64,000 bases of DNA, from positions 124,001 through 188,000 of the forward strand of contig RDXX01000008.1 of NCBI GenBank assembly GCA_004292955.1. Reading direction: 5' to 3'. This document shows positions 1-64,000 of the stretch, in pieces. The stretch's first letter is position 1; every line of letters starts with the position of its first letter. Origin of the DNA: Oscillatoriales cyanobacterium (GTDB lineage Bacteria; Cyanobacteriota; Cyanobacteriia; Cyanobacteriales; Microcoleaceae). A program made the position numbers and the translations under genes. The notes under the pieces are model-generated. The model searched no databases. It was not told the DNA's origin and was given only the letters and a program-made list of their open reading frames with translations.

Positions 1-133
1 TGGTAAATTCTAAATCTTCTCGAAAATAGTCAGAAACATGAAACTCTGTTTCTACTATAAAATTAGATTCGGTGTAGGTAATCTGAAATTCTTTGAGGAC
101 TGAACTGACTGTTTTGTAAGCGCTGAAAGGCAT
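1..133 (-). CDS. Conserved hypothetical protein, C-terminus cut by window edge
   Basis: The reading frame starts at an ATG (131-133) and runs off the left edge of the window, giving 44 residues that begin MPFSAYKTVSSVLKEF. The visible part mixes short helical and polar stretches and has no recognisable motif. From memory, proteins with this opening are common as conserved hypotheticals in cyanobacteria, often near Uma2-type genes. The function is unknown. Confidence that it is a real gene rests on clean coding character and the good start. Confidence 0.6.
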   Translation of the reverse strand, partial: MPFSAYKTVSSVLKEFQITYTESNFIVETEFHVSDYFREDLEFT

Positions 134-186
134 AATTACTTACCAAATTGAGGGTGCGTGTTGTATTGAGCTTATTTTAGTATTCT

Positions 187-573
187 TTACGACAGTGGAA
201 TGGGAGCAAAAAGAGCTGGTTCGCGATCGTTTCGTGGAACGAGAGCAATTTGGACATCGTAGCCTAACTCATTTGCATATTGCGCCAGAGTTTTCAATTC
301 TATGCGATCGAGCGTTCCCTCAATTTGAGATATCCTACCAGGACTTTTTTGCACTTCACGCGCCATTTCTCTAACAGTCAATCCGCGATCGCTGCGAATT
401 TTCTGAAGAAGTTCTCCCAAGCTATCTAAAATGAGAAAATACTCCAGTTTTTGTTGTAACTCCTCTGCCGTTGTTGGTTTGAGAGTTTCAGGAGTATTGG
501 CATTTACCATTGCTTCTGGTTCGGCTAGGATTGCCGCCAATAAATCGCTGACTTTGCCATCAATTTTTGTCAT
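187..573 (-). CDS. XRE-family helix-turn-helix protein, antitoxin-like
   Basis: A 128-residue cytoplasmic DNA-binding protein. Residues about 50-105 form a classical HTH_3/XRE domain: LGELLQKIRSDRGLTVREMA, then a recognition helix around KSPGRISQIE and a final helix ending near LGYDVQIALVP. The N-terminal 45 residues are an acidic helical extension. This layout (short extension, HTH, hydrophobic beta tail) is typical of HigA/MqsA-like antitoxins that repress their own operon. The gene immediately upstream on the same strand (594-820) looks broken, so the expected toxin may have been lost. It could equally be an orphan regulator. Confidence 0.8.
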   Translation of the reverse strand: MTKIDGKVSDLLAAILAEPEAMVNANTPETLKPTTAEELQQKLEYFLILDSLGELLQKIRSDRGLTVREMAREVQKSPGRISQIEGTLDRIELKTLAQYANELGYDVQIALVPRNDREPALFAPIPLS

Positions 574-593
574 AGCTTTTTACCTCAATTAAA

Positions 594-820
594 TTATACT
601 GACACTTCTAGCCCATTCCGTGCTGCTTGGATAACTTCGGCTGTCCAATTTAGTAATGCAGCACTAGCCGCATCTTCTGTTTTGCATTCAGCGCGACACA
701 GGGTAAATTCTGTTTGAGAAATTTGGAAAAAATAAAGGCGTTGCTGATTGACGGTATGAAAGGCTAAATATGCCAGTCATGGAAACCAGTATCGACAAAG
801 CTTGGGGATTTTCAACTTAT
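594..820 (-). pseudogene. Decayed ORF upstream of the XRE regulator
   Basis: The frame ending at TAA 594-596 encodes about 60 residues (it includes LYFFQISQTEFTLCRAECK) but has no start codon and is closed by TGA at 777-779. The adjacent frame upstream continues plausibly coding sequence (SPSFVDTGFHDWHI) up to the same point, which suggests a frameshift near 770. The spacing to the regulator (20 bases) and the shared strand suggest the remains of a first gene of a two-gene module. The family was not recognised. Confidence 0.4.
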
Positions 821-959
821 TTTTTTCATACTCTGATTAAGCAACGCCGATAGGGTAGTAGTAGAACCGACTGTATTAAATTGTGCAACAATCTGCACAG
901 TTTTGACGAGTTGCAGTTAAGCTCGTTGGGATAAATGACCAACAACTGAGGTAAAACTC

Positions 960-1442
960 ATGATGAAAATTAAAGCGATCGCCTTGGCAACAGTTTGCAC
1001 TTTACCGCTTTCTTTATCTCTATCATTTGCAGCAAGGGCAGACAAACCAAACCAGCCATGTCAAGCTAATTTAAATACCAGCAAGGGAACTGACGACGAG
1101 GTGAACAACTGTCCGATAACCGTGGGGCAGTTTTCGATTCGGGGAACCTTTTCTAACTCGAAATGGCAAGCTTCTTTTTGGGCGTGGGAACCGGCTTATT
1201 ACATCCTTTACGTTAAAAATCAGCGAGATGGTAGTAAAATTAACCTAACAGGTTTTGATGTTAAGGGTACGACAAGCAGACCGCAATACCGCTTCACCGA
1301 TCGCGATCGAGGTATTACCTATATTGTAACTTTTCAATATTCAGACCGGAACACGATCCGATTGGAAATTTATAAAAATAATGTGGCGATCGCCAATGAA
1401 TTGCTGGTACGGGAATCAGATAAAGTGCTCGGTGGGCCTTGA
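960..1442 (+). CDS. Small secreted hypothetical protein
   Basis: A 160-residue protein starting with a clear signal peptide: MMKIK, a hydrophobic core of about 17 residues, then an AARA-DK cleavage region near residue 28. The mature part has two cysteines (C34 and C51) that could form a disulfide, and a series of beta-strand-like segments with many aromatic residues (WQASFWAWEPAYYILYVK). It resembles small secreted beta proteins of cyanobacteria, but no family was recognised. It stands alone, with antisense or unrelated neighbours on both sides. A second ATG follows the first directly, so either could be the start. Confidence 0.7.
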   Translation: MMKIKAIALATVCTLPLSLSLSFAARADKPNQPCQANLNTSKGTDDEVNNCPITVGQFSIRGTFSNSKWQASFWAWEPAYYILYVKNQRDGSKINLTGFDVKGTTSRPQYRFTDRDRGITYIVTFQYSDRNTIRLEIYKNNVAIANELLVRESDKVLGGP

Positions 1443-1488
1443 GGAAGATGCGAGCGATGTCTTCTGTTTCGGTTGTGGCTGAGGCGAA

Positions 1489-2076
1489 TTAGTCAGCCTC
1501 TAACTCTTGTTCAAAGGTAACGCCTTCATACACAAGGTCGATCGCACATTCAAACTCAATACTTGCTAGGGCGATCGCCTCTCCAGCTTCATACTGACAG
1601 TAAAACCACATTTTACCTTCTCCTCGACGATAAACTTCAACGGTTATTTCTTCTGAATCAACTAAGACGTATTCTTGCAAACTCGGAATCTGGCGATAAT
1701 ATTTGAGCTTTTTTGTGCGATCGTAATTGGCTATACCCGGAGAAAGAACCTCAACAATAACCTTCGGGTTTTGAATAAAGTCTTTAGCTTTCAAATCATC
1801 TGGATTGCAACTGACAACTAGATCGGGATAGAAATAGCGACTGTTTTTACGAGCCTGAACCTTCGCATCTGACACATTAACTCGACAGCCTCTCTGACGT
1901 ACATGAGGATATAAAGTCCTGTAGAAGTTAAGGGCAATGTCATTATGAGGCAGAGATCCTCCTGTCATAGCCAGAATTTCGCCGTCAATGTATTCGTGGC
2001 GAAGTTCCTGCTTGGCTTCCCATTCTAGGTATTCTTCAGCCGTCATTTTTTGGTAGTCTTCACGAATAGCAATCAT
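1489..2076 (-). CDS. Uma2 family endonuclease-like protein (DUF820)
   Basis: A 195-residue member of the Uma2/DUF820 group, a PD-(D/E)XK nuclease fold family greatly expanded in cyanobacteria. Typical motifs are the N-terminal MTAEEYLEWEA, then YIDGEILAMTGG, the acidic residue in YFYPDLVVSC, and the core VIVEVLSPGIANYDRTKK with the conserved E and K. The length is normal for the family. The biological role of Uma2 proteins is not settled; links to mobile DNA are inferred from copy number. Three other members lie in this window. Confidence 0.9.
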   Translation of the reverse strand: MIAIREDYQKMTAEEYLEWEAKQELRHEYIDGEILAMTGGSLPHNDIALNFYRTLYPHVRQRGCRVNVSDAKVQARKNSRYFYPDLVVSCNPDDLKAKDFIQNPKVIVEVLSPGIANYDRTKKLKYYRQIPSLQEYVLVDSEEITVEVYRRGEGKMWFYCQYEAGEAIALASIEFECAIDLVYEGVTFEQELEAD

Positions 2077-2221
2077 AATTTGCTCCTTGATGCAATCTAT
2101 TTCTATTTTAACTGACTATTAATTTCTTGTGATAATGGCCGTTTTTTGCAAGTGTGTGGGGTGTGCGATCGACCTTGGTGGGATGAATGGGTAGCGGGAG
2201 GGCGATCGCTTTTGTAATCTA

Positions 2222-2740
2222 TTATTTATGTTTAGGCGGTTTATGTGGTCTAGCTAAGACTCGATTGATGCCAATTATGCCATCTGAATCACTGCCAGAA
2301 ATATTTTTCGTGGATAGTTTGGGTTTTATTTTAGGCTTTTCAGTGATGTTTTTTGGAGCAGCAGTTTCTACTATAGAGTTTTCCTGCTTGTAATAACGCA
2401 TTAAACGAGATGCCCAACCTAAAATTTGCAGCAAAGTCCTAGCATCCCCTTGAAATCCTTTCAGACAATCGCTACAAGCTTTGTCGATGCTGCGGTAATA
2501 ATCTGTGGTTTTGCCACTGTGTCCGATTTGTCTGCCATTACCGACAAGGGTTTTAAGATACTTGAAAAACCTGGAATTGGCATCGGTTTGATTTAGATTG
2601 ACTGCATTGCGTAGATAGGCGATCGCCTTTCCCAATTCATTGACATCGGTTTGTTCTTTTACCAGAGTTTGCGCGATCGCGTGAGCAATTCCCCACTGGT
2701 GTTCGGTCAAAGATTCTGTGACTAATTCAGTATTCGACAT
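2222..2740 (-). CDS. Small helical protein closing the type III CRISPR operon, candidate Cas11/Csm2-like subunit
   Basis: A 172-residue, mostly alpha-helical protein that starts 2 bases after the stop of the last Cas7-like gene, so it belongs to the same transcript. Residues 5-125 are helical (EHQWGIAHAIAQTLVKEQ, RFFKYLKTLVGNGRQIGH) and finish in LLQILGWASRLMRYYKQ, which recalls the C-terminal helix of Csm2 small subunits. The last 45 residues are basic and proline/lysine-rich (PKIKPKLSTKN, ARPHKPPKHK), probably disordered and RNA-binding. Small-subunit assignment is inference from position and fold character. It may instead be one of the accessory proteins noted with III-D loci. The opposite-strand frame over its 3' end is not a gene. 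Confidence 0.6.
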   Translation of the reverse strand: MSNTELVTESLTEHQWGIAHAIAQTLVKEQTDVNELGKAIAYLRNAVNLNQTDANSRFFKYLKTLVGNGRQIGHSGKTTDYYRSIDKACSDCLKGFQGDARTLLQILGWASRLMRYYKQENSIVETAAPKNITEKPKIKPKLSTKNISGSDSDGIIGINRVLARPHKPPKHK

Positions 2741-2742
2741 CT

Positions 2743-3822
2743 TTAATACATTCCTGTTGGAGGTTCGCGATCGGTCGGATATTTTAAGACTTCAGCCAGT
2801 TCTTGCAATTGAGTTGCTTGCACTAAACTCGAATGAGCAGCTTGAATATTTTTTTGCATGAACTGTTGCAATTCAGTGCCATTCATGCTGTCAGATTCGG
2901 GAGGATTGTAGGAAGAATAGCGATCGCGCAAATCTCCCTTGTTCTGCAACACCCTTGCTGCTGTGACTTCCACAGTCATGGTTCCCATGCCGATCGGCTT
3001 CCCGCCACCTACCTTGAGGGCGATCGCATATTTTGGATCTTGGCCCAGCACAATCAAAAGCGTTCCCAACTCTGCTGGCGTTAAATTTTTGAATTGTATC
3101 TGTGTTTTAAAAGTATACTCTTTAGCAGCTTGCTGAACAGTAATGCCTTGATTTTGACCTTTGTCGATCGCTCTAATTGTGTGATAATAAAACTTGCGTC
3201 CAGCTACATTACCTCTTTGGTCAAAATATGCTCTTCTTTGGTCAGGACGGGGACGATATAAAGATGGCATAAATCCAGTAGCAAAACCTGTTTTTTCGCA
3301 TTTAGCATCGCTGAATTCAATTAGCCCTTGCCAATCTAAAGCACCGAATACTTGACTTGCCGGACAGAGTTCTTGTTTATTTTTACAAGGCAGGCGATCG
3401 GACGGAATTTTATCTTTGTATCTTGATGTAATTACTGCTAAAGTGCTATTAGTAATGGCTTCGTATGCCGATCGGATGCAGCCTTTGAGAGAACTACCTT
3501 GAATTGATAGTTTTTGGTCAATATTTTGAACCATTGTTTTGATTAAAGGGACGCGGCTGCCTATGTCGCTACCCATGACAACTACGCCTGTAGAGACGTG
3601 CAAAGTAGTCTGAACTTTCAAAGTGATAAACAAAGTTCCGTGCAGGCGATCGACCAAATATTTGTGATGTCCGGCAGGAGCTTTTTTCGGCGGGCGTTCG
3701 TTGGGAAAACTAATTAATTCATAAGGTTTAGGCACTCCGATTTCACCAGCATAGTTATTAGAAACGGGGCGGCTTGGCGGCGGTGTAGAACCTCGGAGTT
3801 TAGGTACGGGATTATTAGTCAT
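2743..3822 (-). CDS. Cas7-like RAMP protein of type III-D-like complex (copy d)
   Basis: A 359-residue RAMP-superfamily protein. After about 60 low-complexity residues, the RRM-like fold begins at HGTLFITLKVQTTLHVSTG. It is followed by GSDIGSRVPLI, where the aspartate sits at the place of the target-RNA-cleaving Asp of Csm3/Cmr4, and by the hallmark IQGSSLKGCIRSAYE. A CPASQVFGALDWQGLIEFSD segment matches the second signature of Cas7-like proteins, and a glycine-rich loop (KVGGGKPIGMGTMTVEV) closes the fold. The start overlaps the stop of the csx19-like gene by 4 bases. It probably forms one position of the crRNA-binding backbone. Confidence 0.85.
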   Translation of the reverse strand: MTNNPVPKLRGSTPPPSRPVSNNYAGEIGVPKPYELISFPNERPPKKAPAGHHKYLVDRLHGTLFITLKVQTTLHVSTGVVVMGSDIGSRVPLIKTMVQNIDQKLSIQGSSLKGCIRSAYEAITNSTLAVITSRYKDKIPSDRLPCKNKQELCPASQVFGALDWQGLIEFSDAKCEKTGFATGFMPSLYRPRPDQRRAYFDQRGNVAGRKFYYHTIRAIDKGQNQGITVQQAAKEYTFKTQIQFKNLTPAELGTLLIVLGQDPKYAIALKVGGGKPIGMGTMTVEVTAARVLQNKGDLRDRYSSYNPPESDSMNGTELQQFMQKNIQAAHSSLVQATQLQELAEVLKYPTDREPPTGMY

Positions 3823-4295
3823 TTTTTACTCCTGACGGTGAGGGCGATAAAATGAACGGTGGCAGTTCTTTGGTCTTTAAAGTATCGCTGACCTATGGTA
3901 ATATTCTTAGAGTCAATTTTTTCGTCATTTTCTCCTTTATAGATAAAAGTTTTAGGAAATTTGGGTTCGTCAAGGCTGTGAAAGTAAGCAGCGCGATCGC
4001 AGCATTCCCAATTTTCGCCGATCGCCTCAAATCCCTCTAAATCGGCTGGAACCCTACTCAGGATTAACGCTTCATATGTACTTCCCTGCTTTTTCCAGCG
4101 CAATTCGCGATCGCTATTAAACATCTGCCCTTCAAAGCCGAGAGACAACTCATCGGGCAATTTCCTGCAAATGCCACTGACTGCGTGGGGCGATCGCACA
4201 AAATAGTAACTTTCCTCAGTTGCTAACTCTTCTAGCAACTTTTTGGCTTCATCCGGTGATAAACGCGATCGAACATATACAAAACCTGTATTCAT
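3819..4295 (-). CDS. csx19: Csx19-like CRISPR-associated protein
   Basis: A 158-residue protein between two Cas7-like genes, overlapping each by 4 bases. It begins VYVRSRLSPDEAKKLLEEL and continues as alternating strands, with LRWKKQGSTYEALILSRVP in the middle and a C-terminal FHSLDEPKFPKTFIYKGE. Size, position and the pattern of a gating region followed by a 'length-of-element plus trunk' region fit Csx19 (TIGR03984), a subunit seen in III-D complexes. The similarity is judged from memory of the family, so the name is moderate confidence. There is no catalytic motif; a structural role is expected. Confidence 0.55.
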   Translation of the reverse strand: MNTGFVYVRSRLSPDEAKKLLEELATEESYYFVRSPHAVSGICRKLPDELSLGFEGQMFNSDRELRWKKQGSTYEALILSRVPADLEGFEAIGENWECCDRAAYFHSLDEPKFPKTFIYKGENDEKIDSKNITIGQRYFKDQRTATVHFIALTVRSKK

Positions 4296-5251
4296 GCTAC
4301 AGCACCTGTTAAAAGCTTACTCCAAGCAGAAACTGCACATTTAAATAAATTGGGTACACCAGTCTCACCATCACCTTGCCATTTTAGCTGCACTCCAAAA
4401 CCTAAATCCATCGGTTCAGCAGCAATTGGAGTTTGTTCGCGATCGGGTTGAGAAAAGCCGTAATTTCCGGCTTCATCAACTTCTAAAAATTCTCCTGCAC
4501 CCAGCAAGAAAGCGTGTCCCCATTGACCAGGCTTTACTATTTGTTTAATTTGGCGATTATCTTCATCTAATACACAACCGGGATACTGAACTACGGCTTC
4601 GTTAAATTTTACTGTCACCGTCCCCAAACCGCGAGATTTAGCAAAACCGATGCCAAACCAGCCATCATTTAAGTCTCGCAAAACTAAGCCAATTAAGCCT
4701 AATTGTGCTAAGGAAAAGTTTTTCAGATGTATTTTAGTGCGAAATTCTCCAGCGGTGCAGACTTGATAGTTAAATGGGCCCACGGCTACGGAACCAAAAA
4801 CGCGATCGATCGCGACTCCATTTCGTTCTTGAATTTTAAGCTGTTTCTTATCAATTGGGTGAGCATCTTCTATTCTAAGTCTGCTAGCAATTGAAGTGTT
4901 GCCGAAAATGCGATCGGTAAATGAAGATAACTTGTAAATATCGCTGGATGATTTCTTCTGTAAGTAATCGTAATTGTCATTCAATGGATCGTTAGCCCAG
5001 AGAATGTCTGGATTATTAGGATTACTATCTGTTCCTATGGTTCTGACAATTCTCTCAGCATGAGCGCGAATAGCACCTTTTAAACTGCTTCCCGGTAGAT
5101 AAATTGACTTGCCTCCTGCGTGGTAAGTCTCGACAAATTCCATATCCGGTTTAGTCGGATCGGCTCCTTCTTTACCGGATTTTATCAGAATCGGCCCGTC
5201 AGGAATGAGAGTTAAGTCAATGGTACAGTGGTTGACAAATCGTTTGTGCAT
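4292..5251 (-). CDS. Cas7-like RAMP protein of type III-D-like complex (copy c)
   Basis: A 319-residue RAMP protein. It opens with an RRM-type strand (CTIDLTLIPDGPILIKSG), then a loop with GADPTKPDMEF that includes possible catalytic aspartates, then the hallmark YLPGSSLKGAIRAHAERIV. RIFGNTSIASRLRIEDAHP is the second Cas7 signature, and NGVAIDRVFGSVAVGPFNY is shared almost word for word with the neighbouring copy b (DGVAIDRDTETAADGKLYDF), which suggests duplication. A glycine-rich FAKSRGLGTVTVKF loop follows. It starts 101 bases after the copy b stop, with no strong Shine-Dalgarno sequence, and overlaps the csx19-like gene by 4 bases. Confidence 0.87.
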   Translation of the reverse strand: MHKRFVNHCTIDLTLIPDGPILIKSGKEGADPTKPDMEFVETYHAGGKSIYLPGSSLKGAIRAHAERIVRTIGTDSNPNNPDILWANDPLNDNYDYLQKKSSSDIYKLSSFTDRIFGNTSIASRLRIEDAHPIDKKQLKIQERNGVAIDRVFGSVAVGPFNYQVCTAGEFRTKIHLKNFSLAQLGLIGLVLRDLNDGWFGIGFAKSRGLGTVTVKFNEAVVQYPGCVLDEDNRQIKQIVKPGQWGHAFLLGAGEFLEVDEAGNYGFSQPDREQTPIAAEPMDLGFGVQLKWQGDGETGVPNLFKCAVSAWSKLLTGAVA

Positions 5252-5352
5252 AATTTAGTCGGTTGAGAGATGGTTTAAAATTAAGCAGCTACTAACTTAT
5301 TCAGTTGAACTTCACACTTTTGGAAAACATTGATAATTATTTAAACTCATAT

Positions 5353-6213
5353 TTACCTCGCAGATGTTGCTTGAGATTTGTCAGAAGTTTTCTCGTTGAG
5401 ATGCTTAATAAGTTCTTCTACCCAATAGTCTTTGAAATCTCTTGCGTCTTCATAAGCAGTATCGTCTCCCATGACCAATTTTTTCAGATATTCAATTAAC
5501 AAGTCAGGTCTATCTTCAGGATAGTCAAACCAGCGCATTTTATCAATTTCTAGTTTAACCACACCTAAGCCGCGCGATCGCCCTCCTCCGAGAGGTATTT
5601 GTTCTGTTTCAAATTGATGCAAGCCGATCGCCAATAAGCCCAATTCCCACTCCTCAGCATTTTCGACAACGGCTTTAAAATCAAAGGGAGTACCTGCGGG
5701 GACAACTTGAAAGTCGTAAAGTTTCCCGTCGGCGGCGGTTTCGGTATCTCTGTCAATGGCTACTCCATCTCGTTCTTGATATTGTCCGAACCACGCATCG
5801 GGTTGTACAGTTAAGTCGCGGACTTGGAATTTGCTGGCAAGCCAAGGGGAACCAAAAAGACGAGATACTAGATCGGTATGCTTGAGAATCTCGGCAGTTA
5901 GAGCTTTGTCATCTTTGAAATTTTCTTTGATTATCTTCATTTCCCCAGAGGTAATCGACCACTCGTTTTCTATGGCAGGATTGGCTACCAGTTTGCGATC
6001 GCTGCCTAAAACTCCTCGCAGGAAGCTTTCTAAGCGCGATCGGAGTGCACCTTTAAAGCTTGAGCCGGGAATCAAAGGTCTACCCAAGGCATCTTTGATG
6101 ACGGGTAGATCGGAGCCGATGGGTTCGGTGGAACGTCCGGCACTAATGCGTAATGCCGTTACTGTTGTGAGCGTTCCTGTTATTTCTAGACGATTTTTAA
6201 ATGTATCAAACAT
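5353..6213 (-). CDS. Cas7-like (Csm3-type) RAMP protein of type III-D-like complex (copy b)
   Basis: A 286-residue RAMP protein. The start at MFDTFKNRLEI (ATG 6211-6213) was chosen over an upstream ATG that would overlap the CARF gene by 62 bases, because AGGTGA lies 5-8 bases before it. Signatures are LRISAGRSTEPIGSDLPVIK (Asp at the Csm3 cleavage position), PLIPGSSFKGALRSRLE, LVSRLFGSPWLASKFQVRDL, RDGVAIDRDT and the glycine-rich IPLGGGRSRGLGVVKLEI. It is the most Csm3-like of the four copies and probably binds the crRNA and cuts target RNA. It lies 52 bases after the CARF gene. Confidence 0.9.
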   Translation of the reverse strand: MFDTFKNRLEITGTLTTVTALRISAGRSTEPIGSDLPVIKDALGRPLIPGSSFKGALRSRLESFLRGVLGSDRKLVANPAIENEWSITSGEMKIIKENFKDDKALTAEILKHTDLVSRLFGSPWLASKFQVRDLTVQPDAWFGQYQERDGVAIDRDTETAADGKLYDFQVVPAGTPFDFKAVVENAEEWELGLLAIGLHQFETEQIPLGGGRSRGLGVVKLEIDKMRWFDYPEDRPDLLIEYLKKLVMGDDTAYEDARDFKDYWVEELIKHLNEKTSDKSQATSAR

Positions 6214-6265
6214 AAACTCACCTAAGTAATTACTTGGAACTTGCCTAAAGTATTTAGTCAATGAC

Positions 6266-7438
6266 TTAGTAAGGATTTCTGTTAACCTCTGGTTCCTTAC
6301 CATAACGATGTAATAACAAGATACCATTCGATGATGTACAGCTTACTCGTATTCCATCAGTTACTCTAAAATGAGCGATATCAAACTTATCACCGTTAAT
6401 GTTGGTATATTTCTTCATGTTGCTATATTTGTCATATTGCAATCCAGGATGTGTTTTAAGAATACTGGTGTCGCCACCTGACTTTTGCAACAATTGAGAA
6501 GCTTTAGCTATAGTTTCTTGTAATTTGACTTGCTCTTCTAGATTATTTTTAATCTTTTGATAGTCATCGGAGAAACTCGACTTGTAATCTATTTTAGGGA
6601 AATTCAGTAGCTTTTGTGAAAGCAATTCTTCTTTACATTGATCCCAAACTAGCTTGCCCCATGCTGATAGAATCATTTCTTGTCCATCAACTAAAATCCA
6701 TTGTTCAGGAACTTTTTTAGCTTCTTTCCAAGATGTGGATATTTCCCCAGCCTCCATCATTGCTAGTTGAACTTTATATGGGTCAATCTCTAACACATCA
6801 ACCTTTACAGGAAGCTTGGGAATTTTGATTAGTTGATTCGACCCCTCGAATACGTAAATAATTTCATCAGCATAAAACATTCCGATTGTATTGAAATAGC
6901 CTTGCAAAGCCTTGAATCCACCAACAAGATTAAAGCAAATCATGTATCGGCTATTTTTATAGCCTTTAATAGTTTCTTGGATCGAAGGAATCAACTTTGC
7001 CATCCCTTCTACAAAAATATCGCTGCTAGCAGTAGAAAGTCCAGACTGAGCATGAGTGCTGATATTAGTTAATCCCTTGCTCTTTAAAAAAGACTCAACT
7101 ACTTCAGCGGCCACTCTACCTTGTGCTGTATCGGTAGTAACTAATAAGTGCATATCTGGTATGCCCTGCTCTATTGGCTCATTGTACAAACTATAAATAC
7201 CATTTAGTTCTGCGCTGGCTTTTCGGATTTTATCGGTATCATCACTGTACAGTTCTTTTTCGGCTCTTTCCTTCAGCTCTGAAATAATTTTTTTAATTTC
7301 TGGATAATGTTGGATTTCTTTATCGGTATAGTTTGCTGTTCGCTGTAGTTGTTCATAGCAATCATTATCATCTATGTCTCGATCTATTTGGTTAGTTAAC
7401 ACGCTAGTGCCAACAGTGGAAATTACAAGTCTAGCCAT
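6266..7438 (-). CDS. CARF-domain effector with RelE-like C-terminal domain
   Basis: A 390-residue protein. Residues 1-215 form a CARF-type Rossmann domain: the first strand and ligand loop MARLVISTVGTSVLTNQ, the LLVTTDTAQGRVAAEVVESF segment, and CFNLVGGFKALQGYF, the diagnostic N-(L/V)-x-GG-x-K motif. CARF domains bind cyclic oligoadenylate made by Cas10. A helical linker (about 215-325) leads to a C-terminal piece of about 65 residues (HFRVTDGIRVSC, ILLLHRYGKEPEVNRNPY). Its strand-turn-strand pattern and closing basic/tyrosine residues resemble RelE/ParE mRNA interferases. CARF-RelE fusions (Cami1) are known ribosome-dependent RNases. The RelE part is inference; the CARF part is clear. It sits in mid-operon, 34 bases after the small-subunit gene. 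Confidence 0.8.
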   Translation of the reverse strand: MARLVISTVGTSVLTNQIDRDIDDNDCYEQLQRTANYTDKEIQHYPEIKKIISELKERAEKELYSDDTDKIRKASAELNGIYSLYNEPIEQGIPDMHLLVTTDTAQGRVAAEVVESFLKSKGLTNISTHAQSGLSTASSDIFVEGMAKLIPSIQETIKGYKNSRYMICFNLVGGFKALQGYFNTIGMFYADEIIYVFEGSNQLIKIPKLPVKVDVLEIDPYKVQLAMMEAGEISTSWKEAKKVPEQWILVDGQEMILSAWGKLVWDQCKEELLSQKLLNFPKIDYKSSFSDDYQKIKNNLEEQVKLQETIAKASQLLQKSGGDTSILKTHPGLQYDKYSNMKKYTNINGDKFDIAHFRVTDGIRVSCTSSNGILLLHRYGKEPEVNRNPY

Positions 7439-7472
7439 AATTTTGTAGTCCTAAGTAATTGTAAGTTGACAG

Positions 7473-7892
7473 CTAAGATTGACCTTTCTTTTTGTAGACT
7501 AGATAACGAGCGCCATAGCCTAGATATCGACGGGTAAGCTCTATCCAAATTTGATTAAAAGAATTTTCTGCTTTGGCGGTTCTGGCAATATCCTGAGCAG
7601 TAGATTTGATATTTCTATCAATATCAGAAATGATTTTTTGAGCTAAAGAGTTTTCCCCTCTACCCCATTTTCTATCGCGGCCTACTTGATAAAGCAAAAA
7701 GTTTTTGATTACTTGTGTGCTTTCAGTTGTGTCGGCAACTCTTACTAAGTTGCGAAATTGTGATTCTTCTAAGTCACCGTAAGAACTTGCATCCTCTAAG
7801 GCTGTTTGAATGTCAGTCACTAACTTATCTTCAGCTCGGCGAATGCCTTGCAGAATTTTGAGTTGTTTTTGTGGATCTAGTGATTCGCTCAT
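7473..7892 (-). CDS. Small helical protein in type III-D-like operon, candidate Cas11 small subunit
   Basis: A 139-residue, highly helical and charged protein. The start MSESLDPQ is fixed by a 4-base ATGA overlap with the csx10 stop (7889-7892); an ATG 13 codons upstream would lie well inside csx10. The core reads FRNLVRVADTTESTQVIKNF, then LLYQVGRDRKWGRG, SLAQKIISDIDRNI, and a final helix IWIELTRRYLGYGARYLVYK. No enzyme motif is visible. Size, charge and position between csx10 and the effector gene fit a Cas11-type small subunit that lines the target strand, but sequence similarity to named families was not recognised. Confidence 0.6.
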   Translation of the reverse strand: MSESLDPQKQLKILQGIRRAEDKLVTDIQTALEDASSYGDLEESQFRNLVRVADTTESTQVIKNFLLYQVGRDRKWGRGENSLAQKIISDIDRNIKSTAQDIARTAKAENSFNQIWIELTRRYLGYGARYLVYKKKGQS

Positions 7893-9157
7893 ACTGCATT
7901 CTCCCGAAATATAAGATGAAACTCGTTGCAAATTTGAATTTGTCCGAAACCCTCACAAGTTCGATCGCCCAATCCCCTCATTTCCAACTCTCCCAATCTC
8001 TGAATCCAAAGCTCTGGTTGAGTTGTACTGAACAAATAAACCGCTCCTTTCGTGGAAATCAACTCTACATCTTTCATCAACCCCCAGCCCGCATTCCAAC
8101 CAGACAGAAAATCATAACTGCTATAAGCAGCCTCCAAACGCAAAGATTCATCTTGAGCTTCAACCCCTGCAAACTGGTGCAACATCTTTTCGGATATTAC
8201 AGTTGTACGCCTCCAATTTTCAGTCAGTATCGCATCGGATTGCAAGTCTAGGGTGAAGTAAGTGCGATTTGCTGGTGACTCTTTAATAGGACTGCCAAAA
8301 ACTCCCCATTTGTCCCAACGCTCTTTTAGCCTTTGATTGAATTCAGCGATGCGATTGCTCACATCTATCTTAGCATTAACAAGATTTTTTGTCTGAATTT
8401 CAACTTTCCCCAATCCTCTGGAAGTCGAACCGCCCAACCGAAAATTTTGATTGCGATCCTGAATGAAATCCCGCAGAGTCTCCGCTAAATCATCCTCGAC
8501 TAAAATCGCACCTCGATAGTAAACAGGATTTTGTTTGGTTTCCTGAGATTCATTCAAAACTTCCAGACTGTAAAGTATTTCTTCCTCTGATGTAGCCCTG
8601 CGACGATTAATCCCAACTCGCGTTAGCAGGCGTTTGTTGACCGTAAGACTGTGATACTTTTTATTGAACTTACAGTAAAAACTAATACCAGCAGCATCGA
8701 CTCTCCCTCCGTCTTCCGGGCAATTCGGATCGTAGGGATATCCGTAACCTTCTGCACAAAAGCGATCGATCAAAGTGTCAAAAACGCCATTTTTTTCTGG
8801 ATCTTTGTCTTTGCGTTTGAAACCAGGCTTATTTTTAGAACTGAGTGCAGTTGCAGGTAAAACTCCATTTTCTTCAAATCTATCTTTAGGGATGAGCTTG
8901 CCATTAATTATCAGGGCTGGATAAGCATTTTGGAAAATTGCGGGATTTTCACTCAAGAATAAAGCTTGAAAATCGCCGCCATTTTTGGTCAAATCAGTCG
9001 ATCGCCCATTTGATAGATCCAAAATCTGAGCAGCCACAGCACCCCGAATCACCGTACCGGGAATATAGTCCACAGCCTCGCTAATCGAACCCCCCGGCTT
9101 CTGGCGGGCGATCGCCAAAGGAGACAAAACCTTAATTTCCAGTTCAATTCGCTGCAT
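7889..9157 (-). CDS. csx10: Csx10 (Cas5-like RAMP), type III-D signature
   Basis: A 422-residue RAMP protein of the Csx10 (cas_cyan_RAMP_2) group, regarded as a marker of subtype III-D. It starts IELEIKVLSPLAIARQKPGG, the usual Csx10 opening, followed by DYIPGTVIRGAVAAQILDL in the place of the IPGSS-KG motif of Cas7. Later come LLTRVGINRRRATSEEEILY and the glycine-rich FRLGGSTSRGLGKVEI. A GWNAGWGLMKDVELISTKG block and LRGLGDRTCEGFG-like loop close the fold. By analogy with Csm4/Cas5 it caps the 5' handle of the crRNA and contacts Cas10. It overlaps the preceding Cas7-like gene by 14 bases and the following gene by 4. Confidence 0.88.
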   Translation of the reverse strand: MQRIELEIKVLSPLAIARQKPGGSISEAVDYIPGTVIRGAVAAQILDLSNGRSTDLTKNGGDFQALFLSENPAIFQNAYPALIINGKLIPKDRFEENGVLPATALSSKNKPGFKRKDKDPEKNGVFDTLIDRFCAEGYGYPYDPNCPEDGGRVDAAGISFYCKFNKKYHSLTVNKRLLTRVGINRRRATSEEEILYSLEVLNESQETKQNPVYYRGAILVEDDLAETLRDFIQDRNQNFRLGGSTSRGLGKVEIQTKNLVNAKIDVSNRIAEFNQRLKERWDKWGVFGSPIKESPANRTYFTLDLQSDAILTENWRRTTVISEKMLHQFAGVEAQDESLRLEAAYSSYDFLSGWNAGWGLMKDVELISTKGAVYLFSTTQPELWIQRLGELEMRGLGDRTCEGFGQIQICNEFHLIFRENAV

Positions 9158-9869
9158 TTTCCCCTCCCTTCGCTAGACAATCCCAATCTGCATCAGTAAC
9201 TTCAAAATTCGGTAAAGTTTCCCAACTCAGCCATCCCAAACCTGCCGATTTACTTCCACCTAATGCGTGAATGTGCTTGAAACCAGCCAACATCAGAGGT
9301 TTCGCATAACTGGGACAATTTGGTAACAGATGAATTTGACCTTTAAACTTCAGTGAAACATTCGGCGGAGAAGTCTCTAAAAAGTAAAGTTTGTTTTCTT
9401 CAGCGGTGCGACGGCGGCGATTCATTGTGACTCCCGGACGTATAAATTCAGCTAAATTTTCCGGGTGTTCCGTACAAATCAAATCTTCAAAAATTACCCG
9501 CGATGGCAAAACTGGATCGCCGAAAATTTGACCAATCAAACAGTGATAAGTCTCATTATATCCTAAAACTTCGTATTCGCTGCGTTTAAAATTATCCGGT
9601 GCATTTTCTCGGCGAATTACCATGTTTCCAGGACTAGGGGACTCGGAAATCTCCCAACCCAAACCTCTAGCAATTTTCTCGCATTCGTGGCGGAGGCGAC
9701 CTTTGATTTGCGAACCAGGAATTAACAGATTTCCTTCTGCATTGCGGACAATTGGCTTATCTGCAAGGGAACCGGAGGAACCGCCCGCGCCTACACACAA
9801 AGCTGTATCAATTACTGCTGTAAGTGCGTAAGTCTCTATTGACGTTGATAAAGTCCTGAGAACAATCAT
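9144..9869 (-). CDS. Cas7-like RAMP protein of type III-D-like complex (copy a)
   Basis: A 241-residue RAMP protein, the shortest Cas7 of the operon. Signatures are YALTAVIDTALCVGAGGSSG, SLADKPIVRN (Asp at the cleavage position), LLIPGSQIKGRLRHECEKIA, LIGQIFGDPVLPSRVIFEDL and the closing IHALGGSKSAGLGWLSWE. An FIRPGVTMNRRRRTAEENKL block resembles RVGINRRRATSEEE of Csx10, so the two neighbours may share an origin. The ATG overlaps the cas10 stop by 4 bases. It is expected to be a backbone subunit next to Csx10 and Cas10. Confidence 0.87.
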   Translation of the reverse strand: MIVLRTLSTSIETYALTAVIDTALCVGAGGSSGSLADKPIVRNAEGNLLIPGSQIKGRLRHECEKIARGLGWEISESPSPGNMVIRRENAPDNFKRSEYEVLGYNETYHCLIGQIFGDPVLPSRVIFEDLICTEHPENLAEFIRPGVTMNRRRRTAEENKLYFLETSPPNVSLKFKGQIHLLPNCPSYAKPLMLAGFKHIHALGGSKSAGLGWLSWETLPNFEVTDADWDCLAKGGENAAN

Positions 9870-12232
9870 GATTCAACCTCCGCCTCTGCCGAGCTTTCTG
9901 AACTTAATTGGGAATCTTCTAATTCAATGAAATCGTAAATATCTACAATTTCCCGCCAGATGGTTTCATATACGGTTCGTTTATTTTCCTCTATCACAGA
10001 CATCCAAGGAGCTAGATTACCATGATTTTCTGCATTTTTTGGCTTGCACCAAGCTTCTTCAAACTCTTTTTTAAGTATTTCTGAATTACCATCTTTGAGT
10101 CTGGTTCGGAAATAGCGGTAGTTGAGAATCGTTGTATTTTTCCCTTGTTCTAGGAAACTGCGAATTTGGTAGAGTTGCGATTTGGGAAATTCAGCTTCTT
10201 TCAGCGCTTTGACCGACTCAATCAATCCGCCAATTTCATGCAAAGTGTACGGTGCGGCGTACAACTTAAGTTCTTGAGGACTGTCTTTGGTTAATGCTTC
10301 CTTGCGGAAGTCCTCAATGCTAGATGAAAGGGCAGTTACCGATTTCATTACCAGAAAATCAACTGTACCTCCACAGTATCCGTGTTTTTTTAAATCCTTA
10401 GCACGTTTTTTGGCTGATTTGAGCAATTGCTCGTAAAGTTTTTTGGCATAATAAATCGGAGTTTTCTGGTCGGCAATTAACACGCCGATTGATGTGCTTA
10501 ATTGACATTTGCTAGCTGCTGCATTTTGACTTAGGTAGCGGTGACACTTACTGAGATCGATCGGCTTTTCTGGCTGAGTTTTAGTTTCATAGTTTCCTTT
10601 GATTTCCACGCCCGGTATCTGAACTTGTTTGAGCAAGATTTGTTCAAACTGTTCGCCGATAGTTTTGGCGATCGCCAATGCCCGATCTGCGGGTACAATC
10701 AAGATAATATCATCGCCACCAATCGTAATAATCTCAAAGGGATGAATCCAAGCACCATCGGGAAGAGTCGATTCTGACTTGTTATTTTCTTTGACTTGGC
10801 GGGGATGAAGATGCTCGGCTAAGGCTTGATAAACAGCATATTTAGTGGCATTGTCAACATCTTCGCTAAAATCTTGATACTCTTGGGGAGTGGTGATTTT
10901 TTGAATATAGCCACCCATGTTATTGCCGTCAGCATAGATGTAAGCTACAAAACCTTTACTCAAACTGCCAAGCTGAGTTAGAGATTGAGCTATCTCAACG
11001 TTTTCAAGGTTGGTGTCGTCGCAGTATTTCTGAAGTTTTTCGGGATGCTTTTCTAAGAAATCCTCAAATTTGTCAACCCAACCTTCAATGACATCAGGAC
11101 GCCATTCTGCGTACCAATGAGTGTCTTTGATTGTTCCCTTCTTAGCCCGATCGCCCGCTTTGCGTTTCCGTGCAGAAACTTCCGAAAACCAAGGACTCCC
11201 CGGAAGACCTTTTTGACTGCGATTGTCGGGATTGTCGGTAGCGCGCGTGATAGCCGATCGCCGATCCGACTGATCTCTTTGCAAATAAGGGTGCGTTTCC
11301 AACATCGGCGGATAGCGGCGGCTGGGACGCTTTTCAACGTCATTCCCTTCAAAGTCATTACCACTGCGCCGTTGATTAAACATCACGGCTAATTTAGTAG
11401 TTAATTCATTAAAACTCTTGCGATTTATAAACGCCTCTTCAATATGAGATGAATAGACAGGTTGATTTGACTCTTTATCCAGCTTGCCAAAATAAGCTGC
11501 AACCACCGGATTTTTATATTCTGGGCGGTATTTATCTAGCCAGAAAGTTTCTTCTATCTGGTCTCGCAGCAAGCCAAATCGAATTTCTAAAAGCTTAAAC
11601 GTATCTCCCACCGCGCAGGAATTAGCAGTTATGGTTTCATGGGAATAGCGTTTTTCAATGGCATCAGTTAACTCATTCACAAAAGCTGCTGGGCAGAAAG
11701 CTAAAATATTGCCACCAGTAGAATAGACAATCATTTCGGAAATCAAAGCCTCTGAAAGCTTTGGAACTCCAGTAAAGTTTTTATCCAGCCATTTTTTTAC
11801 TTCTAAAGACTGAATTTTATCACTTGCAGATTCAGGACGTTTGCCAAAAAAAGCAGGCAAATCAACTAAGTTTATGCGATCGAGTAGTGCAGATGCACCC
11901 CGAATGTCTGGCAGTTTTGCATCTTCAAATACATACTGCTTAACCTTAGTGACACCGCCGTACACTAAACCAATTTTTCCCGGCTGATTCCACAAATTCG
12001 GGTATTTATTTTGCAAATCAGTAATTGTTTCTGGAAACTCTTCTCTGGAAATATTTTCTGGAATAGCCAGAAGTTCCCGCACCCGATCGACAATTTCCCT
12101 CACCTGGGGCGGCACTTCCTCCCCAGAAGTCAACGCCCGTCGCATTTCCTGCAACACGCTTAGATCAAATTGAGGTTTCCGTCGATCGCCCCAAGCGACA
12201 CACCAAGCAATACCGATCGCAATACTGTCCAT
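9866..12232 (-). CDS. cas10: Cas10, large subunit of type III CRISPR complex (cyclic oligoadenylate synthase)
   Basis: 788 residues. The start MDSIAIGIAW (ATG 12230-12232) is favoured over an ATG 6 codons upstream because GAGGAG lies 10 bases before it. There is no HD nuclease motif; the N-terminus reads AWCVAWGDRRKPQFDLSVLQ, which fits III-D, where Cas10 commonly lacks HD. The first palm carries AYIYADGNNMGGYIQKI (about residue 435). The second palm carries IITIGGDDIILIV with an intact GGDD at about residues 505-508, so cyclic oligoadenylate synthesis is expected on target binding. This agrees with the CARF effector downstream. It is the first gene of the operon. Confidence 0.93.
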   Translation of the reverse strand: MDSIAIGIAWCVAWGDRRKPQFDLSVLQEMRRALTSGEEVPPQVREIVDRVRELLAIPENISREEFPETITDLQNKYPNLWNQPGKIGLVYGGVTKVKQYVFEDAKLPDIRGASALLDRINLVDLPAFFGKRPESASDKIQSLEVKKWLDKNFTGVPKLSEALISEMIVYSTGGNILAFCPAAFVNELTDAIEKRYSHETITANSCAVGDTFKLLEIRFGLLRDQIEETFWLDKYRPEYKNPVVAAYFGKLDKESNQPVYSSHIEEAFINRKSFNELTTKLAVMFNQRRSGNDFEGNDVEKRPSRRYPPMLETHPYLQRDQSDRRSAITRATDNPDNRSQKGLPGSPWFSEVSARKRKAGDRAKKGTIKDTHWYAEWRPDVIEGWVDKFEDFLEKHPEKLQKYCDDTNLENVEIAQSLTQLGSLSKGFVAYIYADGNNMGGYIQKITTPQEYQDFSEDVDNATKYAVYQALAEHLHPRQVKENNKSESTLPDGAWIHPFEIITIGGDDIILIVPADRALAIAKTIGEQFEQILLKQVQIPGVEIKGNYETKTQPEKPIDLSKCHRYLSQNAAASKCQLSTSIGVLIADQKTPIYYAKKLYEQLLKSAKKRAKDLKKHGYCGGTVDFLVMKSVTALSSSIEDFRKEALTKDSPQELKLYAAPYTLHEIGGLIESVKALKEAEFPKSQLYQIRSFLEQGKNTTILNYRYFRTRLKDGNSEILKKEFEEAWCKPKNAENHGNLAPWMSVIEENKRTVYETIWREIVDIYDFIELEDSQLSSESSAEAEVES

Positions 12233-12242
12233 ATGCAAACCA

Positions 12243-12248
12243 CTCCTC
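12243..12248 (-). promoter_or_regulatory. Ribosome binding site deciding the cas10 start
   Basis: GAGGAG on the minus strand, 10 bases before ATG 12230-12232. It lies too close to the alternative ATG at 12248-12250 to serve it. Confidence 0.6.
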
Positions 12249-12250
12249 AT

Positions 12251-12577
12251 CCGGTATGACAGCCCAAGATTGCCTTAATAATTTGTAATTCTTCAACGTG
12301 CAACTCTATCTAATTTACTATTGTCACCTAAATTTTCCACAAAAATCAACCCCCAGAAAAATAATCCCGAACTCCCCCAACTCCCCTCAAACCAATCATT
12401 TTTCAGACATAACTGGCGCTGCACCTACCCAAAATGACAACAAATAAGGTAAAGTAAACGGCACAATAGTCTAAGGTTCTCGAACTGCCACAACTCGGCA
12501 AATTCATACTGAATCGACAAAACTCACAGATACAGGCGACATTCACCGCCAACTACCAACCCCTAACAACGACAAAA
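12251..12577. other. Divergent intergenic region between cas10 and ycf54
   Basis: 327 bases between divergent genes, so it must hold promoters for both the CRISPR operon and the ycf54 pair. It is AT-rich near 12275-12345. I see no operator, repeat or convincing -35/-10 pair. Confidence 0.35.
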
Positions 12578-12904
12578 ATGCAAACCTACTACTACGTTTT
12601 AGCCAGCCAACGCTTTTTGCTAGAAGAAGAAGCCCTTGATGAAGTGTTTAAAGAAAGAACTCGCAACTACCATGAACAAGAAAAACAAATAGACTTCTGG
12701 TTGGTCAAACAACCCGCTTTCCTAGAAGCACCGGCAATGGCAGCAATTAAAGCAAAATGCCCTCAACCAGCAGCAGCTATTGTTTCCACAGATCCAGTCT
12801 TCATTACTTGGTTGAAACTGCGATTAGAATATGTCCTGACTGGTGAATTTCAAGCACCGTCAGCAACTATTCCCGATGCCCTCGCTTCCCTACAGACAGC
12901 ATGA
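12578..12904 (+). CDS. ycf54: Ycf54 (DUF2488), cyclase accessory protein
   Basis: 108 residues, with the family opening QTYYYVLASQRFLLEEEALD followed by RTRNYHEQEKQIDFWLVKQP, AFLEAPAMAAIKAKCPQPAA and FITWLKLRLEYVLTGEF, all strongly conserved in Ycf54. The protein is needed for stable assembly and activity of the oxygen-dependent Mg-protoporphyrin IX monomethyl ester cyclase (AcsF/CycI) in chlorophyll synthesis. Full length. The stop overlaps the start of the next gene by 4 bases. The cyclase gene itself is 13 kb away on the same strand. Confidence 0.95.
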   Translation: MQTYYYVLASQRFLLEEEALDEVFKERTRNYHEQEKQIDFWLVKQPAFLEAPAMAAIKAKCPQPAAAIVSTDPVFITWLKLRLEYVLTGEFQAPSATIPDALASLQTA

Positions 12905-13638
12905 ATAAACAAGCAAAAAAATCCACAGCGAAGTTAGGAAAATTTAGGGAAGAATTGTACAATTTTATTGTGTCTATTCCCCTATTTTCTGCTACTTCGA
13001 TCGCAATTTTGACATTGACAATTTTGGCGAGTTCTGCTAAAGCTCAGTCAAGCTGCGAACCACCGAAGTCCGACGAATATCTACTGTTAATTGTCACCCG
13101 AACACCGGAACAGCAAGAAAAAGCAAAACGCTCTTTTCCCGGAAATAATGACAATACAGTTTGTCGGTACATTAACGATACTGTGACGAGGGTTGGTGGG
13201 TTTCGTAACTCGCAAATTGCGATCGATTGGGTTAAATACATCAAAGATGTTGTCGGATTGCAAGCTTACGTAGTTCGATCGCCCGCAGCAGCACTTCCCC
13301 AAAACCTGCCAGTCTACAACCCCCAGCCAGCACCAGGTTCAGAACCAATCGCCAATCCCCAGACTGGGAATAGTGGGTTCAATCCCCAAGCCCTCGGCCC
13401 CGGTTACGCCGTGTTAGTAGATTACTTCAATCAACCGGAATTAGCCGGCCAAGTCAAGCAAGCATTGGGTACGCAAGTAGGCTTAGCTTCCTACGGCCAA
13501 CGTCCCTTTTTATTCGTTGCTTATACAACGGATCAAAACGCTGCTACTGCGGCAGTAAAAGCATTGAGCGATCGCGGTTTTTGGCCGATGTTGGTAGATA
13601 GCCGCCGTGTTACGGTAATTAGTCCTGCTGTTAGGTAA
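12901..13638 (+). CDS. Secreted hypothetical protein, SPOR-like C-terminus
   Basis: 245 residues. After 30 mostly polar residues there is a membrane or signal segment (LFSATSIAILTLTILASSAK, then AQS). The mature part has a two-repeat alpha/beta character: EYLLLIVTRTPEQQEKAKRS in the first half and GYAVLVDYFNQPELAGQVKQ in the second. Both halves look like SPOR-type peptidoglycan-binding modules joined by a proline-rich linker (NLPVYNPQPAPGSEPIANPQ). The ATG overlaps the ycf54 stop by 4 bases, which suggests one transcript. The function is unknown; location in the periplasm is inferred. Confidence 0.75.
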   Translation: MNKQAKKSTAKLGKFREELYNFIVSIPLFSATSIAILTLTILASSAKAQSSCEPPKSDEYLLLIVTRTPEQQEKAKRSFPGNNDNTVCRYINDTVTRVGGFRNSQIAIDWVKYIKDVVGLQAYVVRSPAAALPQNLPVYNPQPAPGSEPIANPQTGNSGFNPQALGPGYAVLVDYFNQPELAGQVKQALGTQVGLASYGQRPFLFVAYTTDQNAATAAVKALSDRGFWPMLVDSRRVTVISPAVR

Positions 13639-13811
13639 AATAGGACTTACGCCAGCACAATATATAGCTTGACAAAAGTGACGATCGCCCGTTAAATAGA
13701 AATGAGCGATCGTCGTATTTAAAATTTTGCAAGATGCCTTCGATACCTGCTTGAGTTGGACGTGGATCTCGATTCAAATGTTGCGATCGCACGGACAAGT
13801 TCGCAAAATTC

Positions 13812-14699
13812 TTATATTTCCGACTGCTGCGCCTCCAGCCAAGCCTGCAAATCCGCCCCAGTAGCAAAATCCAACAGCGCCTCACTCAAATCTTCGAGTA
13901 TCGGCAAGGGAAGATTAGCAAGGCGCGATCGCATTTCCTCAGACATTTCCTGCTGTAACCGACGAGTCAATTGTCGGACAATCAGCGCACAGGCTTCTGC
14001 TTGTCGTCCTTGCTGTAATCCTTGCTGCAATCCTTGCTGCAATCCTTCCGCTTTAGCTTCTTGATAGAACCTCGTTTCCTGTAGTGTAATTCCCAACATC
14101 GATTCCACCTCCGCTCGACTTAACTGTGTAAATTTGTATGACATAATAGTCGTCAATAGTTCTATTATGTCACGGCTGGCTTCTGGGGCAACTTCTTGCT
14201 CCATTCGGCTCAGCAAATATCTTGCTTCTGCTGGTGCTTGAGCCTCTTCGACAGTCGTCAACACCATCAGCGCAATTCCCAAAGGCAAGGCCCGAATATC
14301 CCCCAACTCATCTAAGCACACCCGATGCACTTGATTGCTGTTGAGCAGAGCTCGATAAGGATAAACATCGCTTTGTTCAATGCTACGAGATGGATAAATC
14401 ACCACAGCTTGCCAATCGCTATAACGACTGCGATTGCGGTAAAAATATAAAAATGATTCGCCAAACAACCTTTCGTAAAGTTGTTCATCTTTTTGAAACT
14501 GAACTTCACAAAAATAGACGATGCCTGCACCTTCAGATTCTGGTGGCAAAAATACGCCATCAATTTCAAATTTAGGTTCTTTGACTGCAACCGAGTCAAA
14601 GCGATAATTGGCAGCATTTGCTGGAGTTGTAGCCAGTAGATCGAACAGTAAAGTTGGCGCTTGCCCGAACATTTTGTAGAAGATTGAATCTCGTCGCAT
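13812..14699 (-). CDS. Rpn family / DUF2887 PD-(D/E)XK nuclease-like protein
   Basis: 295 residues. The start MRRDSIFYKMFGQAPTLLFD and the block YRFDSVAVKEPKFEIDGVFL followed by VYFCEVQFQKDEQLYER are standard for the DUF2887/Rpn group, where D, E and Q-x-K form a PD-(D/E)XK site. The C-terminal region carries a short tandem repeat, GLQQGLQQGLQQG, encoded by near-identical 12-base units at about 14005-14045. Such repeats vary in copy number in this family. Members are common in cyanobacteria and linked to recombination or transposition, but the role is unproven. Confidence 0.88.
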   Translation of the reverse strand: MRRDSIFYKMFGQAPTLLFDLLATTPANAANYRFDSVAVKEPKFEIDGVFLPPESEGAGIVYFCEVQFQKDEQLYERLFGESFLYFYRNRSRYSDWQAVVIYPSRSIEQSDVYPYRALLNSNQVHRVCLDELGDIRALPLGIALMVLTTVEEAQAPAEARYLLSRMEQEVAPEASRDIIELLTTIMSYKFTQLSRAEVESMLGITLQETRFYQEAKAEGLQQGLQQGLQQGRQAEACALIVRQLTRRLQQEMSEEMRSRLANLPLPILEDLSEALLDFATGADLQAWLEAQQSEI

Positions 14700-14777
14700 G
14701 AAATATTTGCAAAGAAAGAGAGATAAATTAATACTACATCATGGGGTTGGCAGATTCCTAATATGATATAAGTCCTG

Positions 14778-16907
14778 TTATTGTCGTTGAAGCTGTTGCG
14801 GATTGTTTCCTAACTGACTTTCGGCCCGTTTTTTTGCCTCCACAGCCGCTCCATAATCCGGCTTGTAGCGAATTGCTTTGTCGTAAGAGGCGATCGCATC
14901 TCCGAATCTTTTCACCGCTACAAGGGCGTTACCGCGGCTGTACCAGGCTTCCGAATAGTCCGGTTTGACATAGACAGCTTCGTTGTAAGAGGCGATCGCA
15001 TCTTCGTACCGCTTTAAATTGTACTGAGCATTACCTCTATTGTACCAGCCTTGAGATTCTTTCGGATTTAAATCCAAGGCTTTACTGTAACACTCAATAG
15101 CTGATTCGTACTTGCGTAATTCGTGGTAAGACCAACCTAAATTATACCATGCTTGATGATAATCCGGTTTTAATTTAACAGCTTTTTCGTAAGCTTCTAC
15201 CGCTTCTTCATGTCGGCGCATTTTCAGCAAAGCTATGCCTTTACTATACCAAGCTTGATAAAAATTAGGCTGAAACCGCACGGCTTTTTCATAAGCTTCA
15301 AAAGCTTCTTGGTTTTTGTTCAATTCTAGGAAAACATTGCCTAAATTGTACCAAGCATCAGAATTGTCGAATTTAATTTCAACTGCTTTTTGATAGGATT
15401 CTACAGCGCGATCGTACTGTTTTAAATTTTGGTGAGCTTGGCCGCGATTGTACCACGCAAGGTACAAATTTGGCTGAAAATGTACGGCTTTTTCGTAGGA
15501 TGCGATCGCCTCTTCATACCGCTGCGAGTCTAACAAAGCATCGCCTCTACCTTCCCACGCTGCGGGATAGTCTGGTTGGATTTTCAAAGCGTTGTCAAAA
15601 GATGCGATCGCCTCCTTTGACTGTTCTAACTTATCCAAAGCATAACCGCGTCCCGTCCAAGCCTCCAAATACTCCGGCTTTAATTCTATAGCTTTATCGT
15701 AGGCTGACTGTGATTCCTTGTATTTTTTCAACTCATATAAAGTTTTAGCTTTTTCCTGCCAAACTTCCGCATAATCCGGGCGGAGAGTTATGGCTCGATC
15801 GTAAGCTGCTAGAGCTTCTTCAAACTTGCTTAAATTGTAAAGAGTAATCCCTCGATTGTGCAAATCAGTTGCGTTAGCAGAATTAAAAGTATTGACACCA
15901 TAAATTGATGCTATAATAGTGATACCAATAAAACTGGCAATTGCGCCAATTTTAAAATATAGTTTTTGTCGCGGTTTAGGCAGCTTTTTTGCAGCAACAA
16001 CCGGAGGTAATATCGGAACAGTACCGCTGAAAGATTTTTGCAACTCTTTAATAGCTTCCAGTGTTTCACCAGCACTGGAATAACGCTGCCGAAAATCGTA
16101 CTTTACCATCCGATCTAAAATCTTGGCAAATTCAGGACTCACCGATGCTTTATCCTGCCAAATAATTTCCTCTGTATCAGGATTTTTCGGCATTTGGTGG
16201 GGATTGATGCCCGTGAGAAACTGAATTGCGATCGCACCTGCTGCATAAATATCGCTGCTGAGTTTCGGATTACCGTGAGCTTGTTCGCTGGGCATATAAC
16301 CGGGAGTACCGATGCTCACACTTAGGCTATTCTTGGGCTGAGGATTAGTAATTTGAGTAGTAATTTCCTTGACTGCGCCGAAGTCAATTAACACTAACTT
16401 ACCATCTCGATCTCGGCGCAGGATATTGCGCGGATTGACATCGCGATGAATCACATTTTGCTGGTGTACAAAATCTAAAATTTCCAGAACTTCTTGTAAT
16501 ATACAAATGACTTCATCTTCCTTCATACCTCCCACATTTCCAGGAGAACCCCCCCCTGCGCCGCCTTGGTAAGGGGGGGTTTGGGGGGGTGTAATTTCTT
16601 GACTTAAATCGTGGCCTTCGATAAATTCTTGAACCAAATAAAACTCTTGATTTTCTTCAAAGTAAGCAAAAAGTTGCGGAATGCGATCGTGATTTCCCAA
16701 CTTATATAAGACTTGTGCTTCCGTATCAAACAAACGTCTTGCTATCTGTAAAGTTTCGGGATCGGTTGCTTGAGGTTTAAGCTGCTTGACGACGCACAGG
16801 TGATTACCTGGTAGCTGCTTATCTTCAGCTAAATAAGTTTGAGCAAATCCGCCGCCTCCCAAGTGACGGATAATGCTGTAGCGAGTGCCGAGTGTGATTC
16901 CAAGCAT
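14778..16907 (-). CDS. Serine/threonine protein kinase with TPR repeats
   Basis: 709 residues. An N-terminal Pkn2-type kinase has the glycine loop LGGGGFAQTYLAED, the lysine in VVKQLK, the catalytic loop NVIHRDVNPRNIL, DFG, and an activation segment SIGTPGYMPSEQ; these residues suggest an active enzyme. A single membrane segment (IGAIASFIGITIIASIYGV, about residue 327) follows. Then come about ten 34-residue TPR units (pattern A-x-Y-N-L-G...Y-E-A-I-A-x-Y) to the end. The kinase domain contains an unusual insert, PPQTPPYQGGAGGGSPG, produced by a palindromic DNA repeat (16549-16590). Probably a membrane-bound signalling kinase with cytoplasmic catalytic part. Confidence 0.93.
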   Translation of the reverse strand: MLGITLGTRYSIIRHLGGGGFAQTYLAEDKQLPGNHLCVVKQLKPQATDPETLQIARRLFDTEAQVLYKLGNHDRIPQLFAYFEENQEFYLVQEFIEGHDLSQEITPPQTPPYQGGAGGGSPGNVGGMKEDEVICILQEVLEILDFVHQQNVIHRDVNPRNILRRDRDGKLVLIDFGAVKEITTQITNPQPKNSLSVSIGTPGYMPSEQAHGNPKLSSDIYAAGAIAIQFLTGINPHQMPKNPDTEEIIWQDKASVSPEFAKILDRMVKYDFRQRYSSAGETLEAIKELQKSFSGTVPILPPVVAAKKLPKPRQKLYFKIGAIASFIGITIIASIYGVNTFNSANATDLHNRGITLYNLSKFEEALAAYDRAITLRPDYAEVWQEKAKTLYELKKYKESQSAYDKAIELKPEYLEAWTGRGYALDKLEQSKEAIASFDNALKIQPDYPAAWEGRGDALLDSQRYEEAIASYEKAVHFQPNLYLAWYNRGQAHQNLKQYDRAVESYQKAVEIKFDNSDAWYNLGNVFLELNKNQEAFEAYEKAVRFQPNFYQAWYSKGIALLKMRRHEEAVEAYEKAVKLKPDYHQAWYNLGWSYHELRKYESAIECYSKALDLNPKESQGWYNRGNAQYNLKRYEDAIASYNEAVYVKPDYSEAWYSRGNALVAVKRFGDAIASYDKAIRYKPDYGAAVEAKKRAESQLGNNPQQLQRQ
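16549..16590. repeat. Palindromic repeat inserted in frame in the kinase gene
   Basis: Runs of seven C and seven G around CCTTGGTAAGG, followed by TTTGGGGGGGT. The same type of sequence occurs in the hydrolase gene at 48572-48688. It adds about 17 residues between the kinase N-lobe and helix E without breaking the frame. Confidence 0.7.
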
Positions 16908-17120
16908 GAAATTTACCTGATATTTCCGAGTTTTTCTCCCCTTTCGGAGTAAAACAGGGGTTTGGGGAGAGGTTTTGTATCTGATTCAGTTTAACTAATT
17001 TGCGATCGGCTTTACAGCAGAAAGTCTGTAAACTTACAAGATGATTCTGCCGACAAGTGGTAAAATCGTCGGCGAATTATCTTTACCGTGACAATTGCAG
17101 TTCAAGAAATAGCAGCCAGT

Positions 17121-18035
17121 TTATTGAGAATTAGCCTGCAACCAAGCTGTCAAATCTTCCGCGTTTGAGAAATCTAACAGGGCTTCTGCTAAATTCTCTA
17201 ATTTGTCGATCGACAATTCACTAATTTGGGTTTGAGTATCGGGGTTGAGTTGACCTAAACGGCGATTCAGCAAACGCATAGTTAACTCTATTTGTCCTTG
17301 TTTCTTGCCTTCTTCCCTGCCTTCTTCCCTGCTTAGAGCCACAGAACCCTCCTGATCTTGAATCAAAAACTCTTGCTCTTGCAACATATCAAATTCCTCT
17401 CGTGTCAAACTAACTTGATTCGCAATTTCAAAAGCTCTCTGAATTTGCGGAACTGTAGCCATTGCTTGAGGTACTTCATTCAAACTTCCAGTAGTTTTAA
17501 TAAAGTAAATCCACTTGTCGGCGATTGTTTTTAATTCCTCCAATTCTTTCTGGAATTTTGGCAACTCTACGAATACTAACTCCATCTGATTATCGGGATA
17601 ATCAGACAGGCGAGTTCTTTCTTTGAAAATAAAATGCGAAATCACATCTTGAGAATCATCAAACATTTTAAAATCTGTGATAGTCAAAGCAATCACGGGC
17701 CGCAATTGTCGGTAAAGTTCTCCCATTGTTAGTTGCAGTGCATAAGTTTTGGCAGCATTGTACAAAACTCGCTTGCTAAATGCCTGCACGTTCAAAACTT
17801 GCATTTCGATAATTACAAATGTGCCGTCGTTTAGTCTGGCTTTGACATCTAAGTAGCTGTTTTTAAGTCCGACTATCGGAGGGACTAAAGAAGGATCGAT
17901 GATTTCTAAACTTTCAACGATGGCTTCCCCGTCATAAAGCAGGGCATTTAAGAAACTAATCAGAATATCTGTATTTTGATTCGAGCCAAATATTCTCTTG
18001 AAGGCGAAGTCTATTTTGGGATTGATGAATCTCAT
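17121..18035 (-). CDS. Rpn family recombination-promoting nuclease / putative transposase
   Basis: 304 residues. The opening MRFINPKIDFAFKRIFGSNQ, followed by NTDILISFLNALL and later VKARLNDGTFVIIEMQVLN and FSKRVLYNAAKTYA, is the hallmark of the PD-(D/E)XK family transposase group (PF12784/Rpn). The D...E-x-Q core is intact. The C-terminus is a coiled helical tail (GREEGREEGKKQGQIELTM) ending in LEDLTAWLQ-like sequence that is shared with the other Rpn-type gene upstream. Length is normal. Proposed role in DNA recombination; the true function in cyanobacteria is unknown. Confidence 0.9.
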   Translation of the reverse strand: MRFINPKIDFAFKRIFGSNQNTDILISFLNALLYDGEAIVESLEIIDPSLVPPIVGLKNSYLDVKARLNDGTFVIIEMQVLNVQAFSKRVLYNAAKTYALQLTMGELYRQLRPVIALTITDFKMFDDSQDVISHFIFKERTRLSDYPDNQMELVFVELPKFQKELEELKTIADKWIYFIKTTGSLNEVPQAMATVPQIQRAFEIANQVSLTREEFDMLQEQEFLIQDQEGSVALSREEGREEGKKQGQIELTMRLLNRRLGQLNPDTQTQISELSIDKLENLAEALLDFSNAEDLTAWLQANSQ

Positions 18036-18114
18036 ATTATTCTTTTCACCTCAGATAGTTAGAGTGCAGGCTGTGCACTTTACTTTGATTTAACATGGTT
18101 TAGACGCATGGGCT

Positions 18115-18178
18115 AGAAACCCGGTTTCTACGATTTTTGCCAACAATCAGGATAAATCTACGAAGAAACCGGGTTTCT
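18115..18178. repeat. Inverted repeat with AGAAACCCGGTTTCT arms
   Basis: Two 18-base arms (18115-18132 and 18161-18178) are inverted copies with one mismatch, around a 28-base spacer. It lies 3' of the convergent-facing end of the CSP41-like gene and could act as a terminator hairpin. Related elements are at 19344-19411 and, degenerate, near 34667-34734. Confidence 0.65.
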
Positions 18179-18209
18179 GAAGTCGCAGGTGCCTCAGTCT
18201 AATTTTAGT

Positions 18210-19145
18210 TTAAACGGCTTTCAAAATCTGATCGTCAACGGAAAAATCTATCTCAGCTTTGTCTCTTCCCGAAACTACATAATCATTCTGAAATGAATCT
18301 TTCAATCCCGAAACTAAGTCAAACTCCGGTTTCCAGTTAAGTTCGGTGACAGCTTTATTAACTGAGGCGAAAAAGTGCTGCAATCTCATGGGGAAAGCTT
18401 TCTTTTTACCAAAGTCAAATTGTTTCGGATCGTAGTGTACAATCTTAATAGCATCGGGTGATTTGCCTGCGGCTTGAATGCAGGCGCGCGCTAAACCATC
18501 AAAGGTGACAAATCGATCGCCCGAAACGTTGTAAATTTGCCCGATCGCCCTTTCATTCCCCAAAACCCCCGCCATCGCCATCGCCAAATCCTGACAGTGC
18601 CCCAACTGCGTGAAGTGCATCCCGTTACCAGGAATCGGAATCGGGCGATCGCGCGCAATGCGATCGAAAAACCAAGCCTCCAAATCGTTATAATTTTGAG
18701 GCCCATAAATATAAGTCGGGCGGATCGAAGTCCAAGGCAAACCGGACTCGGCTAAATAATTTTCCGTGTCGCACTTACCCAAATGTCGGCTTTTCGGATC
18801 CGTAGCGTCTCCTTCGATATGAGGCATTTGGTCGGATTTCAAATAAACCCCCGCAGAACTCATATAAACAAAGTGCTGCACCCGCCCCTTAAATATCTCA
18901 GCTAAAGGCTTTGTATCGCTCAATTCCCGACCGTTGTTGTCAAAAACCGCGTCAAACTCAACCGCCGATAACTGTTCTTGCAATTGTGCAACATTTGTGC
19001 GATCGCCCAAAATCTGTTTCACCCCCGCAACCGGCACAGGCTTATTGCCCCGGTTAAACAACACCACTTCATGCCCTTGTGCTGCTAAAATCTTAGTAAG
19101 ATAAACCCCAATAAACCTAGTACCGCCCATCATTAAAATTCGCAT
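18210..19145 (-). CDS. NAD-dependent epimerase/dehydratase, CSP41-like
   Basis: 311 residues with a Rossmann N-terminus MRILMMGGTRFIGVYLTKIL and VVLFNRGNKP. It continues with FDNNGRELSDTKPLAEIFKG, VYMSSAGVYLKS and SIRPTYIYGPQNYNDLEAWF. This is an atypical short-chain dehydrogenase of the CSP41b type, known in chloroplasts as an RNA-associated protein, with cyanobacterial homologues of about 310 residues. The catalytic YxxxK is replaced by a CDTENYL-like segment, as is common in this branch, so sugar-nucleotide epimerase activity is doubtful. It stands alone with its own upstream region. Confidence 0.85.
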   Translation of the reverse strand: MRILMMGGTRFIGVYLTKILAAQGHEVVLFNRGNKPVPVAGVKQILGDRTNVAQLQEQLSAVEFDAVFDNNGRELSDTKPLAEIFKGRVQHFVYMSSAGVYLKSDQMPHIEGDATDPKSRHLGKCDTENYLAESGLPWTSIRPTYIYGPQNYNDLEAWFFDRIARDRPIPIPGNGMHFTQLGHCQDLAMAMAGVLGNERAIGQIYNVSGDRFVTFDGLARACIQAAGKSPDAIKIVHYDPKQFDFGKKKAFPMRLQHFFASVNKAVTELNWKPEFDLVSGLKDSFQNDYVVSGRDKAEIDFSVDDQILKAV

Positions 19146-19481
19146 TATTTCCGATGCTCCTTACAGTTAGTCTCAATATATTACAATAAAGCGAGTAAGC
19201 TGTTGCAGCATTTAAATTGTATGTCAAAAAACAATCAAACCATGAGTGGGATGGGCTTCTAGCCCGTCCCGAATAATACAGTTTAAATTAGTAGTAACAG
19301 CTTATCTTGCTTTGCCAACACTTCACGATCGCATCAAGCTTAAAGAAACCGGGTTTTTAAACCGAATATCCGGGCGGAAACCTCTGTATTTTCGTAAAAA
19401 ACCCGGTTTCTACGTACAGAAAAACTCCAATTGTGCGATCGATCAAAACAAACATAATTTTAACTCACCTAACATAGTCCT
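19146..19481. other. Divergent intergenic region upstream of dnaG
   Basis: 336 bases between the divergent CSP41-like and dnaG genes. It contains a GTGGGATGGGCTTCTAGCCCGTCCC-type element (about 19247-19271, also near 35605) and the inverted repeat at 19344-19411. No gene is visible; the short plus-strand frame here consists of repeat sequence. Confidence 0.5.
19344..19411. repeat. Inverted repeat, AGAAACCGGG family
   Basis: Perfect 15-base arms, AGAAACCGGGTTTTT at 19344-19358 and its complement at 19397-19411, separated by 38 bases. Same core as the element at 18115-18178. It lies in the dnaG leader region. Confidence 0.65.
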
Positions 19482-21482
19482 ATGCAAGTACCCCGGCTGC
19501 ACCCAGAAACAATCGAAGAAGTCAAACAACGAGCCGACATAGTAGATGTTATTTCCGGTAGAGTTATCTTAAAAAAACGCGGCAAAGAATTCGTCGGCTT
19601 GTGTCCATTCCACGACGAAAAATCTCCCAGTTTCACCGTCAACCAAGCCAAACAAATGTACTATTGTTTCGGCTGCGGTGCAGGAGGCAATGCCTTTAAA
19701 TTCCTCATGGAATTAGAAAAACGCTCCTTCAGCGAAGTCGTATTAGAATTAGCTAAAAATTACCAAGTCCCCATCAAAACAGTCGAACCCGAACACCGAC
19801 AAGAATTGCAGCGCCAAATTTCTTTGCGGGAACAACTCTATGAAATCTCAGCAATAACCGCCAAATTTTACGAACACGCTTTACGCCAATCTCAAGGAGA
19901 AGAACCCTTAGCATATCTCAAATCAGAACGCAAGCTCAGCGAAGAAACTATCCAACAATTTCAACTAGGTTATGCACCTCAAGGTTGGGAAGCACTTTAC
20001 AGTTATTTAGTAGAACAAAAAAACTATCCGGCGCAATTAGTAGAGCAAGCAGGATTAATTGTACCGCGCAAATCAGGCGGAAGTGGCTATTACGATCGCT
20101 TCCGCAACCGCATCATGATTCCCATTCGCGATACCCAAGGCAGAGTCATCGGTTTCGGCGGCAGAGCTCTCGGTGACGAACAACCTAAATATCTCAATTC
20201 TCCCGAAACAGAACTATTCGACAAAGGCAAGACTTTATATGGCTTAGATACAGCCAAAACAGCCATTAGCAAAGCCGATCGCGCGATCGTCGTAGAGGGG
20301 TACTTTGACGCGATCGCACTTCAAGCAGCGGGCATCTCCAACGCCGTAGCATCACTCGGCACAGCCCTGAGCTTAAACCAAGTGCGGCAGTTATTGCGCT
20401 ACACGGACTCCAAACAAATTATCCTCAACTTCGACGCCGACAAAGCAGGAACCAAAGCAGCAGAGCGTGCCATTGGAGAAATAGAACAACTCGCCTATCA
20501 AGGAGAAGTACAACTGCGAGTGCTCAACATTCCCGACGGCAAAGATGCCGACGAATATCTCAAAACCTACTCCCCAGAACAATATCGAGAATTGCTCGAC
20601 AATTCCCCATTGTGGCTTGATTGGCAAATCCAACAAATGCTCGTCAATCAAGATTTGAAGCAAGCGGATACTTCCCAACAAATCACCAAAAGAATCATTA
20701 AATTATTAACTAATATTACTGACGACAATCAGTTATCACATTATCTGCAAAAAAGCGCCGAAATCCTCAGTAAAGGAGATTTTAGACTCACAAAGATGAT
20801 AGCAGAAAACTTGCTCAATCAAGTAGTCAGCGATTGGGGACAGCGGCTGAATCAAGACGAAGCATTGACAATGCCTCTGTTAATTAGAAACAAGCTGAAG
20901 CCGAGCAAACAATATAAAAAGCAGCGTGCAAGCAGCGACAGCAAAAGCTCAAAAACAGGCTTTTCAGTAGCAGCCCGCAGTCTGTTAGAAGAAGCAGAAG
21001 CGCAATTATTGCAGATTTACTTGCACTGTCCCGAATACCGTCAAGAAGTCAGAGAAGCCATAGAAGCTAGAGACGTGCAGTTTAGCCTTTCTCATCACAG
21101 ATTTTTGTGGCACCTAATTTTGAATGCAGAAATACTGCACAACATCTATTTACAAGCAGCGCCTTCTGAGTTAATATTGAAATTACAAGATAGCTTTATT
21201 GAATATCCGACCCAACTCAATCAAATCTCGCATTTATTTCATTTAAACGAGTTTTCGGAAAAAAATGTGTATCGCGCGCCTTTAGTAATTCGATCTGCGA
21301 TCGCCTGTATCGAGCAAATCATCAGCATCAAACGGCGCCGGATTGCCCTCGATATGTGGAAAAAAACCGATGCTGCTATAGAATATTACCAACAACTGTG
21401 CGCCGAACAAGAATGGATAGAGGAATTAGAGCGGCTGCGTCAAGTTAATTTTTACGATTTAACCTCTGTACCTTGGGGCTAA
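19482..21482 (+). CDS. dnaG: DNA primase DnaG
   Basis: 666 residues. The N-terminal zinc-binding domain shows CPFHDEKSPSFTVNQAKQMYY followed by CFGCG (C-x2-H...C-x2-C). The core has the RNA polymerase basic motif GRALGDEQPKYLNSPE, the TOPRIM strands AIVVEGYFDAIALQAAG and ILNFDADKAGTKAA with the conserved acidic residues, and a C-terminal DnaB-interacting helical region. The enzyme makes RNA primers at the replication fork. The length is typical for cyanobacteria. The start MQVPRLHPETIEEVK matches known family starts. Confidence 0.97.
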   Translation: MQVPRLHPETIEEVKQRADIVDVISGRVILKKRGKEFVGLCPFHDEKSPSFTVNQAKQMYYCFGCGAGGNAFKFLMELEKRSFSEVVLELAKNYQVPIKTVEPEHRQELQRQISLREQLYEISAITAKFYEHALRQSQGEEPLAYLKSERKLSEETIQQFQLGYAPQGWEALYSYLVEQKNYPAQLVEQAGLIVPRKSGGSGYYDRFRNRIMIPIRDTQGRVIGFGGRALGDEQPKYLNSPETELFDKGKTLYGLDTAKTAISKADRAIVVEGYFDAIALQAAGISNAVASLGTALSLNQVRQLLRYTDSKQIILNFDADKAGTKAAERAIGEIEQLAYQGEVQLRVLNIPDGKDADEYLKTYSPEQYRELLDNSPLWLDWQIQQMLVNQDLKQADTSQQITKRIIKLLTNITDDNQLSHYLQKSAEILSKGDFRLTKMIAENLLNQVVSDWGQRLNQDEALTMPLLIRNKLKPSKQYKKQRASSDSKSSKTGFSVAARSLLEEAEAQLLQIYLHCPEYRQEVREAIEARDVQFSLSHHRFLWHLILNAEILHNIYLQAAPSELILKLQDSFIEYPTQLNQISHLFHLNEFSEKNVYRAPLVIRSAIACIEQIISIKRRRIALDMWKKTDAAIEYYQQLCAEQEWIEELERLRQVNFYDLTSVPWG

Positions 21483-21498
21483 TAAGATTTTAGAAGAC

Positions 21499-21518
21499 AC
21501 GGCGGTTTCAACCGCCGT
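21499..21518 (+). terminator. Hairpin after dnaG
   Basis: ACGGCGGTT and AACCGCCGT form a 9-base stem around TC, 17 bases after the dnaG stop, followed by CTTAT. The loop is very tight and the T-run poor, so this is only a candidate intrinsic terminator. Confidence 0.4.
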
Positions 21519-21520
21519 CT

Positions 21521-21627
21521 TATAGCCTTTCTCAAAAAGGTGAGGTATGACTGACAGGTTATATAACCACTGAAACCAAGAGGGCTGAAGCCCAACAACA
21601 TACCTCATCTTTCTGAGAACCGCTATA
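21521..21627. mobile_element. MITE-like element, 107 bp
   Basis: Terminal inverted repeats of 29 bases: left arm starts TATAGCCTTTCTCAAAAAGG (21521), right arm ends GAACCGCTATA (21627), with 25 of 29 positions complementary. The inside includes AGAGGGCTGAAGCCCAAC, also found in the hairpin family at 60323. A related 129-bp copy is at 34736-34864. No coding capacity. Confidence 0.65.
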
Positions 21628-21631
21628 TCTT

Positions 21632-22153
21632 TTAATAATCACAAAACAGAGTTTCGCGAGTCTCTCTACCAGTCACCGGATTAGTACCTTTGGCAACCTT
21701 ACAAAGCTTTTCGATCATATCGTCTCGGAGGAGAGTCTCAGTAAAATCAGCACCGTCAATCACAGCTCCTTCCAGTCTGGTATTGTAAGCAAAAGCACCC
21801 TCAAGGATAGCATTAGTTAAATTAGCTTTCATCATGCGAGCCAAATCCAAAGTCGCACCCCTTAAATTAGCGCCTTCAAAATTTGCCTCTTCCATATTGG
21901 CGCCAAACAGACTTACGCCTCCTAAATCTGCATTGGTAAAATTGCTGTTGCGAAGATTGGCTTTATTAAAACTGTCGTTAGTCAAAACTTGTCCGCTAAA
22001 ATCAGCGCCAACTAGGATTTCTTTGTCGCGATCCAAGGCGAAAGCAGGTGCGGGATTAATCGCGATCGCCCCAGCGGCAATTACTGCTAAAATAACAAAA
22101 CTCAGCAAGAAAGTATAAATATTTTTGCGACGTTGGCGAATTCCAGAATTCAT
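21632..22153 (-). CDS. Lumenal/periplasmic pentapeptide repeat protein
   Basis: 173 residues. A signal peptide (hydrophobic [17 protein letters not shown], then PAPAFALD) precedes about 13 pentapeptide repeats of the A(D/N)Lxx kind (residues 50-135), which build a right-handed beta helix. The C-terminus [20 protein letters not shown] ends in F-C, giving a conserved cysteine pair, as in the thylakoid-lumen proteins TL15/TL17 of plants. Thylakoid lumen location is inferred from that similarity. It is divergent from yraN; the starts are 13 bases apart, so their promoters overlap each other's 5' ends. Confidence 0.88.
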
Positions 22154-22165
22154 AAGTTAAAGCTA

Positions 22166-22732
22166 ATGGGCAGCAATGACAGTTCAGAATTGAATTCTAC
22201 CAGAAAGCGCTCCTCTTCGGTGGTTCCCGCCGCCTCCAACTCTCCCCAACCGACAAACTCTCGGGATCTAGGCACGTTGGGAGAAAACTTAGTCGCCGAG
22301 TGGTTAGAGCAGCAAGGTTGGGAAATCCTGCACCGTCAGTACCACTGTCGCTGGGGAGAGATTGACATCATCGCCCTCGGAAGAGATGAAGAGGGCGCCA
22401 AAAAACCAGGCATTTCCGATCGCCAATTCCCAACATTAGCCTTTGTAGAGGTGAAAACTCGCCGTCGTGGAAATTGGGATGCTGGCGGGATGCTTGCTGT
22501 TAGTGCCACGAAACAAGCCAAACTTTGGCAAACCGCCGAAATATTTTTAAGCACTCGTCCAGATTTAGCAAATAATTCTTGTCGGTTCGATGTCGCCTTA
22601 GTCAGGTGCGAGCCTTCGCGGCAAAAGACCAAGCAAATATTACCACCAACGACAGCGAACTCTCAATCCGCCCTTGCCGGAAACTACCGGCTTACCCTGC
22701 AAGAATACATTCGATCGGCTTTTAGTGATTAG
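22166..22732 (+). CDS. yraN: YraN family (UPF0102) endonuclease-like protein
   Basis: 188 residues from the ATG at 22166; an upstream ATG at 22133 would overlap the divergent pentapeptide gene. The domain starts at [20 protein letters not shown] and has the PD-(D/E)XK-type core WGEIDIIAL ... [18 protein letters not shown], then [13 protein letters not shown] and FDVALV. The N-terminal 45 residues are serine-rich and probably disordered, longer than in proteobacteria but usual in cyanobacteria. YraN proteins resemble Holliday-junction resolvases, but their function is unproven. Confidence 0.92.
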
Positions 22733-22928
22733 AAATGTCAAATTAAAAATTACAGGCTAAAATTAAAAAGTAATACCGCTTGGTAATTTTTAATTGTTAA
22801 CTTGCCTTGACTATGGCCCATTGGTTTCTTCATCTTTAACGGACATGGAAAAAGCGTTAACTCCTCTGCCCCTCTTGCCTTCTCCCGCTCGGACTCTGCG
22901 ATCGCAGGCAATTTATCTGCTTCCCAGT

Positions 22929-23318
22929 CTAGGCCAAAGTTTCCGGGCAATATCCCAGACCCTTGACAAACTGCTGGCGAAACGCTTCAATTTCTTTGCG
23001 GTCTGGGCTTCCGTGACAAACCACGGCCACCTGGTAGCGGCGCATCACGCTCAGCGGCGACTGTCCCGTTTCCAAGCTCCACAGTGCCATTTGCAAGCGA
23101 ATTTCAGGATCGTAAGGAATCCCGACTTCGTTCATAAAAGCCCGAAAATCCCCGTGCATTTCTGGAGTCAAATATTGGCTCATTTTCACCTTCACGACCC
23201 AGCCGTCAATTTGGTGAATAACAGTGATAAATTGCAAAGGAAGATGACTAGCCGTGCGTAGGTAATCCACGACTCTCAGAGTGAGGCTAGTATTAGCGAT
23301 GTAGTAGAGGTATTCCAT
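22929..23318 (-). CDS. Conserved hypothetical protein
   Basis: 129 residues: [80 protein letters not shown], ending [11 protein letters not shown] compact alpha/beta protein with no signal peptide or membrane segment. It looks like a cyanobacterial conserved protein, but I do not recognise the family or function. A long plus-strand frame overlaps it; the minus frame has better composition and a start and stop that fit the neighbours. It is divergent from queA. Confidence 0.7.
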
Positions 23319-23463
23319 AACTATCCTTCGAGCAAAGCTGATGCTACACCTCTATCGTCGCGGGCTATACCCGCCACCACAAGGGGAAAAGCACCCGACT
23401 TGGGATGGGGGTTTTTACCCAATTTGTTACCGAGTTGACAGATTTTTGACAGGAATTCACCCG

Positions 23464-24594
23464 ATGACAGAGATTGACTGGTCTTTGGACGCTTATGACT
23501 ACGAACTTCCGCCCTCGTGCATTGCCCAAAATCCCGTAGTGCCGAGGGACAGTTCTCGGTTGCTGGTGGTAGATTCTCCCAGCAGCCACCAACACCGGAT
23601 TTTCCACGATTTGCCGGATTTGCTCGAACCCGGAGACTTGCTGGTACTTAACAACACCCGTGTTCTGCCAGCGAGGCTCTACGGGCACAAACCGAACGGC
23701 CCGGCTGTGGAGATATTGTTGATGGAAGAACGCCAGCACAACTGCTGGCTGGCTTTGGTGAAACCGGGGAAACGCTTAAAGTTGGGAGCCAAAATTGAGT
23801 TTGAGCCCGCCTCCTGTGATGACTCTGCGGAAGGGCCTTGCTGTTGCCTTCCCCAGGCTGTGGCAGTCGATCGTCGATTGACTGCGACAGTTATAGACAG
23901 GGACGAGCAAACTGGGGGACGGCTGTTAGAGTTTGACATCCCTAGAGATGCGACTCTGGCGAAGTTTTTGGACGAATACGGCCACGTACCTCTGCCGCCC
24001 TACATCGAAAATTCCCAAGCTGCGCCGGAACAGTACCAGACTGTTTATGCCGAAAAGCTCGGGGCGGTGGCGGCTCCGACAGCAGGGTTGCACTTCACCG
24101 AAGAATTGTTCAGCCGCTTGGAAGAGCGGGGAATCGAAAAAACTTTTGTCACCCTCCATGTGGGAGTAGGAACGTTTCGCCCGGTGGAGGTTGCAGACGT
24201 GACGACTCACAAAATGCACGGCGAATGGGTGGAAGTATCGGCCTCCACTGTCGAGAAAATCCGCGAAACTCAAGCCCGAGGCGGGCGGATCTTTGCTGTG
24301 GGTACGACAGCAGTGAGAGCTTTAGAGGGAGCTGCGGCGGCGAGCGAAGATTTTTCGTTGCAGCCTTTTTGCGGCCAGACAAATTTGTTTATTTATCCGG
24401 GTTACAAGTGGAGGGTTGTAGACGGGATAATTACCAATTTTCATTTGCCGCGCTCTACTTTGATGATGATGGTAAGCGCGATGATTGGAAGGCCTCGGCT
24501 GTTGGATTTGTACCGAGAGGCGATCGAGAATCAGTACCGATTTTATTCGTTTGGCGATGCCATGCTCATTTTACCGGAGGCAAGGAACGATTAA
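23464..24594 (+). CDS. queA: S-adenosylmethionine:tRNA ribosyltransferase-isomerase QueA
   Basis: 376 residues. The start [20 protein letters not shown] (ATG 23464) is the conserved QueA start; the frame upstream of it is non-coding. Motifs include [35 protein letters not shown], the GHVPLPPYI segment, [14 protein letters not shown] and [17 protein letters not shown]. The enzyme transfers the ribosyl part of SAM to preQ1 at the tRNA wobble base to make epoxyqueuosine. Compared with the usual length the protein has an insert of about 20 cysteine-containing residues near 115-140 ([15 protein letters not shown]), a common variable loop. Confidence 0.97.
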
Positions 24595-24747
24595 CTCATA
24601 TCTGGCACCATTCTCAAACTTTCTTTTAGGGCGGCCCAAAGTGGCCACCCCACAAGAAAATATATGTGTTCTCCAACAGCCGGCAAAGCCTGTTAACCGA
24701 GAATGGTGCAAAATATCAGAAATGCCAATTGTTAATTTTTAATCTAT

Positions 24748-24921
24748 TTATTCTTCCTCCTCTTCTTCATTACCGGGATACACGAAGCTGTTGGAACGCC
24801 CAGTCAGAACTGATTTGCCGAGAGACAGAGCTTTCTGAGCTGCCACTACAGCTTTGCGCTTCCATGTGGCTTTACGCATATTCTTCTTGGATTTGGAGGT
24901 TTTCTTCTTAGGGACTGCCAT
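24748..24921 (-). CDS. rpmF: 50S ribosomal protein L32
   Basis: 57 residues beginning [20 protein letters not shown], followed by [20 protein letters not shown] and a very acidic end (EEEEEE) typical of cyanobacterial L32. The ATG at 24919-24921 is the conserved start; the frame extends upstream but is not coding. L32 belongs to the large subunit near the exit of the peptidyl transferase centre. Confidence 0.96.
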
Positions 24922-25014
24922 GACGCTAAATACTTTCTGGTTGTATAGACAAACAAACATTCTAGCCGATTTTGCCTCGCTGGCTCGACAAACCACAACA
25001 AGCAATATCCAGTA

Positions 25015-25156
25015 GTAGGGTGCGTCAGCGACTAGCTTGTCGAACAACACATAAAATCCGCCAACTGACGCACCCTACATTTCTCTGTGACAAGTAGTAG
25101 GGTGCGTCAGCGATTAGCTTCTCCAACAACACGCCAAATCCCCCAACTGACGCACC
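25015..25156. repeat. Two tandem copies of a TAGGGTGCGTC palindromic element
   Basis: Copy 1 (25015-25076) and copy 2 (25096-25156) each begin GTAGGGTGCGTCAGCG and end CTGACGCACCC, so each can fold on itself. The middle (TAGCTT.TC.AACAACAC) is nearly the same in both. Related ends occur at 28143, 28235, 47951 and 51344. Confidence 0.65.
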
Positions 25157-25201
25157 CACTCCAGCTTAGGAACGAAAATTTAATAACTTAGACTCTTAAA
25201 A

Positions 25202-25254
25202 GTGGGATGGGCGTCCCGCCCGTCTATAAGGGACGGGCGGGACGCCCATCCCAC
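25202..25254. repeat. Perfect 23-bp inverted repeat
   Basis: Arms of 23 bases (GTGGGATGGGCGTCCCGCCC plus GTC, and its exact complement) around a 7-base loop TATAAGG. Lies 37 bases beyond the 3' end of the TM2 gene, where it could terminate transcription; it is also a mobile-looking repeat, with related GTGGGATGGGC sequences at 19247 and 35602. Confidence 0.75.
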
Positions 25255-25290
25255 AATCATTAAAATTGTAAGTTATTTAATTCTCATTCC

Positions 25291-25767
25291 TTAAAGCTCG
25301 TGAAAATAGTACATCACGACGCCACTAACTGGGTCGTTCTCGATGCTGACATAACCGGTTTTGAGCATTGCCGTGAAAGCCTCTTCCACTTCGGCAAAAG
25401 TAGCGCCGGTTGCCATCACCCCTTGAGTGACAGATAATCTGGCGTTTTTGGTATAAGCTGCCTTGAGGAGTTTAATCCCTAACTGTTCCGGGGTTGGCTT
25501 CTGGTATGTCGAGGCGATCGCCCCACTGGTGGAAGATAGCGGTATACCTTGGGGAGATACCCCGAGTTTGCCCCTGATAGTGGCATTGTGCTCGTCCACC
25601 ATCTGCGGCAGAAGTAGCAAGTCAAACAATTGCCCGAACCCAAATAACCCAAAGGTACACAGCCACAGCAAACCCGTGCCAATCTTGCCGTTGTAGAGGC
25701 GGTGGAGTCCGAATGGGCCGAAAAAACAAGCTGCCCATAAAAGGTAACTAACACCTAAATTGCTCAT
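25291..25767 (-). CDS. TM2 domain-containing membrane protein
   Basis: 158 residues. Residues 5-55 are a TM2 domain: [20 protein letters not shown], then [20 protein letters not shown], two membrane helices with the conserved G-x-H-R-F/L-Y motif between them, followed by the D-x-x-L-L-P end. The soluble C-terminal half ([20 protein letters not shown], then [20 protein letters not shown]) looks like a small helical regulatory domain seen with TM2 in cyanobacteria. Function unknown. Stand-alone gene, divergent from acsF's leader. Confidence 0.88.
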
Positions 25768-25850
25768 TTTATGCCCGTCCTGCCTGGTTATTTAACTATT
25801 GCGCTCCCTCAATATATATTTTGTGGTTGGCGATCGGGTGTTTCAAAAGC

Positions 25851-25879
25851 TTGACACGGGAATTTATTTATGCTGTATC
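25851..25879 (+). promoter_or_regulatory. Candidate acsF promoter
   Basis: TTGACA at 25851-25856 and TGTATC at 25874-25879 with a 17-base spacer; TATAAA follows at 25881. The leader to acsF would be about 270 bases, long but not unusual for light-regulated cyanobacterial genes. The -10 match is weak. Confidence 0.35.
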
Positions 25880-26156
25880 CTATAAATTGACAACAGGCAG
25901 AATTTTGTTCCCGAATCCCTTCTGTTTCAAAGCCCATAAGTAATTGTGCGTAGCAATTCTTAACGCCAGCAACATCTTTCCGGGTCGAGAGCTTGGTAAA
26001 CTGGAGGGCGTGGAAATTTCAGCAGCTTTGACCTGAATTCCACAGAGAGCGCCAAAGTGCGCCGCACAGCGCTGGTCGGAGATACAAGGGCGATCGCCCG
26101 CAGTACCCGAAACCTCAAACAAGCGAGCAATTATAAGCAAAAAATCCAATAAACAT

Positions 26157-27230
26157 ATGGTAGATTCGCTCAAAAAACCCGCTTTTGCCCAGCAGCAAGA
26201 AGCGAAAACCCCAGCCAAAGAAACTATTCTCACACCGAGATTTTACACAACAGACTTTGACGAGATGGCCAAAATGGACATCTCGGTAAACGAAGCCGAA
26301 CTCGAAGCAATTATCAAAGAGTTCCGCGTTGACTACAACAAAACCCACTTCGTGCGCGATGCCGAGTTCGATCAATCTTGGGAACACATCGACGGCGAAA
26401 AGCGGAAGTTGTTTATTGAATTCCTCGAACGCTCTTGCACCGCTGAGTTTTCCGGCTTCTTGCTCTACAAAGAATTGGCACGCAAACTCAAGGACAAAAA
26501 TCCGGTACTCGCCGAAGGTTTCTTGCTGATGTCCCGCGATGAAGCGCGGCACGCCGGATTCCTGAATAAAGCGCTGTCGGATTTTGGTTTGTCCCTAGAT
26601 TTGGGTTTCTTGACAAAGAGCCGTAGTTACACCTTCTTCAAGCCGAAGTTTATTTTCTACGCCACTTACTTATCCGAAAAAATCGGTTATTGGCGCTACA
26701 TCACGATTTATCAGCACTTGAAAGCGCATCCTGAAGATCAGATTTATCCGATTTTCCGATTCTTTGAAAATTGGTGTCAGGATGAAAACCGCCACGGAGA
26801 TTTCTTCGATGCGGTGATGAGAGCTCAGCCTCAGATGTTGAATGATTGGCGCGCTAAGCTGTGGTGCCGTTTCTTCTTGCTGTCGGTATTTGCGACAATG
26901 TATCTCAATGATATCCAGCGCGGTGGTTTTTATCGATCGCTCGGACTCGATGCTCGCGAATACGACATTGAAGTGATCAAAAAAACCAACGAAACAGCAG
27001 GCCGCGTTTTCCCCGTCATGCTCGACGTAAACAATCCAGAATTTTATGAACGGTTGGATGTTTGCCTCAAAAACAATCAGCAATTAACCGCGATTGTTGA
27101 GTCTAAAACTCCGAAAGTTTTGCAATTGTTCCAAAAATTGCCTTTGTATTTATCCAACGGTTGGCAGTTGGTGAAACTGTACTTCATGAAGACGATCGAA
27201 TCACCTTCTGTTGAAGGTGCAGTCCGTTAA
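26157..27230 (+). CDS. acsF: Mg-protoporphyrin IX monomethyl ester oxidative cyclase AcsF
   Basis: 357 residues. Di-iron ligands are visible in [38 protein letters not shown] and [20 protein letters not shown]. The start [20 protein letters not shown] fits the family. The oxygen-dependent enzyme closes the isocyclic ring E to form divinyl-protochlorophyllide, on membranes together with Ycf54. It is monocistronic, with a strong terminator at 27257-27288. Cyanobacteria may carry a second, low-oxygen copy; which paralogue this is cannot be told from sequence alone. Confidence 0.96.
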
Positions 27231-27256
27231 GTTTTAATTTTCGAGCCTCTGTTACG

Positions 27257-27288
27257 GCGGTTCTGCGATGGCAGAGCCGCTTTTTTTT
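27257..27288 (+). terminator. Intrinsic terminator of acsF
   Basis: Stem GCGGTTCTGC / GCAGAGCCGC (10 pairs, one G-T) with loop GATG, directly followed by eight T residues. It lies 27 bases after the acsF stop. Confidence 0.88.
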
Positions 27289-27290
27289 GG

Positions 27291-27296
27291 TATAAT
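27291..27296 (+). promoter_or_regulatory. Candidate -10 box of the Uma2 gene
   Basis: A perfect TATAAT 38 bases before the ATG and immediately after the acsF terminator. No convincing -35 is visible because the expected place is the terminator stem. Confidence 0.4.
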
Positions 27297-27334
27297 GTTA
27301 GTCTCATTTTGATGCGCGTCGCTCTGAGGATATT

Positions 27335-27937
27335 ATGGTTGTACAAACAGAAAAACGCTACTGCACTCCCGAAGAATATCTGCAATTAGAAGAAGCTGCG
27401 GAGTTTAAAAGTGAATACCGTGATGGAGAAATAGTGCCAATGACAGGTGGAACAACGAATCACAATGAAATCGCAGGTAATTTTTATGCCCGCTTTAAAT
27501 TGACTTTGGGAAGGCCGAACTATCGCGTGTATATGGGTGACGTGCGTTTGTGGATATCGCAATATCGCCTTTACACTTATCCCGATGTCATGGTGATTTC
27601 TGGAGAGCCTGCTTATGAGGGCAGCGGTACGACTACGGTAACTAATCCGGTGCTGGTTGTTGAGGTTTTGTCAAATTCAACCAAAAATTACGATCGAGGC
27701 GATAAATTTCAGTATTATCGATCGATCCCCAGTCTTCGAGAATATATTACGATCGACCAATATAAATGTTATATCGAACAATTTGCTAAAAATTCAGAAA
27801 ATAAATGGGTATTAACAGAATATACAACGGCTGATGAAGTTATGACATTAAGTGCGATCGAATTTCAAATTCAATTGAGCGAACTTTACCAAGGAGTTAA
27901 TTTTGAGATGAAGGGTGATTCAACAGTTGACAGTTGA
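27335..27937 (+). CDS. Uma2 family endonuclease-like protein
   Basis: 200 residues: KRYCTPEEYLQLEEAAEFKS, EYRDGEIVPMTGGTTNHNEI, then RLYTYPDVMVISGEPAYEG with the acidic metal ligand, and LVVEVLSNSTKNYDRGDKFQ with the E and K of a PD-(D/E)XK fold. The 3' end runs into a TTGACAG heptad repeat, so the last residues (STVDS) come from repeat sequence. Role unknown, as for other Uma2 proteins. Confidence 0.9.
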   Translation: MVVQTEKRYCTPEEYLQLEEAAEFKSEYRDGEIVPMTGGTTNHNEIAGNFYARFKLTLGRPNYRVYMGDVRLWISQYRLYTYPDVMVISGEPAYEGSGTTTVTNPVLVVEVLSNSTKNYDRGDKFQYYRSIPSLREYITIDQYKCYIEQFAKNSENKWVLTEYTTADEVMTLSAIEFQIQLSELYQGVNFEMKGDSTVDS

Positions 27938-27955
27938 CAGTTGACAGTTGACAGT
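27924..27955. repeat. Heptad tandem repeat TTGACAG
   Basis: Four to five units of CAGTTGA/TTGACAG at the 3' end of the Uma2 gene. The inverse orientation (CTGTCAA) occurs at 28374-28404, and further units near 38504-38527 and 38869-38899. Short tandem heptads of this kind are known from cyanobacteria. Confidence 0.7.
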
Positions 27956-28134
27956 TTGAGAGCCACCTCTACCTAGAAGGAAGAGGATTGGAGTAATGAA
28001 TAGTCTGATTTTAATTTCTCCCTCAAGGGGTTCCGGCTTTCAACCAATTCTTTCTGGTAATATGCGATCGGGAAGACGCAACTCTTTTGTAGACTACAAA
28101 GCAGATGCACACAACTGGATAACTTTGATGACAG

Positions 28135-28302
28135 TTATAAATTGTAGGGTGCGTCGCTCACTGGCAGCCTGGTTGAGGGCGAGAATTATTCGTGGCGACG
28201 CACTCTACGTCGTTATTAATCCCGGTTATAAATTGTAGGGTGCGTCGCTCACTGGCATCCTGGTTGAGGGCGAGAATTATTAGTGGCGACGCACCCTACG
28301 TC
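28135..28302. repeat. Direct duplication of a 77-bp palindromic element
   Basis: Copies at 28135-28211 and 28226-28302 are almost identical (TTATAAATTGTAGGGTGCGT ... GCGACGCAC(C/T)CTACGTC). Each has inverted ends, TAGGGTGCGTCG and GCGACGCACCCTA. A short frame over the first copy is not a gene. Confidence 0.75.
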
Positions 28303-28405
28303 TCTGGTTTTTCGTACTAAATTGATGCTGATTTTTCATCAACTTTATCAAAATTCAGGGTTTTAAAACCCCGCTGTCAACTGTCAACTGTCAACTGTCA
28401 ACTGT

Positions 28406-31231
28406 TTACCGCCATTCACCCTGAAGCGTAAACGCAGCCCAATAATAGGGAGACTGCCACTGTTTCTGCTGCAACATTTCCAATTGCGCCGCCCTTAAAG
28501 CTGCTGCTGGCGTTAACCCTTTTTTCAGCATTCCCTGATAGAAACTCGACATTAACTTCGAGGTTCCTTCATCATCCACACTCCACAAACTCACCACCAC
28601 TCGCTTCGCCCCAGCATACATAAATCCTCTCGTCAATCCCACCATGCCTTCGCCTTGAATGTTCTGCCCCAATCCGGTTTGACAGGCACTTAAAACTACT
28701 AATTCTGCTGCTAATTTGAGATTGAAAATATCCGTAAGCCGCAGGAATCCGTTTAAGGGTTTGCCATTTTCGTCTACTAAGGACATGAGGATTCCTGATA
28801 ATTCCGGGTTAGTGCTATTCGCGAAACCGTGGGTGGCAAAATGAATGATTTTATATTGGCTTAAATTCGGGCTGGTGGCTGTGGCGCGACTGGCTGCAAA
28901 ATCCAAAGATTCGGTGCGAGAATTGGCAGGAACTAAGGCTTGAATGATTTGAGCTTCTTGGCGAGTGAATTTTAAACGGTCAAACTGTACGTTATTGTTG
29001 CCTCGGGAGCGACTTAAACCGGGATTTGCTGATTCTACCGCTTGCTCAGTGGTGGCTGAAGAATAATTTTTAATTCGTTCGTCGTTACCGCTAAAAACTG
29101 GATCGGCGAGAATTGCTAAAGTGCGAGTAGGGGCTTGTCTGTCGCTATAGTTTTGTCTTAAGATTCCCAAGGTGGAAGCGGAAGGCAACAGCACAATTTC
29201 ATGGTTTACTATTAAAGGCGGATTCCCATTTTCACCGGATTTTCCGGGGAGCGAAAGGGCGGCAAAGGGAAGATAATTCAAAACACCATCGCCAACAATC
29301 AGCAGGCGTTTTTGACCGAGTTGGGCAGCAACGGGCTGTAAAATAATTTGACTGAGGGCGTTGCTAGCTTCAGCGACTCGATTGGGGATGTCTCGGTAGC
29401 GCGGATCAGTGACAGCAGCACGAAAGTTTTTGGCAGTTGTCTCGATTTCGGCAGCTTTTGGTAATTCATAACTGGTAATGCTGGTTTTCGTCACAGCCCA
29501 GAGATAGCTGCGGTCTTTTCCTAAAGAATACTGGAGTAAAATTGTATTCTCGTCGAGGATTTGTTGTTGAATCTGTGAAAGAGTTAGGGGTTGCGGTTGG
29601 GTGAGGGCGGCGTACCGGGGGCTGGTGGTGCGGATTTGGGTTTGAATGTCCTGATATTGTGTGATTAAAGTTTGCCGCTGTTGTTCTAATTCTGCTTCTT
29701 GGGCGGGAGTGTGGTTGGGGCGATTTAGAACTTCGATTCGTCGTTTTTCAAGGGCATCGAGTTGCTGTTGTAAACTGCGTTCTCGCTGCAATAATTCTGG
29801 GGCGACACCTTGACGAATATCGGCGTTTGCTTCTTGCAAAAGTTCGAGGAGGCTGCGGGCGCGGGAACGTTCGCTGGCTTCAAAGGCTTTGGTATCATAA
29901 CCAGATTTGGGTTGGGTTTTGTGCAGTTGCATTAACAGGTCAATGTAGAACTGGTAATAGTTTTGTACGGTGGCAAAGTATGAGGTGCGGAGTTCTGGGC
30001 CAGCAACTTTGGTGCGGAGGCTTTCAATAATTTTGAGGGAGGTTTCAATATTAGTGAGGGCTTCAGTGAGATTGCCTCGATCGCGTTTGGCAAAAGCGAT
30101 GTTGTAAAGGCTGACAGCTTCCCCACTGCGATCGCCCACTGCCCGTCTCAGCGGAAGGGACTGGCTCAAATACTCTAGGGCTTTCTGCTTCTCTCCCAAA
30201 TCTGAGTAGACACCGCCGATGTTGTTGAGGGTGGTAGCTTCCCCACCGCGATCGCCTACTGCCCGACTCAGGGGAAGGGCCTGAATGTAATACTCTAGCG
30301 CTTTCTTTTTTTCTCCCAAATCATCGTAGACTAAGCCAATGTTGTTGAGGGTCGTAGCTTCTAGAGAGCGATCGCCTACGGCCCGACTCAGCGGAAGGGA
30401 CTGGCTTAAATATTCTAGTGCTTTCTGTTTTTCTCCCAATTCTGAGTAGACACCGCCGATGTTGTTGAGGGTGGTAGCTTCCCCTTGAGCGTCGCCCACA
30501 GCCCGTCTCAGCGGAAGAGATTGGCTGTAATACTCTAGCGCTTTCTGCTTCTGACCCAAATCTGAGTAGACTAAGCCAATGTTGTTGAGGGTGGTAGCTT
30601 CAATAGTGCGATCGCCCACGGCCCGACTCAGGGGAAGGGACTGGCTGAAATATTCTAGTGCTTTCTGTTTTTCTCCCAATTCTGAGTAGACTAAGCCAAT
30701 GTTGTTGAGGGTGCGGGCTTCCTCTAAGCGATTGCCTACTGCCCGACTCAGGGGAAGGGCCTGAATGTAATACTCTAGCGCTTTCTTTTTTTCTCCCAAA
30801 TCTGAGTAGACTAAGCCGATGTTGGTGAGGGTAATAGCTTCTAGAGAGGGATCGCCTACGGCCCGACTCAGTGGAAGAGACTGGCTGTAATACTCTAGCG
30901 CTTTCTGTTTCTCTCCCAAATCTGAGTAGACTTTGCCGATGTTGTTGAGGGTGACAGCTTCTCCACCGCGATCGCCCGCTTCTCGATACAGTTTTAATGC
31001 TTCTTCAAACTTGGCGATCGCACCTTTTAAAGATTCCGCCGTCCCTTGCTGGTACAGTTGGAGCCCTTCTTTCAAGGATTTTTCAGCCGCAGCAGCAGTG
31101 TTTCCCCCTCCCTGCTGCGATACCCCTTGACTAATTTGCATCGCACTGGGTGCCGCCACCGCTGGAACTCCTAGGAGGATACTTGCACCTACAGCTATCC
31201 CCCAAACCCACAGCCTGAGATTCATAAACAC
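28406..31231 (-). CDS. TPR-CHAT domain protein (caspase-like protease), exported
   Basis: 941 residues. An N-terminal signal-like segment ([20 protein letters not shown], then VAAPSA) precedes about eight 40-residue TPR units of the Kinesin-light-chain type, each close to [20 protein letters not shown] and [12 protein letters not shown] helical region with coiled coil ([18 protein letters not shown]) follows, then a C-terminal CHAT domain. The catalytic dyad is visible as [11 protein letters not shown] (His) and [12 protein letters not shown] (Cys), so the enzyme is probably active. CHAT proteases can be switched by TPR partners. The DNA of the TPR part is a tandem repeat with 120-base period (about 30120-30960), suggesting recent expansion. 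Confidence 0.92.
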
Positions 31232-31504
31232 CCGCCTTAAACAAGACCTTGTTAACCGGTATCATAGTCGATCGCACATTGTCATATGCGTTTTTCCTGC
31301 CTGGGTGCCAATTACATAGGCAGCATATTGTGAAACAATAGTCGCTACCGCCGATCGCCCCACGTGACAAGCATTATTGCCTGCATCGGGTTTGTAGCAG
31401 CGAATGTTAAAAGTCATAATAGTAATTTTTACGCTCTTTTCAACTGATTATTTTAAAATTAGCGATCGCCCCCAAATCTAGCATCTACTATTTTCGGTTA
31501 TTTT

Positions 31505-33019
31505 ATGCAACTCAACAAAAAACAATTCAACAGATCCACTCTTGTTTTTGGTCTAGGAATGCTCGGTGTGTTCCTATTTTCTTTGACTCTGCGCTTTTGG
31601 GAACTGGAGCGATTTAACGCCTTCGTATTTGACGAGGTTTATTACGCGAAGTTTGCCAACGATTATCTGACTAAAACACCTTTTTTCAACGCTCACCCGC
31701 CGCTAAGTCAGTACATAATTGCGATCGGCATTGCGATCGGCACCCACCTGCCCTTCGGCAAAACAGCCGTCAACGGTCTAGCCGGCTCAACGCTTTCCCC
31801 TTGGGATTACCGCTGGCTAAATGCTCTCACAGGCTCCTTTATTCCCCTAGTTGTCGGAGCCCTGGCTTATCAGCTAGTGCGCCGCCGCACCTTTGCTTTT
31901 CTGGCTGCTTTCTTTATCGCCTGCGACGGTTTATTTTTAGTTGAATCTCGCTACGCGCTCAACAACATTTATCTAGTTTTGTTCGGAATCTTAGGACAAC
32001 TATTTATTTTAAAATCCGTAGAATCAGAAGGCAAAAAGCGGTGGCTTTGGCTGGTGCTAGCAGGAATAGGTTTCGGCGCTTCTGCTGCTATCAAATGGAA
32101 TGGGCTGTGGTTTCTATTCGGTACGTATCTAATTTTAATCTGCGCTTGGGTAGTGCGTTTAATCCAAGGAAACCGAGGAGATGAAGAACAGAGTGCCGAG
32201 GTAAATCCTGCTCTCCTGCCGCCCGAAAGTCCCGTACAAAGACTGACTCAACTCAAATTCTTAGAAGTAATTTTGAGTCTAGCTGTGATTCCTGTTTTAG
32301 TTTACAGCATCTCCTGGATTCCTCACCTGCATCTCAATCCAACTCCCAACTTTTGGCAGATGCAAACGGAAATTTTGACTTATCACCAGCGGATTAAAAG
32401 CGGGCCTGACGTGCATCCTTACTGTTCGGCGTGGTACAGTTGGCCTTTGATGCTGCGCCCGATAGTCTACTTCTACAAAAGTATTAGCAGCAACGCACCA
32501 TCAGATCCAGTTTTGCCGCCTTTACCCAGCGGTGTAAACCCGGTAATTCTTGATGTTCACGCGATGGGAAATCCTTTGCTTTGGTGGCTGTCAACTTTAG
32601 CTTTACTGCTAGTAATAGGAGTTTTGGTTCACCGGGTTTTAGTGTGGAGGGAAACGCGCCGGGTGGCTTCTGTTGACGCGATCGAACAGCAGCGGCCGAT
32701 TTTGTTTCCGCCGACTACTGAAATGTGGATGGCGCTGTATTTAATAGTTAATTGGGTGGCTAATTTGCTGCCTTGGGTGAAGGTGACTCGCTGCGTATTT
32801 TTGTACCATTATATGGGCTGTTCTGTGTTTGCAGCTTTAGCACTTGCTTGGTGGACTGACAGGTGGCTGCACAGCCCACAAACTCGCCTCCGAGGGATGG
32901 GGGTAACAATAATTTTTATGGTTTTGGGTGCTTTTATTTTCTGGATGCCTCTCTATTTGGGATTGCCTTTGTCACAAATGGAATGGAAAATTAGGATGTG
33001 GCTGCCGTCTTGGGTTTAG
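31505..33019 (+). CDS. PMT family glycosyltransferase (dolichyl-phosphate-mannose-protein mannosyltransferase-like, GT39)
   Basis: 504 residues, an integral membrane protein with about ten hydrophobic helices. The first outer loop carries the PMT signature LRFWELERFNAFVFDEVYYA and FFNAHPPLSQYIIAIGIAIG, with the acidic D-E pair needed for lipid-linked sugar transfer. KWNGLWFLFGTY, HLHLNPTPNFWQMQTEILTY and LPWVKVTRCVFLYHYMGC match later family motifs. It probably glycosylates exported proteins. It is followed by a hairpin at 33053-33073. Confidence 0.9.
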   Translation: MQLNKKQFNRSTLVFGLGMLGVFLFSLTLRFWELERFNAFVFDEVYYAKFANDYLTKTPFFNAHPPLSQYIIAIGIAIGTHLPFGKTAVNGLAGSTLSPWDYRWLNALTGSFIPLVVGALAYQLVRRRTFAFLAAFFIACDGLFLVESRYALNNIYLVLFGILGQLFILKSVESEGKKRWLWLVLAGIGFGASAAIKWNGLWFLFGTYLILICAWVVRLIQGNRGDEEQSAEVNPALLPPESPVQRLTQLKFLEVILSLAVIPVLVYSISWIPHLHLNPTPNFWQMQTEILTYHQRIKSGPDVHPYCSAWYSWPLMLRPIVYFYKSISSNAPSDPVLPPLPSGVNPVILDVHAMGNPLLWWLSTLALLLVIGVLVHRVLVWRETRRVASVDAIEQQRPILFPPTTEMWMALYLIVNWVANLLPWVKVTRCVFLYHYMGCSVFAALALAWWTDRWLHSPQTRLRGMGVTIIFMVLGAFIFWMPLYLGLPLSQMEWKIRMWLPSWV

Positions 33020-33052
33020 ATTAGAATATATCTCTCCATAAAAGCCTGTATA

Positions 33053-33073
33053 GGGCAGGCATCTTGCCTGCCC
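33053..33073 (+). terminator. Hairpin after the PMT gene
   Basis: GGGCAGGC / GCCTGCCC 8-base perfect stem with loop ATCTT, 33 bases after the stop. No T-run, so it may be a repeat acting as an RNA-stabilising hairpin. Confidence 0.45.
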
Positions 33074-33202
33074 CACAAGAGTTTTTATAGATTTTCATAA
33101 AGACTAAATCTTATGTCTAAAAACTCTCCAAAAACCTCAGAGGAAATGGAAGCGATCGCCCGCGCACCAAACCTTGTCGAAATCAACAAATAAATCCGCG
33201 AC

Positions 33203-33742
33203 TTGATTATAGATTATGCCATTGGATCTGCTATTTTGGGACTCAACCCGCTGCCGGGAAGTATGACGGTGACGCTACTGGTGGCGAGCGTGTTGCTATT
33301 AAAAATGATGCGGGATATTGGGGCAAAATGGGGCTATCCAAAAGGTCAAGATGCGCTGGCGATCGGAGGCAATCTGTTCGGGGGTTTTGGTTCTTTTTGG
33401 GTAGCGTTTATGGCTTGGATATCGATGTATGGTTTGGGTTTGTTTGTGCCGTTTGTGGGCGGTTTTGCGGTGGCTTCGTCGCTGTTTGCACTGACTTGGA
33501 GGGTGGGAAAGGCGACTCACCTTTATTATGCTAGCGGCCGCCAAATGAATGCAGCGGAACTCAAGGAAGTTTTCGATAGTTCTCAACCGGAAGGGGCGGC
33601 TTTGTTTGAGGCGAATATTGGGGCGATCGCCTTTCCAGCTCAAGTAACAGAAAATCCGATTAAATCTCTCACTGATGACTTGATAAATGGTAATATAAGT
33701 CAAGAGGAGTTTCAGGAAAAAATTAAAGACTTTATTCATTAA
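33203..33742 (+). CDS. Hypothetical membrane protein with 5' end cut off by an in-frame stop
   Basis: 179 residues if translation begins at TTG 33203. A glycine-rich double membrane segment (LAIGGNLFGGFGSFWVAFMA and YGLGLFVPFVGGFAVASSLF) is followed by a charged helical C-terminus ending SQEEFQEKIKDFIH. The natural start seems to be ATG 33113. That frame encodes MSKNSPKTSEEMEAIARAPN and LVEINK, meets TAA at 33191-33193, and then continues in the same frame with IRDLIIDYAIG. One base change (for example CAA to TAA) would explain it. The family is not recognised; the protein resembles small cyanobacterial proteins with glycine-zipper helices. It may be a pseudogene. Confidence 0.6.
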   Translation: MIIDYAIGSAILGLNPLPGSMTVTLLVASVLLLKMMRDIGAKWGYPKGQDALAIGGNLFGGFGSFWVAFMAWISMYGLGLFVPFVGGFAVASSLFALTWRVGKATHLYYASGRQMNAAELKEVFDSSQPEGAALFEANIGAIAFPAQVTENPIKSLTDDLINGNISQEEFQEKIKDFIH

Positions 33743-33764
33743 TACCTGTCACCAAAATAAAACC

Positions 33765-34619
33765 ATGAAATTCTCCCTAGATGTAGAAAACAACCCCGCA
33801 GGTTGGCCGGATCACACTCAGCTACCAGAATCCGACGGCACTTTTGTGAAAAACTTTCAAGAACATCCCCAAAGCATTCTGTTAACTGATTCTATTACTC
33901 CGATCCTCCAAAGCATTCATCCAGATGCTGATTACTGTATCGGTCAAGATAGCGGGATTTATTGGCGATTGACTGAGCCACTAGAGCGTGGTGCGGAAGC
34001 ACCTGATTGGTTTTACGTGCCAAATGTCCCGCCAACATTTGACGGTCAAGTGCGTCGTTCTTATGTGATGTGGCAAGAGTTTTTAGCACCATTAATTGTG
34101 TTAGAATTTGTGTCGGGAAATGGTGCAGAAGAACGAGATAGAACGCCTTTGTTGCGAACTGGTCAACAGGAAACTAAACCTGGCAAATTCTGGATTTACG
34201 AAAATGTCATCCGTCCGGAATTTTACGGGATTTATGAGGTGACTAAGGCGAGTGTCGAAGTTTACCATTTAGTAGGCCGTAGCTATCATTTACTTCCGGC
34301 AAACGATCGCGGTCATTATCCAATTCCACCGTTAGGAGTGGAATTGGGAATTTGGCAGGGAAGGTATCAAAATGTTGAGTTACCTTGGCTGCGCTGGTGG
34401 GATAGTGAAGGGAATTTGCTGTTAACTGGCTTTGAAAGAGTTGAGGAAGAACGGCAAAGGGCGGAACAAGAACGGCAAAGGGCTGAACAAGAACGGCAAA
34501 GGGCTGAACAAGAACGGCAAAGGGCTGAACAAGAACGGCAAAGGGCCGATCGCGCTCAAGAAGAATTAGAGCAATTGCGCGCTCAATTGCGATCGGCTGG
34601 AATTGAACCTCAATTATGA
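33765..34619 (+). CDS. Uma2 family endonuclease-like protein with coiled-coil tail
   Basis: 284 residues of the larger Uma2 type. The domain has DWFYVPNVPPTFDGQVRRSY and LAPLIVLEFVSGNGAEERDR, with the acidic residues of the PD-(D/E)XK core, then KFWIYENVIRPEFYGIYEVT. The C-terminus is a tandem array of the heptad AEQERQR (five copies, identical at DNA level as 21-base units, about 34450-34550) forming a coiled coil, then LEQLRAQLRSAGIEPQL. The same end motif (LSAQLRGVGIEPEA) closes the Uma2 at 36628, so the two are close paralogues. Confidence 0.88.
   Translation: MKFSLDVENNPAGWPDHTQLPESDGTFVKNFQEHPQSILLTDSITPILQSIHPDADYCIGQDSGIYWRLTEPLERGAEAPDWFYVPNVPPTFDGQVRRSYVMWQEFLAPLIVLEFVSGNGAEERDRTPLLRTGQQETKPGKFWIYENVIRPEFYGIYEVTKASVEVYHLVGRSYHLLPANDRGHYPIPPLGVELGIWQGRYQNVELPWLRWWDSEGNLLLTGFERVEEERQRAEQERQRAEQERQRAEQERQRAEQERQRADRAQEELEQLRAQLRSAGIEPQL
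34450..34552. repeat. 21-bp tandem repeat in a Uma2 gene
   Basis: About five copies of the 21-base unit GAACGGCAAAGGGCTGAACAA with only third-position changes, encoding the heptad (ERQRAEQ) of a coiled coil. Likely variable in copy number. Confidence 0.8.
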
Positions 34620-34735
34620 GGGAAACCTTTGTTGACAGTGGGAAAGTAGCAATTAAGGACGAGGTGAGAAACTGGGTTTTTTATTAAAATCATTAGATTG
34701 CAGCCAGCAGATTAGGTAAAAAACCCGTTTTTTGA

Positions 34736-34864
34736 TATAGCCTTTCGAGCGAAAGATGAGGTATGACTATAAATGAATTTTTTCATGCGACTTCGGTTAC
34801 TATATTATACACATAAGAGGGCTAAAGCCCAACAACGTACCTGACTTTTTTGAGAACCGCTATA
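34736..34864. mobile_element. MITE-like element, 129 bp
   Basis: Begins TATAGCCTTTCGAGCGAAAG (34736) and ends GAGAACCGCTATA (34864). The ends are imperfect inverted repeats of about 29 bases, and the internal AGAGGGCTAAAGCCCAACAA is shared with the copy at 21521-21627. It lies 24 bases before the truncated lipase frame. Confidence 0.6.
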
Positions 34865-34888
34865 TTGATATTTAGAGTTAGTGTATGA

Positions 34889-35431
34889 CCAAGTATATTC
34901 CAGCAAAAATTACCCGCCTACGCTACAAAAGAAAGTAAGCTTTTCAGTAATTCCTACGGTACAATTCATCCCGGTTTTTCAACCATCTACAGCAATATTG
35001 CCACTCAAACGCTGGACATTGCCAAAAAGCTGAATCCGTCGGTTCCTTGCTATCTATCGGGCCACAGTTTGGGTGCTGCGATCGCGACTTTGGCTGCGAT
35101 CGACATTGCGGTGAATGTTCCTCGGTTGAAAAAGCAGGTGCAGTTGTATACTTATGGCAGTCCGAGGGTGGGCGATCCGGTGTTTGCGAGGGAGCACAAT
35201 CGAGTTGTACCGAACAGCTATCGAGTGGTAAATTTGGCGGATGCTATTACGCTGGTGCCTTTTACGGTGTTCTTTAAGACTGAATATGTGCACGTGGGTG
35301 AGGAGTGGGCTTTTTTGGCGCCTAATGGGGATGTGATGCCGAATCATGTGGTGGATAGTTACAGAAGTGCGATCGACAAACAAGTCGAAACCAACAAACC
35401 CCGAACCTCCCCAAATTCCGGGTTAAAATAA
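34889..35431 (+). pseudogene. Truncated class 3 lipase
   Basis: The open frame from the stop at 34886 encodes 180 residues: FSNSYGTIHPGFSTIYSNIA, then the nucleophile elbow SVPCYLSGHSLGAAIATLAA (Ser of GHSLG), VQLYTYGSPRVGDPVFAREH with the catalytic Asp expected in VNLADAITLVPF, and a late histidine (YVHVGEEW or NHVVDSY). The N-terminal third of a lipase, including the FRGT oxyanion strand, is absent, and there is no start codon with a ribosome binding site. The MITE-like element just upstream may mark the break. Confidence 0.7.
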
Positions 35432-35834
35432 ACAGAATAATCCGGGCGAATAGAATTCGCGCCTATACAAACAATGTCCGCCTCCACGGACTCAATAAAA
35501 GAGATAAATGCCAATTTAAAGAAATAGTATAAAATAGACCTCTTGCAAAAATAGTTAGGACGATGCTCAAAGCCATCCCACAACAATCTTTTTTCTTGTG
35601 GGATGGGCTTCTAGCCCGTCCCAAAATTTGGTTAAAAGGATTTTTGCAAGAGGTTTAATGTAATTTTTAATGAATTTGATACGATCTCAAACACCAAATC
35701 AGCTTTTATTGATACTCTTATCTTCAGTCCACCTCCGCGGACATTGTTTGTGTAGCCCCGAATTCTATTCGGCGGGCTTTATTTGTGAAACATCGCAATT
35801 AATTCGGCGGGCTTTATTGGTGAAACAATACGTT
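35432..35834. other. Intergenic region with repeats, no gene
   Basis: 403 bases. It contains TCCGCC-type short repeats, a CTTGTGGGATGGGCTTCTAG element (about 35597-35624) with the flanking inverted TCCCACAACAA, and two copies of TTCGGCGGGCTTTAT(T/T)(T/G)GTGAAAC near 35767 and 35807. Nothing coding. Confidence 0.4.
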
Positions 35835-36467
35835 TTATGTTTGAAACACTGCGCGATAAACTGGTTCCCCGCGTTTGAGAGTAGCAATTTCTCTTTCAGT
35901 GGCTACAGGCATGGGATTTTCTGCTAACCATTCACCGTTATTTGTGCGTTTAAAGCTAGGATGAGATGAAAAGCGATCGCACATTTCGACTTCTACTTCC
36001 TCAATATCCGATTGAATAAACACTTCGCCGCCAACAGCCAGATAAGTCGCCAACTCGCCGACTAATTCCTGCTGTACCACCCGCCGCTTGTGGTGCTTTT
36101 TCTTGAACCACGGATCGGGAAATTGAATGCTAACTCGCTGCAAAGTACCAGCGGGAAGTGTTTCTAAAATTGGTTTCAGGGAACTATTCGCATTACAAAA
36201 CAAATAGTGCAGATTTGTCAACCCTTTTTCGTCGCGCCAAAGATTTGCCTCATCCACCAGGGGTTCCCGAATTTCTAATCCGAGAAAATTCCAATCAGCT
36301 TGTGCTTGCGCCATGTGCCACAAAAACCTGCCTCTGGCGCAGCCGATATCTAAATGCAGTGGCAAATTTAACTTGCTATATATTTTCGTCCAATCTGGGG
36401 CACTGGCGGATGTTTGATATCTCATGGATAGGGGATTTACGTGTTCCCGAACTCTAACTCTTGCCAA
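35835..36467 (-). CDS. trmB: tRNA (guanine-N7-)-methyltransferase TrmB
   Basis: 210 residues. SAM-binding motif [29 protein letters not shown], the catalytic segment [20 protein letters not shown] and a C-terminal GEPVYRAVF-like end are characteristic. The enzyme makes m7G46 in the variable loop of tRNAs. The start [20 protein letters not shown] is usual in cyanobacteria. Monocistronic as seen here. Confidence 0.95.
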
Positions 36468-36627
36468 TTTTGCTGTCTCCTGAATGTAATTTTTAACCGC
36501 TGATGTGGGCAGATTAACGCGGATTAACGCAGATGAATATGGATTTTTGCGGTGTTGTCTAATACTTTTTTAATTAATGAGCAATAAAAAATTGCAGAGG
36601 GACAATTTTTCATTGTTCATTATTGTA

Positions 36628-37359
36628 TTAAGCTTCTGGTTCGATGCCTACTCCTCTTAATTGTGCGGATAGTCGATCGACGCGCTGTTGAGCGATCGCC
36701 CTTTCCTGCCTTTCCCTTTCCACCATCTCTGCTCCCCACAATAACATCTCGCCGCTTTCATCCCACCAGCGCAGCCAATATCCGGTTCTTTCGGCTTTTG
36801 TTCCTTGCCAAACACCTAGAAATAATCCAACTCCTGCAATCCAATAACGCCCATTTGCATCTGGTTGCTGTGCTTGATATCTTTCTGATGAATTCAACTG
36901 GTAGACTTCTAGCACTCCTGTAGCAGGTTCAAATATGGCATAGATTGGCACTCGCAATACTTGCTCGTAAAAATACCATTTTCCGGGGGGATAAGTTGGC
37001 TTGCTAGAATATTCATCGTTGGGACTAGCTGACAAAAATTCCATGACTATATCTGGAATTTCGCCTTCTAAGTTAGGAGTGTAACTGCGGCGAATTTCTT
37101 GACCCGAAAGCGACTGTACGTTGCGGGCATAAAACCAATCGGGAGATTTAATAACTAGCTTGCTGTCTACTGTCGCACAAATCCCCATATTTGGGGCAAT
37201 TAATATTCCTGCTACTATTAACCCCGCGATTTCTAAGATTTCACGCAGGGCGGCCGCTAGCAAGGGCTGGTCGATGTTTTCCACAGGTTCCTCGTCTAAA
37301 ATGAAATCGTCGGGTAATTTTTCCCAGGTAATTTTCAAGTCGGCGGTACTGACTGTCAT
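36628..37359 (-). CDS. Uma2 family endonuclease-like protein
   Basis: 243 residues of the larger Uma2 type: DWFYARNVQSLSGQEIRRSY, then IPDIVMEFLSASPNDEYSSK with the acidic core residues, KWYFYEQVLRVPIYAIFEPA, and a helical tail ending LSAQLRGVGIEPEA. The tail lacks the tandem heptads of its paralogue at 33765. It starts 13 bases after the csaB stop on the same strand, so the two may be cotranscribed. Confidence 0.88.
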   Translation of the reverse strand: MTVSTADLKITWEKLPDDFILDEEPVENIDQPLLAAALREILEIAGLIVAGILIAPNMGICATVDSKLVIKSPDWFYARNVQSLSGQEIRRSYTPNLEGEIPDIVMEFLSASPNDEYSSKPTYPPGKWYFYEQVLRVPIYAIFEPATGVLEVYQLNSSERYQAQQPDANGRYWIAGVGLFLGVWQGTKAERTGYWLRWWDESGEMLLWGAEMVERERQERAIAQQRVDRLSAQLRGVGIEPEA

Positions 37360-37372
37360 AGTATTTTACCTC

Positions 37373-38419
37373 TTATGGAGATTCCAGGAGGGCGGTTTGC
37401 AATACTTCCTTATGAAAGAGCGATCGCCCTACAATAAATTTTATCCTGTCTGGCGATAGTGCGGCGCCGTTGGCATAGTGATCCATCCAGGTTTTGCTGA
37501 TTAAATAGGGATCTTCGGGCAATTCTGATAATAAGTATCCCGGCATTTCTAACTCGTCCATCAATTGGCTGACTTTGGGATCGTAGCTGAGGGCAAAACA
37601 GCGACATTCTTCGGATGCTGCCATAATTAAACTGTGGTAGCGCATCCCGATCGCCATTTCGACTCCCCGGAACACTCCTTTCAACTTTCTCGGATCGTCT
37701 AAACTCAGGATGCGGCTCCTTTTCGGCAGCGCTTCGTGCAAATGTTTGGCAATTTCTAAGTCGTGGGAAGCTTGGAAAGGCAGCAGCAAAATTAAGGTGC
37801 GAGTGGCTTTTTGAAAGTCAACTAAAGCTTGAGTTAGGATTGACAAACGGGCGGGTGTTAGTGTAGAGTGCGATCGCAAACAAACCGCAACTCTCGGCGA
37901 CGGCAAATCCCACAAACCGGAGACGGGGGAATTTTCCAAAGCCCACACTGGATCGGGCGCTAATGTAAAGGGAATTTGCCAATCTGCAAGTATGGTAGCT
38001 GAGCCTTTATCGCGCACGCTGACGGCTGTGCATCCACCAAAACACCGCTGAGATAATTTACGAGTAATCTCACGATTTAAAGGGCCAATTCCCTGGGCCC
38101 AAGCAACAGTTTTTAAGCCCATCTGCTGCGCTAATCCCATCAAGCCACCATAGTAAAAAGGGCTGACAAGGCTGGTACTGTCTTGGATTAAACTACCGCC
38201 ACCCCAGATTAGGGCGTCAGCGCTGCGGAGTGTATCGAGGACACCAAACGCATTCATGCGATCGCGCGCAGCTACTCCGTACCGCTGATTTGTCTCGACG
38301 GGATTGCCAGAAAGGACGATCGGCGTCACCCCATCTGGTAACATTTGCAGTAGCGAAGCCAACAGCGCCTCGTCGCCACCGTTGCCTTTACCATAATAGC
38401 CGCACAAAATTGCTCGCAT
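37373..38419 (-). CDS. csaB: Polysaccharide pyruvyl transferase CsaB
   Basis: 348 residues. The N-terminus MRAILCGYYGKGNGGDEALL is a glycosyltransferase-like nucleotide fold; ADALIWGGGSLIQDSTSLVS, TVAWAQGIGPLNR and AIGMRYHSLIMAA are the typical CsaB motifs. The enzyme is thought to attach pyruvate to cell-wall polysaccharide and so anchor S-layer proteins with SLH domains. Length as expected. The start codon is followed by a clean coding frame; the divergent neighbour is the DUF2499 gene. Confidence 0.93.
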   Translation of the reverse strand: MRAILCGYYGKGNGGDEALLASLLQMLPDGVTPIVLSGNPVETNQRYGVAARDRMNAFGVLDTLRSADALIWGGGSLIQDSTSLVSPFYYGGLMGLAQQMGLKTVAWAQGIGPLNREITRKLSQRCFGGCTAVSVRDKGSATILADWQIPFTLAPDPVWALENSPVSGLWDLPSPRVAVCLRSHSTLTPARLSILTQALVDFQKATRTLILLLPFQASHDLEIAKHLHEALPKRSRILSLDDPRKLKGVFRGVEMAIGMRYHSLIMAASEECRCFALSYDPKVSQLMDELEMPGYLLSELPEDPYLISKTWMDHYANGAALSPDRIKFIVGRSLFHKEVLQTALLESP

Positions 38420-38503
38420 TTCTACTCTTTTCTTGGTTTATGATGGGAATATAAATATTACAATATCTGAATTGTTGCGATCCATAAATTATTTTAACAG
38501 TCA

Positions 38504-38527
38504 ACAGTTAACAGTCAACAGTTAACT
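38504..38527. repeat. Short tandem heptads AACAGTC
   Basis: Alternating ACAGTCA/ACAGTTA units in the spacer between csaB and the DUF2499 gene. Same family as at 27924 and 38869-38899. Confidence 0.5.
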
Positions 38528-38575
38528 GCCTGAAACAACTAAATACATCTTTCAACTTATTTCACAATACAAAAA

Positions 38576-38884
38576 ATGCACGCTTTGTCAATTCCAACCT
38601 GGATTATTCATGTCTCTAGTGTCGTCGAGTGGATTGCCGCCATCTGGTTAATTTGGACTTACGGCGAAGTCACTAAAAACCGAGCTTGGTGGGGCCTTTC
38701 TGTCGGAATGCTGCCCGCCCTTGTCAGCGCTATGTGCGCCTGTACGTGGCACTTTTTCGACAACTCCCCAGCCCTAGAATGGATTGTTACCCTGCAAGCT
38801 GCGATGACTGTCATCGGTAATTTTACTCTGTGGGCGGCTGCTTGGTGGATTTGGCGATCGGCTCAGCAGTCAGTTGACAGTTGA
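38576..38884 (+). CDS. DUF2499 (Ycf49-like) membrane protein
   Basis: 102 residues with three membrane helices: SSVVEWIAAIWLIWTYGEV, WWGLSVGMLPALVSAMCACT and IVTLQAAMTVIGNFTLWAAA. The conserved ALSIPTWIIHVSSV opening, WHFFDN and the GNFTLWAA-W end identify the cyanobacterial/chloroplast DUF2499 family. The function is unknown. In many cyanobacteria it neighbours DUF3593, which here lies 6 kb downstream on the other strand. The C-terminus (QQSVDS) runs into a heptad repeat. Confidence 0.9.
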   Translation: MHALSIPTWIIHVSSVVEWIAAIWLIWTYGEVTKNRAWWGLSVGMLPALVSAMCACTWHFFDNSPALEWIVTLQAAMTVIGNFTLWAAAWWIWRSAQQSVDS

Positions 38885-38939
38885 CAGTTGATAGTTGATA
38901 GGAAATCAGTCATTACTAACAAACTAAGGAGAAAAATCC

Positions 38940-39359
38940 TTGAAAAATAGCATTGTTTGGACAACATTGGCAGCTAGTTCACTGTTATTGACAGCCACAT
39001 CTTTACTTCCCAGTCAAGCTAGTAATACATCCTTAATACTCGCCCAACAACCTAACTGTAAAAGTCCTCAAACGACACTGGATCAGAATGTGTGTTCCAG
39101 CCAAGAGTTTCAGGCAGCAGACAAAAAACTCAATCAAGTATATCAGCAACTTCAACCAAAACTCAACAGCAAACAAAAGCAGAGATTGATAGTCGCACAG
39201 CGAAGTTGGCTCAAGTTTAGAGATGAATCTTGCGATTATGAAGCAGGTTACTTTGAGGGTGGTAGCGTGGCTCCTTCTATCTACGGTTATTGCAGAGCCA
39301 GAGTCACAAAAGAACGTATTAAAGATTTGGAGGGTTATTTGGAACAAGCAAGTTTGTAA
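38940..39359 (+). CDS. Secreted LprI-domain protein (DUF1311)
   Basis: 139 residues from TTG 38940, which has AAGGAG at good spacing before it. A signal peptide (TTLAASSLLLTATSLLPSQA) is followed by the LprI domain: CKSPQTTLDQNVCSSQEFQA, AADKKLNQVYQQL, LIVAQRSWLKFRDESCDYEA and YCRARVTKERI, with four conserved cysteines. LprI-type proteins inhibit lysozyme or bind the cell wall; in cyanobacteria the role is not known. Periplasmic location is inferred. Confidence 0.88.
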   Translation: MKNSIVWTTLAASSLLLTATSLLPSQASNTSLILAQQPNCKSPQTTLDQNVCSSQEFQAADKKLNQVYQQLQPKLNSKQKQRLIVAQRSWLKFRDESCDYEAGYFEGGSVAPSIYGYCRARVTKERIKDLEGYLEQASL

Positions 39360-39571
39360 AAGTGCGTAGGCGTAAGCCAGGGCGTAGCCATCGCGATCGA
39401 CAACAACTTACCCATTCTATCATCCATACCACAGCAAACTGATGTATTATGGTGTCATACCCCCCACCCTAAATTATCTTAAAAGTGATAATAAGCTTTG
39501 TTTTTTATTTTATCCTTTGACACGCCAATGGTGTAAGATTTAAAATCTAAAATCTACAATATAAAATCGCT

Positions 39572-42235
39572 ATGTCTTTCGTTGGTTTGCACATTCACAG
39601 CGATTACAGCCTGCTAGACGGGGCATCTCAGCTACAGCAGCTAGCTGAACGGGCGGTGGAATTGGGGATGCCCGCGATCGCCCTTACAGACCACGGCGTG
39701 ATGTATGGTGCGATCGAGCTAATCAAAGTTTGTCGAAATAAAAATATCAAGCCCATCATTGGCAATGAAATGTACGTCGTCAACGGCGACATCGAAGTCA
39801 AAGTTCGAGGTAGAAGAAAATACCATCAAGTTGTCTTAGCTAAAAATACGCAAGGTTATAAAAACTTAGTAAAACTTACCACAATTTCCCATTTAAAAGG
39901 AATGCCCGAAAGAGGTATTTTTGCCCGTCCTTGCATCAACAAAGAACTCCTCAAACAATACTCCGAAGGTCTCATTGTTACCAGCGCTTGTTTGGGTGGC
40001 GAAGTTCCCCAAATGATTCTGCAAAACAAGCTAGATACTGCCCGCGAAGTTGCCAAATGGTATAAAGAAGTATTTGGAGAAGACTATTATATAGAAATTC
40101 AAGACCACGGTTCCCAAGAAGACCGCATGGTTAATGTTGAAATCGTCAAAATTGCCCGCGAATTCAATATTAAAATAATTGCCACCAATGATTCTCACTA
40201 TATTTCCTGCAACGACGTAGAAGCTCACGATGCTTTGTTGTGCATCAACACCAACAAACTGATTGAAGAAGAAAAGCGGATGCGCTACAGCGGCACAGAA
40301 TATCTGAAGTCTGCTATGGAGATGGCGCAACTATTTCGAGACCATTTGGATGATGAAACGATCGAAGAGGCGATCGAAACCACCCTAGAAGTAGCAAACA
40401 AAGTATCAAGATACGATCTAACAGGAGAAGCTCGGATTCCCACAATCCCAATTCCCCCAGAACATACCGCCGATACCTATGTAGAAGAAATATCTTGGCT
40501 AGGATTATTAGAAAGACTCAAAGCCCGTACCAGAAATGAAATCCCCCCAGTCTACAAACAAAGACTAGAATATGAGCTAAAAATGATTCAGCAGATGGGT
40601 TTCTCTGAATATTTTTTAGTGGTTTGGGACTACATGAAATATGCTAGAGACAACAATATTCCCGTCGGGCCAGGACGTGGTTCTGCGGCAGGTTCTTTAG
40701 TTGCTTATGTCCTCAATATTACCAACATAGACCCGGTACACCACGGATTGCTATTCGAGAGATTTCTCAATCCCGAACGCAAATCGATGCCAGATATTGA
40801 TAGCGATTTCTGCATCGAAAGACGGGACGATATGATTAAATATGTTACAGACAAATATGGTACAGACCGCGTAGCGCAAATTATTACCTTCAACAGGATG
40901 ACATCAAAAGCTGTTTTGAAAGATGTTGCCAGAGTTTTAGGTATTCCCTACAAAAAAGCCGATGAGATGGCGAAAATGATTCCAGTATCGCGGGGGAAAC
41001 CGGAAAAACTCAAAGTAATGATTTCCGATGCAACACCGGCACAGGAATTTAAAACCAACTACGAAAATACTATTTGTACTAATGCCGAAACTGGCACCGA
41101 AGTCCCAGTGCGTCAGTGGATTGACATGGCAATTCGCATTGAAGGAACTAACAAAACCTATGGTGTTCATGCCGCCGGTGTGGTGATTTCTTCCATCCCC
41201 CTTGATGAAATTGTGCCCCTGCAAAAAAATGAAAATGGTGCTGTAATCACCCAATATTTTATGGAAGACTTGGAATTTTTGGGGTTACTCAAAATGGACT
41301 TTCTGGGACTCAAAAATTTAACGACTCTCCAAAAAACTGTTGATTATGTTAAGCAAACTCAAGATATAACTATCAATGCTGAAGGCTTACCTTCTGACAT
41401 AGAACGCAGAGCTCAAGAGACATTTACTAGGAACAACAAGTTACCCGGTGATGTAGCAAAGACTTATCAACTATTAGAAAAAGGAGATTTAGAAGGTATT
41501 TTTCAGCTAGAATCTTCTGGGATGCTGGATGTAGTAAAAAAAATCAAACCTTCTTGTCTGGATGATATTTCTTCTATTCTGGCGCTTTATCGTCCCGGCC
41601 CGCTGGATGCTGGTTTGATTCCACAATTTATCGATCGCAAACATGGTAGAGAAGTCGTTAAATACGACCATCCGCTGTTAGAACCGATTTTAAAAGAGAC
41701 TTATGGAACGCTTTGTTTCCAAGAGCAAATTATGCGGATGGCTCAAGATTTGGCGGGCTATTCTTTAGGTCAAGCTGACTTGCTGCGCCGCGCAATGGGC
41801 AAGAAGAAGGCTGATGAAATGCAGAAGCAAAAGGAAACATTTATTGATGGCGCAACTAAGAATGGTGTCGCTCAAAGAGTTGCCGAAGAGTTGTTCGGAC
41901 AGATGCTTCAATTCGCGGAATATTGTTTGAGCTATGACACGAAGATATTGACTATGGAATATGGGCCGATGGCTATTGGTAAAATTGTCGAGGAAGAAAT
42001 TGAATGTACCGTTTACAGTGTTGATAATAATGGCCATATTTATACACAGCCAATTGCACAGTGGCATCGCCGAGGTCAGCAGGAGGTCTTTGAGTATTGT
42101 CTGGAAGATGGCTCGATAATTCGCGCGACAAAAGATCACAATTTTATGACTTTTGACGGTCAAATGCTACCTATTGACGAAATCTTTGAAAAAGGATTAG
42201 ACTTAAAACAAATCAACTCTAGCTCACATCTATAA
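39572..42235 (+). CDS. dnaE: DNA polymerase III alpha subunit, N-terminal half with DnaE intein N-fragment
   Basis: 887 residues. The N-extein (1-784) has the PHP domain ([20 protein letters not shown]), the polymerase core with [16 protein letters not shown] and [20 protein letters not shown], and ends GQMLQFAEY. The intein N-fragment starts at Cys785 (codon 41924-41926), [20 protein letters not shown], and runs 103 residues to a stop at 42233-42235. It is very close to the fast-splicing DnaE-N fragments of Nostoc and relatives. Protein trans-splicing with the partner at 43009 restores DnaE. The start [13 protein letters not shown] is the family start. The endonuclease gene follows after 1 base. 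Confidence 0.97.
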
Positions 42236-42236
42236 A

Positions 42237-43016
42237 ATGTATATAGACTATAGGAAACTAAAATCAGAACACAAGGAACAAATCATTTTAGCTTTTAACC
42301 AAGGCATGGAGTGTCGAGAAATCCCTAACTACCTTGGGGTAAGCGAGAGAGCAGTTTCAAGAGTTTTAAAAGAAGCTGACATTAATACTAAGCGACGAAA
42401 CCGCTATACTTTAAATGAAAGCTATATTGATATAATTGACTCTCAAGCTAAAGCCTATTTGTTAGGATTGCTAGCTGCTGATGGCTGCGTTACTCAAACT
42501 AATTATGTAGCTTTTGAATCAATTGACAAAGAACTCACAGAAATGCTCAGCATAGAGCTACAATACTCTGGTGAAATTAGAATTGTTCAGCCTCAAAATT
42601 ATGCTCCTCACTACCGAATAAATTTTTCTTCTGAAAAACTGGCAAGCTCTTTACAGGGCTACGGCATCATAACAGGAAGGACTTTTTCAGAAGTTACCTA
42701 TTTTCCTAACTCCAAATATTTAGCGTCTTATGTGTTAGGGTACTTTGATGGTGACGGTTGTGCTTATGCAAACAAAGGTAGGAGTGGCGGTTTAGTCTGC
42801 ATTGTTAGTTCCTTTAAATTTGCCTGCGAACTAACAAGGCACTTAGGCATGGGTTCTGTACAAGAGCATCAATTTAAAAAAGTTTATTATTGGAGAATAT
42901 TTAGTCGGAAAAATATACAAGCATTCTATGATTTTGTGTATCAGTATCCCAGATTAGGTTTACAACGAAAAAAGACTAAAATTGAAGATATTCTCAGGAG
43001 TTACAAACATGGTTAA
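42237..43016 (+). CDS. LAGLIDADG homing endonuclease between the two dnaE halves
   Basis: 259 residues in a third reading frame. An N-terminal helix-turn-helix (residues about 13-46, IPNYLGVSERAVSRVLKEAD) precedes two LAGLIDADG helices, AYLLGLLAADGCV (75-84) and YVLGYFDGDGCA (166-175), each with its catalytic aspartate. It is therefore a monomeric two-motif enzyme that looks intact. The ATG lies 1 base after the stop of dnaE-N, and the stop overlaps the dnaE-C start by 8 bases, so translation is probably coupled. The sequence is more AT-rich than dnaE. It probably recognises the uninterrupted intein insertion site in dnaE. Confidence 0.9.
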   Translation: MYIDYRKLKSEHKEQIILAFNQGMECREIPNYLGVSERAVSRVLKEADINTKRRNRYTLNESYIDIIDSQAKAYLLGLLAADGCVTQTNYVAFESIDKELTEMLSIELQYSGEIRIVQPQNYAPHYRINFSSEKLASSLQGYGIITGRTFSEVTYFPNSKYLASYVLGYFDGDGCAYANKGRSGGLVCIVSSFKFACELTRHLGMGSVQEHQFKKVYYWRIFSRKNIQAFYDFVYQYPRLGLQRKKTKIEDILRSYKHG

Positions 43017-44727
43017 AATCATTAGTAGAAAATCACTAGGAACTCAAGAAGTATATGACATTGGCGTTGAAAGAGATCATAATTTTACACTAGAAAATAG
43101 TCTGGTGGCATCTAATTGCTTTAATAAATCCCATTCAATGGCCTATGCCTATATCACTTATCAAACTGCTTATTTAAAAGCAAATTTTCCTGTAGAATAC
43201 ATGGCTGCACTGCTGACTGCTAACAGAGGCGACCAGGAGAAGGTACAGAGATATATTGCTAATTGTATCAAGCTGAAGATTGATGTTGAACCACCTGATA
43301 TTAATGGTTCTGAACTTACTTTTACGCCATTGCCGATGGAGATGACAAAGGCGGAAAAACATAAAATTTTGTTTGGAATTTCGGCGGTTAAAAATGTTGG
43401 TGAGGGGGCTATTGAAAATATTTTGGAGGCGCGCAGGTCAGGGGGTGATTTTAATTCTTTACCAGATTTGTGCGATCGCGTAAATCTACATTCTGTCAAC
43501 CGCCGCGCCCTAGAAGCCTTGATTCACTGTGGTGCTTTTGACAAAATCGCACCCAACCGCCAGCAATTAGTAAACGACTTGGAAGGGGTTATGAAATGGG
43601 CGCAAGACCGCAAAAAAGACCGAGAAACTGGTCAAGGTAATCTCTTTGACTTGTTAGGAGATACTAGCTTTGGGAAGTCGGCGAATAAGTATGAATCTGC
43701 GCCAAAATCAAAAACTGTGAAAGATTTTGACACACAGGAAAAATTGCGTTTAGAAAAAGAATTGCTGGGTTTTTATGTATCAGATCATCCCCTCAAGTTT
43801 CTGCTTCAATCTAATCAAGATCCAGATGTTGTGACTCTCGCACAGTTAGCCGAGAAAAAGGGTAAAGTATCGGTTATTGTCATGCTCAACGCTATCAAAC
43901 TGGTAGTGACGAAAAAAGGCGATGCGATGGCAATTTTGCAATTAGAAGATTTGACACATCAAATCAAAGCTGTTGTGTTTCCGAAGGCTTACGAACAATT
44001 AAAACCGCATATTATAGAGAATGCTGTATTACTGATTAGCGGGAAAATTGAGAAGGATGGTGAGGAAATTCAGATAATTGTAGATACTGCAAAGCCTGTA
44101 GAAACACCAGAGGTTACAGAGGAAATCGAGATCCCACTACCGGAAACACAAAATTCTTGGGCGGCGCCATCGGAAATACAAAATTCTTGGGTGGCGCCAT
44201 CGGAAATACAAAATTCTTGGGTGGCGCCATCGGAAACGCAAAATTCTTGGGTGGCGCCATCGGAAATACAAAATTCTTGGGCGAATCAACCGGTCAACTT
44301 TGGACGATCGACTAAACCAGTGGAAGTTACAGAAATGGTGATTGTCAAGTTTACACCGCCGCAGGTGCAAGATGTCAAAAACCTCAATTCTCTGAAAGCT
44401 ATTTTGCAAGAACTTTCCAATCGTGGAGAGGATGCTAGCGTTTCGGTGGGGGGAATCGTTGTCGGTGAATATTGCTGTCAACCTCTTCGCATCAAGCGTC
44501 AATTGTGGGTACAAGATGGCGATGGCGCTGTTAGCCGTCTCAAGTCGGCGGGATTTGATGCTTCGGTTTTCCCTCTCGACAGTCGCGGGGATGCTGCAAT
44601 ATTTCGGGAAATGCGATCGCAACTTAAGATATATTCTTGGGCCAATCGCTTGCTTGACGCAGATGTCGATCGCATTTCCCAGTATCTCAGCTATCTCGCC
44701 CAACTAAACAAACGCCTGCCAAACTAA
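43009..44727 (+). CDS. dnaE: DNA polymerase III alpha subunit, C-terminal half with DnaE intein C-fragment
   Basis: 572 residues. The start MVKIISRKSLGTQEVYDIGV (ATG 43009) is fixed by AGGAG 8 bases upstream and by alignment with known 36-residue DnaE intein C-fragments. The fragment ends VASN, and Cys+1 (43117-43119) opens the C-extein CFNKSHSMAYAYITYQTAYL. The extein has the fingers/beta-binding region and the OB-fold region (VSVIVMLNAIKLVVTKKGDA). Between these and the end lies a decapeptide repeat, SEIQNSWVAP, about five times (44141-44281), not normally part of DnaE. Trans-splicing with the N-half gives the replicative polymerase. Confidence 0.96.
   Translation: MVKIISRKSLGTQEVYDIGVERDHNFTLENSLVASNCFNKSHSMAYAYITYQTAYLKANFPVEYMAALLTANRGDQEKVQRYIANCIKLKIDVEPPDINGSELTFTPLPMEMTKAEKHKILFGISAVKNVGEGAIENILEARRSGGDFNSLPDLCDRVNLHSVNRRALEALIHCGAFDKIAPNRQQLVNDLEGVMKWAQDRKKDRETGQGNLFDLLGDTSFGKSANKYESAPKSKTVKDFDTQEKLRLEKELLGFYVSDHPLKFLLQSNQDPDVVTLAQLAEKKGKVSVIVMLNAIKLVVTKKGDAMAILQLEDLTHQIKAVVFPKAYEQLKPHIIENAVLLISGKIEKDGEEIQIIVDTAKPVETPEVTEEIEIPLPETQNSWAAPSEIQNSWVAPSEIQNSWVAPSETQNSWVAPSEIQNSWANQPVNFGRSTKPVEVTEMVIVKFTPPQVQDVKNLNSLKAILQELSNRGEDASVSVGGIVVGEYCCQPLRIKRQLWVQDGDGAVSRLKSAGFDASVFPLDSRGDAAIFREMRSQLKIYSWANRLLDADVDRISQYLSYLAQLNKRLPN
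44141..44281. repeat. 30-bp tandem repeat inside dnaE-C
   Basis: Five units of CGGAAATACAAAATTCTTGG plus GTGGCGCCAT, nearly identical, the last incomplete. In frame, they add a WVAPSEIQNS decapeptide array in a linker between DnaE domains. Confidence 0.9.
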
Positions 44728-44958
44728 CATTTCGGCCCCATCCCCACCGGTGACTAAAGTTTGACCGTCAGGACTAAAAGCCACCGGATTGCGCCCAACT
44801 AGGCTGCACAAACATTCGCCTGTTTGCAAGTTCCAGACTTTAACAGTACCATCTCGACTGTCGCTAGCCATAGTTTCGCGATCGGGACTGATAGCCACCG
44901 AAATCACCGCGTCAGAATGGCCGCTCAAAGTCTTAATCAATTCCCCCGTCTGCAAGAC
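44704..44958 (-). pseudogene. WD40 repeat remnant
   Basis: The frame encodes about two WD40 blades: LQTGELIKTLSGHSDAVISV, AISPDRETMASDSRDGTVKV, WNLQTGECL, then a degenerate blade ending GAEMLVWQAFV. There is no own start at the repeat edge. The 3' end overlaps dnaE-C by 24 bases, and the 5' end lies inside the last codons of the DUF3593 gene. It looks like a leftover of a WD40 gene that landed at this junction. Confidence 0.55.
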
Positions 44959-45274
44959 ACTCTTGCTTTTCGCCCTCATTCTGTGAGGATGCTTTGGCTT
45001 TAATCACCGCTTCCCGAAAGCCTAAAACTACTAAAATATTGGCAAGTGTCAAGAATAGTTCCGCAGAACCGTGGAGCCAATCGACATTTGCTAGCGACTC
45101 ATTGTAGGCAACTTTTGCATAAATTGCTGCGGGAATAGTCACACCCACAAACACGAGAGTGCCGTAAAATCCCATCAGAGCTAAACGAGGAGTTTTTCCA
45201 GATTTCGTCAAAAACCAGAGAAAACCCAAGTAGGGAAATAGAGACAGCACAAATAAACTTTCTTTGGAAATCAT
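44933..45274 (-). CDS. DUF3593 membrane protein
   Basis: 113 residues with three hydrophobic segments (LFVLSLFPYLGFLWFLTKSG, LALMGFYGTLVFVGVTIPAA, LFLTLANILVVLGFREAVIK) and the family motif NESLANVDWLHGSAELFLTL. DUF3593 is restricted to cyanobacteria and plastids, function unknown. The last about 15 residues (GEKQECLADGGID) are encoded by sequence that also carries the WD40 remnant, so the natural C-terminus may have been replaced. Confidence 0.88.
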   Translation of the reverse strand: MISKESLFVLSLFPYLGFLWFLTKSGKTPRLALMGFYGTLVFVGVTIPAAIYAKVAYNESLANVDWLHGSAELFLTLANILVVLGFREAVIKAKASSQNEGEKQECLADGGID

Positions 45275-45561
45275 TAGTATTTGGTGAGCGACCAGATACC
45301 ATCATAGATTAAAAAATTAAAAATTAATGTGAATAAATTTTAACTTTTTGTGGTGAATTTTTCATGTCTAATTTAACAAAGGAACCCATTTTTGTCGAAC
45401 TGCTAGAGACTCACCCAAGCCCATAGCTTTTAACCTTCTCCGCAGCAGGTCGCTAGTATTAAAAACCCCTGACCCGCGCGGAGACACAACCCGTAACTCT
45501 TCCCCTAACACCGTTATTAGTATAACACATTTTCAACCGTGCCAGTCTGTTAATTGTTACT

Positions 45562-46212
45562 TTACCCAGCAATCCGAAACTGAGACATTTCCAAAGTTGT
45601 CGGTCTGCTAGGTATCAAGCAAGTATCGCTCAAAACCTCTAAATCAGCAAAGCGTTTTCTATCTGTTGCGATAATTTCTTCGAGCTTAGCATCAAAATCA
45701 AAACGCGGTCCACAATCCCAAAGTTTGAATTGCCAGTGTCCGTTACATACCGTAATTTGCAGTTGAATAGGAGTTTCTGCGGGCAGATTTTTGTGAGCGT
45801 GACGAACTGCATTAGTAAAACCTTCAGCTAAAGCTAGCTGTAATTGGAACCAAACCTCATTGGGGATCGATACATCTTGCAACTGCTCCAACCAGTCCAA
45901 AACTTTAGTTAAAGCATTCATATCTGTGTTGACTTGCAGGCTGATGTTTTTCAAAGAACTTTCATTCAGTTCTGCTTCCTGCTCAATGTCATCTTGCCAA
46001 TCCCACTTCTTTAACAAATTCATTAACCCATCTAAAACGCTAGCCTTTTTTATATTTTGCGATCGCGAGCGACTTTCTACTTCGTAACTTTTGCTCAGCG
46101 ACAAACAATTTCGACCGTCAAGAGTCCGGGTGTAACTCAGCTCGTCTGCAATCTGCCACATGAGTTTGATGCCTCTGCCGCCTTCTGCCAGTTGATCTAT
46201 GCTGTTCGACAT
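45562..46212 (-). CDS. Anti-sigma-factor-like ATPase with permuted parts
   Basis: 216 residues from ATG 46212 (GAGGA precedes it). Residues 5-40 (LAEGGRGIKLMWQIADELSY, then TRTLDGRNCLSLSK) look like the C-terminal G-boxes of an RsbW/SpoIIAB-type HATPase. Residues 95-195 (LQVNTDMNALTKVLDWLEQL, LQLALAEGFTNAVRHAHKNL, FKLWDCGPRFDF) look like the N-terminal half of the same fold, with the N-box Glu and Asn. Normally the order is reversed. The end (TDRKRFADLEVL onward) lacks a second GGRG box. Either a circular permutation or the junction of two tandem genes; a functional kinase is uncertain. Confidence 0.7.
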   Translation of the reverse strand: MSNSIDQLAEGGRGIKLMWQIADELSYTRTLDGRNCLSLSKSYEVESRSRSQNIKKASVLDGLMNLLKKWDWQDDIEQEAELNESSLKNISLQVNTDMNALTKVLDWLEQLQDVSIPNEVWFQLQLALAEGFTNAVRHAHKNLPAETPIQLQITVCNGHWQFKLWDCGPRFDFDAKLEEIIATDRKRFADLEVLSDTCLIPSRPTTLEMSQFRIAG

Positions 46213-47071
46213 TGATTTTCCTCGTCTGAAAGTATTAGTTGTACCCATTTTTCACACCCCCCGACACACCTTGTCGTTTTTTATACTTGCTTATTCAGTA
46301 TAATTTCGGCGTTCATACCAAAATGCTATCTTTTTTGTAGAAGGCATCGCATCAGCAATATGTCTTAAGAGTCTAAGCCAATTGGCTTATTTACCGATCG
46401 CCTGTACGGAGAGGGATCGCCCCCGTAGCACAATCCGCCTGCATCCACCAGAAATTACCGAATCACTGCCGGAGCTCATTTACCCCAGCCGTCGCCAGCT
46501 ACAAAATACAAGGCATTGAGCCACTGCCAACGGTGGCTCGCCGGTAGCCTGCAAAGCCGATTTGAGGTAATCGCTCTCATCCTAAAGGAGTAAGTAATAT
46601 CCGCAAAGGCGATCGTCCGCCAACCTCACACCGGCGTGCCACGTCAATCGATTTTAGATTTTAGATTTTAGATTTTAGATTTTAGATTTTAGAGGCGACC
46701 CTACGGATAAATTCGGGGGAAGAGAGGATTTTCGATTTTCGATTTGGGATTGATTCCACGGATAAATCACGTGGCGGGTACCACAGGTCGAAATTCGCTT
46801 GGTTTCTGCTAAAAATATTGGATTTGACAGCGAAAAATCTAGCAATAAACCCTGTTTTTAGCCCCGCGCGCGTTATTCCAGGAGAAAACTAGGCGATAAA
46901 ACGCAGTTAGATGAATTACCCGGACTAAGCTTTGCTTGCATCTACATAGTCTGTTATGTTCGAGGAGATTCCGGCAGAGGGGAGAGATCCAGGGAGAAAG
47001 TCTGATGAGGAGATGATTTGACAACTAGGTAATAGGTAATTGACATATACAATTTAAACGCGCAACACCTG
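46213..47071. other. Long intergenic region, unexplained
   Basis: About 860 bases between divergent genes. It holds AAAGGAG and several GC-rich inverted segments between 46400 and 46640 (for example CGGTGGCTCGCCGGTAGCC), which look structured and less AT-rich than neighbouring spacers. From 46650 to 46692 there are six units of the heptad ATTTTAG. No open frame of more than about 60 codons is convincing. An RNA gene or a decayed gene is possible; no known RNA family was recognised. Confidence 0.4.
46650..46692. repeat. Heptad repeat ATTTTAG
   Basis: Six consecutive units of GATTTTA. Shorter arrays of the same heptad or its complement (AAAATCT) occur at 39541-39557, 51547-51565 and 56684-56700. 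Confidence 0.8.
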
Positions 47072-47815
47072 ATGACAAAAATTAAACTGACAATTCTGGC
47101 AGCAGTGATTCTGCTACTCCCATTTGGCGCAGCAGTTCCCTTACAAGCTCAAAATCTGCCTCTAATCAAGCGGCTGCTAGCAACAAGAGGATGTCCCGGA
47201 TGCGACTTATTTGGCGCTTCCTTGAGCCGTGCAGATTTGTTTGGCGCTTCCTTGAGTCGCGCCACTCTCAGCAGGGCCGACTTAGTAGATGCGGATTTGA
47301 CTGCGGCGGATTTAATGGAAGCTAATTTAAATAACGCCAACATGAGAAATGCCTTTTTAATCGATGCCGACCTCAGCAAAGCCGACATGAGCAGGGCGGA
47401 CATCAGGGGAGCCAACTTAGAAAATGCCAATCTCAGCGAAAGTTCTCTGCTCGACGCATCTCTTCAGTTGGCTAACTTAAAATGCAGTAATTTGATCGCA
47501 GCTAAACTAAGTCGAAGTGACCTGAGAAACGCCGATTTTACTGGGGCAAACCTCAGCGGTGCTGACCTCAAAGAAGCTGATTTAAGCGGTGCAAATCTCA
47601 GCGGTGCTGACCTCAGAGGGGCAGATTTGAGCGATGCGAGATTGAACAAAGCTAATTTTACAGATGCTAATTTATGCGGCGCCCGGATGCCGAACCGCAA
47701 AATATCTCGGCGAGGTTGTGATGTTAAAAAACAACAACCGATTAGCTCGAACAATTACTGCAATTACTGCCGTGCCGTCAATGACTGGTGGTTAGATATT
47801 TTAAGGTTGAATTAA
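47072..47815 (+). CDS. Exported pentapeptide repeat protein
   Basis: 247 residues. A signal peptide (LTILAAVILLLPFGAAVPLQ, then AQ) is followed by LATRGCPGCDLFGASLSRAD and about 28 pentapeptide repeats (A(D/N)L-x-x) through residue 205, forming a long beta helix. The C-terminus has a cysteine-rich tail (NLCGARMPNRKISRRGC, NYCNYC). The CPGCDLxGA opening is frequent in cyanobacterial pentapeptide proteins. Probably periplasmic or lumenal; function unknown. The opposite-strand long frames are an artefact of repeat composition. Confidence 0.9.
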   Translation: MTKIKLTILAAVILLLPFGAAVPLQAQNLPLIKRLLATRGCPGCDLFGASLSRADLFGASLSRATLSRADLVDADLTAADLMEANLNNANMRNAFLIDADLSKADMSRADIRGANLENANLSESSLLDASLQLANLKCSNLIAAKLSRSDLRNADFTGANLSGADLKEADLSGANLSGADLRGADLSDARLNKANFTDANLCGARMPNRKISRRGCDVKKQQPISSNNYCNYCRAVNDWWLDILRLN

Positions 47816-47846
47816 TTGGTAAGCCGTTTATAGGTGTCGATCTTTA

Positions 47847-47915
47847 GGTACGTAGTTGCGCTTCAGCGCTCTTTCATATATATAAGATAAGAGCGCCCAA
47901 GCGCAACTACGTACC
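47847..47915. repeat. Hairpin element GTACGTAGTTGCGCTT (copy A), likely bidirectional terminator
   Basis: 27-base arms at 47847-47873 and 47889-47915 pair except for two internal positions, with an AT-rich loop. T-rich runs follow on the plus side. It lies between the convergent pentapeptide and hydrolase genes. Copies B and C are at 53368 and 60323. Confidence 0.75.
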
Positions 47916-47958
47916 CTTTTTTATCTTTTTTTACGATCGCACTATGAGCTGACGCACC

Positions 47959-48996
47959 CTACAATAAAAATTTGCTCACTACCCGCAGATATTCTGCACC
48001 GCCGATTTGTGCCGCATTATTGTGTCCTCCATTGGGAACCATGTAAAGCTGTTTGGGCTCGGGTGCTGCATCAAACATTTTTTTGCTCATTTCGGCTGGA
48101 ACTACAGTGTCAGCAGTCCCGTGAATAAATAGTACCGGCATTTGCAGGCGATCGACTTTTGACAGAGAATCAAACCGCTGCGCCAGCAACAAATCTATCG
48201 GAAACGCCCTAAATAGCGGTTTTTGGAAGTCTACCATTGCCCTTACCGAAGTAAAAGAACCCTCCACAATTAACCCCGCAGCCTCCGGGTGCCGCACTGC
48301 TAGATCGATCGCAATTGCCCCTCCCAAAGAATGACCGTAAATATAAATTTGATTTGGGTTAATCCCCCGCTGTTTCACCAAATAATCCCAGGCCTGTTCA
48401 ACATCCTCATAAACCCGAGATTCGCTCGGAAAATCGCCCTGACTTTTTCCATAACCGCGATAATCGATCAGAAATACTGACAAACCTAAGCCATGAAATC
48501 GATTAGCGTGTTCGACATTTGCTCCCACATTTGAACCATTACCGTGCAGGTACAAAACTACCCGCCCTAAGTTCCCCTTGTGAAGTGGGGGAACCGGAAC
48601 CCCCCCTAACCCCCCCTTGTTAAGGGGGGGGACAGGAACAGCCTCTCTGACTCCCCCCCTTAACAAGGGGGGGCTGGGGGGGGTTTGGGATGGTTGAAGT
48701 GGAACCACCTCTCTTACTTCCCCCCGAAATTTGCGGGGGTTTTCCGAGGCAGGAATCCACCACCCATGTACGCTTTCCATTTCCAGCGCCGCTGTTTTAG
48801 CTGGAATTTGCAGCCAAACATCTTGATATTTCAACTTAAAATCATCTGGCGTAGTTTCGATCGCCCGCGCCGGAAAAAATATAAACTTACCTTGCGCTAC
48901 AAATAGCAATACACAAGCAGCAGAATAAGCGATCGCCAAAACTATCCCAAAAGTTATGAGGGATTTAGACAAAACAAATACCAGTAACTTGTTCAT
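47959..48996 (-). CDS. Alpha/beta hydrolase, membrane-anchored, with repeat-derived insert
   Basis: 345 residues. A membrane anchor (LITFGIVLAIAYSAACVLLF) precedes an alpha/beta hydrolase domain: VLYLHGNGSNVGANVEHANR (oxyanion HGNG), YGKSQGDFPSESRVYEDVEQ, the nucleophile elbow IYGHSLGGAIAIDLA, the acid in VLFIHGTADTVVP and the catalytic His in NGGHNN. Between strands, about 45 residues are proline/glycine-rich (TPPSPPLLRGGVREAVPVPP, LNKGGLGGVPVPPLHKGNLG) and come from palindromic repeats at 48572-48688. BEM46-like family; substrate unknown. Active-site residues are intact. Confidence 0.9.
   Translation of the reverse strand: MNKLLVFVLSKSLITFGIVLAIAYSAACVLLFVAQGKFIFFPARAIETTPDDFKLKYQDVWLQIPAKTAALEMESVHGWWIPASENPRKFRGEVREVVPLQPSQTPPSPPLLRGGVREAVPVPPLNKGGLGGVPVPPLHKGNLGRVVLYLHGNGSNVGANVEHANRFHGLGLSVFLIDYRGYGKSQGDFPSESRVYEDVEQAWDYLVKQRGINPNQIYIYGHSLGGAIAIDLAVRHPEAAGLIVEGSFTSVRAMVDFQKPLFRAFPIDLLLAQRFDSLSKVDRLQMPVLFIHGTADTVVPAEMSKKMFDAAPEPKQLYMVPNGGHNNAAQIGGAEYLRVVSKFLL
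48572..48688. repeat. Cluster of CCCCCCTTGTTAAGGGGGG palindromes inside the hydrolase gene
   Basis: Two strong palindromes (around 48610-48630 and 48652-48672) plus a third degenerate unit (48572-48590) and flanking CCCCCCAGCCCCCC-like tracts. All are in frame and add about 40 residues. Related to the insert in the kinase gene at 16549-16590. Confidence 0.8.
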
Positions 48997-49118
48997 AGAA
49001 AATAAGACACGCGGGAGATTAGAAATCGGTCAAAAACTAATGACAAATGATTAATTCATATGATTAGCTTTAGATCGATTACTAACTTCCGCAGCAGCGT
49101 TCCGCCGAATTTCAAAAA

Positions 49119-50579
49119 TTAATTCAATTCCGGGTGACGCAAGTGCCAATTAGTGGATTGTTCGTAAGCATGAGCCACTTGAAACAGCCGAGATTCTTGC
49201 AAAACATTACCAATCAGTTGTATACCCACCGGCAGTCCTTTATCATCAAATCCGCAGGGCAAACTCAAAGCTGGCAAACCAGCAAGATTCACCGGAATAG
49301 TCATCAAATCTGACAAATACATACTCAGGGGGTCGTTGAATTTTTCGCCTGCCTTAAAAGCCGTAGTCGGAGCAGTGGGACAGACCAAAACATCAACTTG
49401 AGAAAAAGCTTTTTCAAAGTCTTCTTTAATCAAAGTCCGAACTTTTTGAGCTTTGAGATAATAGGCGTCGTAATATCCAGCGGACAACACGTAAGTGCCG
49501 ATCGCAATCCGGCGTTTAACTTCTGCACCGAACCCTTGAGCGCGAGTTTTGGCATACATATCCAAAAGATTTTCGGGATCGGGCGATCGGAAACCATACT
49601 TTACTCCATCATATCTCGCCAAATTCGCCGAAGCTTCCGAGGGAGCAATAATGTAGTAAGTGGGCAAACCGTAGCGGAACCGGGGACAAGAAACGACTTG
49701 AATTTCTGCGCCCAATTGTTGAAATTGCTCGATCGCCTTTGTCACGGCGTCTTTAACCGCCGAGTCCAACCCGACGCCAAAAGTTTCTTTAATTACACCA
49801 ATTCTAATCTGACCCTTCGGTCGCAAACTGGGTCTCAAAGCTTGGGCGTAGTCAGGAATTGGGACATTGAGACTCGTCGAATCTTTACTGTCATAACCAG
49901 CGACAGCCCCCAACAAAATCGCCGTATCCTCAACAGTCCGGCCAAAGGGCCCGATTTGATCGAGAGAAGAAGCGTAGGCCACCAAACCGTAACGAGAAAC
50001 CAACCCATAGGTCGGTTTCAGCCCCACCAAACCGCAAAAAGCAGCAGGTTGGCGGATCGAACCTCCAGTATCCGAACCCAAGCTAACGACGCATTCTCCG
50101 CCGGCTACCGCTGCGGCAGAACCGCCAGAAGAACCTCCGGGCACGCGCTCCAAGTCCCAAGGATTCGCGGTAACTTGATAGGCCGAAGTTTCCGTCGAGC
50201 TCCCCATGGCAAACTCGTCCATATTGGCCTTGCCCAGAATCACCGCACCGGCTGCTTTGAGTTTGGAGACGACGGTTGCATCGTAGGGAGGGACAAAATT
50301 TTCCAAAATCCGAGAGGCGCAGGTTGTGGGAATGCCCTCGGTGCACATATTGTCTTTAACGGCGATCGGGATGCCGGCCAACAACCCAATTGCCTCGCCT
50401 GCTGCGATTTGGGCATCCACTTTGTGGGCCTGCGCCAATGCGCTGTCTGCTGTCACGCACAGAAAGCTTTTCAATTTCGGCTCTAGCTGGGTAATTCGGT
50501 CTAATGCTTCTTGAGTAATTTCCACAGCAGAGCGTTCTTTATTGACCAGTTGTCGGTGCAACTCGCGGATGGATGCCAT
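49119..50579 (-). CDS. gatA: Glutamyl-tRNA(Gln) amidotransferase subunit A
   Basis: 486 residues from [20 protein letters not shown] (ATG 50577-50579); an upstream ATG in frame adds 11 unlikely residues. The amidase triad is present: Lys in [14 protein letters not shown], cis-Ser in [18 protein letters not shown] and the nucleophile Ser region [20 protein letters not shown]. It supplies ammonia from glutamine to convert Glu-tRNA(Gln) to Gln-tRNA(Gln) within GatCAB. gatB and gatC are not in the window, as usual in cyanobacteria. Confidence 0.97.
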
Positions 50580-50796
50580 GCTCGTACCTTTATCATTTCT
50601 ACTTTCAGCCACTTAGCCAATATAGCTGGCAATTGCACGCACTTACAGCCCTTCTTCAACTGCGTCTCTATGCTTGCATCTGCGGTAAAAAAAGCTACGT
50701 ATTTGCCGCGACGATCCCCAAGAAGACAATTTCATCCGGAATTCTCCCCAAAACCAAAGATATATGGTAAGAAGTTCCCGATGCCCCGTTGGAGGA

Positions 50797-51252
50797 ATGC
50801 CACCTAAAGCTCACTTAGAATCTCACCTGACGGCAGAGGAACTCAAAATTCGCTACCGGCAGGCACAAAACACCACAGAGTCGCGCCGCTGGCACTTGCT
50901 ACTCTTAGTTTCCCGAAATTGGACTATCAAACAAGCAGCCCAAGTCGTAGGGATTAACTACGACTACGCCAAAGAAATTGTCCAGCGCTATAACCGAGAA
51001 GGGCCTAACTCTGTGAGAAACCGCAGCGGAGACCGCCAGCCCCCTCCTGCCAAATCCTTGCTGAGCCCCGAACAGCAAGAAGAACTGCGACAAGCCCTGC
51101 AAGGCCCCGCCCCCGACGGCGGAGACTGGACAGGCCCCAAAGTAGCTCGCTGGATTGCTGAAAAGACTGGTAGCGCTCATGTTTGGCCCCAACGCGGCTG
51201 GGATTATCTCAAGCGGTTGGGTGTTGATTGGCGGCGCCGCCGCAGAAAGTAG
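50797..51252 (+). CDS. Helix-turn-helix protein, IS630-transposase N-terminal type
   Basis: 151 residues from MPPKAHLESHLTAEELKIRY. Two winged HTH units, LLLLVSRNWTIKQAAQVVGI and YAKEIVQRYNREGPNSVRNR, then a third helical part, EELRQALQGPAPDGGDWTGP and VARWIAEKTGSAHVWPQRGW. This is the DNA-binding half of IS630/Tc1-type transposases; the DDE catalytic half is missing and the frame ends in WRRRRRK. Stand-alone versions of this size are common in cyanobacteria, so it may be a domesticated regulator rather than a fragment. Confidence 0.8.
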   Translation: MPPKAHLESHLTAEELKIRYRQAQNTTESRRWHLLLLVSRNWTIKQAAQVVGINYDYAKEIVQRYNREGPNSVRNRSGDRQPPPAKSLLSPEQQEELRQALQGPAPDGGDWTGPKVARWIAEKTGSAHVWPQRGWDYLKRLGVDWRRRRRK

Positions 51253-51617
51253 ATCGTTCGCAATATTTTAGAGGGGTCGATCGCCATTGGGTGCGATCGC
51301 TCCCTTTATTTTGGCAGAAGTCATTAGTCAGTTGTCAGTATTCGTAGGGTGTGTCGCCTGCGATAAATCCCTAAATTAAATCCACAATTTTGTGGCGACG
51401 CACCTTATATGATTTATCAACAAGCTTGCTACCACAAAAATGTTGGGTTGGTTTCCTCATCCCTTGAAAAGAAAAAGTGCGTCGCTCGATCGATTGTCGC
51501 TCTTTGTGGAGGATTGTCGATGTATCCGCACCCTACGGCTGCGGCTAAAATCTAAAATCTAAAATCGTTTGAATCGTGCAATAATAGCTGATTAGATTGA
51601 ATTTGGTTGTGTTGAGG
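51253..51617. other. Intergenic region with repeats
   Basis: 365 bases. Holds a TAGGGTGTGTCGCC...GGCGACGCACCTTA palindromic element (about 51345-51410), a second GTGCGTCGCTC / GCACCCTACGG pair near 51477-51538, and AAAATCT heptads (51547-51565). The promoter of the following gene must lie near 51560-51610. No gene. Confidence 0.45.
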
Positions 51618-52931
51618 ATGTCGAGTATGCCAGGGTTCAGCCGTTTTTTGTCGATCGCAAACAAGATGGCGGCAGTAGCAGCCAGCATCGGACTGGTTCA
51701 GGTGTTAACCATCGCCAGTTCACTTGCTCAATCATCTAATCCGCGTTCCCTAGACGAACTCTACAAAATTCGCGATCGGCTCGTCACCCAACTAGAACAA
51801 CCCGCCTCACCCTCCCCAGAACCAACCCTGCTCTCTGGCTTAGTTCCCTTCGCCGGCAATTCTCAAGAAAAATTGGTACAGCAGTTGCAAGAGGTGGAAG
51901 TTCAAATATTAGTAGAACAGAGAGCTAACGACAACTTACAGCAAGCAGTCCGTTTGGCCAACCGAGCCGTAGAAACGGGAGGGAAGTCAAATCAGTCGAT
52001 CGAATCTTCCCAGCAAACTCAATTTTTGTGGCACCAGGCCCTCAACAACTTACAAGAAGTTCCGCAAAATTCATTTTTAGCTCCCCTCACAGCCTCCAAA
52101 GCTCAAGAATACCGGGAAAATTTAACCGTAGCAACCTCTCAAGTCCAGCAAGCAAAATCCGATTTTTTGGCAGAGGTTGCCCGTTCAAGCGGTTTGTCGA
52201 ATGAAGCGTCGATCGGGATTTGCCACCTTTCTAGAGAGTGCGTCAACCTCCGGGGCGATGTGCCTCCTATCAGCCCGGCCAGCTTAATTAAAGTGCCGAT
52301 AGCTGTCGCCCTGATGCAAAAACTCGACAAAGAAAAAATCAGTCTGAACCATGAAGTATTCGTCGATCCGGGCAATTTCACCGAAGACTCATCGACGAAG
52401 ATTTTGTCTAGGCGCAATTACCCGGTACAACTACTGTTAGAAGAAATGATCGATCGCAGCAGCAACATCGCCACCAATCAACTGATCGATTATTTGGGTT
52501 CCGATTACATCAATCAATTCTTAGAAAATCGCGGCTACCAAGTCACCCGCGTGAACTTCAAATTAATGGGGGAAAAAACTATGCCCGCCAACCCCGGTTC
52601 CGGGCCCAACCGCGTAACTGCTAACGAACTCACCGAAATGATGGTGCAAATTTACAACGGCGAAACACCGGGCGCTAAACTGTTAGTAGAAACTCTCAAC
52701 CAGCAGTACGATCGCGCTTTGGGATTTGCCGCCTTGAAAGGAAGTAAAGCTCAGTGGTTGGGCGAAAAAACCGGGGAGAATTCCCTGGTGCTAGGCACAA
52801 CTTTAGCGATGAACATTGACGGCGAAGCCTATGTGATGACTGTGATAGACAGCCGCACCAGTGGCGATCTACAAATCCGCAAGTCTATTGCTAAAATTGC
52901 CGATTATATTAGTAATAATCCCAGCTTTTAA
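51618..52931 (+). CDS. Exported class A beta-lactamase-like serine hydrolase
   Basis: 437 residues from ATG 51618 (ATG 51627 is possible). A signal peptide (IANKMAAVAASIGLVQVLTI, then ASSLAQ) leads to a coiled-coil-rich N-terminal half (SLDELYKIRDRLVTQLEQ, LQQAVRLANRAVETGG). From about residue 190 comes a class A serine hydrolase: ISPASLIKVPIAVALMQKLD (Ser-x-x-Lys), DRSSNIATNQLIDYLG (Ser-x-Asn-like), LGEKTGENSLVLGTT (KTG). It may be a beta-lactamase or a D-alanyl carboxypeptidase-like enzyme acting in the periplasm. The Glu of the omega loop is not obvious, so antibiotic hydrolysis is doubtful. Confidence 0.88.
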   Translation: MSSMPGFSRFLSIANKMAAVAASIGLVQVLTIASSLAQSSNPRSLDELYKIRDRLVTQLEQPASPSPEPTLLSGLVPFAGNSQEKLVQQLQEVEVQILVEQRANDNLQQAVRLANRAVETGGKSNQSIESSQQTQFLWHQALNNLQEVPQNSFLAPLTASKAQEYRENLTVATSQVQQAKSDFLAEVARSSGLSNEASIGICHLSRECVNLRGDVPPISPASLIKVPIAVALMQKLDKEKISLNHEVFVDPGNFTEDSSTKILSRRNYPVQLLLEEMIDRSSNIATNQLIDYLGSDYINQFLENRGYQVTRVNFKLMGEKTMPANPGSGPNRVTANELTEMMVQIYNGETPGAKLLVETLNQQYDRALGFAALKGSKAQWLGEKTGENSLVLGTTLAMNIDGEAYVMTVIDSRTSGDLQIRKSIAKIADYISNNPSF

Positions 52932-52956
52932 AAATGTGAAAACTTGTTAAAAATTT

Positions 52957-53360
52957 ATGTGCCTGAATCCAGGAGATATTCTGTGCGATCGCTACGAAAT
53001 TATCGAAAAATTGGGGCGGGGAGGGTTTGCGATTACCTATACAGCTAAGGATTTAAAGCAACTAGAAAATTCTCCTTGTGTAGTCAAGGAAATTTTGCCT
53101 CCTCAATCTAAAGATTCGCAAGTTTTGCAAGGAGCAAAAGCACTATTTGAAAAAGAAGCTAAAGCCCTGGAGGAACTCTATAAGTGCGAGTGCACTCCTA
53201 GGTTCATCGCTTTCCAGAAAATGGAAATTTTTACTTAATTCAAGAATACATCGAAGGAACTCCGCTCAATGAAGAACTCTTTGTCGGAAAGCAGTTAGGC
53301 CTTGCTTTTGTTCCCGTCAAGTATCCGACAGCGGCTGCGGCAGGTTTAAAGTGCGATTAA
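52957..53360 (+). pseudogene. Broken serine/threonine protein kinase, N-lobe only
   Basis: Begins as a normal kinase: MCLNPGDILCDRYEIIEKLG, RGGFAITYTAKD, VVKEILPP. At about 53212-53216 one base is missing: the first frame ends in FQKMEIFT and stop, while the shifted frame continues PENGNFYLIQEYIEGTPLNE and ELFVGKQLG. After that the sequence leaves the kinase fold (LAFVPVKYPTAAAAG) and stops at 53358-53360. No catalytic loop remains, so the gene is dead. A hairpin element lies just after the break. Confidence 0.85.
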
Positions 53361-53367
53361 CATAATT

Positions 53368-53433
53368 AGGTACGTTGTTGCGCTTGGGCGCTCTTTCATA
53401 TAGACAAGAGCGCTGAAGCGCAACAACATACCT
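53368..53433. repeat. Hairpin element (copy B), inverted orientation
   Basis: 28-base arms at 53368-53395 and 53406-53433. Same family as 47847, but the two asymmetric internal bases (GG versus CA) are swapped between arms, so the element lies in the opposite direction. It follows the kinase pseudogene. Confidence 0.7.
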
Positions 53434-53469
53434 TAATAACGTAGATTTATATAATCGCCAAATCAGAAA

Positions 53470-54306
53470 ATGTCCCACACAAAACTCAACGTTTCTGTCA
53501 AAGGAAAAGGATTTCCGATTCTCTGCTTGCACGGCCATCCAGGTTCCGGCGATTGTATGTCTGTCTTCACAGAACACCTATCACAGCGGTTTCGGACGAT
53601 CGCCCCAGACTTGCGCGGATATGGCAACAGTCGCACCTCAAATTCCTTTGAAATGACCGACCACTTGCTTGATTTAGAAGCACTTCTAGACCGATTAGGG
53701 GTCGATCGCACTTTAGTCATCGGCTGGTCTTTGGGAGGCATTTTAGCCCTGGAATTAGCCATGAAATATCCCCAGCGAGTCACCGGTTTGATTCTCCTCG
53801 CATCCGCCGCCAAACCGCGCGGAAGTCACCCGCCCATTTCTTGGCAAGATAATCTTTACACCGGTTTAGCCGGAATTATTAACTGGGTGGTACCCGGTTG
53901 GCAGTGGAATATTGATACTTTTGGCAGGCGATCGCTCTTTCGCTACTTAATCCAGCAGCATACAGCGACCCCTTACCGCTACTTAGCCGCAGCAGGTACT
54001 CCCGCCTACCTCCAGACTTCCCACAAGGCGACAAAGGCGTTAAATACCGCTCTCAGAGCCGGATACGATCGCTTACCACAACTCGGCGAGATTCAATGTC
54101 CGTGCTTGGTGTTGGCCGGAGAGGGCGATCGACATATCACCTCAGCATCCAGTTTAGAAACAGCCCGCCACCTTCAGGACAGTCAGTGGCAGTGCTATCC
54201 CAATACAGCCCACTTATTTCCTTGGGAAATTCCCGATCGGGTAGTCACAGATATCGATCGGTGGATTGAGAGTCACCCCCAAGCAGTTGGCAATTCCGAG
54301 TCTTGA
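53470..54306 (+). CDS. Alpha/beta hydrolase
   Basis: 278 residues. FPILCLHGHPGSGDCMSVFT (HGHPG oxyanion strand), TIAPDLRGYGNSRTSNSFEM, the nucleophile elbow LVIGWSLGGILALELAMKYP (Ser of GWSLGG), the acid in CLVLAGEGDRHITSASS and the catalytic His in PNTAHLFPWEIP. Cytoplasmic, no signal peptide. The substrate cannot be told; relatives include haloperoxidase-like and carboxylesterase-like enzymes. Stand-alone gene. Confidence 0.9.
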   Translation: MSHTKLNVSVKGKGFPILCLHGHPGSGDCMSVFTEHLSQRFRTIAPDLRGYGNSRTSNSFEMTDHLLDLEALLDRLGVDRTLVIGWSLGGILALELAMKYPQRVTGLILLASAAKPRGSHPPISWQDNLYTGLAGIINWVVPGWQWNIDTFGRRSLFRYLIQQHTATPYRYLAAAGTPAYLQTSHKATKALNTALRAGYDRLPQLGEIQCPCLVLAGEGDRHITSASSLETARHLQDSQWQCYPNTAHLFPWEIPDRVVTDIDRWIESHPQAVGNSES

Positions 54307-54495
54307 GTTTTGAATTTTTAGAAGCAATCAATCATCCAACCGTCTAGAGTTTTGAAGCTATATCGTTGGCGTTGGCATCCGAGTTAAACAGTGCGATCGT
54401 CCCAAATGGCGATCGGGGTTCCCTTGCAGGGTATAATTCCGATATTGCCGGATTTAAATTGACAACTCAAAACTCAAAACTCAAAATTCCTGCTG

Positions 54496-54774
54496 CTACT
54501 GGCTGCTCAAAACAGGCAACAACCCTCCCTCACCAAACTTTCCCAAATCATCTGCAACCGTCAAAGCAATAGGTTTGCAGCGCTGAATGGAAACACTCAG
54601 ACCTTCTGCACCTTCATTTTCTATGTCTTCTATATATCCTGCTTTTGCAGATTCCGCCTCTTGAGCCGTCAAGAAGGGGCCAAAATAGTAAATACACCGC
54701 GGCGCTGAAGTTTTCACTTCAACCCACCAAGCCAATCCGAAAAAGTTGAGCAAGCTAATCAAGAGTTCTTTCAT
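54496..54774 (-). CDS. DUF1816 protein
   Basis: 92 residues: MKELLISLLNFFGLAWWVEV, then KTSAPRCIYYFGPFLTAQEA, AESAKAGYIEDIENEGAEGL and SVSIQRCKPIALTVADDLGK. The AWWVEV...C-Y-FGPF pattern is the DUF1816 domain, a small cyanobacterial domain sometimes linked to phycobilisome (CpcD-like) proteins. Function unknown. Confidence 0.85.
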   Translation of the reverse strand: MKELLISLLNFFGLAWWVEVKTSAPRCIYYFGPFLTAQEAESAKAGYIEDIENEGAEGLSVSIQRCKPIALTVADDLGKFGEGGLLPVLSSQ

Positions 54775-55271
54775 CTGCTTTTCTTCTAATGTATTTAACG
54801 GTGTTTTCAGGGTGCTGCGGGCAACGCCTGCGCTTTTGTTATTTACGCGGCTTTAATGCTGCTACAAAGAAACAATCCAAACCTATTTAAAGTCAATATC
54901 TAAATAGATTGGTGTCGATTTCCTGTTTGACAGTAAGGAGAAGGCTCCTTCTACTTTCGCCTGTCCGTAACGGCGGCCGATGTATTATTACTTGTTCGGA
55001 GGGTACTACCGCTCAATGTTTTGGCGGCATTCGCATATTTTTGCATCACCGTAGTTGCTTACCTATTGGGAATAACCAAAGTGCTTTATCCTCAGAGTTA
55101 TCTGTTTGTTATGCAGTTGGGCTCTAATTTGAGTACATATTAGGTGTTTTCTCAGGTGACATTCTACTCGATATTTTGGTAGTGAGGTCTCAGTAGCTAG
55201 AGACACCGATAACCAGGCTTTAGCTACTTACATAAATTACTCTGTTGTGCTGTTTTTTTCAACCAATTTGA
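54775..55271. other. Intergenic region, no gene seen
   Basis: About 500 bases upstream of the DUF1816 gene and downstream of rlmB. AT/GC mixed without long repeats. One plus-strand frame is open for 72 codons but has poor composition and no ribosome binding site. Nothing supported. Confidence 0.4.
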
Positions 55272-56660
55272 CTATCCGTGGACGTGAAATTTTTTCGGCC
55301 CGCGCTGGCGGTAAATTTCGTATAAAGCCATTCCCGTTGCTACCGAGACATTCAGGCTAGGAGTCTTTCCCCTTAAAGGAATTGAAACTAATCCATCACA
55401 TCCGCGCTGTATCAAAAGGCTCAAACCGTCGGCTTCACCGCCCACAACTAAAACAGTGGGCCCGGAGAAGTTGATTGTCTCTAATGAGTCACCCACGCCT
55501 GCTGCTGTGCCGTAAATCCAGAATCCAGCCTCTTTCAATTCTTCCAAGGCCCGGTTAAGATTCACAACCCTTGCCACTGGCAGGCTTTCCAATGCGCCGG
55601 CTGACACTTTTCTCACTGCCGAGGTAATCCCAACTGCCCGTCGCTGCGGAATCACCATCCCCTGAGCTCCCAATGCTTCTGCGGTGCGAATAATCGCCCC
55701 TAGATTGTGGGGGTCGTTGAGTCCTTCGGCTACCACAATTACGGGATCTGCACAAGCAGCCTTAGCCTGTGCGATCAGTTCACTCAAATCCAGGTATTCG
55801 TAAGCTGATACTTGGGCGGCTACGCCTTGGTGGTTTGCCTTGCGCGTGATGTAGTCGAGGCGCAAATCGTCAACTTCGTCGATAATGCTGCCGTTGGCCT
55901 TGGCTTCGGTTAGCAAGCTGTGAAAGCGGGGATCGTAGCGCAGGTGCGGGACAACCCAAATTCGGTTCAGGACTTGGTTGCTTTCTAAGGCTGCTTGCAC
56001 TGCATGGCGGCCGTAAATCATGTCATCTGTGTCTGCGTCTGGCTGCACGACTGTATTTGAGTTCGTGTCTACCGGGCGAGTGTCTCTGTCTTTGTCTCTG
56101 TCTCGGAAATGGTTGCCGCGGAATTCCGGCGGGCTACTATCTCTGTCTCTGTTTTTGTCTCTGTCTTTGTAATAATTGCCCCGGGATTCCTGCGGGCTGC
56201 TGTCTCTGTTTCTGTCTCGGAAATTGTTGCGGGCTGGCTGTGGGCTGCCGTCTCTGTCTCGGAAATTGTTGCGGGCTGGCTGTGGGCTGCCGTCTCTGTC
56301 TCGGAAATTGTTGCGGGCTGGCTGCGGGCTGCTGTCTCTGTCTCGGAAATTGTTGCGGGCTGGCCGCGGGCTGCTGTATCCGTCTCCGTCTCTGTCTCTG
56401 TCGGGGAAATTATTTCTGCCGGTGGGCGGTTGGCTGTCGGAATCGACTCTCCGTTTGAAAATTGCTCGCACGGGCATTTCTCGGGATTGGGGCGAAAAGG
56501 TCGATCGCTTTTGAGGGGCGTCTGTTGGGCGAGTGTCGGGACGGGGCTTGCGTTCAAATCTGGCAGAGGACGGTTGTGAGTCCTGACGGCGGCCTTCGCT
56601 GCTCCAGGGCTTGCTGTCGGAATTCGATCGCGAGGAGTTTGGTCTAGTAAATTTTCTCAT
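55272..56660 (-). CDS. rlmB: 23S rRNA 2'-O-methyltransferase of the SpoU/TrmH family with repetitive N-terminus
   Basis: 462 residues. The C-terminal 250 are a normal Rlm[21 protein letters not shown] (substrate-binding domain), [40 protein letters not shown] and the SAM knot [20 protein letters not shown]. The first 210 residues are an Arg/Asp/Pro/Ser-rich low-complexity tail with near-identical repeats ([14 protein letters not shown]). It is probably disordered and RNA-binding. RlmB methylates G2251 of 23S rRNA. Cyanobacterial homologues often carry such tails, but the regular repeats are notable. Strand choice is certain; opposite frames are mirror repeats. Confidence 0.93.
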
Positions 56661-56892
56661 TTGTTTGTTGTGGTCAACACGATTTTAGATTTTAGATTTG
56701 GGATTTAGGATTGAGGGAGCAATCTTAGGGCTTTGAGATTTTAGATGTTAGATTGAGGGAGCAAGGATTTTACTGCTGCTTAACTTGCTAACGATCGACA
56801 TATCAATCTTGTTTGTCTTCGCGAGCTTTTTGCTGTTTTAGGCTAACCGTGCCAGAATTATCAATTAATTCCTCACTCTTCCCAAATTTCGG

Positions 56893-57348
56893 CTAAATAC
56901 TTTCAGTATCAAGTTCTAAAAATCCCAAAATTTCGGTCAATCTTTCGGGGTCTGTCAGGTACAAATATCCAACCAACGTTTCTAAGCTGGTGGCTTGTTG
57001 GTATATTTCTGGATCTGCTCGCTTAGAACGGCCCGATACGGCATTGCGGCCGCGCTTGACAATTGCTAATTCTGTACTGTTCAAGTAAGGAGAGATCGAT
57101 CGCAAGTGACGCGCTTGAGTTTCTGCTCGTACTTGCCCCACCACCAATTCGTGATAAGCTTGCAATCTTCTCGGTGGCATTAAATACGAACTCCGAATGT
57201 AGAGTTCGTAAACTGCATCCCCCAAATATGCCCATGCTGCGGGCGAAATTCTTTCTATTTCTGCGGGTGTCGCCCTCGGAGGATGGATTCGATCTAAACC
57301 GAGATCTGTCAGACTCAGCTTTGGGTTGTCATCGGCGATCGGCGACAT
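56893..57348 (-). CDS. mrnC: Mini-ribonuclease III
   Basis: 151 residues. A single RNase III catalytic domain without dsRNA-binding domain: ISPAAWAYLGDAVYELYIRS (Asp of the metal site), RRLQAYHELVVGQVRAETQA, VKRGRNAVSGRSKRADPEIY and ATSLETLVGYLYLTDPERLT (Glu of the metal site). Mini-III trims 23S rRNA ends. It lies upstream of rlmB on the same strand with a 230-base gap; both act on 23S rRNA. Confidence 0.93.
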   Translation of the reverse strand: MSPIADDNPKLSLTDLGLDRIHPPRATPAEIERISPAAWAYLGDAVYELYIRSSYLMPPRRLQAYHELVVGQVRAETQARHLRSISPYLNSTELAIVKRGRNAVSGRSKRADPEIYQQATSLETLVGYLYLTDPERLTEILGFLELDTESI

Positions 57349-57560
57349 ACTTTTTTAAATAAAACTTCGGCACAGCTTGGCTTTTCTACACTTACTTATT
57401 TCGTCTTTTGTCACTTCAGATAATTATAGCTTTCACAGGAGTGTGCTCTGTGAGAAACTGAGATCTTCTACAGACAAGCGAGCTGAAAACTCGCGGCACA
57501 ACCATAAGAATTTGCTATCCAGCATCGATCGCCGGATAGCGAATTAAACCCACTGTAGCG

Positions 57561-57917
57561 TCAAGCATCCTTGACGTTTTTTACCGCCTCATCAACCGAA
57601 GGCTGCAAAGACAAAAATTTCTCTAAGCGAACCAGTTTAACAGTCTGAGTTACGCGGGGATTTGAGACAATTTGCAATGTCCCTTCCATGGTTTGGGCTT
57701 TCTTGACAAGTTGCACAAGTGCGCCCAAGCCTGAACTATCCACAAAATCTATCTGAGACAAGTCCAAAATTACGTGTTTTGGGCCCTCGTCAATACATTT
57801 GCTTAGTACCTTCCGAAAAGTGGCCTCAGAAAAAGCGTCCAGCAGGCCAGTCAAGCGAAATAACTGATGGTTATTCTTGACTTCGCGAGTGCCTCTGAGG
57901 CTAACGGTCAGGGTCAA
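57561..57917 (-). CDS. STAS-domain anti-sigma factor antagonist
   Basis: 118 residues when started at TTG 57917. The STAS core is clear: NHQLFRLTGLLDAFSEATFR, KHVILDLSQIDFVDSSGLGA (with the phosphorylatable Ser in DSSGLG), LVQLVKKAQTMEGTLQIVSN. It would bind and release an anti-sigma ATPase. The start is uncertain: a perfect AGGAGG (57935-57940) sits 5 bases before an in-frame ATT (57927-57929), while the TTG is 17 bases away. An ATT start would add PESL and agree better with relatives. Confidence 0.9.
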   Translation of the reverse strand: MTLTVSLRGTREVKNNHQLFRLTGLLDAFSEATFRKVLSKCIDEGPKHVILDLSQIDFVDSSGLGALVQLVKKAQTMEGTLQIVSNPRVTQTVKLVRLEKFLSLQPSVDEAVKNVKDA

Positions 57918-57934
57918 TGACTCAGGAATGACAC

Positions 57935-57940
57935 CCTCCT
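57935..57940 (-). promoter_or_regulatory. Shine-Dalgarno sequence pointing to an ATT start
   Basis: AGGAGG on the minus strand, 5 bases before in-frame ATT 57927-57929 and 17 before TTG 57915-57917. No ATG or GTG in frame lies nearby. Confidence 0.55.
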
Positions 57941-58021
57941 AGCTAGGTATGGCTTAAAGTCGAGGCTTCATTATAGGAGTTTTTTGGTATTTTGTCTACA
58001 GTTTTTTAGTTATGGGTCATT

Positions 58022-58082
58022 GGGCATGGGGCATGGGGCATGGGGCATGGGGCATGGGGCATGGGGCATGGGGCATGGGGCA
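58022..58082. repeat. Heptad repeat GGGGCAT
   Basis: Eight to nine consecutive units of GGGGCAT (ATGGGGC) in the spacer between the STAS gene and carA, followed by ATTGGCCAAACAGGTC in two direct copies (58083-58114) and TGACTAAT/TGACTATT units (58144-58178). Confidence 0.9.
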
Positions 58083-58176
58083 TTGGCCAAACAGGTCATT
58101 GGCCAAACAGGTCATCAGTCATTGGTAATCGGTCATGTTTCCTAATGACTAATGACTATTGACTATTGACCAATGA

Positions 58177-59328
58177 CTAAGCTGGTACTTTCTGATTGTC
58201 TCGCATTGACTGGACGAATCGATCGAACAAATAGTCAGCGTCGTGGGGGCCCGGACTGGCTTCTGGGTGGTACTGGACTGAGAACAGGGGTAAGGTTTTG
58301 TGCTTCAATCCGGCTACAGTGCGATCGTTCAAGTTGAGGTGAGTAATTTCTACTTCCGGGACTAGGGAATCAGGGTCGATCGCAAAACCGTGATTTTGGC
58401 TAGTAATTTCTACCTGCTGAGTTAAACCTGCTGGATGATTCAATCCCCGGTGCCCGAACTTCAGTTTAAAAGTTTCCGCACCCAAGGAAATGCCCAGAAT
58501 CTGGTGTCCCATGCAAATGCCGAACACAGGTTTGTCCGACTTCAACAAAGCTTTCGCCGTCGCGATCCCTTCCGTTACCGCCGAAGGATCTCCAGGCCCG
58601 TTGGACAGAAAAATGCCATCCGGGTTGTACTTGAGAATTGCCTCGGCTGACGTGTCGGCGGGTACAACAATTACCCGACAGCCGTAACTCGCCAAACGAC
58701 GCAGGATGTTGCGCTTGACCCCAAAGTCTAGGGCTACCACCGTCCACATTTTGCCGTTATCCGGCTTAACTGTCGGACTGAACTCCCATACGGCATCTGT
58801 GGCTTCAGACCACTCGTAAACCTCCCGGGTAGTTACTTGCTTCACCAGATTCAGCCCGGCCATGCTGGGGGCGTCTTGGACTTGCTCCAAAAGCTCCGCC
58901 TGGTCGAGAATCACGGTCGAAATGCCGCCGTTAATGGCTCCTACGGTGCGAATTTTGCGAGTCAGGGCGCGGGTATCGATGCCGTAAATACCTGGGATGT
59001 CGTACTGTTTTAGGTAATCTTGCAGGGATTTTGAACAGCGCCAGTTGCTGGGTCGGCTGCATACGTTACGGGCGATCGCACCTCGGATTTGCGGCCGCGA
59101 AGATTCTTCATCTTCGAGGTTTACCCCGGTATTGCCCAATTCTGGATAAGTAAAAGTGACAATTTGACCGCAATAGCTCGGATCGGTCAAAACTTCTTGA
59201 TAGCCCGTCATTCCCGTGTTGAATACGACCTCGCCGACGACGGTGGCGTCAGCGCCAAAAGACCAGCCGCGGTAAGCAGTACCGTCAGCTAGGACTAGGA
59301 GAGCGGGTTGTGCAGTTGAAAGTGACAT
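58177..59328 (-). CDS. carA: Carbamoyl phosphate synthase small subunit
   Basis: 383 residues. The N-terminal domain starts [20 protein letters not shown] and includes [20 protein letters not shown]. The class I glutamine amidotransferase domain has [20 protein letters not shown] (nucleophile Cys), [10 protein letters not shown] and [20 protein letters not shown] (catalytic His and Glu). It supplies ammonia for carbamoyl phosphate in arginine and pyrimidine synthesis. The partner carB is not in the window. Confidence 0.97.
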
Positions 59329-59519
59329 GGCATCCTTAAATTACAGTCGTTTGGTTTAATTCTTACCACTGCCTGGGATTTGATGCTAGCCGGCAATATA
59401 CAGATATTATTGGAATTTGTGCCAGCCGAGGCAGAATGTGTTGGTGCCGGAGTCCAGGGCTATCTATGCCAAAAGGCAGTTGTCGTTGTTACGATCGAGC
59501 TAAACCGTTTAATCAAATT

Positions 59520-60191
59520 ATGATCGGCCAATCTCCCTTACCTTTATCCTCCAATTCAATCAAGCCTCTGCTGAACCCTCAAAACCTGCGGAAACCTTTA
59601 CTGGCTTTAACAGCAGTTATTTCTCTGAGCAGCTCAATTTTACTTGACACCGCCGTCTACTCTTCGCGAGCGACAGCTCAAGAGAGCGAGGGATGCTTTA
59701 TGCGGAACTCCAGCGGTCAAACTGTCAGCTTGAGTCGATCGGTATGCGGTTTTCTCCCTCAAGAATCGACTCCCGCTGCTTCGCCTGCTTCGCCTGCTTC
59801 GCCTGCTTCGCCTGATACCAAGTCGGGAGTGTTTCTAGTCAAAATTAAACGCCGAGAAGCTAATATCCCAGTCATAGAAGTCACCTTTAATGGCAAACAA
59901 AAGTTTGAGATGATGGTGGATTCGGGAGCCAGCCGCACCGTCATTACACCAGCAATGGCTACCGCTTTGGGGATAGTTCCTAAAGGAACCGTGCAAGCAA
60001 AAACTCCGAACGGAGAGGCTACTTTTTCTCTCGGCAGTCTTACTTCAATTGAAGCTGGCGGTTTGGCGATTAATAATATAGTTGTACCCATCTCCCCAGC
60101 ACTAGAAATTGGGCTGCTCGGTCACGATTTTTTTGGTAATAAAGATGTGACTATTAAGCAAGATGTGATTGAATTTCGCTCGCGCTCATAG
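59520..60191 (+). CDS. Exported retropepsin-like aspartic protease
   Basis: 223 residues from ATG 59520; an upstream ATG at 59436 would add 28 unconvincing residues. A signal or anchor segment (LLALTAVISLSSSILLDTAV) is followed by SEGCFMRNSSGQTVSLSRSV, a Ser/Pro-Ala linker with the tripeptide repeat SPA (four copies), then the protease domain: FEMMVDSGASRTVITPAMAT (D-S-G-A active site), GEATFSLGSLTSIEAGGLAI and IGLLGHDFFGNKDVTIKQDV. This is a single-domain clan AA protease (TIGR02281-like) that would act as a dimer in the periplasm. Confidence 0.85.
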   Translation: MIGQSPLPLSSNSIKPLLNPQNLRKPLLALTAVISLSSSILLDTAVYSSRATAQESEGCFMRNSSGQTVSLSRSVCGFLPQESTPAASPASPASPASPDTKSGVFLVKIKRREANIPVIEVTFNGKQKFEMMVDSGASRTVITPAMATALGIVPKGTVQAKTPNGEATFSLGSLTSIEAGGLAINNIVVPISPALEIGLLGHDFFGNKDVTIKQDVIEFRSRS

Positions 60192-60322
60192 AGAGAAGTT
60201 CGGCAGCGGATTATGTAACAGATGTAACGCAATACGGTTCACTTAACACTTTTTGTTACCCACAGATTTCCCTCGCATCCCCCTTAAAAAGCAGGGTGCT
60301 TTTCTTGTCATCATGGAAATAA

Positions 60323-60388
60323 GTACGTAGTTGGGCTTCAGCCCTCTTTCAACATACCTGTATAGAGGGCTAAAGCCCAACTACGTAC
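60323..60388. repeat. Hairpin element (copy C) with compensatory changes
   Basis: 25-base arms at 60323-60347 (GTACGTAGTTGGGCTTCAGC...) and 60364-60388, paired with one wobble. Compared with copies A and B, the C:G pair in TTGCGC/GCGCAA is G:C here, and GCGCT/AGCGC is CCCT/AGGG. It lies between the convergent protease and trpD genes. Confidence 0.75.
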
Positions 60389-60446
60389 CTTGTACCTTGA
60401 TTAATCCGTTAAATCCCGCACATCGATCGTTGCCGAACTTATTCCT

Positions 60447-61562
60447 TCACCGCAAAAACTCCACCAACTGCTGCAACTTCAACCAAGATTCACCACTCGA
60501 TAAAATCTCCTTGGCCAAAGTAACTCCTGCTGCGTGGGAACCGATCGGAATTACACCTCCCACCTGAAAAGCCAAAGACGCATTCAAAGCTACAACATCC
60601 ATTTGTGCTGCTGTACCTTTGCCTTGCAACACGTTGCTCAAAATCTCGGCGTTTTCCTCAACATTTCCGCCTTTTAACGAGCCGATCGCACTTGGCGTCA
60701 ATCCTACCTGTTCCGGATGCAAACTTGTCAGTTCAACCTGGCCGCCCGACAAAACCGCCAAATCCGTCACATCACCCAAACCCGCCTCATCCAACTTTTC
60801 TCGGCCGTGAACGACTATCGCCAACTCAGTTCCCAACTCGCCCAAAGCTTGGGCAATAGTTGATACCAGACTGGGATCGAACACCCCGATTACCTGCCCT
60901 GTAGGGCGCATAGGATTGACGAGCGGCCCTAAAAGGTTAAAAACAGTCCGCACCTTCAAAGTGCGTCGGAGCGATGCTACAGCCTTAAGTGCGGGATGCC
61001 ACCCAGGCGCAAATAAAAAGGTGATGCCCGTAGCGTCTACCGCAGCTTTTACCTTGGCAGGATCGGCGCCCAGGTTGACTCCGAGTGCTTCCAACACGTC
61101 AGCCGAACCGACTTTGCTGGATGCCGATCGATTTCCGTGTTTGGCGACTCGAACTTTGCCCGCAGCAGCCACAAAGGCTACAGCAGTGGAAATGTTAAAT
61201 GTGGACGCACCATCGCCGCCTGTGCCGCAAGTATCAATTAATTTGAGATTCGAGATGGGAGATTGGCGATCGACAACGCTCTGGGACTCGCCCGTCAGGG
61301 ACTGAGACTGCAATACCTGAGCCATTCCTGCTAATTCTGAGGCCGAGATGCCTTTGGCTTGGAGGGCTGCTAAAATGGCTCCTGAAAGCACGGGGGGTAT
61401 GGCTTCTGCCAGCCATCCCTGCATTAAGTCGGCAGCTTGGACGTGCGAAAGAGATTGTCTGTCTAACAGTTGTTGCAGCAGGGCTGGCCACAGGGGAGAG
61501 TCCGCTGTCAAAGTTGAAGCTGCGGATATATCTGGTGTTGTAAGTACGGAAGAATCAGTCAT
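60447..61562 (-). CDS. trpD: Anthranilate phosphoribosyltransferase
   Basis: 371 residues from [16 protein letters not shown] (ATG 61560-61562); the frame runs further upstream but without coding character. Motifs are [20 protein letters not shown] (PRPP loop), [72 protein letters not shown] and [20 protein letters not shown]. The enzyme makes phosphoribosyl-anthranilate in tryptophan synthesis. Monocistronic here, as usual in cyanobacteria where trp genes are scattered. Confidence 0.97.
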
Positions 61563-61864
61563 GTAGCGACAATGAATTTTTTGCTGGGGTGGGCTGTTTG
61601 ATGTCGGGCCTGGGCCGAGTGTCGATCGGGATTTTACCAGAGTTGCTGCCGACATTTGGCGCGCCCTGACCCAAATTTTTGCCAAAATGACAGCAGGGCG
61701 AAAAACTGTAACTAGATTGTTAGACAAAGTTGCCCATATGCGCCCGATCGTGGGTAGCTTTTGTCTTCTGTTAGATTTTCCATACTTGCTGCGGTGTCTG
61801 ATATTGGTCACAATCAGACAGTGCAAGCAAGAAATATATGCCGCGAGCCAAATAAAGGAATGCC

Positions 61865-62951
61865 ATGCTACTCGGATTTAAAACCGAATTAAAACTTAAT
61901 GCCCGACAGCGAATACTGCTAGCCAAACATTGTGGGGTAGCTCGTCACGCTTGGAATTGGGGACTGTGGTTGACCAAAAACATTCTCGACCACAATAAAG
62001 CCAATCCCAACGAAAAACTCAAATTTCCTACAGCTATTGACCTGCACAAACTGTTGATAGCTTTGGTAAAATCAGAGAATGCTTGGTATTACGAGTGCAG
62101 CAAATCTACACCGCAGATCGCATTAATAGCATTGCGAGAAGCATGGAAACGGTGTTTTAAAAAGACTGCTGGCGTACCGAAGTTTAAGAAAAAAGGAAGG
62201 GGAGATTCTTTCACATTAGAAGGAACAGTCAAAATAAGCGCGAGCAACAAAATCCAAGTTCCTGTAATTGGCGTCATTAAAACTTATGAAAAGTTACCGC
62301 AAGTATTGACTAAATCTTGCACGATATCCCGGATTGCCGACAGGTGGTTTATCAGTTTCAGGTTTGATGTAGAACAACAAGAATCATGCCAAACAAATAT
62401 TGTAGGAGTTGACCTCGGTATTAAAGCATTGGCTACTCTCTCAACAGGTGAAGTAGTTATAGGTGCTAAATCTTACAAAAAATACGCAGCAAAACTCTCA
62501 AGGATGCAATGGTTTAGTCGCCATAAAGTCATCGGTTCGAGTAATTGGCAAAAAGCACAATTCAAAATAGCTAGATTGCATAGAAAGATAGCTAACATCC
62601 GTAAAGATACGTTGCACAAACTAACGACATTACTTGCCAAAAACCACGGTGTAATAGTTATAGAGTATTTGAATGTATCCGGGATGATGGCTAATCATAA
62701 ACTGGCTGCATCAGTTGCTGATATGGGTTTCTTTGAGTTCCGCCGCCAGTTAACCTAGAGCGTGCAAGTTGTACGGTTCAAAGTTGGTAATAGTTGACCG
62801 TTGGTTCCCAAGCTCAAAAACCTGTTCTAATTGTGGAACCAAAAAAGAAACACTCTCTCTGTGTGAGCGAATGTTTGAATGCAGCCATTGTGGTTTTAAG
62901 ATTGACCGCGACTTAAATGCGGCAATCAATTTGTCAAAAACCGTCAGTTAG
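61865..62951 (+). pseudogene. tnpB: TnpB (IS200/IS605 OrfB) with a one-base frameshift
   Basis: The first frame (61865-62758) encodes the N-terminal and RuvC parts: [40 protein letters not shown] (catalytic Asp) and GVIVIEYLNVSGMMANHKLA (catalytic Glu). It stops after FEFRRQLT. The +1 frame resumes at 62766 with KLYGSKLVIVDRWFPSSKTC, the zinc finger CSNCG...CSHCGFKIDRDLNAAIN (third Asp) and a stop at 62949-62951. Restoring one base near 62757 gives a full TnpB of about 362 residues. All three catalytic residues persist, so the inactivation is recent. No tnpA is present. Confidence 0.88.
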
Positions 62952-63035
62952 GCGGGGTTAGCCTGTGGACTGGACAAGTGCCGACACTACCAGGATGAAG
63001 CAGGAAGTAAACGAAGCCCCGAGGCATCCAACATT
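62870..63035 (+). ncRNA. Candidate omega (re) RNA and right end of the tnpB element
   Basis: TnpB guides normally derive from the 3' end of tnpB and its flank. Here the sequence after the stop has hairpin-forming GC-rich stretches (GCGGGGTTAGCC, GGACTGGACAAGTGCC) and then GATGAAGCAGGAAGTAAACG and AAGCCCCGAGGCATC, typical of right ends of such cyanobacterial elements. Boundaries are inferred, not measured. Confidence 0.4.
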
Positions 63036-63826
63036 GCCTAATTTTGGGTCGCTTTGGGTAGGATTTATGTAACGGCTACAGAATTTATTCCACGAAACTA
63101 GCCCAATATGAATTTTTTGATACAACAATGCTCCCTCGGATTGTGACAATTTTAGATAGGGGCCTCATCTACTAAAGAGCGATCGACCGTCAGCTATATA
63201 ATCTGCCAGCAAAAATCAATGGTAACTGGCACTATTGGTGGCAGCATTCAGCTAGAGTGGCGGATTGCTTGCAGCAAGTTTGCCAGCCGATGGGGCGATC
63301 GTCTAAAAAATCAGCAGTTGGTACTGTACTTTGGAGCGATCGTTGTCAAAGTCACTGCCGAAACAGGAAAAAACAGTTTACAGCTAATTTCAGCCTGTAC
63401 AATTATTCCTCATTTATTCAGGAAGCTTTTAACAGACGAGTTTGGATCGAACGATCGCAACTTTCAGCAGATTGATTGGCAAATCCGATTTTGACAGTCA
63501 TTTGTAGCTCAAAATAAAATAAACCCGACTGGTTAAACTTTCGTAACTCTACTAACAACTAACGGCGCAGTAGATGAAGTCAATAAATACAGCAGTGTCC
63601 GGAGAATCTCAGACTCTAGCCGTTCTCGATCGGATCCAATACACATATTCTGTAGGGACACAACACAGCGTTGTGTCCTGATATGTGTTGCAAGCAATTA
63701 AGGCTTGACAACAACGATCGCACGGCTCGGCGGTGGATTTATCGACTTGGCGATCCAGCATCTATACTACTAACAGACACTCAACAATATTGAATCTTTC
63801 ACAAAAACACACCAGGGTATTCAAAA
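63036..63826. other. Intergenic region, no supported gene
   Basis: About 790 bases between the tnpB element and the PAS gene. Contains several HIP1-like sites, a palindromic GGACACAACACAGCGTTGTG segment near 63656 and AT-rich leader near 63780. A 91-codon plus frame (63219-63494) has no ribosome binding site or recognisable domain. Confidence 0.4.
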
Positions 63827-64000
63827 ATGGCACACCAAAAATTAGCAAACAAAACGAACGACTGTAAATTAGAAAATAAAACGATAGAATGCCTGAATAT
63901 AGAGGAGGCACTGCACCAAATGGAAGCAAAATATCAGAGTATGTTTGAAAATGCTGTTTCCGGCATTTTCCAAACAACCCATGACGGTCGCTACATCAGC
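63827..64000 (+). CDS. PAS-domain sensor protein, N-terminus only
   Basis: 58 residues before the window edge, starting MAHQKLANKTNDCKLE. From residue 30 a PAS domain begins: ALHQMEAKYQSMFENAVSGI and FQTTHDGRYIS. This exact style (YRSIFENAVEGIFQTTPDGRYLS) opens PAS domains in cyanobacterial adenylate cyclases, diguanylate cyclases and histidine kinases. The output domain is outside the window. A good ATG with an A-rich leader supports the start. Confidence 0.75.
   Translation, partial: MAHQKLANKTNDCKLENKTIECLNIEEALHQMEAKYQSMFENAVSGIFQTTHDGRYIS

Follow-up and report, generated by a model that had tools for sequence, protein, structure and literature searches.

A putative RsbW/SpoIIAB-type anti-sigma kinase with a circularly permuted Bergerat fold in an Oscillatoriales cyanobacterium

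The window, a stretch of 64,000 nucleotides from an Oscillatoriales cyanobacterium, carries on its minus strand a gene (45562..46212; ATG at 46212, stop at 45562) for a protein of 216 residues. We consider the gene, with a probability of about 0.8, to encode a naturally circularly permuted Bergerat-fold (HATPase_c_2) anti-sigma regulator of the serine-kinase type. In RsbW/SpoIIAB-type kinases, the G2 box normally lies towards the C-terminus. In the 216-residue protein, GGRGIKLM occupies residues 11–18 and the strands YTRT...RNCL come next; ALAEGFTNAVRHAH, which contains the N-box, occupies residues 127–140, and the G1 box DCG residues 166–168. The original prediction had placed GGRGIKLM and the final strand at the N-terminus and the N-box in the C-terminal half, as these minus-strand positions confirm. 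It had also suggested a circular permutation, which is borne out by the swapped profile matches, the predicted structure, and the conservation of the order over many separate assemblies. The family order is β1, N-box, G1, lid, G2, β4, β5. The permuted proteins depart from it by rotation, and we therefore file them as a permuted variant of the RsbW/SpoIIAB-type kinases and not as ordinary members. An alternative, longer in-frame start is found at 46248. Orthologues align from the ATG at 46212, which is preferred because it is alignable across them. The gene and its parts are as follows.

45562..46212, minus strand: whole gene, 216 aa, putative circularly permuted HATPase_c_2 protein (RsbW/SpoIIAB-type)
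46081..46185, minus strand: relocated C-terminal block, residues 10–44, with the G2 box, helix 13–21, and strands 24–29 and 35–42; about 113–160 of the normal-order profile; median dN/dS 0.206
46171..46182, minus strand: G2 box GGRG, residues 11–14, from sequence and motif count
45955..46080, minus strand: linker, residues 45–86, mostly of low pLDDT, with one predicted helix (58–69); dN/dS 0.470
45673..45954, minus strand: residues 87–180, with strand 1, two helices, the N-box, strands 2 and 3, and the G1 box; about 6–120 of the profile; dN/dS 0.350
45793..45825, minus strand: N-box EGFTNAVRHAH, residues 130–140, from sequence and motif count
45709..45717, minus strand: G1 box DCG, residues 166–168, from sequence and motif count
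45565..45672, minus strand: residues 181–216, end of the lid helix and disordered tail with a conserved C-terminal IAG; dN/dS 1.018

By the roles of the corresponding residues in SpoIIAB and RsbW, E130 is presumably the catalytic base and N134 presumably the Mg ligand. The end of the otherwise unconstrained tail reads IAG (45565–45573, minus strand) in 23 of 26 orthologues and AG in 25 of 26, and is perhaps a C-terminal recognition signal. Promoter and terminator scans of the gene are uninformative (3 and 2 sites, with 2.5 and 1.3 expected).

The swapped order is seen most directly with a normal-order profile of 162 positions made from 40 cyanobacterial homologues. All 38 permuted loci match this profile twice, with positions ~113–160 in the N-terminal part followed by ~6–120, so that the two matches jointly cover nearly the whole domain and place the break between G1 and G2, inside the ATP lid. 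In an orthologue 94% identical to the window protein (L061), the N-terminal block matches profile positions 115–159 (i-Evalue 1.5e-13) and the C-terminal part positions 6–118 (1.2e-42). A wider set of loci, sorted by profile order, comprises 55 distinct permuted sequences, 109 distinct normal ones, one fusion, and one row without its end. When the PDB is compared with a profile of the permuted proteins, Bacillus subtilis RsbW (6m36) is matched in swapped order (whole-sequence E 1.5e-10): query residues 123–179 correspond to RsbW 38–93 (i-Evalue 3.9e-7), and query residues 3–25 to RsbW 101–123 with an i-Evalue of 7.1, which is weak alone. The original prediction had allowed that the N-terminal block might come from a different domain. 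The block matches the same domain profile in every one of the 38 loci, and a foreign N-terminal domain is ruled out by the swapped double matches, the RsbW match, and conservation.

Pfam HATPase_c_2 (PF13581) is recognized in the 216-residue protein in two stretches (E 3.9e-18; 66.1 bits, gathering cut-off 27.4). The protein scores far below the NCBIfam RsbW equivalog cut-offs (31.3 vs 145 for NF003144 and 28.5 vs 155.05 for TIGR01924), and two normal-order homologues of the same genome, scanned alike, also fall far under them. Domain tools that assume the normal order see mainly one part of a permuted protein; here the best stretch is 97–175 with Pfam and 124–187 with NCBIfam.

AlphaFold2 was run on 39 permuted sequences, and the packing of the moved block was judged from pLDDT, pTM, and the order of the elements. 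The model of the window protein has a pTM of 0.66 and ten-residue pLDDT means of 84–93 (residues 11–40) and 85–95 (residues 91–180), with pLDDT below 50 at residues 1–10, 47–62, 64–83, and 194–216. Structure prediction had been proposed as a check of the permutation, and it yields a helix-strand-strand unit, a disordered linker, and then the rest of the fold. The N-terminal part is predicted to contain helix 13–21, strands 24–29 and 35–42, and helix 58–69, and the C-terminal part strand 88–95, helices 100–113 and 118–139, strands 148–156 and 159–166, and helix 173–196. With the element order of SpoIIAB as reference, the predicted order is the SpoIIAB order rotated. The top structural match of the model is SpoIIAB (1tid_A; Z 9.5, rmsd 2.2, 95 aligned). 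The alignment is confined to the core, model residues 85–181 on chain residues 1–97, as is to be expected of an aligner that keeps the order and can match one part only. The Rv1364c RsbU/RsbW entry, RsbW, and usfX are further matches. A Foldseek search of the PDB returns nothing at E 0.001 or better, with SpoIIAB on top at E 0.013. Structural matches to proteins that are neither anti-sigma kinases nor GHKL relatives of these (among them aminotransferases and L11) were taken as common sheet arrangements and set aside.

In the preferred reading, the chain would start inside the former ATP lid, and the G2 helix and the final two strands would come next. A linker some 45 residues long would then lead to strand 1, two helices with the N-box, strands 2 and 3 with the G1 box, and the remaining half of the lid. 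The permuted protein would fold as one domain with ATP in the usual site and the lid open as two free ends, and would bind and phosphorylate STAS-domain partners encoded elsewhere as part of a partner-switching network. We infer ATP binding, kinase activity, and partners by analogy with the known kinases. Since the lid is cut into two free ends, faster nucleotide exchange or an altered grip on the partner is expected.

The gene is widespread in its genus. It is found in 27 of 29 genus genomes, with matches that run from residue 1–3 to residue 206–216 at 57–100% identity and have no inner stop, and the carriers include two single-contig genomes (G027 and G028). No match of this gene type is found in G002 (92% complete) and G005 (74% complete). 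The named relatives within the genus are mostly Microcoleus. Neighbour clusters are common to 17–20 of 25 loci; clusters read by eye include dnaE parts (20 loci) and a pentapeptide-repeat gene, a small membrane-protein gene, and a hydrolase-like gene (19 loci each). Another permuted gene of the same genome (C147) is 48% identical over residues 2–182, and by our own reading of the search a paralogue of this second type is present in 18 of the 29 genus genomes. Outside the genus, four genomes of the same family (G155, G273, G274, and G269) and four of two other families of the order (G347, G335, G305, and G473) encode permuted proteins. Together with the 27 genus genomes, and with up to seven candidates scored per genome, at least 35 of 388 genomes of the order have a permuted protein, and one more has a fusion (G353). 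Homologues with the same order, which the original prediction had proposed to look for, are thus plentiful. A phylum-wide search with the window protein alone gives full-span permuted matches in 6 of 244 genomes, namely G155 and five genus members.

Genes of the second type have neighbours of their own. By clustering, a response-regulator gene follows in 11 of 15 loci, and genes for an ECF sigma factor and a zinc-finger anti-sigma-like protein lie upstream in 10. At one such locus (L095, 1773–7060), Pfam confirms Response_reg, Sigma70_r2/r4, and zf-HC2. At another (L148 of G028, 3084–4603), there is a tandem of two permuted genes of the second type, of which the first is shorter by one residue around the N-box and the second carries H in place of the N-box N.

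The dnaE gene close to the window gene (39572–44727, plus strand) has a split intein, both halves of which are still adjacent. The open reading frame with the intein N-part ends at 42235, and the frame with the intein C-part and extein starts at 42982, inside the end of the frame that fills the gap. This gap frame (42237–43016) is a free LAGLIDADG_3 frame (E 4.8e-11), and the scores of the intein halves with Pfam Intein_splicing stay under the cut-off. The arrangement seems to be intermediate between a contiguous intein carrying an endonuclease and a split intein. Near its end, the DnaE C-part (42982–44727) has about five tandem copies of the short repeat IQNSWVAPSE and variants. A 91-residue frame with WD40 repeats (44704–44979, minus strand; E 1.5e-16) is perhaps a fragment of a larger WD40 gene.

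Conservation extends to the motifs. Among the 55 distinct permuted sequences, the N-box E and the N-box N are each kept in 54, the D and G of the G1 box in 55 each, the second G of the G2 box in 54, and its last G in 55, so that six of the eight counted positions are kept in 54–55 sequences. The first G of the G2 box is kept in 44 and its R in 31. The N-box exceptions are one orthologue with A for the catalytic E (L018) and the second L148 gene with its H. Selection was estimated from all 27 genes of this type except L032, as medians of pairwise dN/dS, with 271 to 324 of 325 pairs per region after removal of pairs with too few or saturated silent changes. The medians are 0.206 for residues 10–44, 0.350 for residues 87–180, 0.470 for the linker, and 1.018 for the tail; residues 1–9 give 0.173 from few sites. 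The moved block is therefore the most constrained sizeable part of the protein, more so than the core. Conserved motifs and purifying selection together indicate that the gene looks functional.

Two genes joined in assembly or gene calling, or a collapsed tandem pair, could give such an order, and the original prediction had itself pointed to a misassembly. The same order recurs in 27 of 29 genus genomes, two of them in single contigs, and in named records from many projects, with neighbours in common. Flanks of up to 1.5 kb hold no remnant of the missing outer halves except a true second permuted gene, the tandem partner in L148; the other flank matches are the genes' own first residues, which were included in the query region, and one match at E 0.28. 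An artefact is thus extremely improbable, and conservation over many separate assemblies rules out an assembly error. Decay towards a pseudogene is very unlikely as well. It would account for a tail dN/dS near 1 and for the two genus genomes in which this gene type finds no match, but block and core are under purifying selection, the 27 full-length matches have no inner stop, and 18 of 29 genomes retain a second permuted paralogue.

The main rival to the kinase reading retains the fold and gives up the chemistry: the permuted protein would bind STAS partners or a sigma factor as a phosphorylation-independent sponge, its kinase activity lost. According to PMC10120452, the lid is a flexible loop and, in the model of a related pair, is probably in contact with the STAS partner. 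In the permuted protein it is cut, with both free ends (residues 1–10 and 194–216) of low confidence; one natural orthologue, L018, is an E130A variant. Against these points stand the catalytic E and N, each kept in 54 of 55 sequences, the invariant G1 D, G1 G, and last G of G2, and the stronger constraint on the G2-bearing block than on the core. We regard a purely binding protein as possible but clearly less probable than a functional kinase, for which the conserved residues and purifying selection argue. Less likely still is that the N-terminal block acts in trans, docked on another subunit or HATPase protein by domain swapping or complementation. The RsbW/SpoIIAB family is dimeric, and the flexible linker, with 36 residues of pLDDT below 50 between residues 47 and 83, would allow it; the single-chain prediction nevertheless gives both block and core high pLDDT at a pTM of 0.66. 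A single-chain permuted kinase is the reading we prefer.

The genome of the permuted gene offers potential partners, with 10 STAS matches over the cut-off and 10 SpoIIE-type matches, 9 of them over the cut-off. No STAS or PP2C gene is found beside the permuted gene; the closest matches lie at distances of 11.4 kb (STAS) and 51 kb (SpoIIE-type). Likewise, none is seen by eye among the clusters common to at least a quarter of 25 loci. Such a neighbour's absence is no argument against function, because a working cyanobacterial cascade, as described in PMC12329169, is also unlinked. The nearest STAS match (57585–57884, minus strand) scores 71.9 bits (cut-off 22.6) and lies in an open frame of 125 residues.

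How the rotated order arose is suggested by a single fusion sequence, the only one in the set (L090 from Oscillatoria sp. SIO1A7, the same gene as L225 from G353). In this protein, a block at the N-terminus (PEGGRGLKIM...) and a linker precede a complete normal domain with its own block at the end (SGRGLIFM...); it is thus an intermediate with the moved block at both ends, in which the first outer half is missing and the second is kept. The nearest relatives of its N-half are permuted proteins (60% to L036). For its N-terminal block, permuted blocks give the highest score, narrowly over those of one type of normal-order paralogue, the D-type (133 vs 126); its C-terminal block scores best with normal genes of another, the E-type (63%), with which it is grouped in a tree (support 96/93). 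The C-terminal block of L090 is also the more confidently predicted of the two, with ten-residue pLDDT means of 91–96 over residues 201–228, compared with 70–84 over residues 11–40 for the N-terminal block. The original prediction derived the permutation from a tandem duplication followed by loss of the outer halves. The one-sided intermediate speaks for such a history, but the two G2 blocks of L090 are of unlike paralogue types, and a fusion of unlike genes is therefore at least as good an explanation as a fresh tandem duplication. One gene may still simply have been duplicated in tandem. Adjacent normal-order pairs do exist (L155 to L159), but both members look D-like by their blocks and not E-like, and they are therefore not established as parents.

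Further hints come from the linker and from trees of the two halves. Compared by eye, the linker of the permuted proteins looks like the leader at the N-terminus of E-type genes with normal order. Trees were made from hand-picked subsets of 79, 55 (block), and 58 rows from 166 distinct rows; the 58-row tree also took later-found rows, with seven loci left out. In the N-half trees, the permuted proteins side with E and are separated from most D rows (97/97 with 79 rows; 97/82 with 58 rows); in the 58-row tree one D row (L132) lies outside the set of remaining D rows. In the block tree, the starred E set does not include the permuted blocks (96/93), and an AU test does not reject a grouping of permuted and E blocks (p 0.34). 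With this p value, and with an unrooted arrangement D, permuted, E that fits both trees, we discarded the conflict between the half trees as proof of chimaerism. By similarity of the block, the best group is D in 28 of 32 A-like and in 12 of 23 other permuted rows. By similarity of the N-half, it is other normal genes in 22, E in 8, and D in 2 of the A-like rows, and other normal genes in 16 and E in 7 of the other rows.

The blocks of L090, the likeness of the linker, and the N-half trees point to a route that starts from one tail and a whole second gene. The tail of one RsbW-type gene would have been fused to a complete second gene, giving an L090-like state, and the second gene's own tail would then have been lost, leaving the permuted order; judged from sequence comparison, this is the likely route. 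The permuted form takes four changes on the tree, and a single origin is neither established nor rejected (AU p 0.098; p 0.184 with L090 and Hormoscilla added). In one N-half tree (79 rows), L090 falls within the permuted group, so that re-gain of the tail is possible, and L090 may not be ancestral. Hormoscilla and a genus-mate have a normal-order gene that falls near the permuted group and is preceded by a faint block-like stretch, for which the matches are weak (E 0.043 out of frame in one genome and E 18 in frame in the other; 55083 segments). Tentatively, a D-like tail may have been fused to a complete E-like gene, with the second tail then lost in Microcoleus and others and the first lost in Hormoscilla and its genus-mate, which retain a faint remnant; the cut lid might leave the nucleotide site permanently accessible and make for a different switch. 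This detailed version is doubtful.

The ATP lid is a moving part of this kinase family. Here it is cut, and the motifs have been kept while the arrangement spread to several genera, so that nature offers a test of why the lid would have to be continuous. The permutation concerns a single-domain protein and comes with a one-sided intermediate, and it adds unlinked candidate kinases to the poorly understood anti-sigma networks of cyanobacteria. By titles and abstract openings, in a scope outside which preprints and most subscription journals lie, we find among the papers listed no report of a permuted Bergerat, HATPase, GHKL, RsbW, or anti-sigma protein.

The permuted protein shares with RsbW and SpoIIAB the membership in HATPase_c_2 and the N-box, G1, and G2 motifs, and SpoIIAB and other anti-sigma kinases are its top structural matches. 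RsbW and SpoIIAB have the normal order, whereas in the permuted protein G2-β4-β5 come first and the new ends lie in the ATP lid. L090 has in common with the permuted proteins the extra N-terminal G2 block, the linker, and the N-half, and differs from them in its complete normal-order domain with its own C-terminal G2 block. Two homologues in the same genome have the normal order. The D-type gene (L004, G000:C93), 40% identical over residues 70–180 and 68% over residues 1–44, has a STAS gene and a gene for a response-regulator/SpoIIE phosphatase nearby; the E-type gene (L003, G000:C62) follows a gene with STAS and sugar-transferase domains. In Synechocystis, according to PMC12329169, Slr1861 is an anti-SigC factor and a kinase of Ssr1600, a STAS protein with its gene elsewhere in the genome, and PmgA is cited there as a second kinase of Ssr1600. 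Slr1861 and PmgA are counted here with the normal-order kinases, and the permuted gene likewise has no STAS gene beside it.
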